DNA of 64,000 nucleotides from contig NZ_CP084098.1 in assembly GCF_036345015.1 (NCBI RefSeq), positions 682,001 to 746,000 of the forward strand, in the 5' to 3' direction. How positions within the stretch are numbered: the first letter of the stretch is position 1; every line of letters begins with the position of its first letter. The notes beneath the pieces are model-generated. The model was not told the origin of the DNA, ran no database searches, and worked only from the letters and a program-made list of their open reading frames with translations. This document shows positions 1 to 64,000 of the stretch, piece by piece. A program made the position numbers and the translations under genes. This DNA comes from Cyanobacterium sp. Dongsha4. Lineage in GTDB: Bacteria; Cyanobacteriota; Cyanobacteriia; Cyanobacteriales; Cyanobacteriaceae.

Positions 1-1145
1 TAATTATTTAAGTCAACTAAGATTAAATCTGCATCATAGCCAATTTTTATTTCTCCTTTATTGGGAATTTTGTATAATTTCGCGGGGTTAGTACACATCC
101 ACTTCACTACTTGCTCAACACTACATCTCCCTTTTTTTGCTTCTGTTAACATTAAGACTAAAGAGGTTTCTACTCCGGGCATTCCTGATGGGCTATGGGG
201 ATAGGGTTTTGCTTTTTCTTCCAAGGTATGGGGGGCGTGATCTGTTGCGATACAATCAATTACACCATCTAGTAATGCTTTCCATAATATTTCATTATTT
301 TGAGGCGATCGCAGTGGGGGGTTCATTTGTGCTAAAGTCCCTATTTTTTCATAGGCTTCGGTATTTAGTAAGAGATGTTGGGGGGTAACTTCGGTACTAA
401 TCCAAGGAGTTTTATGGGTGCGTAAATATTCTGCCTCAATGCCCGTGCTTAAATGAAGAATGTGTAATCTTCTTTGATATTTATTCGCCAGTTTTACTGC
501 CAATTTTGTGGCATTTAAAGCCGCTTCTTCGTCTTGTATCTGAGAATGAATGGCAGGATCGCTAATACCCGCAAATTCTTTTCTTCTCTCCATTATACGG
601 GCTTGATCTTCCGCATGAACAGCAATGATGCGATCGCCTTTTGCAAAAATAGGTTCAATTTCTTCCTCTGTACTTACCAACAACGCACCATGTTGTGACC
701 CCATAAATATTTTTATACCACAAGCAGGACTCGCTTCCCGTAAATCATCTAAATTGTCCGCCGTTGCCCCCATGAAAAAACCATAATTAACTAAACATTT
801 CTCTTTGGCACGGTTGAGTTTATCATCTAAAGCCGCTTGAGTCGTGGTTAAAGGCTTTGTATTGGGCATTTCCAAAAACGACGTTACCCCCCCCTTAGCA
901 CAAGCACAACTAGCCGTAAATAGGTCTTCTTTATGCTCTAAACCGGGTTCACGGAAATGGACTTGAGGATCAATTACTCCTGGTAATAAAGTTAGTCCTT
1001 TTCCATCAATAATTCTGGCAGATTCACTATGTAGAGCAGTACCGATTTCTGCGATTTTCCCTTGTTGAACTAAAACATCTCCTAAAAGAAGTTCCCCTTC
1101 AGGTAAAACTATTTCTGCTTGTTTGATTAATAAATCAGAGGTCAT
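1..1145 (-). CDS. pyrC: Dihydroorotase, 3' end cut by window edge
   Basis: Dihydroorotase catalyses reversible cyclisation of carbamoyl aspartate to dihydroorotate, the third step of pyrimidine synthesis, in the cytoplasm. About 381 codons are visible from the ATG at 1145; the C-terminus lies beyond base 1. The amidohydrolase landmarks are present: DPQVHFREPG near residues 59-68, a GIKIFMG segment with the probable carbamylated lysine, VHAEDQ, LHILHLST, and DHAPH near the C-terminal end. The first motif has Gln where many family members have the first metal-binding His. The gene is monocistronic here, with no other pyr gene adjacent; carA lies about 20 kb away. The alternative name allB (allantoinase) is less likely because cyanobacterial dihydroorotases, as I recall them, carry this same DPQVHFREPG signature. 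Confidence 0.92.
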   Translation of the reverse strand, partial: MTSDLLIKQAEIVLPEGELLLGDVLVQQGKIAEIGTALHSESARIIDGKGLTLLPGVIDPQVHFREPGLEHKEDLFTASCACAKGGVTSFLEMPNTKPLTTTQAALDDKLNRAKEKCLVNYGFFMGATADNLDDLREASPACGIKIFMGSQHGALLVSTEEEIEPIFAKGDRIIAVHAEDQARIMERRKEFAGISDPAIHSQIQDEEAALNATKLAVKLANKYQRRLHILHLSTGIEAEYLRTHKTPWISTEVTPQHLLLNTEAYEKIGTLAQMNPPLRSPQNNEILWKALLDGVIDCIATDHAPHTLEEKAKPYPHSPSGMPGVETSLVLMLTEAKKGRCSVEQVVKWMCTNPAKLYKIPNKGEIKIGYDADLILVDLNN

Positions 1146-1402
1146 AATAGTGTTTATTTCTTACTAAATTAATTGAGACAACAAAAAAATATATAGAAAA
1201 AATCACTTCTTTTATTAATGCTTAATTCTATTTTTTCAAGGCAATTTTATATTATCTCTTAATTGTTATTTTAATCTAAAATATCTTTTAATACAACCAC
1301 TGAGAAGCAAAATATTTTACATTCTGACCAAGATTATGTTAAGTTTTATAAAAATATAAAAGATTATAAATTAAACCCATAAATCAATATCAATTAATTT
1401 CT

Positions 1403-2938
1403 ATGAACAATAAAAAAGTAGATAAGCCTTATAAAAAACCAGCAATAGTGTCATGGTTATGTGAATGGTACTTAGATCGTATCTTTATTAGTCGAATAAT
1501 GGCAATTATTTCCGCACTAAATTTATTAGTTGTTGCTTTTGATATAACTTATATTCCCCTAAGAGATATATGGTTAAATGGCAAAATTACTCTAGGAAAA
1601 TTTAAAATAGGTCCTTATGAATATGAAGGTTTACCTTTAACTGTTTTACCTCAGAAATGGAGTCAAAAAATTACTCAATATGATGTGATAAAAGGTATTG
1701 AACCCAATAGAGATACTCAAACATATTTAAAGGAAGTTAGTTTATTAGAAGATAGTATTAATCAATATGGTTTAAATAGTTCTGAAACAGAAGAAATTTT
1801 GGCAAAATTGAGAGAATATAGTCAAGATATGATTGAGCAAAACCCCTTTGCTGTCGCTAATAAAAGTGGAACGTTAGAAGTTATAAAAAACCAGATGCGA
1901 GATCATATGAATAAATATATTGATAATCCTGAAGACTCTGCAAAACTTGCGTTTGATTCCTTCTGGAGTACTCAACATTTAGAGAAACAATTTCCCAAAG
2001 AATTAAATTTTTTTAATGAAGAAATAAAACCATTAATTAAAACTAATTATTATCGTCCTATAGGGGAAAATGGAGAATTTATTGATTATTTTGGCTTAAT
2101 TGATTTTCCTTTTATAGTTATTATTTTTACTGACTTTATTATTCGTTGTTTAGGAATTAGTTTTCGTTATCATGGAGTGAATTTTAAAGATGCTATTTTT
2201 TGGCGTTGGTATGACTTAATTTTCTTTTTACCAAAGTATAGATGGTTAAGAATTATTCCGGTTACCATTCGTTTAGATGAAGCAAAATTACTGGATTCTA
2301 AAAGGATAAAAAAACAAGCAAGTCAAGGTTTTGTTGCGGGAATTGCGGGGGATATAACAGAAGTTGTTATTTTGAGAATTGTTAATCAAATACAGAGTGA
2401 TATAAAAAAAGGACAAATAGAAAAAATGTTAATTCCCCAAGGAAAAGTTAGGGAATATGTGGATTTGAATGATATTAATGAGATTGCTGAAATTACTAAA
2501 TTGGTTATTGATTTAGTGGTGAAAGAATTATTACCTGAAATCAGAAATGAAGTAGAAATTTTATTAGCTTACACTATCGAAAAAACAATTATTGATTCGC
2601 CTATTTATCCAAATATAAAAAATTTGCCTAATTTTAACAAGGTGTCTCAAAATCTCAGTCAACGTTTAGCTAATAGAATTTATCATGTTTTCTTAGAGAC
2701 TATTAATAGTTTCATCAAAGAAGATCCCATTTTCGATAAATATTTAGAAAAAATAATTGCTAAATTTGGCAATACTCTAACGGATCGACCTAATGCTAAA
2801 TATGATATTAATAAAATTGAACAGTTATTAGTGGCTTTATTAGAAGAAATAAAAGTTAACTATATTCAAAATCTTTCCGATCAAGACATAGAGGCTTTAC
2901 TAGATGAAACTAGAGCGTTGAGATCGTTTAACAATTAA
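1403..2938 (+). CDS. Unknown membrane protein with an Arg-rich amphipathic segment
   Basis: I do not recognise a named family for this 511-residue protein. It has a likely membrane span at about residues 30-52, a hydrophilic, helix-prone region (about 90-220), a second span at about 228-252, then an aromatic and basic stretch around 262-291 (WRWYDLIFFLPKYRWLRIIP) that resembles the S4-S5 region of voltage-gated channels only superficially. The C-terminal 220 residues look soluble and helical with many Ile, Asn and Glu. The base composition is very AT-rich like the neighbouring spacers. It sits alone, 222 bases before the RND pump and 257 bases from pyrC on the other strand. It is probably a conserved cyanobacterial inner or thylakoid membrane protein; the function is unknown. 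Confidence 0.75.
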   Translation: MNNKKVDKPYKKPAIVSWLCEWYLDRIFISRIMAIISALNLLVVAFDITYIPLRDIWLNGKITLGKFKIGPYEYEGLPLTVLPQKWSQKITQYDVIKGIEPNRDTQTYLKEVSLLEDSINQYGLNSSETEEILAKLREYSQDMIEQNPFAVANKSGTLEVIKNQMRDHMNKYIDNPEDSAKLAFDSFWSTQHLEKQFPKELNFFNEEIKPLIKTNYYRPIGENGEFIDYFGLIDFPFIVIIFTDFIIRCLGISFRYHGVNFKDAIFWRWYDLIFFLPKYRWLRIIPVTIRLDEAKLLDSKRIKKQASQGFVAGIAGDITEVVILRIVNQIQSDIKKGQIEKMLIPQGKVREYVDLNDINEIAEITKLVIDLVVKELLPEIRNEVEILLAYTIEKTIIDSPIYPNIKNLPNFNKVSQNLSQRLANRIYHVFLETINSFIKEDPIFDKYLEKIIAKFGNTLTDRPNAKYDINKIEQLLVALLEEIKVNYIQNLSDQDIEALLDETRALRSFNN

Positions 2939-3160
2939 AATATTTGATTATTTTTTAATAGTGGATAAGAAATTGTAAAGACAAAATAGCCAAGAAATAA
3001 TGTAATGCCTTAATAAAATTCATGTAAAGATATTTGAAGAGAATAATTGTGAAATTTGGGATAAACTTAGTGGAATAATAAATATTCTTAATTTTAAAGA
3101 TGCGATCGCTCCTTATTTTTGAGCAATTCATAATTCAAAAAGGAAATTTAGCAACTAACT

Positions 3161-6100
3161 ATGTCTCTTTCAACCCCGTTTATTAAACGCCCTGTTTTAA
3201 CAACGGTTTGTTCTGTAATTATTATCTTAGTGGGTACTATCTGTATGGCATTGCTACCCCTAGATAAGTTACCACAAATTGCCCCAAAACAAATTAGCGT
3301 AAGTGCAAACTATGTAGGTGCGGACGCAAAAACTGCCGTAGATAACGTAACCACTGTACTAGAAAGAGAAATTAACGGTACTGAAAATGTCCGTTGGATT
3401 AACTCTAATACAGGAAATACAGGACAAGCAACCATTAACGTTAGTTTCCCTGTGGAAATGGATACTAATATTGCTCAAGTATTAGTACAAAATAGGGTTG
3501 CCCAAGCCCAATCCAGTCTTCCCGCAGTAGTTAATCAAAACGGTATTACCACAGAAAAACAATCTCCCAGTGTTACCCTTGCCTATAGTTTTTATTCAGA
3601 AAAAGACTCCCAAGGTAATTATCTGTATGATCCAGTATTTTTATTTAACTACATGGATCGTTATATTTGGAATGAAATAAGACGTATTCCGGGGGTAGGA
3701 AGTTTAAATGCGTTAGGTTCTTCCACCTATTCTATGCGATTTTGGCTTGATCCTGACAAATTAGCCGCCCGTAACTTAACAGCAATGGACGTGGTTTCTG
3801 CCATTCAAGAACAGAATTTTGACATCGGTACTGGCGGTATCGGCACCCGTCCAAATAATAGCATACAAATGTTTGAAATTCCCCTCAAAGTACAGGGACG
3901 TTTTATCACTCCAGAAGAAGCCGCCAACATAGTAGTACAAGTGGGAAATGATGGTACTTTAATTAGAGTTAAAGACATTGGTAGAACAGAATTAGGAGCT
4001 CAAAACTATCTCACTTTAGCTACTCTTGACGGAGATACTCCCACCATTGCATTAATTGTTTATCAGTTACCAGGCACAAATGCGGTGGATACGGCCAATG
4101 CTGTTAAAGCCAAAATGGCGGAGTTAAGAGAATCCTTTCCCCCCGGATATAAAGATGTAGTGGTTTTAGACAATACTCTGTTTATTGATGCCGCTTTAAG
4201 AGACTTGTTTATTACTCTTTTACAGGCGATCGCACTTGTAGTTTTAATCATTTTCATATTTTTACAAGATTGGCGTACCACGATTATTCCCTCCGTTGCT
4301 ATTCCCGTAGCCTTGATTGGAGCAATGATTGCCTTACAAGGAATGGGCTTTACTCTTAATCAGTTAACACTTTTCGCCTGTGTATTAGCAACAGGATTAG
4401 TAGTAGATGACGGAATTGTGGTAGTAGAAGCGGTATCGAATAAATTAGCTCAGGGGATGCGCCCCCTCCAAGCCTCTCTTGATGCGATGGAAGAATTATC
4501 AGGAGCAGTAATTGCCACGTCTGTGGTGTTATTAGCCGTATTTATCCCCGTTTCCTTCTTTCCCGGCACTACAGGTATCGTTTACAAGCAATTTGCCCTA
4601 ACTATTGCCTTTGCGATCGCATTTTCTACCTTCAACGCTCTGTCTTTTTCTCCCACCATGTCGGCGGTAATCCTCAAACCACCTTATAAAACTAAAAAAC
4701 CCCTCGGATTACTTTTTGATGCTTTTAACATTGGTTTTGAAGCCACTAAAAGCGCTTATGCCAAACTTATCGAGTTTTTAACAAAAATCAAAACCCTGAT
4801 TATGATTATCTTTATCAGTGGTTTAGTGTTAACAGGATGGATGTATCAAACTCTACCTCAAGGGTTTATCCCCGAAGAAGATCAAGGCTACTGTTTTGTC
4901 ATTATTTCAACCCCCCCCGGTTCATCTCTCAATCAAACATCTAAAGTTACTCAACAAGTAATGGACGAGGTAATAACCTTCAAAGAAGTAGAACACGCAA
5001 TGGGACTAACAGGCTTTTCCTTTGATGGTTTAACCAGTAACTCTGCTATTTTCTTTGTCAAACTTCATCCTTGGGATGAGCGTCAAGGAGCAGAAAGTTC
5101 TGTTTTCGGAGTTGTTAGACGTTTAAATGGAATATTAAGACAAAAAATTACTGATGGTCAGGCTTTTGCCGTCAATGCCCCCCCTGTGGACGGTCTAAGT
5201 AACTTTAGCGGTTTAGAACTTTATGTTCAAGACAGAGGCTTAAGAGGAATGGATGCTTTAATTGATAATACCCAAAAAGTTATCGCAGAAGCCAACAAGC
5301 AACCAGAAATTGGTATGGCATTTACTACCTTTACCTTCGATAGTCCCATTTTTGAAGCAGAAATTGACAGAGAAAAAGCCAAGGCTCAAGGGGTCAGAAT
5401 TGACGATATAATGCGTACTTTGCAAATTTATTTGGGAGGAAATTACGTCAACCAATATGTCTTAGACGGGCGACTGTATCAAGTTTTTGCCCAAGCCGAT
5501 GTCGATGCGAGAAAAAATCCCGATGATATTGAACGTCTTTATGTTCGCAATATTGCTGGGGATATGGTGAGACTTGACAACCTTTTAAGCATTAAACCAA
5601 ACACTGCTCCTCCTCTAATTACAAACTATAATGTTTATCCTGCCATCAAAGTCAATGTGTCTCCAGCCCAAGGATATAGTTCAGGGCAAGTAATTGCAGT
5701 CATGGAGAGAGTTACAGCACAAGCCTTACAACCCGGTTTTGGTTTTGAATGGACAAACACCGCCGCCGAGGAGAAAACCGCAGGAGGTGCCGCTCCCATT
5801 GTTTTTGGTTTAGGTTTTGTGATGGTATTCCTCGTTTTAGCCGCCCAGTATGAGAGCTATATTGATCCTACAATTATTATGCTAACTGTACCTTTAGCAA
5901 TCTTGGGGGCGTTAGGTGCAATTTGGCTACGAGCAACTTTTCTTCAAGGTCCACAAAGCATCTTTCCTATTCTTGATAATAATATTTATGTACAGGTGGG
6001 GTTAGTAATGTTGATTGGGATGGCAAGTAAAAACGCCATTTTGATTGTGGAATTTGCCAACCAAGCCCGTGACTTAGGAATGAATATAACTAAAGCGGCG

Positions 6101-6436
6101 ATTTATGCGGCAGAAGAGCGTTTTCGCCCTATTTTAATGACTGCTTTAGCAACGGTTTTCGGCTTTTTACCTTTGTTAGTAGCTAGTGGTGCTGGTAGTA
6201 TGAGTCGTTGGTCTTTAGGTACAGCAGTATTTGGAGGGATGATTATCTCTACGGTGTTGAGTCTGTTACTTGTACCCAATCTCTACATTGTAATCAAGAA
6301 TTTTGAAAAATACGTGTTGTTGGGGGAAAAAGAGCCTCGTAATCCGTCAGGAGGAAATGAGCAAAATGGTACTGGCAAAAGTCAGGAATTAGGCAATAAA
6401 AGTCGGGAGTCAGGAGTGGGAGGAGGTGATGATTAA
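3161..6436 (+). CDS. RND efflux permease, HAE1 family (no adjacent adaptor)
   Basis: This 1091-residue protein is an AcrB/MexB-like proton-driven drug or hydrophobe exporter of the inner membrane. It starts with the classic FIKRPVLTTV segment before TM1. It has two large periplasmic loops separated by groups of hydrophobic spans, and the proton-relay acidic pair in GLVVDDGIVVVE near residues 418-419. The repeat-half motif LIGMASKNAILIVEFANQAR is also clear. No membrane-fusion protein or outer-membrane channel flanks it, so it must borrow partners, perhaps the adaptor at 44.3 kb. The last 30 or so residues form a Gly/Ser/Asn-rich low-complexity tail (NPSGGNEQNGTG and onward), encoded by DNA resembling the intergenic repeats. 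The pump at 46.1 kb is a paralogue. Confidence 0.95.
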   Translation: MSLSTPFIKRPVLTTVCSVIIILVGTICMALLPLDKLPQIAPKQISVSANYVGADAKTAVDNVTTVLEREINGTENVRWINSNTGNTGQATINVSFPVEMDTNIAQVLVQNRVAQAQSSLPAVVNQNGITTEKQSPSVTLAYSFYSEKDSQGNYLYDPVFLFNYMDRYIWNEIRRIPGVGSLNALGSSTYSMRFWLDPDKLAARNLTAMDVVSAIQEQNFDIGTGGIGTRPNNSIQMFEIPLKVQGRFITPEEAANIVVQVGNDGTLIRVKDIGRTELGAQNYLTLATLDGDTPTIALIVYQLPGTNAVDTANAVKAKMAELRESFPPGYKDVVVLDNTLFIDAALRDLFITLLQAIALVVLIIFIFLQDWRTTIIPSVAIPVALIGAMIALQGMGFTLNQLTLFACVLATGLVVDDGIVVVEAVSNKLAQGMRPLQASLDAMEELSGAVIATSVVLLAVFIPVSFFPGTTGIVYKQFALTIAFAIAFSTFNALSFSPTMSAVILKPPYKTKKPLGLLFDAFNIGFEATKSAYAKLIEFLTKIKTLIMIIFISGLVLTGWMYQTLPQGFIPEEDQGYCFVIISTPPGSSLNQTSKVTQQVMDEVITFKEVEHAMGLTGFSFDGLTSNSAIFFVKLHPWDERQGAESSVFGVVRRLNGILRQKITDGQAFAVNAPPVDGLSNFSGLELYVQDRGLRGMDALIDNTQKVIAEANKQPEIGMAFTTFTFDSPIFEAEIDREKAKAQGVRIDDIMRTLQIYLGGNYVNQYVLDGRLYQVFAQADVDARKNPDDIERLYVRNIAGDMVRLDNLLSIKPNTAPPLITNYNVYPAIKVNVSPAQGYSSGQVIAVMERVTAQALQPGFGFEWTNTAAEEKTAGGAAPIVFGLGFVMVFLVLAAQYESYIDPTIIMLTVPLAILGALGAIWLRATFLQGPQSIFPILDNNIYVQVGLVMLIGMASKNAILIVEFANQARDLGMNITKAAIYAAEERFRPILMTALATVFGFLPLLVASGAGSMSRWSLGTAVFGGMIISTVLSLLLVPNLYIVIKNFEKYVLLGEKEPRNPSGGNEQNGTGKSQELGNKSRESGVGGGDD

Positions 6437-6439
6437 TTA

Positions 6440-6476
6440 ACCTCAGTTCGATTTAAGAATATCGGGTAGGTTAAGG
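6440..6476 (+). repeat. Dispersed repeat B, copy 1
   Basis: The segment begins ACCTCAGTTCGATTTAAGAA and closely matches segments at 10362 and 15048 (shared core ACYTCAGTTYGRYTTAAAAATATC). It starts four bases after the stop codon of the RND gene. Confidence 0.7.
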
Positions 6477-6640
6477 GGGGTTGGGGTATTGGGGAAGTGG
6501 GGGCTTAGGGTTTTGGGGTGTTAGGGAGAAACAAGTAATGAGTTAGGAGTATGGTGTTAAGAGTTATAAGCTATTAATTATCAACTATTTACCTTTGCTT
6601 CTTGCCCTCTCCCTATTTAGGGGTGACAAAGGAGGGTTTT
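6470..6640 (-). repeat. Composite heptamer repeat element (inverted orientation) in a 353-base gene-free spacer
   Basis: The spacer between the RND pump and lgt has no gene. It holds GGGGTATTGGGG, GTGTTAGGGAGAAAC, GAGTTAGGAGT, GTTAAGAGTTATAAGC, ATCAACTATTTACCTTTGC and TTGCCC-type blocks. This is the reverse complement, in reverse order, of the element seen at 12560 and 22667. The remaining bases 6641-6789 are AT-rich and I see no clear promoter in them. Confidence 0.7.
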
Positions 6641-6789
6641 GGTTTTGCCTTTTTCTTGCCCCTTGTCTTATATTGCTAATTTTCAATTGCTTTTTCCCAA
6701 ATCCTCTGCCATGAACAAAAAATCATATATCAACTACAGGTTAAGTTGTAAGTAATAAGTTTTTTAACTATTAATTCTAAAATTTTCAA

Positions 6790-7638
6790 ATGCTAATTGA
6801 CTCTTTATTTTTGTTAGAATTTCAATCTCCCGGACCTATCTTATTTGAGTTAGGCCCTATTTCCCTACGTTGGTACGGTTTTTTGATTGCCTCTGCTGTT
6901 TTAATTGGCGTTATACTCTCTCAAAAATTAGCCACATATCGTCGGGTTGATCCTGAACTTATCGCAGATTTAGTAGTCTGGTTAGTTATCGGAGCAATCC
7001 CTGCGGCGAGAATTTACTATGTTTTATTTGAATGGCAAAATTATGCTCAACATCCCCAAGATATTATTGCTATTTGGCAAGGGGGAATCGCTATTCATGG
7101 GGCAATAATTGGAGGTGCGCTCGCAGGTTTAATTTTTGCGAAGATTAATCAACAATCTTTTTGGCAATTGACGGATATTATTGCTCCTTCTTTAATTTTA
7201 GGACAGGCTATTGGACGTTGGGGAAATTTCTTTAATTCCGAGGCTTTTGGCACTCCTACCGATTTGCCATGGAAGTTATATATTCCACCCAATAATCGTC
7301 CTTTACAGTATCTTAATTTTGATTATTTTCACCCTACTTTTTTATATGAATCCATCTGGAATATATTAGTTTTTATCTTATTAATATCCCTATTTTTCTG
7401 GGGAATTAAACATAGCAATAAATTAAAAGTTGGTACTATTTCCTTTGTTTATTTAATTGCTTATAGTTGTGGTAGGGTATGGATTGAAGGTTTTCGGACT
7501 GATAGTCTTATGTTTGGTTATTTAAGGGTTGCCCAATTAGTTAGTTTAGGTGCGATCGCATTTGGTATTTTTGGATTAATTTGGTTATATGGGCTCAAAA
7601 AATCTTTACCAGATGTCTATAAACCTACTGAAATTTGA
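6790..7638 (+). CDS. lgt: Prolipoprotein diacylglyceryl transferase
   Basis: Lgt moves the diacylglyceryl group of phosphatidylglycerol onto the lipobox cysteine of prolipoproteins, the first step of bacterial lipoprotein maturation, in the plasma membrane. The 282-residue length and about seven hydrophobic spans fit the family. The family signature [17 protein letters not shown] lies near residues 138-154 and includes the essential Arg and Asn; HGAIIGG, with the functional His region, lies near 103-109. The C-terminal [13 protein letters not shown] block is also typical. The gene stands alone: upstream is a repeat-filled spacer and downstream a convergent gene. Its TGA stop overlaps the first unit of a heptamer repeat array. 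Confidence 0.96.
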
Positions 7639-7726
7639 GTTCGGAGTTCGGAGTTAGGAGTTCGGAGTTAGAAGTTATTAATTATCAAAACTATTTACCT
7701 TTGCCCCTTGCCCTTTACCCCTTGCT
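7637..7726 (+). repeat. Heptamer array GAGTTMG x5 followed by linker and TTGCCC block
   Basis: Five consecutive heptamers (GAGTTCG, GAGTTCG, GAGTTAG, GAGTTCG, GAGTTAG) run from 7637 to 7671 and share two bases with the lgt stop codon. A linker AGTTATTAATTATCAAAACT and a CTTTGCC/CCTTGCC/CTTTACC heptamer block follow. It fills the gap between two convergent genes. Confidence 0.85.
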
Positions 7727-7731
7727 AAAAG

Positions 7732-10245
7732 TTAAAGGCTATGTTGTTGAATAATAAAACTTTGGACTTTATCTCGATATACCTGTAAATGTTCGTCCAC
7801 CCATTCTCGACTATCACTATTCGCATAAATATGAACGAGAGGTTCACCGCCATCAGGTAAAATTAAAACCCAATTATCAGTATGATTTTCTTTTATTTTG
7901 ACTCCATCAATTAGTTCTAACTTTTCAGGGGATTCAGTTTCAATGAGATAACGCATTAATGAGCCTTTCGTTTTAGAAGGGCAACGGAGGGTAATGGATT
8001 TATGACAAACCATCGGCAGTTCACTTTTTACCTGTGTTAAAGAGCGCTCTTGAACGGTTAACATTTCTATTAATTTGGCAATGGTAAACATCGCATCAAA
8101 ACCGGGGTGCAACTTCGGAAAAATAAAACCCATGTCTCCACTTCCTCCTAACACCACATTAGCAGTATTTTGACTGGTTTCCATTAAAGCACTGGGATTG
8201 ACTTTTGTGCGAATAACTTTACCATCGTGGCGACGGGCAATTTGTTCCACAGCAGAGGATGTATTCATAGGCACAACAACAGTACCTCTAGGATGTGCCG
8301 TGAGAATTGTATTCACCATTAAAGCTGTTAATTCTTCCCCTCGAATTTGAATACCTGATTCATCCACTAAAATTAATAATTCACCATTAGCAGATACTTG
8401 GACTCCAAAGTTTGCTTTTAGAGCCTCTACCACATGACCTAATTGAGAAAGCAAATTTTCCCTTTCAATGTTAGAAATTGCCCTTTGACGGAGACTAGCA
8501 TTCAAAACAACGGCATCACAACCAAATTTTGCCAATAGTTGGGGTAAGATTGCCCCTGAAACTGAATAAACATAATCAATGACAATTTTGGTGTCACTAT
8601 TACGAATAGCCTCTAAATTGAGTTGAGTTTCAAAGGTTTTGCGGTATGTATCCACTACCTGAGCAGGATATGACATATCACCAATATCAATGGCTTGTAC
8701 TCTTCTTAAGTCTTCTTTAAAATATGCCCCTTCAATTTTCTTTTCTTTGGCTTTGGAAATATTAATTCCATTAGTATCAAAAAATTCAATTAACATATAG
8801 TCATGGCGATCGGGATGCAACCTCACATGAATTCCCCCTGATACTCCTAACTTGGGAGTCATGGTTCGAGAAATGGGAATTGCCGCCGCTTCTAAATTTT
8901 GTACATCTATACCTACAGACATCAAACCTGCAATTAAAGAACGACTTACCATTCTTGATACTGTGCGTTGATCTCTGGATACAACAACACTACTGCCTGA
9001 TTTTAAGGTTGAACCATAAGCCGCCCCCAATTTAACGGCAAATTCTGGGGTGATGTCAATGTTTGCGAGTCCCGTTACTCCCCTTTGTCCAAAGAGGTTA
9101 CTATGGGCTATATTTCCCCAAATCAGGTTAATATTAAGCATTGCTCCAGGCTCAATTCTTTTGTTTGGCCAAACTCTGACACCGATGTTAATTTGAGATT
9201 CTTCACCAATGTTACACAGAGAACCGATTACTGCTCCTTCTAAAATTTGCGATCGCCGATCTATTCTTGTCCCTCGTGCTATAATACAAGCTGATAAAGA
9301 AGATTCTTCTCCCACAATAACGCCATTCCAGATAATAGGTCGATGAAGTTCTGCATCGTCACCAATGGTCACATTGTCACCAATAATTGTACCAGCAAGA
9401 ATTTTTGCTCTTTCACCGATACGGCAGTTGCTACCAATTAAGACAGGACTTTCCACAATGGCAGTGGGATGAATGTAAGTATTTTCCCCAATCCACACTC
9501 CTTGGTCTATTTCTCGATAGGGGAATTGTAATTCTACTTCTTTTTCTAGTGCCGAATAATGTGCCTCTCGATAGGCTTCTAAATGTCCTACATCGCACCA
9601 ATAAGCATCAGCAATGTAACCATACATAGGTTCTCCCATGTCCAAAAGTTGAGGGAATAAATCTTTGGAAAAATCACATTCTTCATCTTGGGGCAAATAT
9701 TTTAATACTTCAGGTTCTAATATATAAGTACCAGTATTGACGGTATCGGAAAAAATTTCACTGGTGGAGGGTTTTTCTAAAAATCTTTGAATTCTGTTTT
9801 CTTGATCAGTAATAACAACACCAAACTCAAGGGGATTTGGTACTCTGGTCAAAATTAAAGTTGCTTTTGATTTTTTGGCTCGGTGAAATGCGATCGCATC
9901 TTGTAAGTTAAAATCAGCAATACTGTCACCACTAATGACCAAAAAAGTATCATCTAGCATTTCTTCAATATTCTTCACACAACCAGCAGTACCTAAAGGT
10001 TGTTCTTCTTCAACAGCATAATTGAGATTAACACCAAAATCTCGACCATCTTGAAAATAATCTCGCATCACATCGGGGAGATAATGAAGAGTAGCAATAA
10101 TTTCATGAATACCATGACGTTTGAGCAAATTGATGATGTGTTCTGCAATGGGTCTGTTTAAAACTGGAACCATCGGCTTAGGTAGGTTACAAGTCAATGG
10201 ACGTAACCTTGTCCCAGAACCTCCAGCCATTAAAACAGCACGCAT
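7732..10245 (-). CDS. Mannose-1-phosphate guanylyltransferase/phosphomannomutase-like fusion
   Basis: This 837-residue cytoplasmic fusion has three parts. Residues 1-235 are a nucleotidyltransferase with MAGGSGTRLRPLTCNLPKP at the N-terminus. Residues about 245-370 form a left-handed beta-helix of hexapeptide repeats. Residues about 380-837 resemble the phosphohexomutase fold, with VVVSRDQRTVSRMV in domain I. The mutase part lacks the usual phosphoserine motif (T-x-SHNP); the equivalent region reads GVSGGIHVRLHP, so mutase activity is doubtful. Cyanobacterial fusions of this type are annotated as mannose-1-phosphate guanylyltransferases that supply GDP-mannose, or as sugar-nucleotide enzymes of unproven specificity. 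Monocistronic, convergent with lgt. The nucleotidyltransferase assignment is firm; the sugar specificity is inference. Confidence 0.88.
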   Translation of the reverse strand: MRAVLMAGGSGTRLRPLTCNLPKPMVPVLNRPIAEHIINLLKRHGIHEIIATLHYLPDVMRDYFQDGRDFGVNLNYAVEEEQPLGTAGCVKNIEEMLDDTFLVISGDSIADFNLQDAIAFHRAKKSKATLILTRVPNPLEFGVVITDQENRIQRFLEKPSTSEIFSDTVNTGTYILEPEVLKYLPQDEECDFSKDLFPQLLDMGEPMYGYIADAYWCDVGHLEAYREAHYSALEKEVELQFPYREIDQGVWIGENTYIHPTAIVESPVLIGSNCRIGERAKILAGTIIGDNVTIGDDAELHRPIIWNGVIVGEESSLSACIIARGTRIDRRSQILEGAVIGSLCNIGEESQINIGVRVWPNKRIEPGAMLNINLIWGNIAHSNLFGQRGVTGLANIDITPEFAVKLGAAYGSTLKSGSSVVVSRDQRTVSRMVSRSLIAGLMSVGIDVQNLEAAAIPISRTMTPKLGVSGGIHVRLHPDRHDYMLIEFFDTNGINISKAKEKKIEGAYFKEDLRRVQAIDIGDMSYPAQVVDTYRKTFETQLNLEAIRNSDTKIVIDYVYSVSGAILPQLLAKFGCDAVVLNASLRQRAISNIERENLLSQLGHVVEALKANFGVQVSANGELLILVDESGIQIRGEELTALMVNTILTAHPRGTVVVPMNTSSAVEQIARRHDGKVIRTKVNPSALMETSQNTANVVLGGSGDMGFIFPKLHPGFDAMFTIAKLIEMLTVQERSLTQVKSELPMVCHKSITLRCPSKTKGSLMRYLIETESPEKLELIDGVKIKENHTDNWVLILPDGGEPLVHIYANSDSREWVDEHLQVYRDKVQSFIIQQHSL

Positions 10246-10620
10246 ATAACCTCCTACTCTCTATGATGATCAATTATTAAATGTAAACTATTTTTTCGTA
10301 ATATTAAATCATTATTTATCTTTCTTAATTGAAATACTGTGGTTTCTGTTACTTAAAAATAACTTCAGTTCGGTTTAAAAATATCTGATAAAGGCAGGTT
10401 TCAGGTAGCAGGTTTAATATGATAAAAATACCATCAGTCATTACCTCAATTGCGACAAAACATAGCTTTTATTTATCTAAATGATAATAATTATAAGTAG
10501 AAAGAATATAAGATCATGAAAAATGTAGCTAAAATTTCACTGTGGGAACATAAATTATTAAATAATCGGCTTATACTGAAGAATCTAAATATCAAAGAAA
10601 TTTAATAAAAAGTGAATAAT
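10246..10620. other. Gene-free spacer upstream of dgkA
   Basis: This divergent spacer between the fusion gene and dgkA is AT-rich. It holds one copy of dispersed repeat B (10362-10412) and should contain promoters for both genes, but I see no convincing -35/-10 pair. Confidence 0.5.
10362..10412 (+). repeat. Dispersed repeat B, copy 2
   Basis: The segment begins ACTTCAGTTCGGTTTAAAAA, continues TATCTGATAAAGGCAGG and ends in CAGG-rich sequence. It matches copies at 6440 and 15048 with few differences over the first 30 bases. Confidence 0.75.
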
Positions 10621-11148
10621 ATGCCTAAATTTCAATTAATCAGCAATGAGCAACCAATTACTTCTCAAAGTGATTCCCAGCAATTTCTGACACAACAACC
10701 AGTTCATCATAACTTCTCTTCAGAAAAAACTTATCATTACAAGTCAGAAAAACGTTATCTAGCTTGGAAAGTAGCCACCAATTTGGGATTGAGTTTTAGA
10801 TATGCTTGGCAGGGAGTAAAATATGCCTTTACCACTCAACGCAATTTTCGGATTCACACGGTAATGACTAGCGTGGCTTTAGCTTTAGGATTTTATCTTC
10901 ATGCAACCACTGTCGAAATGGCTTTAATTTCCCTGACTTGTGCTATGGTAATGGTTTTGGAATTGTTGAATACTGCTTTGGAGTCTGTAGTTGATCTTAC
11001 CGTCAAGCAGACTTATCATGACTTAGCAAAAATTGCCAAAGATTGTGCGGCAGGAGCTGTTTTAATTGGTTCTATGGCTTCTCTATTGGTGGCAGGTTTT
11101 ATTTTGTTACCTCATGGGATAGACTTAATAATCTCAATCTTAAGCTAA
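10621..11148 (+). CDS. dgkA: Diacylglycerol kinase / undecaprenol kinase family membrane protein
   Basis: A small integral membrane lipid kinase that phosphorylates diacylglycerol or undecaprenol with ATP. From the ATG at 10621 it has 175 residues; an in-frame GTG at 10612 would add three. The first 55 residues are a polar extension. The conserved core follows: SFRYAWQGVKYAFTTQRNFRIH, two hydrophobic spans, the family motif ELLNTALESVVDL near residues 112-124, and a third span at the C-terminus. It is followed 24 bases later by trpG and then the MBL-fold gene on the same strand, so the three may be co-transcribed. The Gram-positive-type undecaprenol kinase activity cannot be told from diacylglycerol kinase by sequence alone. 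Confidence 0.9.
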   Translation: MPKFQLISNEQPITSQSDSQQFLTQQPVHHNFSSEKTYHYKSEKRYLAWKVATNLGLSFRYAWQGVKYAFTTQRNFRIHTVMTSVALALGFYLHATTVEMALISLTCAMVMVLELLNTALESVVDLTVKQTYHDLAKIAKDCAAGAVLIGSMASLLVAGFILLPHGIDLIISILS

Positions 11149-11172
11149 AAATTATATAGAGGAGAAAACAGG

Positions 11173-11763
11173 TTGATTCTGGTTATCGATAATTACGATA
11201 GTTTTACTTACAATTTAGTACAGTATCTAGGTGAACTAGCTACGGATTACAAGGTAGCACAGGACATTAGGGTTGTTCGCAATGATCAAATTTCTTTAGC
11301 AGAAATTTCCGCTTTAAAGCCAGATGCGATCGTAATTTCTCCCGGTCCTGGAACTCCTGATTCTGCTGGTATTTGTTTAGAATTAGTCGAAAAATTAGGT
11401 CAAGAATATCCCATTTTAGGGGTTTGTTTGGGACATCAGACTATTGGACAGGTTTTTGGGGGAAAAGTGGTATCCGCACCAGTGTTAATGCACGGAAAAA
11501 CATCAGAAATTAAACACAACAACATCGGAGTTTTTCAAGATTTACCTAACCCTTTGACCGCCACTCGTTATCATAGTTTAATTGTGGAAAAAGAGACTAT
11601 TCCCCCTGTTTTAGAAATAACTGCATGGACAGAAGATGGAATTGTAATGGGAATTCGTCATCAAGAATTTAGACATATTCAAGGAGTTCAATTTCATCCT
11701 GAGAGCATCCTTACCGATTCTGGGTTAAAATTATTAGGCAATTTCCTGAAAGATTTAGATTAA
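11173..11763 (+). CDS. trpG: Anthranilate/aminodeoxychorismate synthase glutamine amidotransferase subunit
   Basis: This class I glutamine amidotransferase supplies ammonia to anthranilate synthase component I (tryptophan) or to aminodeoxychorismate synthase (folate). The 196-residue protein opens with MILVIDNYDSFTYNLVQYLG. It has the oxyanion segment SPGPGTP (56-62), the nucleophile Cys85 in GVCLGHQTIGQ and the His-Glu dyad in QFHPES near the end. The start codon is TTG at 11173, supported by AGGAG at 11160-11164 eight bases upstream and by the conserved N-terminus. It follows dgkA closely, and its stop overlaps the start of the next gene by one base (TAATG). The trpE/pabB partner is not in the window, so pabA is an equally fair name. 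Confidence 0.93.
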   Translation: MILVIDNYDSFTYNLVQYLGELATDYKVAQDIRVVRNDQISLAEISALKPDAIVISPGPGTPDSAGICLELVEKLGQEYPILGVCLGHQTIGQVFGGKVVSAPVLMHGKTSEIKHNNIGVFQDLPNPLTATRYHSLIVEKETIPPVLEITAWTEDGIVMGIRHQEFRHIQGVQFHPESILTDSGLKLLGNFLKDLD

Positions 11764-12542
11764 TGAGTATGAAACGCCGTGATTGGATTCGCTTCACAAG
11801 CTGTGGTTTGTTAACTACTTTTTTAACTCTCAAGTATTCTCCCTCTAGCTCTGCTCAAAATAATACGGGGGTTACAATTCAATGGCTAGGTCATAGTGCT
11901 TTTGTTTTCAGCAATCCTCAAGCGAAAATTTTGGTTAATCCTTTTACGCCTTTAGGTTGTACCGCAGGATACCCCAAACCAAATCCAGAAGTAGAAATTG
12001 TGATGATTAGCAGTCGCTTGTTAGATGAAGGTTCGGCGGCAGGTTTACCAAATAATCCTCAATTAATGGTTGAACCGGGGGTATATCAAGTAAAAGCGAT
12101 CGAATTTCAGGGCATCAAAACTTTTCATGACAGAGAAGGAGGTAGAAGATTTGGTGATAACGTGGCATGGAAATGGACTCAGGGAGGTTTAAAAATTCTT
12201 CATTTGGGGGGAATCGCCTCTCCCATTGATATTGAACAAAGAATTCTTATGGGTTCTCCTGATGTCTTATTTGTACCTGTAGGGGGAAGTGCTAAAGCCT
12301 ATAATGCCCAAGAAGCGATCGCAGCTATTAAGGCTTTAAATCCCAAAGTTGTCTTCCCCACTCAATATTTAACCGATGCGGCTGAACCGGGGAAATGCGA
12401 CTTAGCAAGGGTAGATGAATTTTTAGAACTAGCCAAGCAAGAAGAGGATATGGGTATCAAAATCATTCAGGGAAACCAAACTACCATCAAACCCCAAGAC
12501 TTACCGCCAAAAGGTACTTTAATTAGAGTTTTCAGCAATTAG
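11763..12542 (+). CDS. MBL-fold protein, Tat-like signal, metal-ligand motif lost
   Basis: A 259-residue protein of the UlaG-like metallo-beta-lactamase fold. The N-terminus MSMKRRDWIRFTSCGLLTTF has twin arginines before a hydrophobic stretch, as in a Tat signal, with a possible cleavage near SSSAQN. The fold is visible in WLGHSAFVF, ILVNPF and FVPVGG. The diagnostic HxHxDH metal-binding motif is replaced by SSRLLDEGSAA, and the later His positions also look different (HLGGIAS), so hydrolase activity by the usual binuclear zinc mechanism is doubtful. I recall the same replacement in cyanobacterial relatives, so it is probably not a local mutation. It overlaps trpG by one base, which suggests translational coupling. 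Function unknown. Confidence 0.82.
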   Translation: MSMKRRDWIRFTSCGLLTTFLTLKYSPSSSAQNNTGVTIQWLGHSAFVFSNPQAKILVNPFTPLGCTAGYPKPNPEVEIVMISSRLLDEGSAAGLPNNPQLMVEPGVYQVKAIEFQGIKTFHDREGGRRFGDNVAWKWTQGGLKILHLGGIASPIDIEQRILMGSPDVLFVPVGGSAKAYNAQEAIAAIKALNPKVVFPTQYLTDAAEPGKCDLARVDEFLELAKQEEDMGIKIIQGNQTTIKPQDLPPKGTLIRVFSN

Positions 12543-12555
12543 TGAATAGATTTCT

Positions 12556-12720
12556 CCAAAAGGACAAGGGGCAAAGGGCAAAGGTAAATAGTTGATAATT
12601 AATAACTTCTAACTCTTAACTCCTAACTCCTAACTAGTTTCTCTCTAACACCCCAATACCCCAAAACCGTAAGGGTTGAATATATTAAACCTTTACCACC
12701 TGCAACCCGAAACCTCTTTC
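12556..12720 (+). repeat. Composite heptamer repeat element (forward orientation)
   Basis: The order of modules is GGGGCAAAGGGCAAAGG, TAAATAGTTGATAATTAATA, a run of TAACTCY heptamers, TAGTTTCTCTCTAACACC, CCAATACCCC, then ACCTGCAACCCGAAACCT. The same order recurs at 22667, 50430 and 55424, and as the reverse complement at 6470. It fills most of the 200-base spacer before the permease gene. Confidence 0.8.
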
Positions 12721-12742
12721 TAAACTTTGAACTCAAAAAAAT

Positions 12743-13621
12743 ATGACTTCTTCCCGTTGGTTAAAAACTCTTAATCCTTATCTATTTCTCCTTCCTGCTT
12801 TAATAGTTTTAGGGATTATTGTCTTTTTTCCCGCAATACAGGCTTTTTCTCTGAGTTTTACCCGTTACGAATATGATTTAACTCAACCACCTGAATGGAT
12901 TGGTTGGGAAAACTTTCGACAGTTGAGCGAAGACAAGGTATTTCGACAGACTTTAATTAATACCTTTATCTATTTACTTGGTGTTGTACCTCCTTTAGTT
13001 ATTCTCTCTCTATTGTTAGCGATTCTTGTCAATCAGAAATTAAAAGCAATTACTTGGTTTCGAGGAGCTTACTATACACCTGTAGTTGTTTCCATGGTAG
13101 TGGCAGGATTGGCTTGGAAGGGTCTTTATTGGTCAAATGGTCTTTTTAATCAATTTTTGCGTAGCATAGGCTTAGAGGACGGCATTCCTTGGTTAACTAG
13201 CCCTAATTGGGCAATCTGGAGCTTAATGATTGTCACCATTTGGAAAGGTTTAGGGTACTACATGGTTATCTATTTGGCAGGATTACAAAGTATTTCCCCA
13301 GAATTGTATGAAGCAGGTGCAATTGACGGTTCAGATGGTTGGCGTAAACATCTTGATATTACAATCCCTTTGATGAGTCCTTATATTTTTTTGGTGGCAG
13401 TAATTTCAGCATTAAGTGCAACTAAAGTTTTTGAAGAAGTTTATCTTCTCACTCAGGGAGGCCCCCGCAACGCTTCTAAAACAGTAGTCTATTATCTTTA
13501 TGAAAAAGCATTTAAAGAGTTAGACATTAGTTATGCTTGTACGATGGGATTAGTTTTATTTGTTTTTATTTTAGTTTTATCAATTGCTAATTTATATCTT
13601 TCAAAAAGAGTCAATAATTAG
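12743..13621 (+). CDS. Sugar ABC transporter permease (MalF/UgpA type), orphan
   Basis: A 292-residue inner-membrane permease of the carbohydrate uptake (CUT1) family. It has about six hydrophobic spans starting with FLLPALIVLGIIVFFPAIQA. The cytoplasmic EAA loop that docks on the ATPase reads YEAGAIDGSDGWRKHLDITI, near residues 191-210, followed by PLMSPYIF. GGPRNAS and the C-terminal spans are also typical. Such permeases normally pair with a MalG-type permease, a binding protein and an ATPase, but none is adjacent: upstream is a repeat spacer and downstream a convergent unrelated gene. The partners must be elsewhere. The substrate (maltose-like, glycerol-3-phosphate or glucosylglycerol) cannot be assigned. 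Confidence 0.92.
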   Translation: MTSSRWLKTLNPYLFLLPALIVLGIIVFFPAIQAFSLSFTRYEYDLTQPPEWIGWENFRQLSEDKVFRQTLINTFIYLLGVVPPLVILSLLLAILVNQKLKAITWFRGAYYTPVVVSMVVAGLAWKGLYWSNGLFNQFLRSIGLEDGIPWLTSPNWAIWSLMIVTIWKGLGYYMVIYLAGLQSISPELYEAGAIDGSDGWRKHLDITIPLMSPYIFLVAVISALSATKVFEEVYLLTQGGPRNASKTVVYYLYEKAFKELDISYACTMGLVLFVFILVLSIANLYLSKRVNN

Positions 13622-13758
13622 GGGTTGGTGGAAAATGGTGTTATGACCATAAGCAATAAGCCAGAGTATGATTTATTATTAATTGAAGTTAATTACTGTT
13701 TTACATTTTTCTCTTAACTCTCAATAAAAATAAAATCAATTTATCTACTTTTTTTATC

Positions 13759-14202
13759 TTATAAACATTGTAATTGTTTGTGTAAATAACGTTGTCCTGA
13801 TCTACTACTATAAAACAGTAAATCTGTCAAAACTTTAAGGGCTAAAGATAGTTTTTGTTCTTGATTCAAATTGAGGGATAAATTTTCTTCTGATTCAGAT
13901 AAACTAGAGAAGTTATCAAGATATTCTTTGACTATTCCATAGTAGTTATTCTGTTCAGAGTTTTCTATTTGTTCAAGCAAAGAACAAGCCCTTCTGATTA
14001 ATTCTTCGTTTTTTTGCAATACTTTACTTATATATTCTACCACTAAATCAAGCTCAGATTTACTAATAGGAATAACCATTGATTCTAGTTTAATTCCTAG
14101 TGCTAAAACACCTAAATAAATTAGCTTTATTTTATTAGGAGTAAGGTTCACTTTTTCTACATCAATAAAATTTTCTTGCCCGTTATCTTGTTCTTCTAAC
14201 AT
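13759..14202 (-). CDS. DUF3038-like cyanobacterial protein
   Basis: A 147-residue, probably all-helical soluble protein without membrane spans or a signal peptide. The segments NEELIRRACSLLEQ and LALKVLTDLLFYSSRSGQRYL match what I remember of the cyanobacterial DUF3038 family (HQELIRRAVGLLEQ and ALKLLIDLLFYS...GHRRLW); this is from memory and was not searched. The middle is rich in Asn, Ser and Glu. It is transcribed divergently from birA with only 11 bases between the two start codons, so each promoter must lie inside, or very near, the other gene. Function unknown. Confidence 0.75.
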   Translation of the reverse strand: MLEEQDNGQENFIDVEKVNLTPNKIKLIYLGVLALGIKLESMVIPISKSELDLVVEYISKVLQKNEELIRRACSLLEQIENSEQNNYYGIVKEYLDNFSSLSESEENLSLNLNQEQKLSLALKVLTDLLFYSSRSGQRYLHKQLQCL

Positions 14203-14213
14203 ATCACTACAAT

Positions 14214-15038
14214 ATGAATAAAATAGTTTTTAAATTACCAGAAACTTTTGCTTATAATCTTTTTAAGCTCAATCAAATAGATTGTTATTTATACGATACC
14301 TTAACTTCTACTAATGACCAAGTATGGTTACTGGAAAAGCAAAATAATATTCCCTTTCCATTCGTGGTTATGGCAAAGCAACAAACTGCAGGAAAAGGGC
14401 AAAGAGGTAATATTTGGCGATCGCATCTCGGTGGTTTATACTTAAGTTTAGGTTTAGAGTTAAACTTGCCTGTTGATTGTTTACACCATCTTACCCTATT
14501 CAGTGCAAGCGAGATCGCATCTGAGTTTAATAAGATAAAAATTCCTGTCGCCATTAAGTGGTTAAACGACTTGATTTTGGAAGGCAAAAAATTAGGGGGT
14601 ATTTTATGGGAAACAAAAATAGAGAAATCGATAATCAAAAAAGCGGTTATTGGAATTGGCATTAATTATCAAAATAATTCTCCAACCAATGGAATCAGTT
14701 TAAACGATTATTTGTGTGTTGGTGAAAATCCTGATATTGATAGTATAGAAAAAATAGGTTTTTTCGTGATTAAAGCAATAATGAATGGTTATTACTTTTA
14801 CAAAAATTATGGCATTGATTCTGTCATCAAAGAATATAATAGCCGACTTTATAATCACAAAGAAACAGCACTAATTAATCAGCAAAAAGGAGAAATATTA
14901 GGAGTTAATAAAAACGCTCATTTATTGATGAAAGTTTGCTCTCAAAATGCAAAAACTATCATCAAGTTATCTCCTGAAAAATATAGTATTAGTTACAATA
15001 AAAATTCTCAAGGATACTTTGTATTAGAAGGAAAATAA
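14214..15038 (+). CDS. birA: Biotin--[acetyl-CoA carboxylase] ligase
   Basis: This cytoplasmic enzyme makes biotinyl-AMP and transfers biotin to the carboxyl carrier protein of acetyl-CoA carboxylase. It has 274 residues and lacks the N-terminal repressor HTH of E. coli BirA, as in most cyanobacteria. The substrate motifs are present: YDTLTSTND near residue 27, GKGQRGNIWRS (biotin/ATP loop) near 61-71, LYLSLGLEL, and the catalytic KWLNDLILEGKKLGGILWE near 119-137, then GIGINYQNN. The C-terminal domain is short and divergent. It starts 11 bases from a divergent DUF3038-like gene, and I see no clear Shine-Dalgarno sequence in that gap. Downstream is a dispersed repeat and a convergent phosphoesterase gene. 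Confidence 0.93.
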   Translation: MNKIVFKLPETFAYNLFKLNQIDCYLYDTLTSTNDQVWLLEKQNNIPFPFVVMAKQQTAGKGQRGNIWRSHLGGLYLSLGLELNLPVDCLHHLTLFSASEIASEFNKIKIPVAIKWLNDLILEGKKLGGILWETKIEKSIIKKAVIGIGINYQNNSPTNGISLNDYLCVGENPDIDSIEKIGFFVIKAIMNGYYFYKNYGIDSVIKEYNSRLYNHKETALINQQKGEILGVNKNAHLLMKVCSQNAKTIIKLSPEKYSISYNKNSQGYFVLEGK

Positions 15039-15047
15039 AGTTATTTA

Positions 15048-15095
15048 ACCTCAGTTTGACTTAAAAATATCAGATAAAGTAAGGTATCAGGTTCA
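15048..15095 (+). repeat. Dispersed repeat B, copy 3
   Basis: The segment begins ACCTCAGTTTGACTTAAAAA, continues TATCAGATAAAGTAAGG and ends ATCAGGTTCAACG. It lies nine bases after the birA stop and matches copies at 6440 and 10362. Confidence 0.75.
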
Positions 15096-15205
15096 ACGAA
15101 GTAATGATAATTATTAATAAATAGAAGTAACAAAATCAGGAGTTTTTATTCTTAACTATTATCTATTTGCTTTTTCTTTTCCTTGACTTACTAAAAAAAT
15201 CTAAT

Positions 15206-15958
15206 CTAAGTTATAAAAATATAATCACAATAGGTTTTAAAAGACTTATCCTCAAATATTTCGATTATTCGATAGCCTGATAAAGTATTAGCAATTTGAA
15301 AATGGGGTTTATGTCTGTCAATTTGAAACATTGTTGATGGAGTAAGAAAAAGATGTATATTTTGATAGGAAATATAGCTTTCTTGGTGATAATGTCCACA
15401 AAAAAATCTAAAAGTCTTGTTTGATATAGTTGAGAGTTTTTCTTTGATAATTTCCCAGTTTGCCAATGAGTGGTTATTATCCATAAATGGAGAAGCACAA
15501 GTCATAGGAGGATGATGGATAAAAATAATTGTATTGTCATCCGTGGATTCAATTAACCAATCAATTTGAGTATCAGAAAGTAATTTATCATTAGTATCTA
15601 AACATAAAATATTTATGCCTGACAAATTTAATTGATAGTTAAGTTTATTTTTTTCAATATCAATCAGAAACGGCAAATTAAAAACCTGTTTCATGTTATC
15701 AACATTATCATGATTACCTGCCATCCAAATAATTTTACTGTTATAGTTTTCTGTTTTTTTTGCTAACCACTCATAAGAATTTAAACTACCCTTATCGCTA
15801 ATATCCCCAGAAAAAATAATTAAGTCAAAATCTTTTTTTTCAATAGTTTGCTCAAAAACCATGGCCAGTTTATCATAAACATTATGCCCATGAGTTGTGG
15901 ATTTTTCGTCAAGATGAGTGTCTGTGATTTGTAATATTTTTTTTATTGCTACTACCAT
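15206..15958 (-). CDS. Metallophosphoesterase, CpdA-like
   Basis: A 250-residue calcineurin-like phosphoesterase of the 3',5'-cyclic-AMP phosphodiesterase (CpdA) group. All five metal-ligand blocks can be read in order: QITDTHLD (residues 10-17), FSGDISDKGS, WMAGNHDN, IFIHHPPM and FFCGHYHQE. No signal peptide is visible, so it is expected in the cytoplasm. The gene is convergent with birA across a short degraded repeat (15160-15195, CTATTTGCTTTTTCTTTTCC) and has a long upstream spacer. Relatives hydrolyse cyclic nucleotides or other phosphodiesters; the true substrate here is not determinable from sequence. Confidence 0.9.
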   Translation of the reverse strand: MVVAIKKILQITDTHLDEKSTTHGHNVYDKLAMVFEQTIEKKDFDLIIFSGDISDKGSLNSYEWLAKKTENYNSKIIWMAGNHDNVDNMKQVFNLPFLIDIEKNKLNYQLNLSGINILCLDTNDKLLSDTQIDWLIESTDDNTIIFIHHPPMTCASPFMDNNHSLANWEIIKEKLSTISNKTFRFFCGHYHQESYISYQNIHLFLTPSTMFQIDRHKPHFQIANTLSGYRIIEIFEDKSFKTYCDYIFIT

Positions 15959-16345
15959 TTATTTTTATCAATAAAAATACTTAAAATTCTTCCCGTTAAA
16001 AGAACGATTGCCGTGTTTTAGTTTTATTCTATAGTAAAAGACTAATATTCCCACTTTGAAAAAGTAACGCTTTACTTATATGTCTTGTTACATTTTCCCT
16101 ACTATCCATGAAAAAACACATATCTTAATTCTTGACTGACTAACCAATCAGAAAATAAATACATAGAATAACCGAACTAAAAATGACGGAAAACCAGAAA
16201 GAATAAAATATTATAGTTTTTCTTGTTGATTTATAATAGAAAGTGAATTAAAAATAAGATTTTTTAGTAATAATTATTTACATTTTTTCCTAGTTATTAG
16301 TAATTAATAATTAATCACTCTGAAAACAAGGAGAATTATTTTTTT
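15959..16345. other. Gene-free divergent spacer
   Basis: 387 AT-rich bases lie between the phosphoesterase and the site-2 protease. The only signal I can support is AAGGAG at 16328-16333, a strong ribosome-binding site 12 bases before the protease ATG. No clear promoter pair or repeat was seen. Confidence 0.5.
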
Positions 16346-17455
16346 ATGAATGGTAACATCAGAGTCGGCAGTTTATTTGGCATTCCTTTTTATATCAATC
16401 CCTCATGGTTTTTGATTTTAGGGTTAATGACTTTAACTTTTGGTACAGATTTAGCCTATCAAACAAATTTACCCGGTTTAGTTCCTTTTTTATTGGGATT
16501 AGTTGCTTCTTTACTGCTATTTTCTTCCGTTTTAGCCCATGAATTGGGGCATAGTTTTGTAGCAATTAGTCAGGGAATAGAAGTAAAATCAATTACATTG
16601 TTTATTTTTGGGGGTCTAGCCGCCCTTGAAAAAGAGTCTAAAACCCCTGAACAGGCTTTTCTCGTGGCGATCGCAGGTCCTGTGGTCAGTTTAATCCTTT
16701 TTGCGATTTTCCTCATCATAGAAACGAATTTCACTTTACCTATAGCACTACAACTAATAGTATCTCTCTTAGCAACCATTAACCTTGTCTTGGCATTATT
16801 TAATATGATCCCCGGATTACCCTTAGATGGTGGTAATGTATTAAAAGCCATTGTGTGGAAAATTACAGGTAATCCCCAGAAAGGAGTAATTTTTGCGGGG
16901 CGTTTTGGACAGTTTTTTGGTTGGACAGCTATTACTATAGGGGCAATGGGAACATTAGGAGTAATTCCTTTTGGTAATTTTTGGACTGTCTTAATTGGTT
17001 GGTTTTTACTGCAAAATGCGGGAACGGCGGCACAATCTGCCCAATTAGAAGATAAATTGAATCATTACTACGCTAAAGATGCGATTTCTCCCGAAAGTCC
17101 TGTTATTCAAGGTAATTTAACTATCAGACAATTTGTTAACGAATACGTAATTGGCAAACAACCATGGCGTAAATTCCTCGTCACCGATGAAGATGGTATT
17201 TTAACAGGTGTGTTGCATCTGGATGACATAAGAGCGATCGCAACTTCTCAATGGAATGAAGTATTTGTACATCAAGTGATGAAATCAAAAGAAGAAGTAA
17301 AAACCGTTGTGGATACTTTATCTTTATTGGAAGTGGTTAAACTTTTAGAACAACAGCAGGATTTGGAATTAACAGTAGTTAAAGAAAATGGTTTTGTTGT
17401 GGGATTAATTGAGAAACAAGGTATCATTAAGTTTTTACAATCTCAAGTAGCATAA
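16346..17455 (+). CDS. Site-2 protease family (M50) metallopeptidase with CBS domains
   Basis: A 369-residue intramembrane zinc protease. The zinc-binding HELGH motif is at residues 65-69 within a hydrophobic helix, and the third ligand Asp161 is in NMIPGLPLDGGNVLKA. About six membrane spans cover residues 15-225. The C-terminal third (about 235-369) is soluble and resembles two CBS domains, which bind adenine nucleotides in relatives and may gate activity. Such proteases cleave membrane-anchored anti-sigma factors or transcription factors; the substrate here is unknown. It is monocistronic, with a good ribosome-binding site upstream; dnaJ follows 168 bases later on the same strand. Confidence 0.94.
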   Translation: MNGNIRVGSLFGIPFYINPSWFLILGLMTLTFGTDLAYQTNLPGLVPFLLGLVASLLLFSSVLAHELGHSFVAISQGIEVKSITLFIFGGLAALEKESKTPEQAFLVAIAGPVVSLILFAIFLIIETNFTLPIALQLIVSLLATINLVLALFNMIPGLPLDGGNVLKAIVWKITGNPQKGVIFAGRFGQFFGWTAITIGAMGTLGVIPFGNFWTVLIGWFLLQNAGTAAQSAQLEDKLNHYYAKDAISPESPVIQGNLTIRQFVNEYVIGKQPWRKFLVTDEDGILTGVLHLDDIRAIATSQWNEVFVHQVMKSKEEVKTVVDTLSLLEVVKLLEQQQDLELTVVKENGFVVGLIEKQGIIKFLQSQVA

Positions 17456-17623
17456 AAATTCTTACTCATTAGCTCAGTATTATTTTTATTCCATTTTTAT
17501 TTGACAGTATTTTTCTTCTTAGAGAAATCCACAACTCAGGTTAATTGAAACATCAAATCTACGCTAAACTTGGTTAAATACAAAATCTTGCTTTTTCTGG
17601 TTAGGATTGATTAAGTATCGACT

Positions 17624-18613
17624 ATGCAAAATTTACGGACACCAGTGATTAACTATTACCAAGTATTGGGCATTTCTAGTGATGCCTCTCCTGAAGACGT
17701 TAAAAAAGCCTTTCGCACCTTAGCAAGACGCTATCACCCCGATGTTAATCCGGGAGATCAAAATTCTGAGGAAATGTTCAAGCAAATTAATGAAGCCTAC
17801 GACATCCTATCTGATTACACAAAACGTCAACAGTATGATAGTCAATTTCTGGGTGGCAAACGTAGATTTGTTGGTAGTCAAACGAAAAAACGCCCTAGTA
17901 ATGGCTTTCCTTTTCCTAATGCTAATATTGGCGGTTTTTGGCAAGATAATGTTCGATCCTCTAATGGTGCTTCCTCTGGTAATAAAAATTCTACTTATCG
18001 CCCCAATTCTCCTAATATCGGTGATTTTCGTCCGGGGACTACTAAAACCATCAAGTCCACCCCCTCTCCTCGCACCCAACCCAAAGACATTGAGGCTAAA
18101 CTGACTTTACCTCTGACTAAAGCCTATGAAGGGGGAAGGGAAAGAATCAGATTGGAAGATGGGCGATCGCTTGAAGTAGATATGCCACCATGTATGTATC
18201 ATGGGCAAAAAATACGCTTGAAAGGTCAAGGTATTAAAGGAGGAGATTTGTATTTAAAGATTTTAATTGAACCTCATCCCTTTTTCACTCTACAAGGTTC
18301 TGATATTTCCTGTGAAGTTCCTTTGACTCCATCTGAAGCAATAGTTGGAGGTGCGATCGAAGTTCCTACCATTGATGGTTTAGTGAAAATGAATGTTCCT
18401 GCTGGGGTAAAATCAGGACAAAGATTAAAATTAGCCAATAAAGGTTATCCTAATATACGAGGAGAAAGAGGAGATCAATTAGTTATTATTAATATTGTTA
18501 TCCCACCTGAAGTGAGCGAGGAGGAGAAGGAGCTATACGCCAAAATCAGGGAAGTGGAACAATTTAAACCCCGTCAAGATTTTATTGATCTTTATACACA
18601 TACACGATTGTAA
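17624..18613 (+). CDS. DnaJ/CbpA-type co-chaperone without zinc finger
   Basis: A 329-residue Hsp40 co-chaperone that stimulates DnaK ATPase. The J domain spans residues about 10-75 with the HPD tripeptide at 38-40. A Ser/Asn/Gly-rich flexible linker follows (about 85-145). The C-terminal substrate-binding domains start near 155 with EAKLTLPLTKAYEGG and contain GQRLKLANKGYPN. The Cys-rich zinc finger of full DnaJ is absent, placing it with CbpA/DnaJ2 types. Monocistronic: dnaK and grpE are not in the window. A heat-shock CIRCE operator was looked for upstream and not seen. Confidence 0.93.
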   Translation: MQNLRTPVINYYQVLGISSDASPEDVKKAFRTLARRYHPDVNPGDQNSEEMFKQINEAYDILSDYTKRQQYDSQFLGGKRRFVGSQTKKRPSNGFPFPNANIGGFWQDNVRSSNGASSGNKNSTYRPNSPNIGDFRPGTTKTIKSTPSPRTQPKDIEAKLTLPLTKAYEGGRERIRLEDGRSLEVDMPPCMYHGQKIRLKGQGIKGGDLYLKILIEPHPFFTLQGSDISCEVPLTPSEAIVGGAIEVPTIDGLVKMNVPAGVKSGQRLKLANKGYPNIRGERGDQLVIINIVIPPEVSEEEKELYAKIREVEQFKPRQDFIDLYTHTRL

Positions 18614-18764
18614 AAAAAATATAGAATCATCGGGTCAAAGCTAATTACAAATTCCTAAAGGTCTATTGTGTTAGCATCTTAATAAAGAGAAACCATCCTC
18701 TAGTTAAAATTAACTGGATATTCCTACATCCTAAATATAGAGTTTTGAGACGAGTTAATTGAAT

Positions 18765-20030
18765 ATGAAAATTACTAAACGTGGGCTAATTTTGGGAGCA
18801 ACTGCCTTAGCTGTTTCTAGTGTTGCTATGACAGGTATTGGCTTAAGGGTGTCCCAAAGTCAAGCATTTTTTGAAGATAGCCCCAAAGAAATCGTTGATG
18901 AAGTTTGGCAAGTAATTAATAGACAATATGTAGATGCCACTTTTAATGGAGAAGATTGGCGAGGAATTAGACAAGAGTATCTCGACAAGGAATATAGCGA
19001 TAAGGAAGAAGCCTATGAAGCAGTCAAGGAAATGCTGAAGAAGCTCAATGACCCTTATACTCGTTTTATGAATCCTGAAGAGTTTAAGAGTATGCAAATT
19101 GATACTTCAGGAGAGTTAACAGGGGTAGGAATCCAAATCACAAAAGAAGAAGAAACCAATAATATTGTCGTTATTTCTCCCATTGAAGATACTCCTGCGG
19201 CTGAGGCTGGTATTATTTCTAAAGATATTATTCGCAAAGTTGATGGTAAAAATACCGAGGGGATGGAGTTGAATGACGTTGTTTCTCTAATTCGTGGCAA
19301 ACCCGGTACTCAGGTAACGTTAACTATTGAAAGGGAAGGAAAAGTAAAAGATTATACTCTCACTAGAGCCAAAATTGAAATTCATCCTGTAAGAGCAAGA
19401 ATCGAAAATACTCCTAACTTAGGAAAAATTGGCTATATTCGTTTGGTTCAATTTAGTGGTAATGCCGCCCAAGAAATGAAAGATGCGATCGAACTTGGGG
19501 AAAAAGAAAATGTAAATGGTTATATCCTAGATCTGCGATCGAATCCCGGTGGTTTGTTATATTCCAGTGTAGAAATTGCCAGAATGTTTATCGATAAAGG
19601 TCGAATCGTCTCTACTGTTGACAGAGTTGGAGAAGTGGATGTTCACAATGCTAATGGTAGCGTTTTAACCAATAAACCTATTGTTGTTCTCGTCGATGGT
19701 GGTTCTGCTAGTGCCAGTGAAATTCTCTCCGGTGCATTGCAAGATTATCATAGAGCAACAGTTGTGGGAACACAAACTTTTGGTAAAGGTTTAGTACAAT
19801 CGGTCAGAGGCTTAGGGGATGGTTCAGGATTAGCGGTAACTATCGCTAAATATCTAACTCCAAAGGGCAGAGACATCAATAAAGAAGGAATAACTCCTGA
19901 TGTTGTCTATGAAATGACAGATGCGGAAAAAGAAGTTCTGATCCAAGACCGTGATAAAATCGGTACTCCAGAAGATGCTCAATATCGCAAAGCCTTAGAA
20001 ATACTTTCCCAACAGGTGGCGAAAAAATAA
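18765..20030 (+). CDS. Carboxyl-terminal processing protease (S41)
   Basis: A 421-residue periplasmic or lumenal serine protease of the CtpA/CtpC group. I chose the ATG at 18765; an in-frame TTG at 18759 would add two residues. The N-terminus MKITKRGLILGATALAVSSV is an export signal or anchor. A PDZ domain occupies about residues 100-190 (GELTGVGIQI, PAAEAGI). The catalytic domain carries the Ser316-Lys341 dyad in GGSASASEI and TFGKGLVQS, with the conserved 25-residue spacing. Family members mature photosystem II D1 (CtpA) or act in envelope quality control (CtpB/C); I cannot say which paralogue this is. It is followed by repeats and a convergent gene. Confidence 0.93.
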   Translation: MKITKRGLILGATALAVSSVAMTGIGLRVSQSQAFFEDSPKEIVDEVWQVINRQYVDATFNGEDWRGIRQEYLDKEYSDKEEAYEAVKEMLKKLNDPYTRFMNPEEFKSMQIDTSGELTGVGIQITKEEETNNIVVISPIEDTPAAEAGIISKDIIRKVDGKNTEGMELNDVVSLIRGKPGTQVTLTIEREGKVKDYTLTRAKIEIHPVRARIENTPNLGKIGYIRLVQFSGNAAQEMKDAIELGEKENVNGYILDLRSNPGGLLYSSVEIARMFIDKGRIVSTVDRVGEVDVHNANGSVLTNKPIVVLVDGGSASASEILSGALQDYHRATVVGTQTFGKGLVQSVRGLGDGSGLAVTIAKYLTPKGRDINKEGITPDVVYEMTDAEKEVLIQDRDKIGTPEDAQYRKALEILSQQVAKK

Positions 20031-20302
20031 TTAATAGGTTACAGGTTTCAGGTGTTAGGGGATTGGGGTATTGGGGTGTTAGGGAAGCGTGTTAATTAAA
20101 CACTTTTGCCCCTTGCCTCGCCTGAGTTCGATGATAAAAACCCTGTAGAGTAAAGCATAAGAGGGATCATTAACTCTCTTGATACCGATAAAAACTATTA
20201 AACTTAGAAAAAAAGATGTAAAATCAATTTGTTTATTATTTTTGTCAATACACCTAAGTTTTAACTCCGAACTCCGAACTCAGGTTGCCTCTTGCCCTTT
20301 TC
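20031..20302. repeat. Composite repeat remnants between convergent genes
   Basis: The 274-base spacer holds TTACAGGTTTCAGGTGTTAG, GGGGATTGGGGTATTGGGG, TTTTGCCCCTTGCC, CCTGAGTTCGATGATAAAAA (related to repeats B and C), then AACTCCGAACTCCGAACTC and GCCTCTTGCCC. A short open frame across 20179-20385 is mostly repeat and antisense to the next gene, so I do not call it. Confidence 0.65.
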
Positions 20303-20304
20303 AA

Positions 20305-21279
20305 TCAATTAAGAGAATAAATTTTGCCGTCAATCAGAATACGACTAATACCTTTTGCTTTGAGGTAGATAGAGGTTTTCTGTAACATTTTACCGTCAGG
20401 CACTTTGATGACCTTTCCTTTGCGATCGCAAAATCGTTTAGCAACTTTATGATTATCGAAAATAGGTAGGGTTAATTGTAAAATTTCTGACCCGGGTATT
20501 TTCCCCAGATGTCCAAAATCTTTGAGGGGCTTAGTCACCAACTCCGCATAACGATCAATCACAAGATAACAAACTTTAGGGAAAGTAGCATTTTCTAGGG
20601 GTAGCACTTGTAACTGACTTTCGGCAATAGGATTAGAAACAATGAGTTTTTTCTCTATTTCTTCATCCTCGAAATCTTCCTCGGCTTCTTCATCTTCTTC
20701 TATGTCTTCTATTTCATCTTCCATATCCTCTCCATACATTGCCGCCAAAACTTGGACAGACTCTAATACTTCTTCCTCCTCTTCGTTAATTTCTATTTCT
20801 TCTGATTGTGCCTCTAGTATCACATGATTAGCTGTTTTATCTTTTTCCTTAAGTTGTATTTTTGGGGTTACGGAAATGTTCTCTTGATGAAGAGAAATTG
20901 TTTTTAATTCCTGTGTTTCTGAAGATAAAGATAAATTCTCGTTTTCGTCTTCAAAATATAAATTTAACTGTGCCTCTTCTTGATCTTGTTTAATGGTGCT
21001 AGAATCCTCATCAATATCATTTTCCATAGCATCTTTGGAGGAGTGATCGATTATTTTTTCCTCCATTTCCTCCTCGGGGTTTTTTGTGGTACGTGCTAAA
21101 CGTTTTTCTTGAATTAAATCTTCGTATTCCGTTTCCGTGAGACTATTTTTAAGAAAACGACTCACTGTAGAACTGCTTACCCCAAAACGTACCGCCAATG
21201 TTGAGGTTGTCTCGTTGGTATTGCGATATAAAGATAATATTTCTTGGCGATCGCCATCGGATAATTTTCTTGGACTCAT
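20305..21279 (-). CDS. HTH protein with long acidic linker, function unknown
   Basis: A 324-residue protein in three parts. Residues 1-50 (MSPRKLSDGDRQEILSLYRN onward) form a helix-turn-helix like the N-terminus of IS630-type transposases or resolvases, with STLAVRFGVSSSTVSRFLK as the likely recognition unit. Residues about 60-225 are highly acidic, with many Glu/Asp runs and little predicted fold. Residues about 230-324 form a compact basic/hydrophobic domain (KVCYLVIDRYAELVTKPLKD, then ILIDGKIYSLN at the end). No DDE catalytic domain is present, so it is not a transposase. It is probably a cyanobacterial DNA-binding protein. Divergent from carA with 207 bases between. Confidence 0.8.
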   Translation of the reverse strand: MSPRKLSDGDRQEILSLYRNTNETTSTLAVRFGVSSSTVSRFLKNSLTETEYEDLIQEKRLARTTKNPEEEMEEKIIDHSSKDAMENDIDEDSSTIKQDQEEAQLNLYFEDENENLSLSSETQELKTISLHQENISVTPKIQLKEKDKTANHVILEAQSEEIEINEEEEEVLESVQVLAAMYGEDMEDEIEDIEEDEEAEEDFEDEEIEKKLIVSNPIAESQLQVLPLENATFPKVCYLVIDRYAELVTKPLKDFGHLGKIPGSEILQLTLPIFDNHKVAKRFCDRKGKVIKVPDGKMLQKTSIYLKAKGISRILIDGKIYSLN

Positions 21280-21486
21280 AATCTCAACCCTACCCCAATT
21301 AATTAAGCGTCTAACTCAAACAAACTATTGCCATTATTAATGTGACTGATATTAGTTATGTTTGTCAAGAATAGCTCAAATAACAGTAGCATAGAAACGT
21401 TAAATTAGTGTATGTTGATGAGGATGAGAATAAATAATCAACCACGAGAATTGTTAAGTAAAATATAAAATCCATCACCACTGCTT

Positions 21487-22626
21487 ATGTCTATTTTTAG
21501 TTTTAAACCAGCATTGTTAGTTTTAGCAGACGGCACTGCCTATCAGGGTTACTCCTGCGGCGCTACAGGAACAACTTTTGGAGAGGTTGTTTTCAACACG
21601 GGAATGACAGGTTATCAAGAAGTGATGACAGACCCCAGTTACTGCGGACAAATAGTTACTTTTACTTATCCTGAATTGGGAAATACAGGAATTAACCCAG
21701 AAGATGATGAATCCCATCAACCCCACATTAAAGGTGTTATTGCCCGTAATATATGCGATCGCCCCAGTAATTGGCGTTCTACCCAATCCCTTCCAGACTA
21801 TCTAAAACAACATAATATTATTGCTATCTACGGCATCGACACCCGTGACCTAACTCGCCGTTTACGCATCTCTGGTGCGATGAATGGAGCTATATCCACA
21901 GAAACCCTAGATCCAGAAGAATTATTAATTCAACTTCGTACAGTGCCTTCTATGGCAGGTTTAAACCTTGTTAAAGAAGTGACCACCAAAGAAGTTTACG
22001 AATGGCATGAAAGCACGAATTCTGAATGGGAATTTAGTCCTAAAGCCAGTTTAGCGGATAAGGAAAAATATACAGTAGTTGCCATCGATTTTGGTATCAA
22101 ACGTAATATTCTTCGCCGTCTAGCGAGTTATGGTTGTAAAGTAATTGTTGTTCCTGCTAATACCTCCCCCGAAGAAATCCTCAAATATAATCCTGATGGT
22201 ATATTCCTCTCCAACGGACCGGGGGACCCCTCTGCGGTAGCCGAAGGTATTGCCACAGCAAAAGCTCTTTTAGAGGCGAAAAAGCCCACTTTCGGGATTT
22301 GTATGGGACATCAAATTCTTGGTTTATCTCTAGGGGCACAAACCTTTAAACTAAAATTCGGACATAGAGGTTTAAACCAACCTGCAGGATTAAAACAAAA
22401 AGTAGAAATTACCAGCCAAAATCATGGTTTTGCGGTGACAGAAGAATCTTTAGGGGCGGATGTAGAAATAACCCATCTCAACCTTAATGATCATACTGTG
22501 GCAGGTTTGAAACACAAGAATCTACCATTTTTCTCAGTACAATATCATCCTGAAGCAAGTCCAGGCCCTCATGATGCTGATTATTTGTTTGAACAATTTG
22601 TAAAATTAATGAGGGATAATAAATAA
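21487..22626 (+). CDS. carA: Carbamoyl-phosphate synthase small subunit
   Basis: This subunit hydrolyses glutamine and channels ammonia to CarB, making carbamoyl phosphate for pyrimidines and arginine. The 379-residue length is typical. The N-terminal domain ([32 protein letters not shown]) is followed by a class I amidotransferase domain with [14 protein letters not shown]-like sequence near 195, [10 protein letters not shown], Cys272 in [15 protein letters not shown], and a His-Glu pair in [12 protein letters not shown]. carB is not adjacent, as is common in cyanobacteria. Its stop codon is followed immediately by dispersed repeat C. No clear NtcA or Arg-box site was seen upstream. Confidence 0.96.
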
Positions 22627-22672
22627 CCTGAGTTTGGGATAAATTTTTATCTATGAGTGATGGCGACAAGGG
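22626..22672 (+). repeat. Dispersed repeat C, copy 1
   Basis: ACCTGAGTTTGGGATAAATT, then TTTATCTATGAGTGATGGCG and ACAAGGG. It is nearly identical to 55386-55432, and its first base overlaps the last base of the carA stop codon. Confidence 0.8.
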
Positions 22673-22846
22673 CAAAAGGCAAAGTTAAAAGGGCAATGGG
22701 CAAAGGTAAATAATGTTGGGGTGAATAATTAAAAACTCCGAACACTCATTACTCGTTACTTATTACTTTCTCCCAACACCCACAACCTGAAACCTGACAC
22801 CTCCGAACTCGTTTCTCCCCAACACCCCAATACCCGAGCTACCCCT
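22667..22846 (+). repeat. Composite heptamer repeat element (forward orientation)
   Basis: The modules in order are AAGGGCAAAAGGCAAAG, GGGCAATGGGCAAAGG, TAAATAATG, AAAAACTCCGAAC, TCATTACTCGTTACTTATTA, CCCAACACCCACAACC, TGAAACCTGACACCTCCGAA, CTCGTTTCTCCCC, AACACCCCAATACCCG. It fills the gap between convergent carA and the CIA30 gene. Confidence 0.8.
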
Positions 22847-23851
22847 CTATGACATCACTTTTAAAGGTGAATTGATGGCATAATCTTTCCATTTATCTTG
22901 ATTATCCATCAAAATTAGTTGGGGCGAATTTTGCTTACCATAGGCTTTGATGGAATCTATTTCTAAGCTGAAAACACCTGCCCGAAAAGTGGGATTATAT
23001 GCACCATCATATTCAAATTTACTCAACATTAGCTGTAAAGAGTAAACTTTGGTTTGATCAAATTTATCTGCATTGATGGTTTTCGCCCGAAATACAGGTA
23101 TTAAATCTCTGAAAGGTATATCAATAGTCATCCAAACATTCGCAATCGTATTAAAGGAATAACAATAACTGATACCGTCCCATTTTCCCTCACAACGGGT
23201 AATAAATTTGTATCTATTTCCATCTCCTTGTACTCTCAATCGGATACCCTCATAAGCCGATAAATCCCAAGGGGGATTAAAATTTTTGCTTCTCACAGAC
23301 ACAAAACCGCCGTTGTTATCTGTCGAGACGTTGCCAGTAAAGATGGCTTTATCTTCCTTAAAAAATAAGTTACTACTACTCACTCCTCCCATTACCACAT
23401 CATCTACTGCACCCCAAATATATCTCTGATTTTCATTGCTATGGCGTAAGTCACATAAAATGATTTCACTGGGAAAAAGTTGTTGATTAATCAGATTGAT
23501 TAAATTATTAATACCAGGTTGAGGAAAACAAAAAATGCGATCGACTCTTTCCAATAAATGGGGTGATAAACTGTCTTGGAGAAAGTTGATTTTTATAATT
23601 TCAGTTTGTTCAGAAGGATTAAGATTAAACGAAGATGTGTTAAGAATACGCAGAGGTATATTTTGTTTTTGAAGATTGTTGAGGGTTTCTTGGGCTAAAG
23701 GACTATGATCATAACAAATTAGAGTAAAATTCATGGTTGAAATTAGAGGTGAAGTTTTGTGTTGAGAAATATTGAAAAAATTTGTAAAACAGTTAAAAAA
23801 AGGAATAACCTCAAAAAAAGTAAGAGTTTCCCATAATTGTTTGATGTTCAT
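22847..23851 (-). CDS. CIA30-family protein with short N-terminal domain
   Basis: A 334-residue protein. Residues about 140-325 form the CIA30 (complex I intermediate-associated protein 30) beta-sandwich: WGAVDDVVMGGVSSS, FTGNVSTDNNGGFVSVRS, WDLSAYEGIRLRVQGDG and the closing FSLEIDSIKAYG are readable. In cyanobacteria this domain is often attached to an NAD(P)-binding Rossmann domain; here the N-terminal 140 residues keep only a weak beta-alpha pattern (MNFTLICYDHSP..., IFCFPQPG) without a GxxGxxG motif, so it may be a remnant. The ATG used gives a 39-residue lead-in, and an internal Met (MNFTLIC) is an alternative start. Role unknown, possibly assembly of a membrane complex. Confidence 0.85.
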   Translation of the reverse strand: MNIKQLWETLTFFEVIPFFNCFTNFFNISQHKTSPLISTMNFTLICYDHSPLAQETLNNLQKQNIPLRILNTSSFNLNPSEQTEIIKINFLQDSLSPHLLERVDRIFCFPQPGINNLINLINQQLFPSEIILCDLRHSNENQRYIWGAVDDVVMGGVSSSNLFFKEDKAIFTGNVSTDNNGGFVSVRSKNFNPPWDLSAYEGIRLRVQGDGNRYKFITRCEGKWDGISYCYSFNTIANVWMTIDIPFRDLIPVFRAKTINADKFDQTKVYSLQLMLSKFEYDGAYNPTFRAGVFSLEIDSIKAYGKQNSPQLILMDNQDKWKDYAINSPLKVMS

Positions 23852-23972
23852 AACTTAAAATTATTTCAGTAAACCATAAGAATATTTGACTTAACTAAGT
23901 TTTAGCCTGATTGTGGTTTTAATTTCACTATTTTCATTAATAACGGGCTTAAGAGTTAAAAAAAGTAAAGTT

Positions 23973-24704
23973 TTAAGCGACTAAATAAGAACCCAAAGAA
24001 TAAATACCAAAAATTAGTAATATCGCTCCACTAATAGGATTAATCCACTGGGTAATAACTCGTAAATTTAATAAACTTTTTAATGTGCCTGTAAATGTAC
24101 CTGCTAATATCAAAGGAAAAACATATCCAATTGCATAACTTACCAGTAATAAAGAACTTAAAAATATATTTTCGCTACTGGCAACAAAAGCTAATAGTGT
24201 TATCAAAACAGGGGTACTACATGGAGAGGCAATTAAACCAAAAGTTAGTCCTAGAAGATAGGATTTAAGGCTATTAGGAAAGTTATCTTTTACCCAATTA
24301 CTAGCATCCCAATTAGGAAATTTTAAAGGTACTATTTCTAATAAATTTAAACCCATTAAAATTGCGATCGCACTTACAAATATTGGTAATCCAGTACCAA
24401 TTTGACCATAAACCCTACCTAATAAAGCGGCGAAAACTCCCAACAAAGCAAGAGTTGTCGCTAATCCTAAAGCAAAATACGCTGATTGCAAAAAAGAAGA
24501 TAATCTCCCTTTACTTTCATAACCGCCAATATAAGCAATAGTTAGAGGAAGCATCGATAACATACAAGGAGTTAAACTGGTGATTAAACCAGTTACAAAA
24601 ATAATCAAAAAACTAAAAATAGAGACTTGATGTAATTGATTATTAACTAATTCGTTGGCAAACTGTTGTAGATAATAAAGTTGATTAGAAAAAGACTCTA
24701 ACAT
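23973..24704 (-). CDS. ccdA: Cytochrome c biogenesis protein CcdA
   Basis: A 243-residue membrane thiol-disulfide transporter that carries electrons from stromal-side thioredoxin across the membrane to keep apocytochrome c thiols reduced. Six hydrophobic spans are evident. The two redox cysteines lie in LTPCMLSMLP and ASPCSTPVL, in the first and fourth spans, as expected for CcdA and the DsbD core. It acts with CcsB/CcsA in system II cytochrome c assembly; those genes are not in this window. Monocistronic on the minus strand, 121 bases upstream of the CIA30 gene. Confidence 0.94.
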   Translation of the reverse strand: MLESFSNQLYYLQQFANELVNNQLHQVSIFSFLIIFVTGLITSLTPCMLSMLPLTIAYIGGYESKGRLSSFLQSAYFALGLATTLALLGVFAALLGRVYGQIGTGLPIFVSAIAILMGLNLLEIVPLKFPNWDASNWVKDNFPNSLKSYLLGLTFGLIASPCSTPVLITLLAFVASSENIFLSSLLLVSYAIGYVFPLILAGTFTGTLKSLLNLRVITQWINPISGAILLIFGIYSLGSYLVA

Positions 24705-25180
24705 ATTTATTTTTTTACGATTAGAATATTGACTGCTTTTGCCCTAATCTATGATACACCGACAGAAGCTAAGACGCATTTATCCATATGATTTAGTGTT
24801 ATTTATTTTGGTCCAAAATATGAAAATAAAATTTATTACTGATTATTTTATCTCGCTACCAAAAATTTCCATTATTGTCAATTCTCTATAAGTATTTTGA
24901 ATTAGATTGATCTTAATCAAATAGATATTGAATTTTATAAAAATAAATTATAAGATTAAAGATGGATAGAATTTTGATGTAGTGTTATTCAAAAACTATT
25001 GCAATTATCTAAGAAAAGCAAATATATTTTAAATAAATATTCTTCGCAAACACGTAACATTTATTGCTAAGTAAAGATTGCAAAAAAAATATTTTGTATA
25101 ATAATAAAAAACAAAATTATATAGATTAAATCAATTTAATTAGATTTAAAACGCCATTAAATTTAAGCTAAATAAAAATC
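24705..25180. other. Gene-free, very AT-rich spacer
   Basis: 476 bases separate the divergent ccdA and the unknown gene at 25181. It is nearly all A/T with no repeat family member. A TATAAT hexamer at 25097-25102 could be the -10 element for the 25181 gene, but no good -35 lies at the right distance. I see nothing else. Confidence 0.5.
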
Positions 25181-25723
25181 ATGTCTAAAACTAAAACTCA
25201 AGAAGAAAAAAATTTAGAGGAGAAAAAACTAAGAGAAATATTGATACTTCTTGATCAACTTTTTCGTAGAGAAGAAGCTACAGCAAAAGGAATTGTTGGC
25301 TGTCTCTATGATATTGCCACTATCAATTTAATTAATAAGTATTGTCCACTATGGGGAATCAACGCAACTCTCAAATATCTAACTCGTTTTCCTCGCCCTT
25401 TAGCCAAATCTTTGGGAGTAAAACTATATTTACAACCCAAATGTCCTCAATTAATAACAGATTGGTTATATAGCCTTGTTGAGTTTCCCGAAAAACAAAC
25501 TACTGCTATTGAACCTGAAATAATAGAAACAGAATTGTTGCCAACTATTAGAAAAAACCGTTTAGAAATAGAATCTTTAAGACATAAAGTAAAACTTTTA
25601 ACGGGTACTTTAGTGACAACTTTTATCTTGTTTAGTAGTGGTTTTGCTTGGGTATCTTACAATTTACAAATGAATCCTATGGAGTTATTAACTACTTCTA
25701 CATTCATAGAAAATGAAAAGTAG
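25181..25723 (+). CDS. Unknown protein with C-terminal membrane anchor
   Basis: A 180-residue protein that I do not recognise. The first 30 residues are strongly charged (MSKTKTQEEKNLEEKKLREI) and probably helical. Residues about 35-105 form a compact domain with three Cys (GIVGCLYD, NKYCPLWG, PKCPQL) and the basic LTRFPRPLAKSLG. Residues about 139-158 (LTGTLVTTFILFSSGFAWVS) are a single hydrophobic span, so the bulk would face the cytoplasm with a short tail outside. It lies alone between ccdA and the convergent petC. No function is suggested. Confidence 0.7.
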   Translation: MSKTKTQEEKNLEEKKLREILILLDQLFRREEATAKGIVGCLYDIATINLINKYCPLWGINATLKYLTRFPRPLAKSLGVKLYLQPKCPQLITDWLYSLVEFPEKQTTAIEPEIIETELLPTIRKNRLEIESLRHKVKLLTGTLVTTFILFSSGFAWVSYNLQMNPMELLTTSTFIENEK

Positions 25724-25731
25724 CTATCATC

Positions 25732-25761
25732 TCTGTTCAACGAATGTCTGTTCAACGAATG
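25732..25761 (+). repeat. Exact 15-bp tandem duplication
   Basis: TCTGTTCAACGAATG occurs twice in a row (25732-25746 and 25747-25761), directly after the stop of the preceding gene. GTTCAACGAAG at 15091 and GTTCAACGTAG at 61838 are partial matches. Confidence 0.85.
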
Positions 25762-25836
25762 ACAAGTTACCCCGATTCTTTAGCAAGAAAAAATCGCTGA
25801 TTCAGATAAATTCCTAATTCCTAATTTTTCAAGGAT

Positions 25837-26373
25837 TTAAACCCACCAAGGTTTTTCCCCTGTGCGAGGATCATTTTCCATCCAAGGAGAAATCCTGATA
25901 TAATCACCGTCAATATTTATATGTGCTAATTTTAACGGTAAAGGGGCAGGACCTCGAACAACTCTTCCCTCCTCATCGTACCTTGACCCATGACAGGGAC
26001 ACTGAAATTGATTTTCATTACCATTCCAGGGAAAAGTACAACCTAAATGAGTACAGTTATCGACAATTCCCCAAGGATGTAATGTTCCATCATCTTTAAT
26101 AGTTAAGTAAGTTGGTTCTCCTGCTAAACCCGCTACTAAAGCTCTTGTTCCCATCGGTTCTGCTAAAATTTGAGAAGCAGGAATTAAATTACCATTAACA
26201 TCTTTCGCCAAAATCGAGCCGTCTTCTCCCACATCAGAAGGGGGAATAAAAAATTTTCCAACAGGATATAATACTCCACCAGCCGTAACTGCGATCGCCG
26301 CTCCTGTGATAAAATTTAGTAAATTTCGTCTCGACATTGATGCACTTTGATCATAAGGAAAACTCTGTTCCAT
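25837..26373 (-). CDS. petC: Cytochrome b6f Rieske iron-sulfur protein, not next to petA
   Basis: The 2Fe-2S subunit of cytochrome b6f transfers electrons from plastoquinol to cytochrome f. At 178 residues it has the standard layout: twin-Arg targeting and anchor helix (SRRNLLNFITGAAIAVTAGG, from residue 14), a flexible hinge, and the Rieske domain with ligands Cys107-His109 (CTHLGC) and Cys125-His128 (CPCHGS), plus disulfide Cys112 and Cys127. It ends in the usual PWWV. In cyanobacteria the main petC precedes petA in an operon. Here petA is absent, so this may be a secondary isoform (PetC2-like). That isoform call is inference. Confidence 0.93.
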   Translation of the reverse strand: MEQSFPYDQSASMSRRNLLNFITGAAIAVTAGGVLYPVGKFFIPPSDVGEDGSILAKDVNGNLIPASQILAEPMGTRALVAGLAGEPTYLTIKDDGTLHPWGIVDNCTHLGCTFPWNGNENQFQCPCHGSRYDEEGRVVRGPAPLPLKLAHINIDGDYIRISPWMENDPRTGEKPWWV

Positions 26374-26507
26374 AATCTATATGTCCCCTAATTTTTGTTT
26401 ACATTCTGTTGTTTTTGAAGTCTATTCTGCGTGAAATCAAGATAGAAAGAGCCACATCATATCTCGGTTAATTTTGTTTAGAACCAGATAAAATCTAGTA
26501 TTTGATA

Positions 26508-26729
26508 TTAGTATTTAGAACTTTCACGGGCGTTGTTAGTATTAATACCCAATACGGTGTAAAGAAAGCAAAAACCAAATACACCACTAATTGTTAACAA
26601 TACCGATGCAGTCGCTAAACCAAGACCTAAAGCAGTTCCATCATAGATGAATAAGCCTAAATAGCCTAAAATAGAAGCAAAAATTAAACGCAAAAAGCGA
26701 TCGCTTTTTCCCACATTGTTTAACATCAT
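26508..26729 (-). CDS. DUF2892 small membrane protein
   Basis: A 73-residue protein with two hydrophobic spans (about 12-30 and 36-60). The opening NVGKSDRFLRLIFASILGYL and the later GFCFLYTVLGINT are the hallmarks of the DUF2892 (YgaP-like membrane) family, often an inner-membrane companion of rhodanese-type proteins, but no rhodanese domain is attached or adjacent here. It lies 135 bases upstream of petC on the same strand, which could place both on one transcript. Function unknown. Confidence 0.88.
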   Translation of the reverse strand: MMLNNVGKSDRFLRLIFASILGYLGLFIYDGTALGLGLATASVLLTISGVFGFCFLYTVLGINTNNARESSKY

Positions 26730-26899
26730 TTTTCAACCCCAATTGATTTTTTATTGAATCGAAATGCTATGACAAAATAAATAATTACTGTTGATCGTTA
26801 TTTTGTTTACAAATCTTAATCAACTAATTATCATTATATAACTAAATAGCAATATTGACAATTCTACAAAATAATGAACTTCAAATTAAGCTCTTATGA

Positions 26900-28591
26900 T
26901 CAACCTTCTTCACTTCCAGTAGGTCTTAATTCTTCCATAATAGTAAAAGAAACATGATTAATTGCTAATTGACCAATAGAAGTTGTTTCCTTATTAATCA
27001 ACTCCCCTTCACTTTTTAAGGTTTCAAAAGGTACATCTTTCGCCATTTCCACATGATACCAAGATAAACCCATAAAGAATCGAGTGGGATAAATATTAGA
27101 ATCTTCTAAATCATCTGGGTTAGACTCCATCGGCAACCAACCAATACCAGGCAAATAAAACTCCATCCAGACATGATTAAAATCTGGCACTAAAGGTATC
27201 CCAAAATGGAGTACTTTTAATGGACATTTGTAGCGACCAACCGTGCGACAGGCAATTCCATTTAATCTTGATAAAGCCAGTAACAAACCCAAATATTCAC
27301 CGCAAGAACCAACGCCCCTTTTTAAAACAATATCAGGGGTGTCAATATGAGGCTTAATACCGTAAGTCAAATGATCATAGACATAATTACGAATATTATA
27401 CATTTTGCGTAATAGATTTGTTTCTGAACCTCTAGCATCTTCTGCCGCCCTTAAAATAACATCTGTATTCATTGCCAAATTATCATCATCAACCAAATAT
27501 TTACTTTCGTATTCAGGCGACAATGGAGGTAATGCTTCACAATCACGGGGCTTTAATTGATACTTAATGCTCCAAACCTCTAATATCACCCGCCAACCAA
27601 AAACATAGCGCTCATCAGTGTTAAATTCTGGGAACTTAAATAATGCAACTTTTTGACCTTGATAATCTTCTTCTATATATGGCAAACCAACTGCTTCGAT
27701 ACTTTTTATTTTTTGTCTCGCACTCTCTGTGGGTAGAGCAATACGCCATTCTAAATTTTTAAGTTCTAAATGATCTAACGGAGAAATTTCTTCTACATAA
27801 GTCATTTCTAACAAAAAGCCATTAGAAAGAGTATATTTATTTTCTTCATCAAAATAGAAATATAAAGGATGAATAAAAGTGCGATCGCGATATAATAATT
27901 CATGATTCGGTTCTGCATTGGGATTATCACGAATATAAGGCTCTTGATCACTATAAGCTACATATAAAGTCTCCTTTCCTGTTTTTTCATCATAGTAAAA
28001 AGCCAAAGCCGTAGGAGATTCAAAAGGAGTTAAAATACTATATTTAACTTCTCCTGTCGCCCTATCCAAGCAATATACAGTTTGTTCAATAGAGTCACAT
28101 AACCAAATTTCTTCTCCTTTTACGGTAATATTTTCCGCACCAATACCCGGAGCATAAAATTTAGTAATTGCAGTACCATCCAAAGAATAAACTAGAATAT
28201 GTCCTGTTCTCTGGGTTGTAATGTAAATAGTATTTTCCCAAACCGCAATTCCATTAGCAGGATAAGAAAGAGAAAAAGCACAAAAAGGCTTAGAAGTAAT
28301 AACAAGATTATCCTTTTCCCATTCAATGGAACAATAATAAATATACTCCCTACTTGTAAACCATAGCTTATTCTCAGAAATACACAGCCCCTTTGCACCA
28401 ATAAAATCTTGCCAAGAAGAATTGTTGACAATTTTCGTGACACTATTCTTCGGATTAATTAATAATAGATAACCATTACGAGAATCGATCGCCAATAAAT
28501 GATTATCAATAAAAATAAGACCATCAACAGAAGTAGCAATAATTGGTCTAATAGTTGCAGAAAAAGCAGATTCACAAAAAGGAGAATTCAT
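26900..28591 (-). CDS. Transglutaminase-like protein with N-terminal propeller-like domain
   Basis: A 563-residue protein. The first 240 or so residues have repeating beta-strand units (GLIFIDNHLLAIDSRNGYLL, KLWFTSREYIYYCSIEW, IWLCDSIEQTVYCLDRATGE) like an NHL/YncE-type beta-propeller. Residues about 385-520 are a transglutaminase-like cysteine peptidase core with the catalytic Cys in RGVGSCGEYLGLLL, His in FNHVWMEFYLPG and Asp in MESNPDDLE. No signal peptide or anchor is visible, suggesting a cytoplasmic location. The combination suggests a sensor or scaffold fused to a protease/amidase fold; the target is unknown. Monocistronic, downstream (on the minus strand) of the rRNA operon terminator. 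Confidence 0.87.
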   Translation of the reverse strand: MNSPFCESAFSATIRPIIATSVDGLIFIDNHLLAIDSRNGYLLLINPKNSVTKIVNNSSWQDFIGAKGLCISENKLWFTSREYIYYCSIEWEKDNLVITSKPFCAFSLSYPANGIAVWENTIYITTQRTGHILVYSLDGTAITKFYAPGIGAENITVKGEEIWLCDSIEQTVYCLDRATGEVKYSILTPFESPTALAFYYDEKTGKETLYVAYSDQEPYIRDNPNAEPNHELLYRDRTFIHPLYFYFDEENKYTLSNGFLLEMTYVEEISPLDHLELKNLEWRIALPTESARQKIKSIEAVGLPYIEEDYQGQKVALFKFPEFNTDERYVFGWRVILEVWSIKYQLKPRDCEALPPLSPEYESKYLVDDDNLAMNTDVILRAAEDARGSETNLLRKMYNIRNYVYDHLTYGIKPHIDTPDIVLKRGVGSCGEYLGLLLALSRLNGIACRTVGRYKCPLKVLHFGIPLVPDFNHVWMEFYLPGIGWLPMESNPDDLEDSNIYPTRFFMGLSWYHVEMAKDVPFETLKSEGELINKETTSIGQLAINHVSFTIMEELRPTGSEEG

Positions 28592-28719
28592 ATCAAGTTA
28601 AAATAATTTGATTATCTGACCACAATTTATTTTAATTAGTCAGTCGTTATCAACCATTAGACAACATAACAAATTTATTTCCCTAGGAATTGCTTATGAT
28701 GAACAATTAAGAGACATAA

Positions 28720-28751
28720 ATAAAAAATCACCTACACAATGTGAGGTGATT
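28720..28751 (-). terminator. Intrinsic terminator of the rRNA operon
   Basis: On the minus strand AATCACCT (28744-28751) pairs perfectly with AGGTGATT (28726-28733) around a short loop and is followed by a T-run. It sits about 50 bases after the 5S gene. Confidence 0.85.
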
Positions 28752-28803
28752 CTTTGTCTTTGATGTTTCGATGAAAGATAGAATTGTAAAGAATGAATGT
28801 TGA

Positions 28804-28921
28804 AGCTGGCATGGAACTATTGTCCCACTCGGTCTCCCAAGCAGTATCGTCGCCGCTACTATGTTTCACCCACGAGTTCGGGATGGTTCGTAGTGGTTCC
28901 ATAATGCTAATCACACCAGCT
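28804..28921 (-). rRNA. rrf: 5S ribosomal RNA
   Basis: The 118-nt gene starts AGCTGGTGTGATTAGC and ends CCAGCT, which pair to form helix I. The inner conserved block GGAACCAC...CCATCCCGAACTCG and GCGGCGACGATACTG are typical of cyanobacterial 5S. It is the last gene of the operon. The ends are set by the pairing of the termini and could shift by a base or two. Confidence 0.95.
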
Positions 28922-28973
28922 ATACTCTCGAAGGAACAACCTTCAAGACTGCATAGAATTTTATAGTTCCTTA

Positions 28974-31748
<2,775 letters not shown>

Positions 31749-31766
31749 TTTTTTTCCCTATTTTTC

Positions 31767-31785
31767 TATGCAGTTTTCAAGGTTC
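31767..31785 (-). promoter_or_regulatory. Box A antitermination element in the 16S-23S spacer
   Basis: GAACCTTGAAAACTGCATA on the minus strand matches the conserved box A/D4 block of cyanobacterial internal transcribed spacers, just upstream of 23S. Confidence 0.8.
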
Positions 31786-31842
31786 TCACTGAACACCATG
31801 TTCAGCAGTAGCGATTTCTCACCGTGCTAAACTTTGTTCTTC

Positions 31843-31915
31843 TGGAGGTAAGCGGACTCGAACCGCTGACATCCTGCTTGCAAAGCAGGCGCTCTACCAA
31901 CTGAGCTATACCCCC
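31843..31915 (-). tRNA. tRNA-Ala (TGC anticodon)
   Basis: The 73-nt cloverleaf starts GGGGGTATAGCTCAGTTGG, has anticodon loop sequence TTTGCAA with TGC, T-arm GGTTCGAGTCC and acceptor end TACCTCCA. CCA is not encoded. It lies two bases downstream of tRNA-Ile, inside the rRNA operon spacer. Confidence 0.97.
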
Positions 31916-31917
31916 AA

Positions 31918-31991
<74 letters not shown>

Positions 31992-32036
31992 CAACACCTC
32001 TTTCTTTATTTTCCTAGCCACCCCCATTTCCTTGCT

Positions 32037-32054
32037 GACTTCTTAATAGAAGTC
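32037..32054 (-). other. Perfect hairpin at the start of the 16S-tRNA-Ile spacer
   Basis: GACTTCT, loop ATTA, AGAAGTC form a 7-bp stem six bases after the 16S 3' end. It is probably an RNase processing or D1-type spacer helix. Confidence 0.7.
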
Positions 32055-32060
32055 TCCCTT

Positions 32061-33544
<1,484 letters not shown>

Positions 33545-33686
33545 GTGGTTATTACTCACAATTGCTTGTTTTCACAACCTGATTCCTGTTTTTTTGTTTT
33601 TCAATTAAATGAATTGAACAAGGATTATTATTTGGTTATGATGGCTAGAAAAATATTGAATTATCGAGGTTCGTGGTGTGTCAGAG

Positions 33687-33704
33687 TTGAGCGTGGTGGC
33701 TCAA
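33687..33704 (-). other. Leader hairpin just after the rRNA promoter
   Basis: TTGAGC, loop, GCTCAA form a perfect 6-bp stem that would sit roughly 7-24 bases after the predicted transcription start of the rRNA operon. Confidence 0.6.
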
Positions 33705-33717
33705 TCGCACAAATACT

Positions 33718-33746
33718 AATATAACTAACCTTTTTTTATTTGGCAA
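33718..33746 (-). promoter_or_regulatory. Candidate rRNA operon promoter
   Basis: On the minus strand, TTGCCA (33741-33746) and TATATT (33718-33723) are separated by exactly 17 bases, about 175 bases upstream of 16S. This is the best sigma-70-like pair in the 5' region. Confidence 0.65.
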
Positions 33747-34025
33747 CTTTTTCTACATACTTTTTTCCTTTTTCTTCCTCTTTATTCTCTGAAAGCTATA
33801 TATATCAAGGATTAAAATTTTTAAGATTATTCTTGTTTTTTTTATTGAAGGTATCGATTGGTGTTTTATGAGGAAAAGTATGGACACTATATCTGTTTTA
33901 GTGGTGGTATTATTTCCCAAAATTATGCTTTAGATATTATTCAGATTCTTTCCTTTCCTTGAGAATCACACTTGCAAAGGTTTAGTATTATGCTTTAATG
34001 TCCATGTGTTATCAAAAATCTAAGC
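33747..34025. other. Gene-free region upstream of the rRNA promoter
   Basis: Together with the leader (33545-33746) this makes a 520-base stretch with no gene between 16S and ktrA. It is T-rich on the plus strand (A-rich upstream of the rRNA promoter, as in UP elements) but I see no defined site. Confidence 0.5.
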
Positions 34026-34049
34026 AAAAAAAGATGAGCATTGCTCACC
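34026..34049 (-). terminator. Intrinsic terminator after ktrA
   Basis: On the minus strand GGTGAGC and GCTCATC pair around AAT (one G-U pair) and are followed by seven T. It lies about 18 bases past the ktrA stop. Confidence 0.85.
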
Positions 34050-34066
34050 CTAAGCTAGACGATTAT

Positions 34067-34822
34067 TTAGAGGCGGTTTATGTCTTTGTTCGAGCCAATA
34101 ACTACCATTGATAAACCTTTTGTTAATACAAATTGTGGTGGTGGATTAATAATAAATTTATCATCATTCCCAACAGCTAATACATTGAGTCCATATCTGC
34201 TTCTGAGTTTCATTTCAGCTAGAGTTTTTCCATCAAATTCTTCGGGAATCGCTATTTCAACAATACTGTTGTCTGGGTCTAATTCAAAACGATCTAATAT
34301 TCCGGGCTTAGTAAGGGTATAAGCTAATTCGCATCCTGCTTCGTATTCAGGATATACAACTAAATCTGCACCAACTTTTTTGAGGAGTTTTCCGTGGGTC
34401 TCTGAAGATGCTTTAGCTACTATATATTTAACTCCTGCTTCTTTGAGGTTTAAAGTTGTTATGATACTCTCCTCTAAGTAGTTTCCGATCGCAACTATAA
34501 CAGTATCTAATTCAAAAATCCCAGCTTCTTTTAAAGCACTAGCTTCGGTACAATCTAAACGAATAGCACTAGAGGCGATTTTGTCGGTTAATGCTTGAGC
34601 AACCAACTTTTCTTCTACATCAGCACCCAATACGTCATAGCCCATATTGTAAAGAGTTTCGCATACTGCCCTGCCAAATCTTCCCAAACCGATAACAGCA
34701 AACTGACGAGTTTCTCTTCTTAGATTACTCAAAAATTTTAAAGAACCTAAATCTAAGTTAAAAAAGGTTCTGAATCTTTGATAATTGTCTAAATTGGGTT
34801 GGGTTTGTTTATTTTCCGCCAT
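34067..34822 (-). CDS. ktrA: Potassium uptake regulatory subunit KtrA (RCK domain)
   Basis: A 251-residue cytoplasmic gating ring subunit of the Ktr potassium transporter. A 38-residue polar lead is followed by the RCK_N Rossmann domain with the dinucleotide motif GLGRFG at residues 45-50 and the acidic residue of GADVEE that binds the ribose. The RCK_C domain covers about 165-251. It lies six bases downstream of ktrB on the same strand, so the two are almost certainly one operon, ending at the terminator at 34026-34049. It binds ATP/ADP or NAD(H) and controls KtrB. The KtrE partner described in Synechocystis is not here. Confidence 0.95.
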   Translation of the reverse strand: MAENKQTQPNLDNYQRFRTFFNLDLGSLKFLSNLRRETRQFAVIGLGRFGRAVCETLYNMGYDVLGADVEEKLVAQALTDKIASSAIRLDCTEASALKEAGIFELDTVIVAIGNYLEESIITTLNLKEAGVKYIVAKASSETHGKLLKKVGADLVVYPEYEAGCELAYTLTKPGILDRFELDPDNSIVEIAIPEEFDGKTLAEMKLRSRYGLNVLAVGNDDKFIINPPPQFVLTKGLSMVVIGSNKDINRL

Positions 34823-34828
34823 AATTTG

Positions 34829-36166
34829 TTAACCTACTAAAAGATTTTCTTCGGGATATTCAATTCGACTGGGACGAGGATCACCAACAATAGCCGCCAT
34901 AAATAATAATACTCCCACTCGCCCTAAGTACATTGTAAAAACAATTGCGAGTTTGGAAAGAGTAGATAGACTTGCGGTTATACCTGTAGATAAACCTACA
35001 GTGGCAAATGCAGAAATCACTTCAAAAAGAATTGCTAAAAACTCAAAGTCAGAATGAAGTAGAGAAATAAAAAATGTAATAGAAACAACGGTGACACCAG
35101 AGCCAAATACTACTGCCATCGCTTTCAGAATAAGGGATACAGGCACTTCTCTTTTGTGCATAATTACTTGTTCTTGACCTCTTAGAACTGCTCTCGTACT
35201 ATTAAAAAGAATGCTTAAAGTAGTGGTTTTGATACCACCTCCCGTACCACTGGGGGATGCACCAATAAACATTAAACCAATAGTGATAAATAGTCCTGCT
35301 TTAGTCATAGCGGCAATATCGATGGAATTAAAACCCGCAGTTCTCGTGGTGACAGACTGAAACCAAGCGACAAGTAATTTATCTTTGAATGATAGAAGAG
35401 CGAATGTTTCTAAGTTATGAAATTCGGTGATAAAAAATCCGATCGCACCCAAAATTAAAAGAATAATTGTTGTTCTAGTGACAACCTTAAAGTTGAGGGA
35501 AAATTCATAATGGGGATGTACTTTTTGTTTAAAGAAATCAAGAATCCAAAGACAAAATTCTATTATTACCTGATAGCCAATACCACCAAGAATAATTAAG
35601 GTTGTGATTACAATATTTATGGGTATCGAAGTTTGATATTGAATTAGACTGTCAGGAAAAAGACTAAATCCTGCGTTGTTCCATGCACTTACAGAATGAA
35701 ATACGGCAAACCATATTCCGTTTTGCCAACCATAATCTTGGGAAAATGCCGAATATAGAATAAGTGCGGCGAAGAATTCAAGAATAAAAGTCGTGACAAA
35801 AATGGAAATAACCAAATTGCGGCTTCCTTGCAAAAAAGGTCGGTCAAAAGATTCATTAATAGCAATTTTTTGCCTAAAATCAAATTTTTTACCGATAAGG
35901 AGAATTAAAAAAGTGCTAGTTGTCATGTAGCCTAGTCCACCTATTTGGATTAAGCAGAGAATTATTAACTCCCCCCAAAAGGAAAAATATGTGCCTGTAT
36001 CTACGACAATTAAACCCGTTACACAAACAGCAGAAGTAGATGTAAATAAGGCAGTAATAAAACTACCCCAATTCCCTGTTTCAATGGCAAAAGGCATCAT
36101 GAGAAGAATTGTACCAACAGAGATGACAGCAATAAATCCGAGACAAATAGTTCTGGCAATGGTCAT
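34829..36166 (-). CDS. ktrB: Potassium transporter KtrB (TrkH/HKT superfamily)
   Basis: A 445-residue membrane protein that takes up potassium, usually with sodium. It is built from four M1-P-M2 repeats. P-loop glycines can be seen in FTSTSAVCVTGLIVVDTG, VSAWNNAGFSLFPDSL, SVTTRTAGFNSIDI and EVISAFATVGLSTGI, each carrying the conserved selectivity Gly. The intramembrane gate loop region SPSGTGGGIKTTTLSIL is also typical. The first gene of the ktrBA operon; upstream is a 376-base AT-rich spacer. In cyanobacteria Ktr is important for osmotic adaptation; nothing in the sequence shows its regulation here. Confidence 0.96.
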   Translation of the reverse strand: MTIARTICLGFIAVISVGTILLMMPFAIETGNWGSFITALFTSTSAVCVTGLIVVDTGTYFSFWGELIILCLIQIGGLGYMTTSTFLILLIGKKFDFRQKIAINESFDRPFLQGSRNLVISIFVTTFILEFFAALILYSAFSQDYGWQNGIWFAVFHSVSAWNNAGFSLFPDSLIQYQTSIPINIVITTLIILGGIGYQVIIEFCLWILDFFKQKVHPHYEFSLNFKVVTRTTIILLILGAIGFFITEFHNLETFALLSFKDKLLVAWFQSVTTRTAGFNSIDIAAMTKAGLFITIGLMFIGASPSGTGGGIKTTTLSILFNSTRAVLRGQEQVIMHKREVPVSLILKAMAVVFGSGVTVVSITFFISLLHSDFEFLAILFEVISAFATVGLSTGITASLSTLSKLAIVFTMYLGRVGVLLFMAAIVGDPRPSRIEYPEENLLVG

Positions 36167-36542
36167 TTCACATTTAGCAATTAGATATTGAATTTATGTT
36201 GAATGTAAAGTACATAGATTACCTTTGTGCGAATGAGGTTTAAGGAATTAAGCATCTACAATACTAAAATACTAATATACGGGGAATATATTTCTACAAT
36301 TTTTTTAGTTCCCTCAGATGTCAAACATTATTGGGTTGATTTAGTACCACAATGAAATTGTATTTAAACCAAGAATGACAAGGTTGAGATTGTTAGCTAT
36401 TTCTCAAAATGGAAATTTTAGCTTGTTAAGACCTAAATTTTTAGTCAGATTAGTTATTCCTATTCCTCATTCAGAGTCAAAGTAATCTTAATTTTTATGA
36501 AATGGAAAAATCTTTTGCAAGAAAAAAAATACTATGTTGAAA
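36167..36542. other. Gene-free spacer upstream of ktrB
   Basis: 376 AT-rich bases between ktrB and the phosphatase gene, both on the minus strand. It must hold the ktrBA promoter and possibly the end of the phosphatase transcript. I see no repeat, clear hairpin or good promoter pair. Confidence 0.45.
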
Positions 36543-37502
36543 TTATTGATTAAGGGCTTCCAATACTTTTTCATGAATGTTGCCATTGCTAACCACTACA
36601 CCTCTATTTTCCATCATCTTAGTGGCACTGAAAAAGTCTAAAGGTTTGCCGTACATATCTGTAACTTTACCTCCAGCCTCTTCAACAACGATCGCACCTG
36701 CGGCGTGATCCCAGATATTTTCTCTGTAATCAGGATATTTTGGAGAAGGTAAGCGTAGATAAAGAGCGGCTTCTCCACTGGCAACAATACCATACTTAGC
36801 TTGAGAATCAACTCTGACGGATTGACTCGTAATTCCTACTGCTTGTGCGATCGCATTTTGTCTTTCTTGGTCTCCATGACTGGCTTCAACACTTTCTACA
36901 AAACGAAAACGTTGTACATCATCATTACTAACAACTTGTAATTTAGTCATTTCTCCGCCATTTAAGGGCATTCGATAACTTCCTTCTCCTCTTGCCGCTA
37001 CAAAGATACAACCTTGCTCCTGAGTTTGATTAATGTTCAAAGCGGGACATCCTAAAATCCCTAATTTAACCTCTCCATCTTCAATTAAAGCAAGTGCGAT
37101 CGCATATTGATCTTGTCTTAAAAAACCTTTTGTACCATCAATGGGGTCTAAAGTCCAAAAACGACGACCAACTTTGCCATTACCGTAGTCAATCCAGTCT
37201 AAAACCTGATTTTCCGAAGCATCATCAATAATTTGCTTTACATATTCTGTTATTTTCGTCAGCGTGTTTTTCTGTTCAGATTGTCTTAACTCTGTCGCAT
37301 CTTCTTCCCCGACAATGGGAGTATCAGGAAAAATATCTTTTAAGGCTTTACAAATAATTGCCTGAGAACCAAAGTCAGCCACAGTAACAGGACTTTTGTC
37401 TTGTTTTTCTAAAGCAGGGGGAATATCTTGTCTAACTTTTTGACATAGTTCAGAGGCTTGTAAAACAGCCGAAATAGCGATTTCTTTTTCTTTTTGATAC
37501 AT
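36543..37502 (-). CDS. 3'(2'),5'-bisphosphate nucleotidase / inositol-monophosphatase family
   Basis: A lithium-sensitive Mg-dependent phosphatase of the HAL2/CysQ group that removes the 3' phosphate from PAP (the by-product of sulfate assimilation) and may also act on inositol phosphates. I chose the ATG at 37502 (319 residues); an upstream GTG at 37529 would add nine residues. The metal-binding blocks are VGEEDATEL, WTLDPIDGTKGFLRQDQYA and WDHAAGAIVVEEAGGKVTD. The long insertion between the first two blocks and the GTKGF sequence match HAL2-like enzymes rather than plain inositol monophosphatases. It is transcribed away from the rimP operon. Confidence 0.9.
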   Translation of the reverse strand: MYQKEKEIAISAVLQASELCQKVRQDIPPALEKQDKSPVTVADFGSQAIICKALKDIFPDTPIVGEEDATELRQSEQKNTLTKITEYVKQIIDDASENQVLDWIDYGNGKVGRRFWTLDPIDGTKGFLRQDQYAIALALIEDGEVKLGILGCPALNINQTQEQGCIFVAARGEGSYRMPLNGGEMTKLQVVSNDDVQRFRFVESVEASHGDQERQNAIAQAVGITSQSVRVDSQAKYGIVASGEAALYLRLPSPKYPDYRENIWDHAAGAIVVEEAGGKVTDMYGKPLDFFSATKMMENRGVVVSNGNIHEKVLEALNQ

Positions 37503-37616
37503 AAAATTACAAAACTTTTCTTTGAACACTAATCATTATCAATGATTCCCTACACTTTGACTATTTTTTCTCGGTGCTTAGTCAAACAAGCTAAAGAGGG
37601 AAAAAAGTTTTTTTCA

Positions 37617-37625
37617 TGTTATAAT
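37617..37625 (+). promoter_or_regulatory. Extended -10 promoter (TGTTATAAT) ahead of the rimP leader
   Basis: A perfect TATAAT at 37620-37625 preceded by TG at the extended -10 position (37617-37618). No good -35 is present. The expected transcription start is near 37632. Confidence 0.65.
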
Positions 37626-37631
37626 GCTCTT

Positions 37632-37917
37632 TAGGAAAAAGCTCTACTATAAAAAATGCTTAGTAAACTTAGGGAATGTAAGCGTTTACTTTGACTGGAG
37701 AAATCAGAATCAAAACACTTTATCTAATAGAAATTAATATCTTAAGTCTGTTTCTCTGAATTTCTTTCTGGGGTTCAAGTGGGTACTCTAAGATTATCTG
37801 CTCTTTTGATTTGTTATCAGAAGTTGATAGTGCCTCTTTCTATTTACTCTGAAAATAGTCAAAGTTTTTGAGAAGAGTAAAAAACCATGAGCGAAGTGGG
37901 ACTATCCCGCTTTTTTT
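37632..37917 (+). ncRNA. Candidate leader RNA or small RNA upstream of rimP
   Basis: About 285 nt lie between the extended -10 promoter and an intrinsic terminator, with no open frame. Structures visible are AGTAAAC (37662-37668) pairing with GTTTACT (37684-37690), TATCA/TGATA at 37815-37829, and the terminator at 37894-37917. ATAGTCAAA at 37855-37863 can pair with TTTGACTAT at 37925-37933, bracketing the terminator. It could be an attenuator for the rimP-nusA-ylxR-infB operon or a separate small RNA. I tested 6S, RNase P, SRP and tmRNA by eye and it fits none. The role is inference. Confidence 0.5.
37894..37917 (+). terminator. Intrinsic terminator 50 bases before rimP
   Basis: AAGTGGGA, loop CTA, TCCCGCTT (one G-U pair), then seven T at 37911-37917. 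No protein-coding gene ends here on this strand. Confidence 0.85.
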
Positions 37918-37967
37918 ATTGTCTTTTGACTATGTAACTGAAAAATTTGTCTGAGAAAAATCATTCT

Positions 37968-38429
37968 ATGACTCATCCTCTAATACCTTCTATTTTGGAA
38001 CTAGCTGAACCTATTGCCCAAAAATTAAACCTTGAAATTGCAAATATAGTTTTTCAAACGAACAAAAATCCACCTGTGTTGAGAATAGATATAAAAAGTG
38101 TTGGCGGAGACACCAGTTTAGATGATTGTGAAAAAATGAGTCGTCAACTAGAGGAAATTCTTGATGTGGAAAACACTCTTCCCTCTGCCTATGTTTTGGA
38201 AATTTCTAGTCCTGGAATTGGTAATAACTTAGAGAGCGATCGAGAATTTGTCAGCTTTAAAGGTTTTCCCGTCATTGTCGAAACTAATACGATATTCAAG
38301 AAAAAAAACCGATGGGAAGGCACATTACAAGGTAGAGATGATCAATTTGTCTATATAAATAGTAAAGGTAAAATTACAAAAATTCCCAGAGACATTATCC
38401 AATCAGTGCAATTACATAATCCCAGTTAA
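37968..38429 (+). CDS. rimP: Ribosome maturation factor RimP
   Basis: This cytoplasmic factor binds the 30S precursor and aids 16S processing and S12 incorporation. I chose the ATG at 37968, giving 153 residues that begin MTHPLIPSILELAEPIAQKL, the usual cyanobacterial opening; an upstream in-frame TTG at 37947 would add seven. The N-terminal alpha/beta domain has PPVLRIDIK and the DDCEKMSRQLEEILD helix, then YVLEISSPGI, and a C-terminal SH3-like barrel ends at about residue 150. It is the first gene of the conserved rimP-nusA-ylxR-infB operon; nusA starts 56 bases later. Confidence 0.95.
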   Translation: MTHPLIPSILELAEPIAQKLNLEIANIVFQTNKNPPVLRIDIKSVGGDTSLDDCEKMSRQLEEILDVENTLPSAYVLEISSPGIGNNLESDREFVSFKGFPVIVETNTIFKKKNRWEGTLQGRDDQFVYINSKGKITKIPRDIIQSVQLHNPS

Positions 38430-38485
38430 TTTTTCCTAACTACATCATCAAACATACAAATATATTATTTTATTTTCAAAAATCT

Positions 38486-39640
38486 ATGAGCATCGTTAAA
38501 TTATCAGGTTTACAAGCCTTAATTAGTGAAATTAGTCAAACCCACAATTTACCCAGAACTTCCGTAGAAGAAGCCCTTAGAGAAGCATTATTTAAAGGCT
38601 ATGAGCGTTTTCGTCGGTCTAAATTAGGAGAAAAAGCACACAATATGTTACCTCCTGAATATTTTGATAATTTCCGAGTAGAATTGGATTTAGAAGAGGA
38701 AGGCTTTAGAGTTTTAGCCCTAAAAATGGTGACAGATTCTGTGGAAGAGCCTGATCATCAAATTGCTTTAGCTGAAGTTCAAGAGTTTAATGAAGAAGTA
38801 CAATTAGGTAATGAAGTTTTAGTTGATGTTACGCCTGAACAGAAGGATTTTGGTCGCATGGCGGCGATGCAAACAAAGCAAGTCTTGCAACAAAAACTAA
38901 AAGAGCAACAAAGGGCTATTATTCAAGCAGAATTTACGGAGTTGGAAGGAACAGTTCTTTCTGCTAAGGTATTACGCTTCGAGGGACAGTCTGTAATTAT
39001 GACGGTGCAAAGTGCTTATGGAAGACCAGAAGTTGAAGCTGAATTACCAAGAGGAGAGCAACTAAGCAGTGATAACTATCGTGCCAATGCCACTTTCAAG
39101 GTTTATTTAAAACGGGTAAAAGAGGGGGTTCATCGAGGTGCCCAATTAATAGTATCCCGTGCTGATGCTGGTTTAGTCGTTTATTTATTTGCCAATGAAG
39201 TGCCAGAAATTGAGGAAGGAATTATTCGCATTGTGGCTATTTCAAGAGAAGCGAATCCCAGTAAACCAGATATTACAGCAAGAACAAAAATAGCTGTAGA
39301 TACCCTAGAAAGGGATGTTGATCCTGTCGGGGCTTGTATCGGTGCAAGAGGTTCTCGTATTCAGGCAGTAGTGAATGAACTTAAGGGAGAAAAAATAGAT
39401 GTTATTCGTTGGTCCCCAGATCCTGCTACTTACATAGCAAATGCTTTGAGTCCAGCTAAAATAGACATCGTAGAACTGATTGACCCTGATGAAAAACAGT
39501 CTTTAGTGGTAGTTCCCGATAATCACTTTAGTCTTGCTATTGGTAAGGATGGGCAAAATGTTCGTTTAGCGGCACGTCTCACAGGATGGAAAATTGACAT
39601 CAAAAAGAAATCTGACTATTTGAATGAGGAAGCTGAATAA
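38486..39640 (+). CDS. nusA: Transcription termination/antitermination factor NusA
   Basis: RNA-polymerase-associated factor controlling pausing, intrinsic termination and rRNA antitermination. The 384-residue length matches cyanobacterial NusA without the E. coli C-terminal acidic repeats. Order: N-terminal polymerase-binding domain (1-130), S1 domain (about 135-205, GTVLSAKVLRFEG), KH1 (about 230-300, with VGACIGARGSRIQAVVNELK) and KH2 (about 300-375, LAIGKDGQNVRLAARLTGWK). It overlaps ylxR by 17 bases. Given NusA's effect on intrinsic terminators, it could act on the terminator in its own operon leader; that is inference. Confidence 0.97.
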   Translation: MSIVKLSGLQALISEISQTHNLPRTSVEEALREALFKGYERFRRSKLGEKAHNMLPPEYFDNFRVELDLEEEGFRVLALKMVTDSVEEPDHQIALAEVQEFNEEVQLGNEVLVDVTPEQKDFGRMAAMQTKQVLQQKLKEQQRAIIQAEFTELEGTVLSAKVLRFEGQSVIMTVQSAYGRPEVEAELPRGEQLSSDNYRANATFKVYLKRVKEGVHRGAQLIVSRADAGLVVYLFANEVPEIEEGIIRIVAISREANPSKPDITARTKIAVDTLERDVDPVGACIGARGSRIQAVVNELKGEKIDVIRWSPDPATYIANALSPAKIDIVELIDPDEKQSLVVVPDNHFSLAIGKDGQNVRLAARLTGWKIDIKKKSDYLNEEAE

Positions 39641-39902
39641 AATTAAAAATTACCGCCGTTGTATTAGTTGTCAGAAAATCGATCATAAAAATAATTTTTT
39701 TAGGGTGGTGAAAAATAATGCCCAACAAATTATTACTGTTGATCAAGGAATGGGAAGATCAGCTTACATTTGCAAAAATGTCGATTGTGTTGCGATCGCA
39801 GAAAAAAAACGCCTAGCAAAAGCCCTTAAAACGCCCATTTCCTCAGACATCTATCAACAATTGTGGCAAAAACTCAAAGAAATGAAAAACACTGTAAAAT
39901 AA
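39624..39902 (+). CDS. ylxR: YlxR (DUF448) RNA-binding protein
   Basis: A 92-residue small basic protein of the YlxR family, which sits between nusA and infB in many bacteria. The family core is readable as RRCISCQKIDHKNNFFRVVK and GMGRSAYICKNVDCVAIAEK, with the Cys pairs and GRSAY segment conserved. It starts inside the 3' end of nusA (17-base overlap in a different frame), consistent with translational coupling. Relatives have been proposed as nucleoid-associated or RNase P-modulating proteins. Confidence 0.93.
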   Translation: MRKLNKIKNYRRCISCQKIDHKNNFFRVVKNNAQQIITVDQGMGRSAYICKNVDCVAIAEKKRLAKALKTPISSDIYQQLWQKLKEMKNTVK

Positions 39903-39913
39903 GAATCAGGATA

Positions 39914-39973
39914 ATTATGACTTAATTTTTCTTAATAGATTCTTGATTATTTGTAAATCAAAATAGTCATAAT
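39914..39973 (+). other. Two nested inverted repeats in the ylxR-infB spacer
   Basis: ATTATGACT (39914-39922) pairs perfectly with AGTCATAAT (39965-39973). Inside, TTGATT (39943-39948) pairs with AATCAA (39956-39961) around a 7-base loop. There is no T-run after it, so it is not a normal terminator; it may be an RNA processing or protein-binding structure. Confidence 0.55.
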
Positions 39974-40114
39974 ATTGTAGATGTTCAACAACAGACCATT
40001 TTTTATGAATATAAATAATTTCATCTGATTAAACACTGTTATATCAAACATCTTAAAACTTTCTTAAAGTCACTCAAAAAACGCAAAATATAGTAAACTT
40101 AAGGCAATTTGTGG

Positions 40115-43100
40115 ATGAAAAACGGAAAAGTAAGAATATACGATTTATCAAAAGAGCTTGCATTAGACAACAAGGACGTATTAGAAATATGTTCTAAGTT
40201 ATCCATTGAGGTAAAAAATCATAGTAGTACCATCACTGAATCCCAAGCACAAGATATTAAAGAAGCAGTAAAAAAAGCCTCCATGACATCGGCACAAAAT
40301 CCAGCAAACAAAAACACCCCTGACAAATTGAAAACCCCCTCCACCAGCATTAAAAAGCCCAATAAAAAGCAGGAAATATTGGCTGTGTACAAAAATGATA
40401 GACAGTCAGAACAGGAAAAAAATAACGCTAACTCCCCTGTATTGTTAAGTCCTCCTCGCCCTCCTCAGCCTTCAAAGGACTATAAAAAAACTCCTAATCA
40501 TTCGGAAATGGTACAGGAAAATGATAATAACTCCCCAAATAATGTTCAAAGTATGGATAAAAGTCTTAAGCAACCTCCAGCACGTCCCTCTTTAGTCGAA
40601 AAACCAGAGTTAAAAAGTCCTTCTGCCCCCGAATTGAAAAAGCCAACTACTATCAGTAAAACTAATAATAAAGAAGGTGATGATAAAAAAGTAGTTAGCC
40701 GTGGTGAAGTATCTGTGTCCACTTCAGAAGAAGAAAAAAGGGCAAAAGGCAAAAATAATAACAAAGCTAAAAACAACTCTCGCCGCACTAAAAATAATCA
40801 AAATTTACCCCGTCGTAACGATAAAGAAAGTATCAGCAGTGGAAAATTTATAGGAGAAGAAAAAGATTCTCTTCCGAAACCTGCTAAACCCATAGTTATT
40901 AAGGATGCAAAAAATTCAGCCGATTCAGATAAGCTCAAATTATCACCAAAACCAAAACTACAAAAACCCCCTCAACGTCCTCCTGCGATCATTGACACTG
41001 ATTTAGATGATGATGATTTAGAAACCAAAGCAAAAGGTAGTGATGAAGATGATTTGGATTCAGAACCAATGTTGCTGGAAAAACCAAAAATCAGAAAGCC
41101 AAAACAGAAAAAATCAACCACGGAAAACTCTTCTTGGGATGATGAAGACGATGATTCTGATAAATCAGGTAAAAAAGATGCGAAGAAAGTCAAGAAGCGT
41201 CGCTCCTTAGTCATTGATGATGATGATGACTTAGAAGATTATTTTGATGATGATCAAGAAGATTCTACGGTTATCGATTTAGCTTTAGCTCGTCCTCCTA
41301 AACAGAAAAAAGAAGCCACAAAAGCTACAGAAAAAACTCGTGCACCTAAAAAACAACCTGTTAGAAAGGATAAATCGGAAACTAAGTCCGAAAGAAAAGG
41401 AAAACAGGAGAAACAAGAAAAACCAGAATTTATCGTCCTTAAAAGTGCTCCTACGGTTCGGGAATTAGCAGACTTATTAGTTACTCCCGATACTGAAGTC
41501 ATTAAACTTCTTTTCTTCAAAGGAATTGCCGTAAATATCACTGAAACTGTCGATTTAGAGATTGCGGAAATGGTGGCCAAAGAGTTGGGAGTGGAAGTAA
41601 TTACGGAAGAGGAAAAAGCTAGTGCGGCTAAAACAGATATGTTAACAGAGGGAGATTTAGACAAACTGCAAAAACGTCCTCCTGTTGTAACAATTATGGG
41701 TCACGTAGATCATGGTAAAACAACCCTTCTTGATTCCATAAGAAACACAAAGGTAGTTCAGGGAGAAGCAGGGGGCATTACTCAACATATTGGTGCTTAT
41801 CATGTAGATGTAGAACATGAGGGAGAAACTCAACAAATTGTGTTCTTAGATACTCCGGGTCACGAAGCCTTTACTGCAATGAGAGCAAGAGGTACAAAAG
41901 TCACTGATATTGCCGTGTTGGTGGTGGCGGCAGATGACGGAGTACGTCCTCAAACAAAAGAAGCTATTAGTCATGCTCGGGCGGCAAAAGTCCCCATTGT
42001 TGTGGCTATTAACAAAATTGATAAGAACGAAGCAAATCCCGATCGCGTCAAACAGGAATTAGCTGAATTAGAATTAGTTCCAGAGGATTGGGGAGGTGAT
42101 ACCGTCATGGTCCCTGTAAGTGCTTTAACTGGTGATAACTTAGATGCTCTTTTAGAGATGATAGTCTTAGTCTCTGAAGTGGAAGAATTATTAGCTAATC
42201 CAGATCGCAACGCTAAGGGAACTGTAATTGAAGCCCATTTAGATCGTGCAAGAGGACCTGTGGCAACATTGTTAGTACAAAATGGTACATTGAGAGTTGG
42301 TGATGTCATTGTTGCTGGTTCTGTAATGGGTAAAATTCGGGCGATGATCGATGATCGAGGTACAAAAGTAGAAGTTGCGAGTCCTTCTTTTGCCGTTGAA
42401 ATTCTGGGTTTAAGTGAACTTCCAGAAGCAGGAGATGAGTTTGAAGTTTATTCCAATGAAAAAGACGCAAGAGCGATCGCAGAAAGCAGAGCGTCCGCAA
42501 AACGTGATAATCGCTTACAACAGGCAATGTCATCTCGCCGGGTGAGTTTAAGTAGCTTATCAGCACAAGCACAACAAGGAGAACTAAAAGAACTTAATTT
42601 GATTCTTAAAGCCGATGTACAGGGTTCTGTTGAAGCTATTTTAGGTTCATTAAAACAACTACCTCAAAATGAAGTACAAATCCGAGTCTTATTATCAGGT
42701 GCAGGAGAAGTAACAGAAACAGATGTAGATTTAGCCGCAGCTTCTGGAGCGGTAGTTATCGGATTTAATACAACTCTTGCACCCGGTGCACGCCAAGCCG
42801 CCGAACAAGAAGGGGTAGATATTCGAGAATATAACGTCATCTATAAATTATTAGATGAAATAGAAGGTGCAATGGAAGGCTTATTAGATCCAGAGGAAGT
42901 GGAAGAAAGTCTAGGAAGAGCTGAAGTGAGAGCCGTTTTCTCCGTTGGAAAAGGAGCTGTGGCAGGATGTTATGTCTTGTCAGGCAAAGTTGTCCGTAAT
43001 CGCTTTATTCGAGTATTACGCAACGGAACAGAAATTTATAATGGTAATTTAGATTCTTTACGCCGTGTCAAAGACGATGTTAAAGAAGTTGCCTCTGGTT

Positions 43101-43201
43101 TTGAATGCGGTATTGCTGTTAATAAATTTAGCCAGTGGCAAGAAGGAGATATTATCGAGGCTTATGAAATGGTCTTTAAACGTCGTACTCTTTCCGCTTA
43201 A
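40115..43201 (+). CDS. infB: Translation initiation factor IF-2
   Basis: GTPase that places initiator tRNA on the 30S subunit and promotes subunit joining. I chose the ATG at 40115 (1028 residues, [15 protein letters not shown] as in relatives); a TTG at 40109 is the alternative. An IF2-N domain opens the protein; residues about 60-440 are a long, lysine/proline/acidic disordered region; a second IF2-N-like segment ([13 protein letters not shown]) lies near 450. The G domain begins near 520 with GHVDHGKT at 529-536, DTPGHEAF and NKID. Domains II, III and IV follow to the C-terminus. Last gene of the rimP operon. Confidence 0.97.
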
Positions 43202-43207
43202 TTACAA

Positions 43208-43240
43208 AGGTGTAAAAAGGTGTGAAATACACCTACACCT
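43208..43240 (+). terminator. Nested double-repeat hairpin after infB
   Basis: AGGTGT occurs twice (43208, 43218) and its complement ACACCT twice (43229, 43235), so one stem nests in the other. It lies six bases after the infB stop, but only a weak T-run follows at 43251-43255. Confidence 0.6.
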
Positions 43241-43334
43241 CTATTAGACATTTTTAGATATTTAAGGTTTAGATTAGGTGTTAGCTATTTTTACTCTTCG
43301 CCTTAGATGGTTTTTCTTGAGCAAAATAATTAAT

Positions 43335-44132
43335 CTATTCAACTTTTTGTCGAGACCATTTTGTCATCTGCCAAGTCATAATAAACAAGATACCAGAAAT
43401 TAAAGCTCCTAAATTCCATTTAACGGATTGTTTAATTAAAGATTTTCTTCGTTGATTATTAGCTAAATCGGTTTGACTATTCAACTGATTTCGAGAACTT
43501 GTAATAAATTCTCCCAATCTCTGCTTCGCTTCAGTCAATTGTTGATCATTTTCAATGGTTGGAGCATTATTGTTACTTAGTTGGCTTATCAATATCTGCA
43601 TTTCCTCTCGACTTTTGACATCTTTCAGTCTTGTTTCTACTTGCTCTAAAACTTCCAATCTTTGATTAGTTTGTTCTGTTAATCGGGTGGTTGCTTGAGT
43701 ATCAATACGAATAGTATTAATAACCCCCAAAGGTACTGCCAAAATAAATAAAACACCTGCAATTAAACATAACCATGATAAGGCAGTTAAAACTAAATAT
43801 TCCCATCCTTTTCTCAGATAATTGCCCCCAAAAAAAATAAAGAGTAGAGCAATAAAAGGAATTGCAACTCTTTCTACTACTTCACCTAAAGTTTGAAATT
43901 CCCACTGAGGATTTAAAAAATTGGGGGGAATAAAAATGGCCGCTAAATCTAAAGCAAATAGAACTAAAAAACCATAGCCAATTAAACGCCATAGGACTAA
44001 AGACCTTAGCATATTTAAGCTGAAATTTCCTAATTTATCGACTTTTTGCGTCAATTTGGCTTGATAATCGCTATTATATTCTTGATTATCAGAATAAGTC
44101 GAATTTATATTTTCTTGATCAAATTGAGTCAT
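43335..44132 (-). CDS. HpsJ-family membrane protein
   Basis: A 265-residue cyanobacterial membrane protein of the type annotated HpsJ (hormogonium polysaccharide secretion) or HpsJ-like. Four hydrophobic spans are visible: about 48-70 (LIGYGFLVLFALDLAAIFIP), 92-106, 112-135 and 238-255. The segment PPNFLNPQWEFQTLGEVVER, then PLGVINTIRID, are the family's characteristic motifs as I remember them. A coiled-coil, Gln/Glu-rich region (about 150-220) lies between the third and fourth spans and probably faces the periplasm. No other hps genes are nearby, so a polysaccharide role is inference from family naming only. Confidence 0.8.
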   Translation of the reverse strand: MTQFDQENINSTYSDNQEYNSDYQAKLTQKVDKLGNFSLNMLRSLVLWRLIGYGFLVLFALDLAAIFIPPNFLNPQWEFQTLGEVVERVAIPFIALLFIFFGGNYLRKGWEYLVLTALSWLCLIAGVLFILAVPLGVINTIRIDTQATTRLTEQTNQRLEVLEQVETRLKDVKSREEMQILISQLSNNNAPTIENDQQLTEAKQRLGEFITSSRNQLNSQTDLANNQRRKSLIKQSVKWNLGALISGILFIMTWQMTKWSRQKVE

Positions 44133-44342
44133 TGAGGTTAAGTAATAAAATGTTGTGTTTAATCAAAAAGTAAAAGATTTTAATATTTTTTGTTAGTAAT
44201 AACACTTAAGTATAACACTGACAAAAAGTTAGTATGAAAAATAAAAGTTAAGATTTTTGTCAAGTAATATATTGATGATTATCTATAGATACTTTCAATG
44301 AAAATAAATTCAAAATGCAGATTATAATGAAATGATGAATTA

Positions 44343-45899
44343 GTGACAAAGAATAATCCCGTGACTGATACACAATTAAAACAAGTAAAAGAAGAAGAAA
44401 GAAAGCCTAATCAGAATAAAAAAAATTCTTCCTCCTCAAAGTCTGGGAAAAAATGGCTCGTGTGGGGAAGTGTCTTATTGATTGGTAGCGCAGGAACTAT
44501 TGGTTGGTTTTTTTGGCAAAATCGTCAGGTTGCAACTTCTGCAGGAGTTAGTAACACTATGCCCCCTGTACCAGTTACCCTTAGCACCCTAGAAACAGAA
44601 CCCATCAAAACAAGCACTGATGTACTTGGGACATTGGAGGCAAGTCAAACAGTCAATCTACAATCAGAAATTGAAGGAAGATTGGTGGATATATTGGTTC
44701 GAGAAGGGCAAAATGTGAATAGAGGAGAGGTCTTGTTTGCCTTAGAAAGCGATTCGTTACAAGCCCAACTAGATTCTGCTCGGGCAACTTTAGCTTCTCG
44801 TCAAGCTCAGTTAGCGGAACTGGAAGCCGGAAGTCGTCCAGAAGAAATTGCGTCTGCTCAAGCCCGACTCAACAGGGCAAAAATTAGATTAACTAATGCG
44901 AAAAAAGGTTCTTCCCAAGAGGAAATTGCCCAAGCTCAAGCACAATTAGAGTCTGCTAAAGCTCAAAATGAGTTAGCACAACAGAGATTAAATCGTTATC
45001 GTAATTTGAGAGACGAAGGTGCGATTTCTAGTGATCAGTTTGATAGTTTTGCCACGGAAGCAAAAACGGCTAAAGCCAATTTAGAACAAGCTCAAAGACG
45101 TTTAAATCAATTACAAGAAGGCACACAATCTGATGTGAGAGCATTACAAGCAGAAGTGGAAGAAGCCGAACAAAATTTGTTGTTGTTACAAAATGGAGCA
45201 AGACAGGAGGAAATAGATCAAGCTAGAGCCTCTGTGCGGGAAGCAGAAGCAAATGTGAGAAGATTAACGGTGGAATTAGACAAAACAATGATTAAAGCTC
45301 CGATCGCAGGTAAAATTAGTAATATACCCGTTAAGGTCGGTGATTTTATTGAAACAGATACCACATTGACCAGTATCACTCAAAATGATCTTTTAGAATT
45401 AAACATATCTGTACCATTAGAAAAAGCTCCTGATCTTGAATTGGGTTTACCAGTAGAAGTTTTAAATGCTCAAGAAGAAGTAATAGCGGTGGGAAAAATT
45501 GATTTTATTTCTCCGAATGTTACATCTGACTCCCAATTAGTTTTGGCAAAAGCCTTCTTCAGCAATGATGTTCAAAACAAATTATTAAATCGCCAATTCA
45601 TTCCTGCCCGAATTGTTTGGGATAGTAGTCGAGGAATTTTAGTACCTTCTAGTGCTATTTTCCGTATTGGTGGTCAAGGTTTTGTATTTGTAGCTGAAAA
45701 AAACCCTGAAGGAGAGGGATTAATTGCCAAACAAAGACCGATTAAATTGGGCGAAATCTACGACAATGCTTATGAGGTTTTGGAGGGTTTACAAGCAGGT
45801 GAAAAGATTATTAGTGCTGGAATTTTAAAGGTACAAGAAGGTAGTCCCATACAGGAAATGCCTGAAAATGAGACTAAACCCATTAATTCTAGTAATTAA
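44343..45899 (+). CDS. RND efflux periplasmic adaptor (membrane fusion protein)
   Basis: A 518-residue HlyD/AcrA-like adaptor that links an inner-membrane RND pump to an outer-membrane channel. A basic cytoplasmic lead is followed by a single membrane anchor (about 35-55, WLVWGSVLLIGSAGTIGWFF). The lipoyl half-motifs (TVNLQSEIEGRLVDILVREG and MIKAPIAGKISNIPV) flank a long alpha-helical hairpin (about 145-310) rich in Ala, Gln and Glu. Beta-barrel and membrane-proximal domains follow. The start is GTG at 44343; a stop precedes it and no ATG fits. A TATAAT at 44323-44328 would leave only about eight bases of leader. The RND permease follows 217 bases downstream. Confidence 0.93.
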   Translation: MTKNNPVTDTQLKQVKEEERKPNQNKKNSSSSKSGKKWLVWGSVLLIGSAGTIGWFFWQNRQVATSAGVSNTMPPVPVTLSTLETEPIKTSTDVLGTLEASQTVNLQSEIEGRLVDILVREGQNVNRGEVLFALESDSLQAQLDSARATLASRQAQLAELEAGSRPEEIASAQARLNRAKIRLTNAKKGSSQEEIAQAQAQLESAKAQNELAQQRLNRYRNLRDEGAISSDQFDSFATEAKTAKANLEQAQRRLNQLQEGTQSDVRALQAEVEEAEQNLLLLQNGARQEEIDQARASVREAEANVRRLTVELDKTMIKAPIAGKISNIPVKVGDFIETDTTLTSITQNDLLELNISVPLEKAPDLELGLPVEVLNAQEEVIAVGKIDFISPNVTSDSQLVLAKAFFSNDVQNKLLNRQFIPARIVWDSSRGILVPSSAIFRIGGQGFVFVAEKNPEGEGLIAKQRPIKLGEIYDNAYEVLEGLQAGEKIISAGILKVQEGSPIQEMPENETKPINSSN

Positions 45900-46116
45900 T
45901 TCAGGTTCTTACTTCTGAAAACTAAAATCAAAAACAAACCCAATTCATATATTTAATTATGTTTTTATCTGGCTCTTTTTACCATATTTTGAAATAAAAA
46001 TTAATATTAAGTGTCGAGCTTCAGGAGAGTAAATGAGCAACAAATAGGTACTAGATACCCATTAACGATTTTAGTATTATCAGTAATTTTAGATGTAAAC
46101 GAGACAAGATACTGAG

Positions 46117-49100
46117 ATGATTGATTTTTTTATTAAACGACCTGTTTTTTCATCCGTAACGGCATTAATTATTCTTTTTGTGGGTTTAATATCCCTTTTT
46201 AATTTGCCCTTAGCTCAATTTCCTGAAATTAGTCCAGTGCAGATACAGGTAGCGGCTAATTATGACGGAGCAAGTGCTGAGGTGGTAGAAAATGCAGTTA
46301 CTACTGTTTTAGAACGTCAAATTAATGGAACTCCGGGATTGAGATATATAACCTCTAGTAGTTCCAATAGCGGTACAAGCACTATCACCGCAACCTTTGC
46401 TTCTGATGTGGATCAGGATTTGGCGGCTGTGGACGTACAAAATAGGGTTTCAGTGGCTGAGGCTCAATTACCAGAAAGTGTGCAACGAAATGGTGTTAGT
46501 GTCACTAAGCAATCTAATAATATTCTTTTAGGGATTGGACTTTATAGCGAAGATAACCGCTATGATAACCTTTTTATGAGTAATTATGCGGATTTGTATT
46601 TAGTTGATCCATTAAAACGGATTAATGGGGTGGCAGATGTGCGCATTTTTGGGGAAAGACGCTATGCAATGCGCTTATGGTTAGATCCTGAAAAGTTGTC
46701 TAGTCGTGGCTTAACAACCACTGACGTGATTCAAGCAGTTTCCGCTCAAAATAATCAAATTGGGGCGGGGAAAATAGGTGCTGAACCTGTCCCAGATGGG
46801 CAGGAGTTTCAAATTGATTTAAGGGCGGTTAGTCAATTAACTTCTGCACAGGAATTTGAGAATTTATTACTCAAAACTGATGCTAATGGTGCTTTGGTAA
46901 GGTTCAAAGATGTGGGTAGAGTTGAGTTGGGGGCGGAAGATTATACTTCTTTCTTACGTTATCGTCGGCAATCAGCCGTGGGATTGGGGATTTATCAGTT
47001 AACGGGTTCTAATGCTTTGGAGGTGGCAAGGCAGGTAAAAACACAAATAGAGGAGTTGTCTAAGACTTTTCCTCCGGGATTAAAATATGAGATTGCATTT
47101 GATACAACCCTTTATGTTCAAGAATCGCTACGAGAAGTGGTTAATACTTTATTTATTGCGGTTTTTTTGGTAATTTTGATTATTTTAGTGTTTTTGCAGA
47201 ACTGGCGAACTACGTTGATTCCCGCGGTGACAATTCCTCTTTCTTTAATTGGTACTTTTGCTTTTGTGAAGGTATTTGATTTTTCCATCAATAGTTTAAC
47301 TTTATTTGGTTTGACTTTAGCAACGGGGATGGTGGTAGATGATGCGATCGTAGTTGTGGAACAGATTGACCGCTATATTGAAGATAAGGATATGAGTCCT
47401 TTTAAAGCGGCTCAGTTAGGGATGAAACAGTTAACAGGAGCAGTAATAGCTACTTCTTTGGTGTTAATGGCGGTGTTTGTACCTGTGGCTTTCTTTCCGG
47501 GTACGACAGGGGCTTTATATCGTCAGTTTGCTTTAACGATCGCATTTTCTATTGCTATTTCTACTTTTTTGGCTTTAACTTTAACTCCCTCTTTATGTGC
47601 ATTATTGTTAAGACATCATCAAAAATTACCAGCATGGTTACAAGTTCCTTGCGATATTTTCAACAGCTTTTTAGACAATGTAACGAAATCTTACCGTCGT
47701 AGTTTAGTCGGTTTAGTAAGGATGCGAACTATCGTTATTGCTGTTTTTGTTTTGCTTTTAGCAGGTACAGGATGGCTTTATATTACAATACCTCAAAGTT
47801 TCTTACCAGAAGAAGATCAAGGCTATTTTATCACTATTGTTCAAGCACCTGAAGGGGTATCGCTACAATATACTAGCGATGTAATGGAGAAGATCGAAAA
47901 AACTATTTTAGAAGAACCTGAAGTTCAAGCAACCTTTGGGGTGGGGGGTTTTGCATTTAGTGGTAATAGTTCCAACTCTGGGGTGATTTTTACCCCTCTT
48001 AAACCTTGGGGAGAAAGAAGAAGTCCAGAGCAGTCAGCAGAGGCGGTAATTGGTCGTTTATGGGGTAAGTTTGCCATGATTCCAGAGGCGAGAATTCTTC
48101 CTTTAAATCCTCCAGCCATTCGAGGTTTAGGTAGTTTTGGCGGTTTTACTTACCAGTTGCAAGATTTGCGTAGTGATGGTGACATCAATTCTATGATGGA
48201 GGTTTTGGGTAGTTTATTGGGACAGGCTAACCAAACAGAGGGTTTAACAAGGGTTTTTACGACCTTTACAGCTAATAGCCCCGAATTAGTTATTGATATT
48301 AACCGCAATAAAGCCCAAGCTCTCAATGTCAATATTGATGAAGTTTTTCGGACTTTGCAAACGGCTTTTGGCTCTAGTTATGTTAATGATTTTTCCTTAC
48401 AAAACAGGACTTATAGAGTTTATGTACAAGCAGATGGTAAGTTCCGCACCCATCCTGATGACATTGAAGAGTTATATGTTCGTAGTGCTAACGGTACGAT
48501 GATTCCTTTATCTAATTTGGCAACTATTACTCCTAGCACCAGTCCTCAAGTTATCAATCACTATAATTTATTTCGTTCGATCGAGGTTAGTGGTTCTGCC
48601 AGTGTGGGGGCAAGTTCAGGAGATGCGATCGCAGCTATGGAGAGGTTATCTGCTCAAATTTTACCGAGAGGTTTTGGCTATCAATGGTCTGGGCAATCTT
48701 TAGAGGAAATTGTTTCAGGAGGACAAGCACCGATTATCTTTGGTTTAGGGTTATTATTCGTTTTCTTAGTTTTAGCGGCACTATATGAAAATTATATTGA
48801 TCCTTTAATCATTCTTTTAGCTGTACCGTTGGCTATCTTAGGAGCATTGTTAGCACAAATGTCTAGGGGATTTTCCTTTGACGTTTACAGTCAAATTGGT
48901 TTAGTGATGTTGATTGGTTTAGCTAGTAAAAACTCAATTTTGATTGTTGAATTTGCGAATCAATTACGCAATGAGGGTTTGCCCATTGTCAAAGCTGCGA
49001 TCGAAGCCTCACAAGCTCGACTCAGACCCATTTTAATGACGGCATTTTCCACTCTTTTAGGTATTTTACCTCTTGCGATCGCTACTGGGGCAGGTTCAGC

Positions 49101-49257
49101 TAGTCGTCAATCATTAGGTACAGTCGTATTTGGAGGAATGTTAGTGGCAACTTTCTTGAGTTTATTTGTTGTGCCAATTGTCTATATTGTAATCAAAATG
49201 TTTACCGAAAAATTTGTACCCACTCAAAACATTGTTTCCGAGGAAAAACTAAGCTAA
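46117..49257 (+). CDS. RND efflux permease, HAE1 family (with adaptor)
   Basis: A 1046-residue inner-membrane proton-antiport drug exporter, close to AcrB in length. The N-terminal FIKRPVFSSVTALII, paired Asp408-Asp409 in GMVVDDAIVVVEQI, and the C-terminal-half motif LIGLASKNSILIVEFANQLR are all intact. Large periplasmic docking and pore domains follow TM1 and TM7. It follows the adaptor gene on the same strand, so the two form one efflux system needing a TolC-like channel encoded elsewhere. It is a paralogue of the pump at 3.2 kb but lacks that protein's low-complexity tail. The substrate cannot be read from sequence. Confidence 0.96.
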   Translation: MIDFFIKRPVFSSVTALIILFVGLISLFNLPLAQFPEISPVQIQVAANYDGASAEVVENAVTTVLERQINGTPGLRYITSSSSNSGTSTITATFASDVDQDLAAVDVQNRVSVAEAQLPESVQRNGVSVTKQSNNILLGIGLYSEDNRYDNLFMSNYADLYLVDPLKRINGVADVRIFGERRYAMRLWLDPEKLSSRGLTTTDVIQAVSAQNNQIGAGKIGAEPVPDGQEFQIDLRAVSQLTSAQEFENLLLKTDANGALVRFKDVGRVELGAEDYTSFLRYRRQSAVGLGIYQLTGSNALEVARQVKTQIEELSKTFPPGLKYEIAFDTTLYVQESLREVVNTLFIAVFLVILIILVFLQNWRTTLIPAVTIPLSLIGTFAFVKVFDFSINSLTLFGLTLATGMVVDDAIVVVEQIDRYIEDKDMSPFKAAQLGMKQLTGAVIATSLVLMAVFVPVAFFPGTTGALYRQFALTIAFSIAISTFLALTLTPSLCALLLRHHQKLPAWLQVPCDIFNSFLDNVTKSYRRSLVGLVRMRTIVIAVFVLLLAGTGWLYITIPQSFLPEEDQGYFITIVQAPEGVSLQYTSDVMEKIEKTILEEPEVQATFGVGGFAFSGNSSNSGVIFTPLKPWGERRSPEQSAEAVIGRLWGKFAMIPEARILPLNPPAIRGLGSFGGFTYQLQDLRSDGDINSMMEVLGSLLGQANQTEGLTRVFTTFTANSPELVIDINRNKAQALNVNIDEVFRTLQTAFGSSYVNDFSLQNRTYRVYVQADGKFRTHPDDIEELYVRSANGTMIPLSNLATITPSTSPQVINHYNLFRSIEVSGSASVGASSGDAIAAMERLSAQILPRGFGYQWSGQSLEEIVSGGQAPIIFGLGLLFVFLVLAALYENYIDPLIILLAVPLAILGALLAQMSRGFSFDVYSQIGLVMLIGLASKNSILIVEFANQLRNEGLPIVKAAIEASQARLRPILMTAFSTLLGILPLAIATGAGSASRQSLGTVVFGGMLVATFLSLFVVPIVYIVIKMFTEKFVPTQNIVSEEKLS

Positions 49258-49356
49258 GTTCGGAGTATTGTGTTAGGAGTTAAAATTAAGAGAGATAATA
49301 GTCCTTGAAATCTAAAACTCTAATCAACTATTAAACCATTGTATTTTTAGTAAATT

Positions 49357-49917
49357 ATGAACTTAATCAGTATAGAAAAAGAAAAACTAGCTATTTCACC
49401 TCTACAATTACATTACTTGGGCGATCGCACCCTTAGACAAAATGCGAAAAGAATCAACAAAATAGATGATAGTGTCAGAGAGTTAGCCAAACAAATGTTG
49501 CAAACCATGTACACAGAAAACGGTATTGGTTTAGCCGCGCCCCAAATAGGTGTACACAAACAAATGATTGTCGTCGATTGTCAACCCGATAATCCTGCAT
49601 CTCAAGCAATGGTATTAATAAATCCTGAAATTACAAAATTCAGTAAAGATTTATGTGTTGCCGAAGAAGGTTGTTTAAGCATCCCCAACGTTTTTCTTGA
49701 CGTAATTCGTCCTCGAAATATAGAACTTACCTATAAAGATGAATCAGGCAAAAAACATAAAATTAAAGCATCTGGATTACTTTCCCGTGTAATTCAGCAC
49801 GAAATGGATCATCTTCATGGCATATTATTTGTAGATAGGGTAAAAAATAGTATTGCTTTAGGAGAAGAATTGAAGAAAAAAGGTTTTTCCATCGAAGCAG
49901 TTCAACCAGTTCATTAG
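49357..49917 (+). CDS. def: Peptide deformylase
   Basis: Removes the formyl group from the N-terminal Met of new proteins, using a metal (iron or zinc) in the cytoplasm. All three motifs are intact in the 186-residue protein: GIGLAAPQIG near residues 57-66, EEGCLSIPN with the metal Cys near 105-113, and QHEMDHLHG with both His ligands and the catalytic Glu near 147-155. It follows the RND pump by 99 bases and is probably monocistronic; ybaB is 154 bases further on with its own putative promoter. Confidence 0.96.
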   Translation: MNLISIEKEKLAISPLQLHYLGDRTLRQNAKRINKIDDSVRELAKQMLQTMYTENGIGLAAPQIGVHKQMIVVDCQPDNPASQAMVLINPEITKFSKDLCVAEEGCLSIPNVFLDVIRPRNIELTYKDESGKKHKIKASGLLSRVIQHEMDHLHGILFVDRVKNSIALGEELKKKGFSIEAVQPVH

Positions 49918-50071
49918 AAAAAATGGGGTTTGGAGTAAAAATCAAGAGCTATTCAGGAAAAAACTAGATAAATTGATTTTATTTCTCAGAACATATAATG
50001 AAGCTAGGAATAAATACCTGATCAAGATATAATTTTGTTGTTTGTTTATAAAAAATATTAAGGAAAATACC

Positions 50072-50416
50072 ATGGCAGAAAAAAAAGGATTCGGTTTAGG
50101 CTTAGGTAAAATGAAAGAACTAGCTAACGCCTTCCAAAAAGCTCAACAAATTCAGGAAGATGCTAAAAAATTGCAGGAAGAATTAGAAACCATGCAAATT
50201 GAAGGGCAGTGCGAAAACGGTTTAGTTGTAGTCACCATGAGTGGCAATCAAGAGCCTTTAAAAGTAGAAATAAAACCCGAAGCTATGGGAGAAGGAGCAG
50301 AAAAACTTTCTGAAATGGTGACAGAAGCTGTTAGAAACGCATATCAAATTTCTACTACTACTATGCGTGAAAAAATGGAAGCGTTAACAGGTAATCTTGG
50401 TTTACCCGGAATGTAG
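50072..50416 (+). CDS. YbaB/EbfC nucleoid-associated protein
   Basis: A 114-residue small dimeric DNA-binding protein of the YbaB/EbfC family. I chose the ATG at 50072, seven bases after AAGGA at 50060-50064; an upstream in-frame TTG at 50042 lacks support. The N-terminal helix [20 protein letters not shown] and the central [20 protein letters not shown] strand pair are typical, and it ends with a Gly/Leu/Pro tail. A TATAAT at 49994-49999 with TTGATT 15 bases upstream is a possible promoter. Family members bind DNA non-specifically; here the gene lies apart from dnaX/recR. Confidence 0.92.
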
Positions 50417-50429
50417 TTCAATTAGTGAA

Positions 50430-50580
50430 TAGGTTATAGAAGGGCAAAGGGCAAAGTTAAAAGGGCAAGGGGCAAGGGGCAAGGGGCAAGGGGCAAGGGG
50501 CAAAGGTGAAGAATTAAGAATTAAAAACTCCTAACCCCGAACTCCTAACTCCTGACTTCTACTTATTTTATTACTTGTTA
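50430..50580 (+). repeat. Composite heptamer repeat element (forward orientation)
   Basis: The modules AGGGCAAAGGGCAAAGTTAA, GGGGCAA x5, AGGTGAAGAATTAAGAATTA, AAAACTCCTAACCCCGAACT, CCTAACTCCTGACTTC occur in the same order as at 12556 and 22667, lacking the AACACCCC end. Confidence 0.8.
50469..50503 (+). repeat. Pure heptamer tandem array GGGGCAA x5
   Basis: Five perfect 7-bp units run without a break, preceded by diverged GGGCAAA units. This is the STRR type of short tandem repeat known from cyanobacteria. Confidence 0.92.
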
Positions 50581-50606
50581 TTTTGGGCTTTATTTATTAA
50601 GGAAAA

Positions 50607-51092
50607 ATGGAGAAAACAAAACTATTATTTGTCTGTTTAGGGAATATATGTCGATCGCCTTCAGCAGAAAATATCATGAATCACTTAATAGAAAAAAAAG
50701 GTTTAACGGAACAATTTGAGTGTGATTCCGCAGGAACATCAAATTATCACATCGGTTCATCGCCTGATAGAAGAATGAAGGAAGCGGCTAGAAAAAGAGG
50801 CATAGAATTGAGAGGAAAGGCAAGACAAATAGAAGAATTTGACTTGGAGTATTATGACTTAATTTTGGCAATGGATAAGTCTAATTATCACAATATTTTA
50901 GCTTTAGATCCCAAAGGCAAATATAAACACAAAGTTAAATTAATGTGTGATTTTGCTAAAAATTTTACAGATCAAGAAGTACCTGATCCCTATTATGGTG
51001 GAGAATCAGGTTTTAATTATGTCATCGATTTATTATTAGATGCTTGTCAAGGATTACTAGATTATTGTCAAGAGAAAATGGTGAAAGGCTAA
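50607..51092 (+). CDS. Low-molecular-weight protein-tyrosine phosphatase
   Basis: A 161-residue cytoplasmic phosphatase. The P-loop C-x5-R is at Cys10-Arg16 (VCLGNICRSPSAE), the general-acid Asp is in VPDPYYGG near residue 129, and DLILAMDKSNY is the conserved middle block. Family members remove phosphate from tyrosine-phosphorylated proteins, including exopolysaccharide kinases, but no kinase or exopolysaccharide gene is adjacent. It is flanked by repeat-filled spacers and is convergent with the ABC exporter. Confidence 0.94.
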   Translation: MEKTKLLFVCLGNICRSPSAENIMNHLIEKKGLTEQFECDSAGTSNYHIGSSPDRRMKEAARKRGIELRGKARQIEEFDLEYYDLILAMDKSNYHNILALDPKGKYKHKVKLMCDFAKNFTDQEVPDPYYGGESGFNYVIDLLLDACQGLLDYCQEKMVKG

Positions 51093-51205
51093 TTTTTTTT
51101 AGAATCTTCTTTTTTCCCATAATTAATTGAGTTCAATGAAAAAATCATTGAATAATCAGGATTTGAAACCTATTAATTATAGTTTATGTCAACTATCAAC
51201 ACTGT

Positions 51206-51236
51206 TGCCTGTTGCCCATTCCCCATTGCCTACCTT
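51206..51236 (+). repeat. Short remnant of the composite repeat
   Basis: TGTTGCCTGTTGCCCATTCC followed by CCATTGCCTACC. It lies between two convergent genes, as most copies of the element do. Confidence 0.55.
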
Positions 51237-51269
51237 AATCAACAATTTTAGATCTAATCTAAAGTGTAA

Positions 51270-53039
51270 CTATTCCCCTGTCTGCACTCTCCATAAATTG
51301 CTATAGACTCCGCCTTTTGTAACTAAATCCTCGTGTTTACCTTGTTCGACAATCTGCCCTTTTTCTAAAACATAAATACAGTCTGCGTGGCGAATGGTAG
51401 AAAGACGATGGGCAATCATAATGGTTGTTCTATTTTCTGTAATATGAGTTAAAGAACGTGCGATCGCAGCTTCAGTGTCATTGTCAACGGCAGATGTAGC
51501 TTCATCAAGGATGAGAATAGGAGGGTTTTTGAGAATAGCCCTAGCAATAGATAAACGTTGTCTTTGCCCCCCTGATAATTTCTGCCCTCTTTCTCCGACG
51601 ATAGTATCATATGCTTCAGGTAATGACATGATAAAATCGTGGGCTTCTGCCATTTTTGCGGCGTTGATAATTTCCTCATCACTAACATGGGGATTACCAT
51701 AGGCGATATTTTCCCTTACACTGCCATGAAATAAAAACACTTCCTGAGATACTAAACCAATGGCACGACGTAAATCATAAAGCACTATTTCTCTTATATC
51801 CATACCATCAAGAGTAATGCTTCCTTTTTGAATCTCATAGAAACGTAATAATAACTTAACTATGGTACTCTTTCCCGAACCTGTTGAACCAACAATGGCA
51901 ATAGTTGCCCCCGCAGGTATTTCTAAATTAAATTCTTCGATAACTGGTTGTCTTTGATGATAGGCAAAGGTAATATGATTAAATGCGATCGCACCTTTCA
52001 CATTTTCTAAGGCTAGGGGAGTATCTCCCGAATGAATGGTAATAGGAGTATCTAGTAAATCCATAACTCTGGCAGTGGAAGCCATCGCCCGTTGATATAA
52101 GTCTAAAGTTTGCCCAAGACGAGTTAAAGGCCATAATAACCTTTGGGTCATAAATACTAATACGCTATAAGTACCTACTGCTAAATTGCCTTTCTCTACT
52201 TCCATCCCCCCGAATAAAAGAATCGCAGTAAAAGCCACTAAAATCACTAAACGAATTAAAGGCACAAAAGCCGCACTCAGAGCGATCGCTTTTTGGTTAC
52301 TATCTAAATAGGCTTCACTATCTTTTCTTACCCGTTGAATTTCATAATGTTCTGTGGTGAAACTTTTGATGGTTGTAATGCCCGTCAAATTATTGGCTAG
52401 TCTGCCATTAAGTAAACTAACCTTTTCTCTCACATCACCATAACGAGGGGCTAATAGTTTTTGAAATGCGATCGCACCCCAAATAATTACAGGAATTGGA
52501 AGAATTGTCATCCAAGCAGTAGAAGGAGAAAGAAAGAAAAAAGCTCCACTGATAATAACCACAGTAGTTAAAACCTGTAAAATTTCATTTGCCCCCACAT
52601 CCAAAAATCTTTCTAACTGGTTAATATCATCATTCAAAATCGACAACAATCTTCCCGTGCTACGACTTTCAAAATACTCCAATTCCAAATCCTGAATATG
52701 ACTATAAGCATTAAGCCTTAAATCATGTTGAATATTCTGAGCTAAATTACGCCATAAACGCTCGTATCCATACTCAAAAAGCGATTCTAAACCCCATATA
52801 ATGACCGATAGTATCGTTAAAACTGTTAATTGACCAAAAACATCCTTCACTCCAAATTTAGCGATGATAGAGTCTTGTTTTTGAACAACCACATCCACTG
52901 CCGCCCCAATTAACACAGGAGGAGCTAAATCAAACAACTTGTTAAGAATAGAACAGGTTACAGCTTGATAAATGGAAGAGCGATATTTACGAGAGTATTT
53001 CAACAACCGTGATAGAGGATGATTGATGTCAGAATTCAT
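51270..53039 (-). CDS. ABC exporter half-transporter (MsbA/MDR type)
   Basis: A 589-residue fused membrane-ATPase half-transporter that should work as a homodimer or with a second half. Six spans cover about residues 20-320. The nucleotide-binding domain starts near 355 and has Walker [10 protein letters not shown] (about 384-392), signature [14 protein letters not shown] (about 488-501), Walker [13 protein letters not shown] (about 508-519) and the H-loop in [14 protein letters not shown]. Its closest well-known relatives are lipid and multidrug exporters; the substrate is unknown. Monocistronic on the minus strand, divergent from an unknown gene. Confidence 0.94.
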
Positions 53040-53308
53040 GAATAGGAAGATATAATTTTGATTGAAATATAAGTCTTTATTATAAAACTAGACTGCATGA
53101 ACTAGACGTATTCCGATGCAATCTCTGAATAACAGCTTGGTGTTTCAGCAAGAATATTTGATGTAGTTAGGTTTCAGGCAACAGGTAACAGTAAAAAATC
53201 AACTATTTCCTTGTAGAAATTGATTTTAGTTTAATTTTGCATTCGTGTTTAATCAAAGAGTTTAAAATGCTGATAGTTTTTCCATGAAAACCTAAGCTAA
53301 GAAGCATT

Positions 53309-53332
53309 TACAAGTAAATTTTCAAGTAAATT
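53309..53332 (+). repeat. 12-bp direct repeat upstream of a promoter
   Basis: TACAAGTAAATT and TTCAAGTAAATT lie back to back, centred about 47 bases before the predicted transcription start, a usual position for an activator site. Confidence 0.6.
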
Positions 53333-53351
53333 AATGAGCTATCAAAACAGA

Positions 53352-53360
53352 TGCTATAAT
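53352..53360 (+). promoter_or_regulatory. Extended -10 promoter (TGCTATAAT)
   Basis: A consensus TATAAT at 53355-53360 with TG at the extended position, 51 bases before the ATG at 53411. No recognisable -35. Confidence 0.6.
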
Positions 53361-53410
53361 TTTGTCATAAGCTAATCAAAAAGCCTTTACCCTTCCACGA
53401 TGGATAAGTC

Positions 53411-54382
53411 ATGAAATCTCAATCGGAATTACAAACAAAACCTTGGTGGAATCGTCCTTTATTTGGTGGAGTTAGTTTGATAGAAAGGATTTGGGGGGCT
53501 TTAAATCGTCAAGAAATACCTGAATTAGCATTATCGCTACATGATACTGAATTCGAGGAGTTAGAAAAGATTTTTCCGACAATGAAAATGCTTGATAATG
53601 AGCAATATACGGATGAGTTTTTGCTATATATAAGAATCAAGAATAAAGTAGAAAATAACTTAGAAGAATATAAGGGTTTACATACTTTTATTAAAATTTT
53701 TAGCTTTACTACTAGGCATATTAATTATTTTCGTACTATCAGAAGAATAGAGCTAGATTTTCAGGGTAAGACTCAGGTAGAATTATATAATTTTATCGAC
53801 GAACAATTAAACTTAACTTCTGACCCTAATTTATTTAATCAGATAGTAATAGAAGAAATTGATAGACTGATAAATATTATTCGTAATGAACCAACTAAAG
53901 AGGCTTTATTATCTTATAAAAATGCGATCGATGCTATTAGTAAAGATGAGATAGGTTTAAATTTATTAATCTTATTTAAAAAATATAATCTAAGTGACTA
54001 TTCAATTTTTAATGTTATCAATGCAATCTTAAAAAAATTAAAAAAACAGAATTTAGAAACGTTGAAGGCTTTAGTATTAGTGGTTAAAGTTAACTATGAT
54101 GAATTAGAAAAACTAGGGCATCTAGTTGGTATTCCTAATAATGAAGATAAGGTTATTATTTATGCAAAAATCCTTCAGTATATAGCACTTTCTTACCGTT
54201 ATGAAAATTTACTTTATCGTTTTAATCAACTTTTGGAAGTAGTCAAAAATTGGAATAAGCAATATCAAACCTTACTACAAATTAGACAGGAATATCCTAG
54301 TCATAAATATAAAATACCAGAGTCTTTTCTGAAAACTATTCCGGGGGAATATATATATAATAAATATCAAGAATTTATTTAG
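53411..54382 (+). CDS. Unknown soluble helical protein
   Basis: A 323-residue protein that I do not recognise. It opens MKSQSELQTKPWWNRPLFGG, continues with a region rich in Glu, Leu and Ile and has no membrane span or signal peptide, so it should be cytoplasmic and all-helical. It ends KTIPGEYIYNKYQEFI. The codon use is very AT-rich, like the unknown gene at 1403. It is alone, has its own extended -10 promoter with a direct repeat upstream, and is convergent with the LPG-synthase-like gene. No function is suggested by the context. Confidence 0.72.
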   Translation: MKSQSELQTKPWWNRPLFGGVSLIERIWGALNRQEIPELALSLHDTEFEELEKIFPTMKMLDNEQYTDEFLLYIRIKNKVENNLEEYKGLHTFIKIFSFTTRHINYFRTIRRIELDFQGKTQVELYNFIDEQLNLTSDPNLFNQIVIEEIDRLINIIRNEPTKEALLSYKNAIDAISKDEIGLNLLILFKKYNLSDYSIFNVINAILKKLKKQNLETLKALVLVVKVNYDELEKLGHLVGIPNNEDKVIIYAKILQYIALSYRYENLLYRFNQLLEVVKNWNKQYQTLLQIRQEYPSHKYKIPESFLKTIPGEYIYNKYQEFI

Positions 54383-54450
54383 ATTAATTTCAGTTTGGTA
54401 TAAGGGCAGATTTGGCAGAGTAATGAGTAATAATTATTCTTCTTTCTTCC

Positions 54451-55383
54451 TTAGCCTTTTGTTTGTTGTGCTTTTTCTTTTAACGAGTATAGTAACCAAG
54501 CAAAGTAAGCGGTAAGGGTTTCAGCAACAATACTACTGAAGCGAAATAAGGCAACAACGATAATTATTTTATCACGGGGAAAGATAGTTGGATCTAAAGA
54601 TGCGATCGCAACTGCTTCAAAAATACCTAAACCGCCGGGGGCACCGGGTACAATTAAACCAATTAACCATGCGAAACTAAAAGCAGTCAATATTTGAGGA
54701 ATTAAGATAACATTTAAGTCAATAAAAGGTATCATTAAAGCCATAAAAGCACTACCTCTTAAAAGCAAAAAAAATAGCTCTCCCATTAAAGGTAAAAAAG
54801 GATATTTATTTAATTGAATATTTGTCTCTACTTTCCCTTTATTTATTACTAATTTCTTCAAAACTGGGTTAATAAATTTAGGATGAATTCCCATTAAAAC
54901 TATTAATATAAAAATTAATAATAGGGAAAAAATAAAAGGAGAAAACTTTACTTCTAAAATTCCTAAACTAACGCTAAATATGGTAATTAATAAAGATGCG
55001 ATCGCCATTAACAAAGGTTCAAGAACCACAGGAAAAGTTCCCAAGGCAATACTATCACCTTGATTTTGAATTGCTTTTACCCTGCCTACAAAATGCCATA
55101 TATTACCCGGAATATACTTACTGATATTCGTAATTAAGTAAATTTTTATCGCAGAAAAACCACCTAGTTTACAGTTAAATAAAGCTAAAATCCAAGTCCA
55201 TACCCAAGCCGAAAAAACATGAGCAAAACTATTTAATATTAAACTAATAAAAATAAGTAAAAAAAGATAATTATTAAATTCTACACTTGTAATGCTACGC
55301 CAATTATTAATAATAGTAGTGGCTAAAAAAAATAGAGTTATTCCAAAAATAAAATAGCGAAAAAACTGCTTTAATAACTTCAT
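54451..55383 (-). CDS. Lysylphosphatidylglycerol synthase-type transmembrane protein (UPF0104)
   Basis: A membrane protein with about eight spans of the flippase-like UPF0104/AglD family. I chose the ATG at 55383 (310 residues, MKLLKQFFRYFIFGITLFFL). An upstream ATG at 55410 would add nine residues encoded entirely by dispersed repeat C, so it is less likely. Family motifs visible are NISKYIPGNIWHFVGR near residues 85-100 and the Gly/Pro-rich GLIVPGAPGGLGIFEAVAIA near 243-262. The soluble aminoacyl-transferase domain of true MprF is absent. Relatives may flip or transport lipid-linked sugars. Downstream of glgB on the same strand, separated by repeats. Confidence 0.88.
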   Translation of the reverse strand: MKLLKQFFRYFIFGITLFFLATTIINNWRSITSVEFNNYLFLLIFISLILNSFAHVFSAWVWTWILALFNCKLGGFSAIKIYLITNISKYIPGNIWHFVGRVKAIQNQGDSIALGTFPVVLEPLLMAIASLLITIFSVSLGILEVKFSPFIFSLLLIFILIVLMGIHPKFINPVLKKLVINKGKVETNIQLNKYPFLPLMGELFFLLLRGSAFMALMIPFIDLNVILIPQILTAFSFAWLIGLIVPGAPGGLGIFEAVAIASLDPTIFPRDKIIIVVALFRFSSIVAETLTAYFAWLLYSLKEKAQQTKG

Positions 55384-55385
55384 TA

Positions 55386-55432
55386 ACCTGAGTTCGGGAT
55401 AAATTTTCATCTATGAGTGATGACGAAAAGGC
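55386..55432 (+). repeat. Dispersed repeat C, copy 2
   Basis: ACCTGAGTTCGGGATAAATT, then TTCATCTATGAGTGATGACG and AAAAGG. Only a handful of differences from 22626-22672. Confidence 0.8.
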
Positions 55433-55553
55433 AATAGGGAATAGGCAATAGGCAACGATGCACAGAAGAATAGTTGATAATTACTCATTACTCCCCTAAA
55501 CCTGAAACCTGCAACCTGACACCTATTTCCGAACTCCGAACTCCTAATTCTGG
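55424..55553 (+). repeat. Composite heptamer repeat element (forward orientation)
   Basis: AAAAGGCAATAGGGAATAGG, CAATAGGCAACG, AATAGTTGATAATTACTCAT, TACTCCCCTAAACCTGAAAC, CTGCAACCTGACACC, TTCCGAACTCCGAACTCCTA. It follows repeat C directly, the same pairing as at 22626-22846. Confidence 0.78.
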
Positions 55554-57500
55554 TTATTGAACTTTTTTAAACATAGTCATAGACAATGGAGGAACGGTTA
55601 TTTCTAAAGCATAAGGCCAGGGGCAATGATTCCAATCTTTAGTTTTCACTTTTTGATTTACTACTCCACTACCACCATATTTAAGATCATCGGTGTTCAT
55701 GATTTCTTCATAAGTACCAGCCTCGTTGACTCCTAACCAATAGTGATAGTAAACGTCGGGTTTGAAGTTACACACTACCACTAAGACTTCGTGAGTGTTT
55801 TTATCTCTACGCATAAAAGTAAGCATACTGCGTCCTGCGTCATGGCAATCAATCCATTGGAATCCATCATGGCTGAAGTCATCGGTATAAAGGGCAGGTT
55901 GACTGCGGTATAAAGTATGCAAATCTTTGACTAATTGTTGTAATTGACGGTGAGGTTGCCAATCTAATAACCACCAGTCGAGATCGAGAAAATATTTCCA
56001 TTCTCGTCGTTGTCCTAATTCCATGCCCATAAAGAGAGTTTTCTTACCGGGATGGGCGAACATATAACCAAACAATAGGCGCATATTTGCCATTTGTTGC
56101 CATTCATCCCCCGGCATTTTTTGCCATAGGTGTCCTTTACCATGTACAACTTCATCATGAGAGAGGGATAACATAAAGTGTTCAGTAAAAGCATACCACA
56201 TACTAAATGTTAACTTATTGTGGAAGTTGGGGCGATCGTGGGGATGGGCAAGGAAGTATTTTAAAGTGTCGTTCATCCAACCCATATTCCATTTATAGTC
56301 AAAGCCTAAACCGCCGTATTTGGTAGGTTGTGAAACGTTTTCCCAAGTGGTAGATTCTTCGGCGATGGTTAAGACTCCGGGGTAGTTTTCCTTGATGGCG
56401 TTGTTTAATTGGCGGATAAAGTCGATTCCTTCAATGTTTTCTCTGCCCCCGTATTGGTTTCTTACCCATACTTCTCTTTCATAGTCAAGGTAAAGCATGG
56501 AAGCTACTGCATCGACTCGAATGCCGTCTATGTGGTATTTTTCTAACCAGAATAAGGCACTGGCAATTAAAAAGTTACGGACTTCGTTGCGTTCATAGTT
56601 AAATACTAATGTACCCCATTCTAAGTGTTCCCCTTTACGCCAGTCGGAGTATTCATATAAATGTGTACCGTCAAAACGGGCTAATCCATGTTCGTCTTTG
56701 GGAAAATGCCCCGGCACCCAGTCGATCAAAATTCCGATACCTTCTTGGTGGGCGCGATCGACGAAATACATGAAATCTTGGGGGCTTCCATAACGGGAAG
56801 TGGGGGCGAAAAAGCCGACTACTTGATAACCCCATGAACCATCGAAGGGATGTTCGGTAATGGGCATTAATTCAATGTGAGTATAGCCCATGTCTTTAAC
56901 GTAGGGGATGAGGCGATCAGCTAATTCTCGGTAGGTTAAAAATCTTGCACCTTGTTTATCTGGTACTGGTACGATAACACCATTTTCGGGAGGATTCTCA
57001 ATATTTTCGTGCATCCATGAGCCTAAATGAACTTCATACACAGAAATAGGTTTTTCGTAAGAGTGGTTTTGGTGTCTTTGAGTTAACCAAGTGCGATCGC
57101 CCCATGTATAAGATATATCTCGCACAATAGAAGCAGTAGCAGGGCGAATTTCCTGTTCAAAGCCGTGAGGATCAGTTTTAAAGCAATTATAACCGTGATG
57201 GTTTTTGACAGCGTATTTATATTTATCTCCTTCCTTCATCCCCGGCATAAAGATTTCCCAAATACCCATGTTGTTGCGTTTCATGTTGGTATGTTCCGCT
57301 TGCCAGTTGTTGAAATCTCCCACTAGGGATACATTCTGAGCGTTGGGCGCCCACACAGCGAAATAAACCCCCGATTTGCCGTCTCTTTCCGTTAAATGAG
57401 CCCCTAATTGTTCATAAATGCGATAATGAGTCCCTTCGCCGAATAAGTATAAATCAACTTCACTAAACCAATCTTGTTGCTTTGTTTGTGCCATAATCAT
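55554..57500 (-). CDS. glgB: 1,4-alpha-glucan branching enzyme, short form
   Basis: GH13 enzyme that makes alpha-1,6 branches in glycogen. At 648 residues it lacks the N1 domain (about 110 residues) found in E. coli and Synechocystis GlgB: it begins just before LYLFGEGTHYRIYEQLGAHL. The CBM48 domain (about 40-130, FAVWAPNAQNVSLVGDFNNW) is present. The catalytic barrel holds nucleophile Asp330 (DGIRVDAV), acid/base Glu381 (LTIAEEST) and His448-Asp449 (SLSHDEVVHG). ATGs at 57500 and 57494 are both possible; I kept the first. The upstream 160 bases contain no missing N1 coding sequence. An unknown gene lies just upstream on the same strand. Confidence 0.95.
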   Translation of the reverse strand: MIMAQTKQQDWFSEVDLYLFGEGTHYRIYEQLGAHLTERDGKSGVYFAVWAPNAQNVSLVGDFNNWQAEHTNMKRNNMGIWEIFMPGMKEGDKYKYAVKNHHGYNCFKTDPHGFEQEIRPATASIVRDISYTWGDRTWLTQRHQNHSYEKPISVYEVHLGSWMHENIENPPENGVIVPVPDKQGARFLTYRELADRLIPYVKDMGYTHIELMPITEHPFDGSWGYQVVGFFAPTSRYGSPQDFMYFVDRAHQEGIGILIDWVPGHFPKDEHGLARFDGTHLYEYSDWRKGEHLEWGTLVFNYERNEVRNFLIASALFWLEKYHIDGIRVDAVASMLYLDYEREVWVRNQYGGRENIEGIDFIRQLNNAIKENYPGVLTIAEESTTWENVSQPTKYGGLGFDYKWNMGWMNDTLKYFLAHPHDRPNFHNKLTFSMWYAFTEHFMLSLSHDEVVHGKGHLWQKMPGDEWQQMANMRLLFGYMFAHPGKKTLFMGMELGQRREWKYFLDLDWWLLDWQPHRQLQQLVKDLHTLYRSQPALYTDDFSHDGFQWIDCHDAGRSMLTFMRRDKNTHEVLVVVCNFKPDVYYHYWLGVNEAGTYEEIMNTDDLKYGGSGVVNQKVKTKDWNHCPWPYALEITVPPLSMTMFKKVQ

Positions 57501-57660
57501 ATTATTTTATAATTGCTTGATGAACTTGGGATAATTTGCGATTAATTTTATTATTTATTAATAATATTCATTTTTATTTTTTTTGCTATTTTTTCACCGT
57601 TAGCATTCAGTCAGCTTTTTCGTTGCTAATTAATTCCTAATTCCTAACAGAGGAATTGTT

Positions 57661-58371
57661 TTATAGCTCAATGCCTGTTTCTTTAAATAGTTCCACCATA
57701 TCTTTAGCCATTAATTTGTCTTCACATAACATAGATAAACAACGTTTAGCAAAGTAGTCATCATTTTGAATCTTTTTCACTAAAAACTCTTTAATGGTAG
57801 TAGGATTAACTTTTTGAGGGACATATAATTTTTCAATGTCTTTAGGATTACGAGGAATAAATAGTTTTCTTTCCTCTATGGCTTCATCTTCATAAATTAC
57901 CTCTTTACTTACCCATTCCCAATCAACCCGTTGAATCCACAATTTTTCATCGGTGTAAATAGAGTTGATATTGAGGGTTAAATCATCGGTGACATACCAG
58001 TAAGTTTCTGAATCATCATACATCGCCCCTTCTAAACTATTGGGTATGGTAATATGACGACCAGAAAAAGTACGAATATTTACATTGGCGTTTTCAGTGG
58101 TACGGTAAGCCAATTTTAAACGAAGGTAAAGCCCTTCTTTTTCATATTTATTCTTGCGAGGCAATACATTACGGAAACAAATTGCCGCACCAGCTCCATA
58201 AATCTCAATTAATCCTGCTTCTTGATCTAAATACCAATTATCTCCATAAATTGCCGCATTTACGGCTAATGCTGTGCCTTTTTGTCCTAACACATCTGTT
58301 TCCTCTGTGTAGTAAGGACGAGGCATAACGGTTTTGCGGACTAAGGGGAAAAATTCTCTTTTTAGTTCCAT
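57661..58371 (-). CDS. Unknown beta-rich protein upstream of glgB
   Basis: I do not recognise this 236-residue protein. It has no signal peptide or membrane span. The middle (about 35-150) is beta-strand-rich with many aromatic residues (YGDNWYLDQEAGLIEIYGAG, ETYWYVTDDLTLNINS, WIQRVDWEWVS), as in lectin- or carbohydrate-binding folds, while the last 60 residues are helical (IKEFLVKKIQNDDYFAKRCL). It sits 160 bases upstream of glgB in the same direction, so co-transcription is possible. A link to glycogen is only a context guess. Confidence 0.75.
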   Translation of the reverse strand: MELKREFFPLVRKTVMPRPYYTEETDVLGQKGTALAVNAAIYGDNWYLDQEAGLIEIYGAGAAICFRNVLPRKNKYEKEGLYLRLKLAYRTTENANVNIRTFSGRHITIPNSLEGAMYDDSETYWYVTDDLTLNINSIYTDEKLWIQRVDWEWVSKEVIYEDEAIEERKLFIPRNPKDIEKLYVPQKVNPTTIKEFLVKKIQNDDYFAKRCLSMLCEDKLMAKDMVELFKETGIEL

Positions 58372-58491
58372 GTTTAATCTATATCGTTACTAACGTGATA
58401 ATTGGGTCTAGTTTAAGTTTTGATTAATGGTATTTTTCAAATCTGGTGTCATATATAATCTGTTAAGGTCTTAGTGTCAAGAGAATTAAGA

Positions 58492-58682
58492 ATGATTAAG
58501 TTTAAATACGATCCTCATAAAAGTCAATCAAATGTAAAAAACATGGTATGGATTTTGTTGAAGCACAACAGTTGTGGCAAGATGAAGACTTACTTGAAAT
58601 ACCTGCCAAAACAGAAACTGAACTAAGATGGGTTGTAATTGCTAAACTAAAAGAGAAATATTAGACTGTTGTAATTACTTAC
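58492..58682 (+). pseudogene. Decayed BrnT-type toxin gene (frameshift, stop and truncation)
   Basis: From the ATG at 58492 the frame reads IKFKYDPHKSQSNVK, the usual opening of BrnT ribonuclease toxins. After the six-A run at 58535-58540 the matching frame shifts: KHGMDFVEAQQLWQDEDLLE then IPAKTETELRWVVIAK follow in another frame, as if one A were lost. An in-frame TAG at 58662-58664 sits where a conserved Trp (KYW) would be, and TVVITY-like sequence continues after it until it runs into menE. About half the usual 90 residues are left, and no BrnA antitoxin gene follows. Family recognition is from memory. Confidence 0.75.
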
Positions 58683-59973
58683 TATTTAATTTATTTATCT
58701 CCACTTTTCCTTGAGCATTTCTAGGAATTTCTGTGACAGAATACCAGATTTTAGGGATTTTATAATTGCTGATTTCTCCTCTTAACTTTGCTTTTATTTG
58801 TTCTGGTTTAATCTCTTTATTTTTTGGTACATAAAAAGATGCGATCGCATCTCCCCAATAAGGATCTTTTTCTGCTTTAATCACCACATCTTGAACTAAA
58901 TTAGTGTTGAGAATTGCCCTTTCTATTTCTTGGGGAAAAACATTTTCTCCTCCCGTAATTATTTTTTGACTATTTCTACCTAAAATATATAAAAATCCGT
59001 TTTGATCAAAATAACCAACATCATCAGTAAGGTAAATTTCTTTTTCTTCATAATGAGGATAATAACCTTTAAATAAAGACATTGCTTTAATAGTAATAAT
59101 ATTCTGTTGATAACTTGAGTATTGTAAAAATCCCTTTTGCCTATCCTCATCAGTATCTTTTATTTCTTGACTAAATATAATCTTTGCGTGGGGTAAAATT
59201 TGACCACTACTATTATTGTTGTTAGTAAAATATTCAGGTTTTAAAATCGTAATTCCCGATGCAGTTTCCGTCATCCCATAAGTTAAAGCAAGAGGTAAAT
59301 TATATGTCCTTGCTAAATTAATTTGTTGAGGTGAAATAGATGCTCCTCCGACTAAAATAGTTTTAAACTGTTGCAGAAAAAAAGGATTTTTATCTAAGAA
59401 AAATTGTAATTGAGTTGGTACTAAAGAAATAAAATAATCTTGATAATTAACAATGCTTTTATGATTATTTTTTAGATAATTAAAAGTATGAAAAATAAAC
59501 TCCCCTTTACTAAGGAAACTACGGACAACCTGCATTAAACCACTAACATGATAAAGAGGTAAACAACAGAAAGAATTAATAGGAAGATTGCCAAAAAATT
59601 GATAGAAACTCAGAGCAGAATTAGTTAAAGTTTCCCACGTGTGGATCGCAAATTTTATTTGTCCAGACGTGCCTCCTGTGGGTATCATTATTCCTTTAAA
59701 TCTAGTTTGTTTTTTATTTTGATCTTTATTAAATTTATAATTAATATCACCAAAAATCAGATCAGGAGTTACTATTTTCTCTACTTGTTGCCATTCTTGT
59801 TTACCCCAATTAGGATTCACTAAAAATAAGCTAACATTACTATTGATACAAGCAAAAAAAGCTGAAACAAAATGAAGAAAATCTTTTTCTCCTAAAAAAA
59901 CAATTATATTTACTTCTTGATTAAAATTATTAATAATAGATAAATATTTTTCTAATAATCTTTGCTCAAACAA
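58675..59973 (-). CDS. menE: o-Succinylbenzoate--CoA ligase (acyl-activating enzyme)
   Basis: Activates o-succinylbenzoate with ATP and CoA in the phylloquinone pathway that supplies photosystem I. At 432 residues it is shorter than many AMP-binding enzymes. Motifs: the P-loop IPTGGTSGQIKFAIHTW near residues 95-111, TYGMTETASG, YLTDDVGYFDQNGFLYILGR, and the C-terminal PRNAQGKVEINKL with the catalytic Lys. The only available start is TTG at 59973; a stop codon lies in frame 15 codons upstream with no ATG between. It overlaps the decayed brnT remnant at its 3' end. Other men genes are not in the window; a general acyl-CoA ligase is the alternative. Confidence 0.87.
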   Translation of the reverse strand: MFEQRLLEKYLSIINNFNQEVNIIVFLGEKDFLHFVSAFFACINSNVSLFLVNPNWGKQEWQQVEKIVTPDLIFGDINYKFNKDQNKKQTRFKGIMIPTGGTSGQIKFAIHTWETLTNSALSFYQFFGNLPINSFCCLPLYHVSGLMQVVRSFLSKGEFIFHTFNYLKNNHKSIVNYQDYFISLVPTQLQFFLDKNPFFLQQFKTILVGGASISPQQINLARTYNLPLALTYGMTETASGITILKPEYFTNNNNSSGQILPHAKIIFSQEIKDTDEDRQKGFLQYSSYQQNIITIKAMSLFKGYYPHYEEKEIYLTDDVGYFDQNGFLYILGRNSQKIITGGENVFPQEIERAILNTNLVQDVVIKAEKDPYWGDAIASFYVPKNKEIKPEQIKAKLRGEISNYKIPKIWYSVTEIPRNAQGKVEINKLNSK

Positions 59974-60104
59974 TTTAGCCTCTTTTAACTTTAAGTTTGA
60001 TTTAATTATTGCTTAAAAAAGGTGTTAGGTTAAATAAAAACTGTCGTTAAAATCAATTTCCATAGGTAGATACTTAATTTTCTTAATCTTTAATTCTTTC
60101 ATCC

Positions 60105-61715
60105 ATGTCTTTATCTCGTATCATCACAATTATTGTCGGTATTAGTGCTATTTTTGGCTTGATGTTATGGCTAATTAGTAGTTTATCGAGACTTTACAGT
60201 GAAATTGCATGGACTAGCCCATTTTTAGCTAATTTTCTGGTATTTATTCTCATTATCTTACTGATTTGCTTTATTGTTCTTTTTATCTATTATTTAGGTG
60301 TTACTCCTAACAGCAAAGGGAAGGGTAAACGAAGAAGAAGAAAAATATTACCTGCTTTGCCTTCTGAAAAAAATGAAATTGCATCGGAAACAATTAAGGC
60401 CGTCAAAAAACAGGTAGCACAAATACAAGATGAAGTTGCCCAGAAAGCTCTTTTAGCCAAGTCTCAAGCTATTGAAGCTAGTTTGACTCACGGAAACTTA
60501 AAAGTAGTGGTATTTGGTACAGGAAGTGCGGGAAAAACCTCTTTGGTTAATGCGTTAATGGGGGAAATGGTGGGAGATGTTCAAGCTAGTATGGGTACAA
60601 CGACAGAAGGAGTTATTTACACTCTGAAATTACCTAATCTTAACCGAGAAATTGCGATCGTTGATACCCCTGGAATTCTGGAAATGGGAGCGCCGGGAGA
60701 AATTAGAGAACAATTAGCAAGGGAATTGGCAACCTCGGCGGATTTATTAATTTTTGTGTGTGATAACGATTTAAGGGCTTCAGAATTTAAACCTCTGGAG
60801 GCTTTAGCTAGTATCGGGAAGCGATCGCTTCTTGTTTTTAATAAGATAGACTTATACTCAGAGGAGGAACAAGAGATTATTTTAAACCAACTTCGAGAAA
60901 GGGTAAAAAGTTTTATTACCTCCGTAGATGTATTAAAAGCCTGTGCCAATCCTCAACCCGTGCAGTTTTCCGAAGGTGAAATTATACAACCAGAAATAGA
61001 AATAATCGGAGTAATCAAGCGTTTAGCGGCAATTTGTCGAGCCGAAGGAGATGATTTATTAGCAGACAATATTCTCTTACAGTCTCAACGATTAGGAGAA
61101 GAAGCCCGAAAATTAATTAGTCAACAACGTAGTCGAGAAGCCGATAAAATTATCGCCCGTTATCAATGGATTGGGGCGGGGGTAATTGCTTGTACTCCTT
61201 TACCCGTAGTGGATATGTTAGCAACGGCGGCAGTGAATGCACAAATGGTAGTAGAAATTGGACAAGTTTACGGTTGTGAGTTAAATAGTGATACAGGAAG
61301 AGATTTAGCCCTTTCTTTAGGAAAAACATTGGTTAGTTTGGGAGTAGTAAAAGGAGCGGTGGAATTAGTAGCAAAAGCCCTTCAATTCACGGCGGCTACT
61401 TACGTTATTGGCAAGGTTATTCAGGCAATTAGTGCCGCTTATTTAACTCGCATTGCAGGAAAAAGTTTTGTGGAATATTTCAGCCACGATCAAGATTGGG
61501 GGGACGGCGGAATTACAGAGGTTGTACAACGACAATTTAAGTTGAGTCGCAAGGATGAATTTATTAAAGCCTTTGTACAGGATGCTATTACCCGTGTTAT
61601 TGAACCTATTAAAGATACTTTAGACTATAGTAATGAGGAAGAGGAGAGTAACGACATTTATTTTGACGATAATGATGATTGGAGCAAAGAATCAAACAAC
61701 ATTGATCAATGGTAG
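60105..61715 (+). CDS. Membrane-anchored GTPase with DUF697 domain
   Basis: A 536-residue protein. Two spans (about 5-27 and 40-64) and a basic stretch anchor it. The Era/Der-like G domain (about 130-310) has G1 GTGSAGKTS (138-146), G3 DTPG (187-190) and G4 NKID (246-249); TT at about 165-167 is a plausible G2. A DUF697 region (about 345-460) follows with hydrophobic helices (WIGAGVIACTPLPVVDMLAT), then an acidic tail. Cyanobacteria carry several such proteins, thought to act at membranes (chloroplast relatives are linked to thylakoid or envelope biogenesis), but the role here is unknown. Monocistronic and convergent with zds. Confidence 0.9.
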   Translation: MSLSRIITIIVGISAIFGLMLWLISSLSRLYSEIAWTSPFLANFLVFILIILLICFIVLFIYYLGVTPNSKGKGKRRRRKILPALPSEKNEIASETIKAVKKQVAQIQDEVAQKALLAKSQAIEASLTHGNLKVVVFGTGSAGKTSLVNALMGEMVGDVQASMGTTTEGVIYTLKLPNLNREIAIVDTPGILEMGAPGEIREQLARELATSADLLIFVCDNDLRASEFKPLEALASIGKRSLLVFNKIDLYSEEEQEIILNQLRERVKSFITSVDVLKACANPQPVQFSEGEIIQPEIEIIGVIKRLAAICRAEGDDLLADNILLQSQRLGEEARKLISQQRSREADKIIARYQWIGAGVIACTPLPVVDMLATAAVNAQMVVEIGQVYGCELNSDTGRDLALSLGKTLVSLGVVKGAVELVAKALQFTAATYVIGKVIQAISAAYLTRIAGKSFVEYFSHDQDWGDGGITEVVQRQFKLSRKDEFIKAFVQDAITRVIEPIKDTLDYSNEEEESNDIYFDDNDDWSKESNNIDQW

Positions 61716-61854
61716 TATGATCCTCGAAAGTAAATAGTGAATAAATTTCAATAAAAAATTAAGAGTTAGTTTCTCCTTTTCCCCTCATCTATCCTTCTCC
61801 CTAATTCCCGAATTCCTCAACACCACGAAATTATTGGTTCAACGTAGTCGCACT

Positions 61855-63306
61855 TTATGCGATCGCAGCTACTTTTTGATTATTCTTAAGAATTGCCCTC
61901 GCCGCTTGTAATCCAGAAATTGTTGCCCCTTCCATACTGTCGATATAATCCTGTTGAGTATAACTACCTGCAAGGAAGAAATTGGGGATAGGAGTCGCTT
62001 GAGAAGGGCGATATAAATCCATTCCGGGGGCTTCACGATAGAGAGATTGAGCCAGTTTTACCACACTATACCAAGTCATATTTAACTCACGGGAAGAAGG
62101 GAATAACTCATGAACTTGTTTTAAAACATGATTAGCAATATTTTCGTTACTTTCCTTGATAAAAGGATCACCCGGTGTTAAAACTAATTGTAATAAAGAT
62201 CCTTGACCTTCTCTATAATAATCCGCAGGACTAGATAAAGCTAGATCCGAAAAACAAGAAAAGTCCGCATCCGCAGTGTAGAGTAAATTATCAATACCTT
62301 CCGCTTTGTCTAATTGACGGCGTTTTTCCTCATCATTTAATTCCGTTACCCAACCATCAAACCTTAATTGTACCGTAGCCACAGGTACAGCAGTTAATTT
62401 GTAAATGTTATCAAACTCAGACCATTTACGCCAACCATCAGGAATCAATTTTTGAATACCCGGCACATCACAGGCACACACATAAGCATCCGCCGTGATA
62501 ACTTCCTCTGTTTCTCCTTTGGCAATCAATAACCCCGTAACGGTAGTTTTATCCCCTTCTTGATATTGAATTTCTCTGACACGACGACGGGTATGAATTT
62601 TTACTCCTCTGGATTCCAAATAGTTAACAATGGGTTTATGTAAATATTCATGGGGTGAACCTTCTAACATTCTTAACACAGAAGCCTCGGTTTTTGCCGC
62701 AAAAAATTGGAAAATTGTTAACATACAACGGGCAGAAATATTCTCTGTATCGATAAATCCTAAAGCATAGGCAATGGGATTCCACATTTTATCTAAACTG
62801 CCTTGATTCCCCCCATGTTTGCGAAACCAGTCAGCAAAACTAATACCATCTAAATCTCTAATTTGACGCATTGCCCCGTGAAAATCAATTAAACCTCTAA
62901 CAATAGGGCTAGTGCCAAGGGCGAGAGAATTGGCAATCTTATCCACAGTTGAGAGTTGAGAAGTAGTAAAAAAGGCTTTTAAACCATTAAATGGAGCTCC
63001 AGTGGGAAAACGAAAATCCAATTCCCCGACTCTACCACCTTGATTAATAAAAGTGTGAGTATGTTCTTTTAAACGCAAATTTTCGATCGCACCTACTTTT
63101 TTCATTAAAGCAAAGAGATTATAGTAACAACCGAAAAAAACGTGTAAGCCCATTTCAATATGATTACCGTCATTATCAACCCAACTGCCGACTTTTCCTC
63201 CAACAAAAGGGCGAGACTCAAATATTTCCACTTCACAACCTGCATCAACTAATTCAATGGCTGTGGCTAATCCTGCTAATCCAGCACCTACTATGGCAAC
63301 TCGCAT
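61855..63306 (-). CDS. zds: Zeta-carotene desaturase
   Basis: FAD-dependent membrane-associated desaturase (also called CrtQ) converting zeta-carotene to lycopene via neurosporene, using plastoquinone as acceptor. The 483-residue protein opens with the dinucleotide fold [20 protein letters not shown] (GAGLAG at 7-12) and the conserved [20 protein letters not shown]. The C-terminal carotenoid-desaturase signature [20 protein letters not shown] lies near 450-470. It is a plant/cyanobacterial-type CrtQ rather than bacterial CrtI. Monocistronic on the minus strand with repeats at both ends; phytoene desaturase is not in the window. Confidence 0.95.
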
Positions 63307-63369
63307 TCTCTATCCTAAATATTTGCTTAACTTTTCTTTACATATTTTACTAGATTGTGGGGTCATTCG

Positions 63370-63462
63370 GAGTTCAGAGTTCAGAGTTCAGGGTTAGGGT
63401 GTTAGGAAGAAGTTATAGATTAGTTTCCCCCAATACCCCAACACCTCTTTCCCAACTTTAAC
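63370..63462 (+). repeat. Heptamer array GAGTTCA x3 with composite repeat blocks
   Basis: GAGTTCA occurs three times in a row (63370-63390), then GGGTTAG, GGTGTTAGG, AAGAAGTTATAGATTAGTTT and CCCCCAATACCCCAACACC. It sits between two minus-strand genes. Confidence 0.8.
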
Positions 63463-63465
63463 AAG

Positions 63466-64000
63466 TCAACTACGCAAAGTAACAGCAAATTGTTTAGTCA
63501 AAGCATCCCGAATTTTATTATGGATAGGATCAACATCAGTATCTTTTAATGTACCATCGGGCGATCGATATACTAAACTAAAAGCAAGACTGCGTTTTCC
63601 TTCCTCTACATTTGCACCCTTATACTCATCAAATAATTTTACATCCACAAGAGTTTTACCTCCTGCTTTACGCATAGCATTAATAATGTCTGCGACGGTT
63701 AAATCGGTGGAAGCAAAGAAAGCTAAATCACGTTCTACAGAGGGATAAGTAGAAAAGGCTTTGAAAATAGGAGTTTGTAAATATTTTTGGTTTAACAAAG
63801 CGATTAATGGCTCTAATTGCAATTCAAACACATAAACAGAGTTAGGTAAATCCCTTTCTTGACATAATTGGGGATGAAGTTGCCCAAAAACACCGATTCT
63901 AGTCTTATTTAACCATAAACCTGCGGTACGCCCCGGATGGAGGCGATTATCTTCCGATTCTGCTTGATAGGTAATAGGTGATTTTAAAGCCTTGAATAGA
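63466..64000 (-). CDS. pheT: Phenylalanyl-tRNA synthetase beta subunit, 5' end beyond window
   Basis: The C-terminal 177 or so residues of PheT, which with PheS charges tRNA-Phe. The frame is open to the window edge: RLHPGRTAGLWLNKTRIGVF then GQLHPQLCQERDLPN is the conserved end of the B3/B4-side domains. The final 95 residues form the anticodon-binding FDX-ACB domain (YPSVERDLAFFASTDLTVAD, KLFDEYKG, GKRSLAFSLVYRS). A Met at 63831 is internal and not the start. Its 3' end is followed by repeats and zds on the same strand. Confidence 0.95.
   Translation of the reverse strand, partial: LFKALKSPITYQAESEDNRLHPGRTAGLWLNKTRIGVFGQLHPQLCQERDLPNSVYVFELQLEPLIALLNQKYLQTPIFKAFSTYPSVERDLAFFASTDLTVADIINAMRKAGGKTLVDVKLFDEYKGANVEEGKRSLAFSLVYRSPDGTLKDTDVDPIHNKIRDALTKQFAVTLRS

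Follow-up and report, generated by a model that had tools for sequence, protein, structure and literature searches.

The intrinsic terminator that lies shortly upstream of rimP in the 64-kb stretch of DNA analyzed here (hereafter the window) is a real, conserved element of a known kind, located in a phylum that is beyond the reach of the curated Rfam model for such leaders. This leader terminator is conserved nearly letter for letter across most cyanobacteria. We consider it likely that the region works as a transcription attenuator ahead of rimP and that NusA, encoded by the same operon, is the factor stimulating the terminator.

The rimP leader and its terminator

The elements discussed below are the following (positions are those of the window):

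37617..37625, + strand: extended -10 element TGTTATAAT (TG-T-TATAAT), read from the sequence, with transcription expected to start near 37632
37632..37917, + strand: predicted leader RNA ending with the T-run, deduced from promoter and terminator
37843..37881, + strand: hairpin shortly before the terminator, with its arms at 37843-37850 and 37874-37881 (8 Watson-Crick pairs), contained in the predicted fold
37893..37917, + strand: intrinsic terminator with a stem around GTGGG/CCCGC and T7, from terminator scan and folding, conserved ahead of rimP in cyanobacteria
37968..38429, + strand: rimP, from ORF and homology, with its ATG at 37968, a start common to relatives
38486..39640, + strand: nusA, from ORF and homology
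39624..39902, + strand: ylxR, from ORF, named by position and by its reading in a preliminary description of this DNA
40109..43201, + strand: infB, from ORF, an IF-2-type GTPase by reading of the sequence

The gene order rimP-nusA-ylxR-infB proposed in the preliminary description agrees with the ORFs and with homology. The nearest gene upstream of the leader in the ORF list (36543-37529) is divergent on the - strand, so that no gene ends at the terminator, as had been claimed, and the terminator has no upstream gene to serve. For comparison within the genus we used a single congener genome (G001) that aligns along the entire region. The extended -10 was found as previously described and is intact in this congener, with adjoining bases changed, and a consensus scan detected no -35 element for this promoter. 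The roughly 285 non-coding bases that had been noted between the extended -10 and the terminator were likewise borne out, as the + strand between the extended -10 and the rimP ORF has no reading frame of 60 amino acids or more. A candidate leader peptide (12-codon frame, ATG 37657) was rejected, having no obvious ribosome-binding site and, judged by eye, an amino-acid change in the congener.

The terminator hairpin itself (37893-37913; GAAGTGGGACTATCCCGCTTT, then TTTATTG) consists of 9 pairs around a loop of 3 and is followed by T7 at 37911-37917, with 50 bases from the T-run to the rimP ATG. The presence of a strong terminator, its seven T and its distance to rimP had thus been described correctly, and only the stem had been given as 8 pairs. 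It is the one terminator-like site found in 37480-38000, where shuffled sequences would lead to expect 0.1, and its folding z-score is -3.2. In the congener, 37892-37921 differs by a single change that falls within the terminator loop, and the middle of the leader aligns with 16 substitutions in 215 bases.

Two further structures that had been proposed did not hold up as functional elements. The 7-bp stem said to open the RNA (AGTAAAC/GTTTACT, 37662-37668/37684-37690) exists, but the congener breaks it, with 6 of 7 pairs left, and the segment folds with a z-score of -0.56, no better than shuffles. The 9-bp repeat said to bracket the terminator, ATAGTCAAA/TTTGACTAT (37855-37863/37925-37933), is real but at chance level, with a repeat of equal length in 36 of 100 shuffles; its second arm is situated past the termination point, where polymerase arrives only by reading through, and the repeat therefore cannot act on termination. 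Five copies of TTTGACTAT are present on the window's + strand, and the one near 37556 is upstream of the promoter. The hairpin at 37843-37881 had gone unmentioned. Its arms read TTTACTCT/AGAGTAAA in the window and TTTACCCT/AGGGTAAA in the congener, where one T-A pair has become C-G by changes on both sides; as a single compensatory event between two genomes, this pairing is suggestive only.

The 46 bases from the terminator to the rimP ATG (37922-37967) show no substitution between window and congener, which possibly reflects a constraint from ribosome binding or read-through. Their identity would also suit a terminator that merely insulates the operon from stray upstream transcription, with the real promoter between terminator and rimP. 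We regard this as highly improbable: the absence of any promoter-like site on the + strand between terminator and rimP in the window counts against it, and in many other genomes the T-run is followed by only 10-15 bases before the ATG, too short for a promoter.

Conservation of the terminator across cyanobacteria

We gathered 105 distinct cyanobacterial rimP upstream regions by RimP or NusA searches and screened them with the expression GTGGG-N(4-9)-CCC(A/G)C-T(5-8), in which GTGGG is required. The GTGGG...CCC(A/G)C stem with its run of 5-8 T precedes rimP in 103 of the 105, a sample that was picked by NusA/RimP similarity to the window and therefore over-represents the window's side of the phylum. 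One of the two remaining regions (L050) reads GTGGG..CCCTCC plus a T-run, and the other (L094) has a weaker hairpin with T7. Most regions also carry GAA on the 5' side of the motif and RTTG on its 3' side, while variation is seen in the terminator loop, from 4 to 9 bases, and in the spacing to the ATG, from 10 to 242. In contrast to the conserved stem, RimP proteins from outside the genus share only about 48-70% identity, and whole-leader DNA searches beyond the genus recover only the terminator portion at rimP.

The preliminary description had looked to relatives for conservation of this terminator. It is near-intact in the congener, and a pattern search of 60 relatives found it less than 400 bp upstream of rimP, on the same strand, in 56 of the 58 rimP-bearing genomes. 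The two exceptions are G044, which has a variant hairpin with T7, and G015, in which terminator and rimP are separated by a TnpB-like ORF (locus L212, G015:C113:8000-11500; the call relies on just the first part of the ORF's translation). Apart from the 56 rimP sites, the pattern matched 47 times in the 60 genomes, including the rimP leader of G015 itself. A wider regulon of the motif was considered and dropped: of the non-rimP sites, the 14 inspected fell within ORFs or closely followed genes, such as a groEL-like one, and none was shown to be a leader. Hairpins of the form AGTGGG..CCC(A/G)CT also precede rimP at L189, L191, and L193, loci from further lineages of the phylum that we infer to be non-photosynthetic sisters. 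Overall, the stem letters and the T-run ahead of rimP are conserved in most of the phylum.

A family of genomes of 1.0-3.9 Mb (f41; L178-L186, L188, and L214-L240), presumably marine picocyanobacteria, has no such terminator upstream of rimP, and it was not found in L171 and L174, which belong to other genomes of the class; the operon can therefore do without it. A motif resembling TGCCYGRCGGGYACCTCC-loop-GGAGGCAGGT...CCGGTCGGGC...GTCCGA recurs in many rimP leaders of the small-genome family, and 14 hand-picked ones, when aligned, fold into two hairpins in which some pairs have changed and which no T-run follows. The rimP start in this family is apparently TTG or GTG at 36 of 37 loci, and Rfam had no match at E<=0.5 for 4 of the leader loci. 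These leaders possibly represent an undescribed translation-level control of the rimP operon.

Separately, leaders of about 100 nt (L024, L026, L036, L070-L111, and related ones, mostly Nostocales-like) display a possible antiterminator ACUUCUUG/CAGGAAGU as well as a hairpin CGAAC..GTTCG after the likely start, with changes on both sides.

A likely attenuator of the nusA operon

We infer that transcription starts and stops at the promoter-like and terminator sequences and that NusA is the regulator. RNA polymerase would start near 37632 and make a leader of about 285 nt; part of the polymerases would stop at the intrinsic terminator, and the rest would continue into rimP-nusA-ylxR-infB. NusA made from this operon would most likely stimulate the leader terminator, so that read-through decreases when NusA is plentiful and increases when it is scarce.

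The preliminary description had left open whether the terminator ends a stand-alone RNA or attenuates the nusA operon. Attenuation is favored because the terminator is conserved ahead of rimP in most photosynthetic members examined and the rest of the leader is free to change, and there is published precedent for it. A small RNA of about 285 nt that acts elsewhere could be the product of such a promoter, leader, and strong terminator, with rimP transcribed mainly by read-through or from another promoter, and the enterobacterial rimP leader has been listed among attenuator-derived sRNAs associated with ProQ (PMC5391140). We nevertheless consider a small RNA very unlikely, given that outside the genus the terminator alone is conserved and the remaining RNA is not, and that leader length is very different between clades.

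Attenuation might also be controlled by something other than NusA, be it RimP (also mentioned by Naville and Gautheret, PMC2965389), another protein, a small RNA, or an upstream arm that refolds over the 5' arm of the terminator. Such refolding is predicted for 26 mostly Nostocales-like leaders, in which ACUUCUUGG would pair with CAGGAAGU before the 3' arm is transcribed and cover part of the terminator's 5' arm; as the letters involved hardly vary, covariation is weak. Across 103 leaders, arm pairing scored 0.71 compared to 0.61 in shuffles, a difference that is inflated by related sequences. Nothing like this pairing is seen in the window's own leader, where our search for a local antiterminator found none (pairing of the GAAGT arm was 0.37 versus 0.39 in shuffles). 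On balance, control by another factor appears unlikely.

Comparison with known rimP leaders

Bacteria probably limit the amount of NusA by a leader switch of the kind described here. In Bacillus subtilis, NusA-stimulated termination in the leader has been reported to limit NusA synthesis (Mondal et al. 2016, as cited in a review, PMC12288461); both systems place an intrinsic terminator in the leader, with the dependence on NusA reported in B. subtilis and presumed in the window. A cyanobacterial study (PMC13289151) states that these organisms have no Rho and reports in vitro stimulation of two intrinsic terminators by NusA with a cyanobacterial polymerase; in its strain, only 22% of transcription units end intrinsically. 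Intrinsic termination and NusA may carry more weight in a phylum reported to be without Rho, and our results bring into this phylum a rimP-leader attenuator whose Rfam curation is confined to Gammaproteobacteria. With stem letters that are near-invariant, it can readily be tested whether the sequence of a terminator is read by NusA or polymerase, and the motif can be used in cyanobacterial genome annotation to mark the leader of the rimP operon. A more speculative and rather doubtful scenario is that the letters are near-invariant because NusA (or polymerase) reads them and not only the fold, that some clades have added antiterminator hairpins, and that the small-genome cyanobacteria have swapped the terminator for a structured leader beside a non-ATG rimP start, thereby moving from transcriptional to translational control.

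Naville and Gautheret (2010) ranked rimP first among genes with predicted attenuators and found its attenuator to be the most ubiquitous one, with NusA as the best candidate regulator (PMC2965389); cyanobacteria go unmentioned in their main text. The rimP-leader that they described has a G-rich 5' arm, a C-rich 3' arm, and a T-run, as in the window, and its terminator is located 4-130 bases before rimP of a rimP-nusA-infB operon, a range into which the distance in the window falls. It likewise combines conserved stem letters with no visible antiterminator, except in some Gammaproteobacteria. Its stem is conserved as GGGc..gCCC, compared to AGTGGG..CCC(A/G)CT in cyanobacteria; the window shares GGG..CCC, but the inner neighboring pair is A-T and not c-g.

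The Rfam model RF01770 describes the gammaproteobacterial rimP leader, which occupies the same position in the same operon as the leader of the window. It did not match the window's leader even at E<=10, and its 6 weak matches in the window's own genome all lie elsewhere than at rimP; Rfam as a whole gave nothing credible in this leader at gathering or relaxed thresholds. The mismatch arises most likely because the model is built of two hairpins in tandem that span 102 positions, unlike the window with its one terminator-like site. The Escherichia coli leader, which matches RF01770 at 102 bits, carries ACTGGGCTTTAGGCCC-T7 at the same place ahead of rimP, and its second RF01770 hairpin, ACTGGGC..GCCC-T7, resembles the terminator of the window. 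We view the element in the window as probably a local, cyanobacterial form of the rimP-leader attenuator that has already been described.
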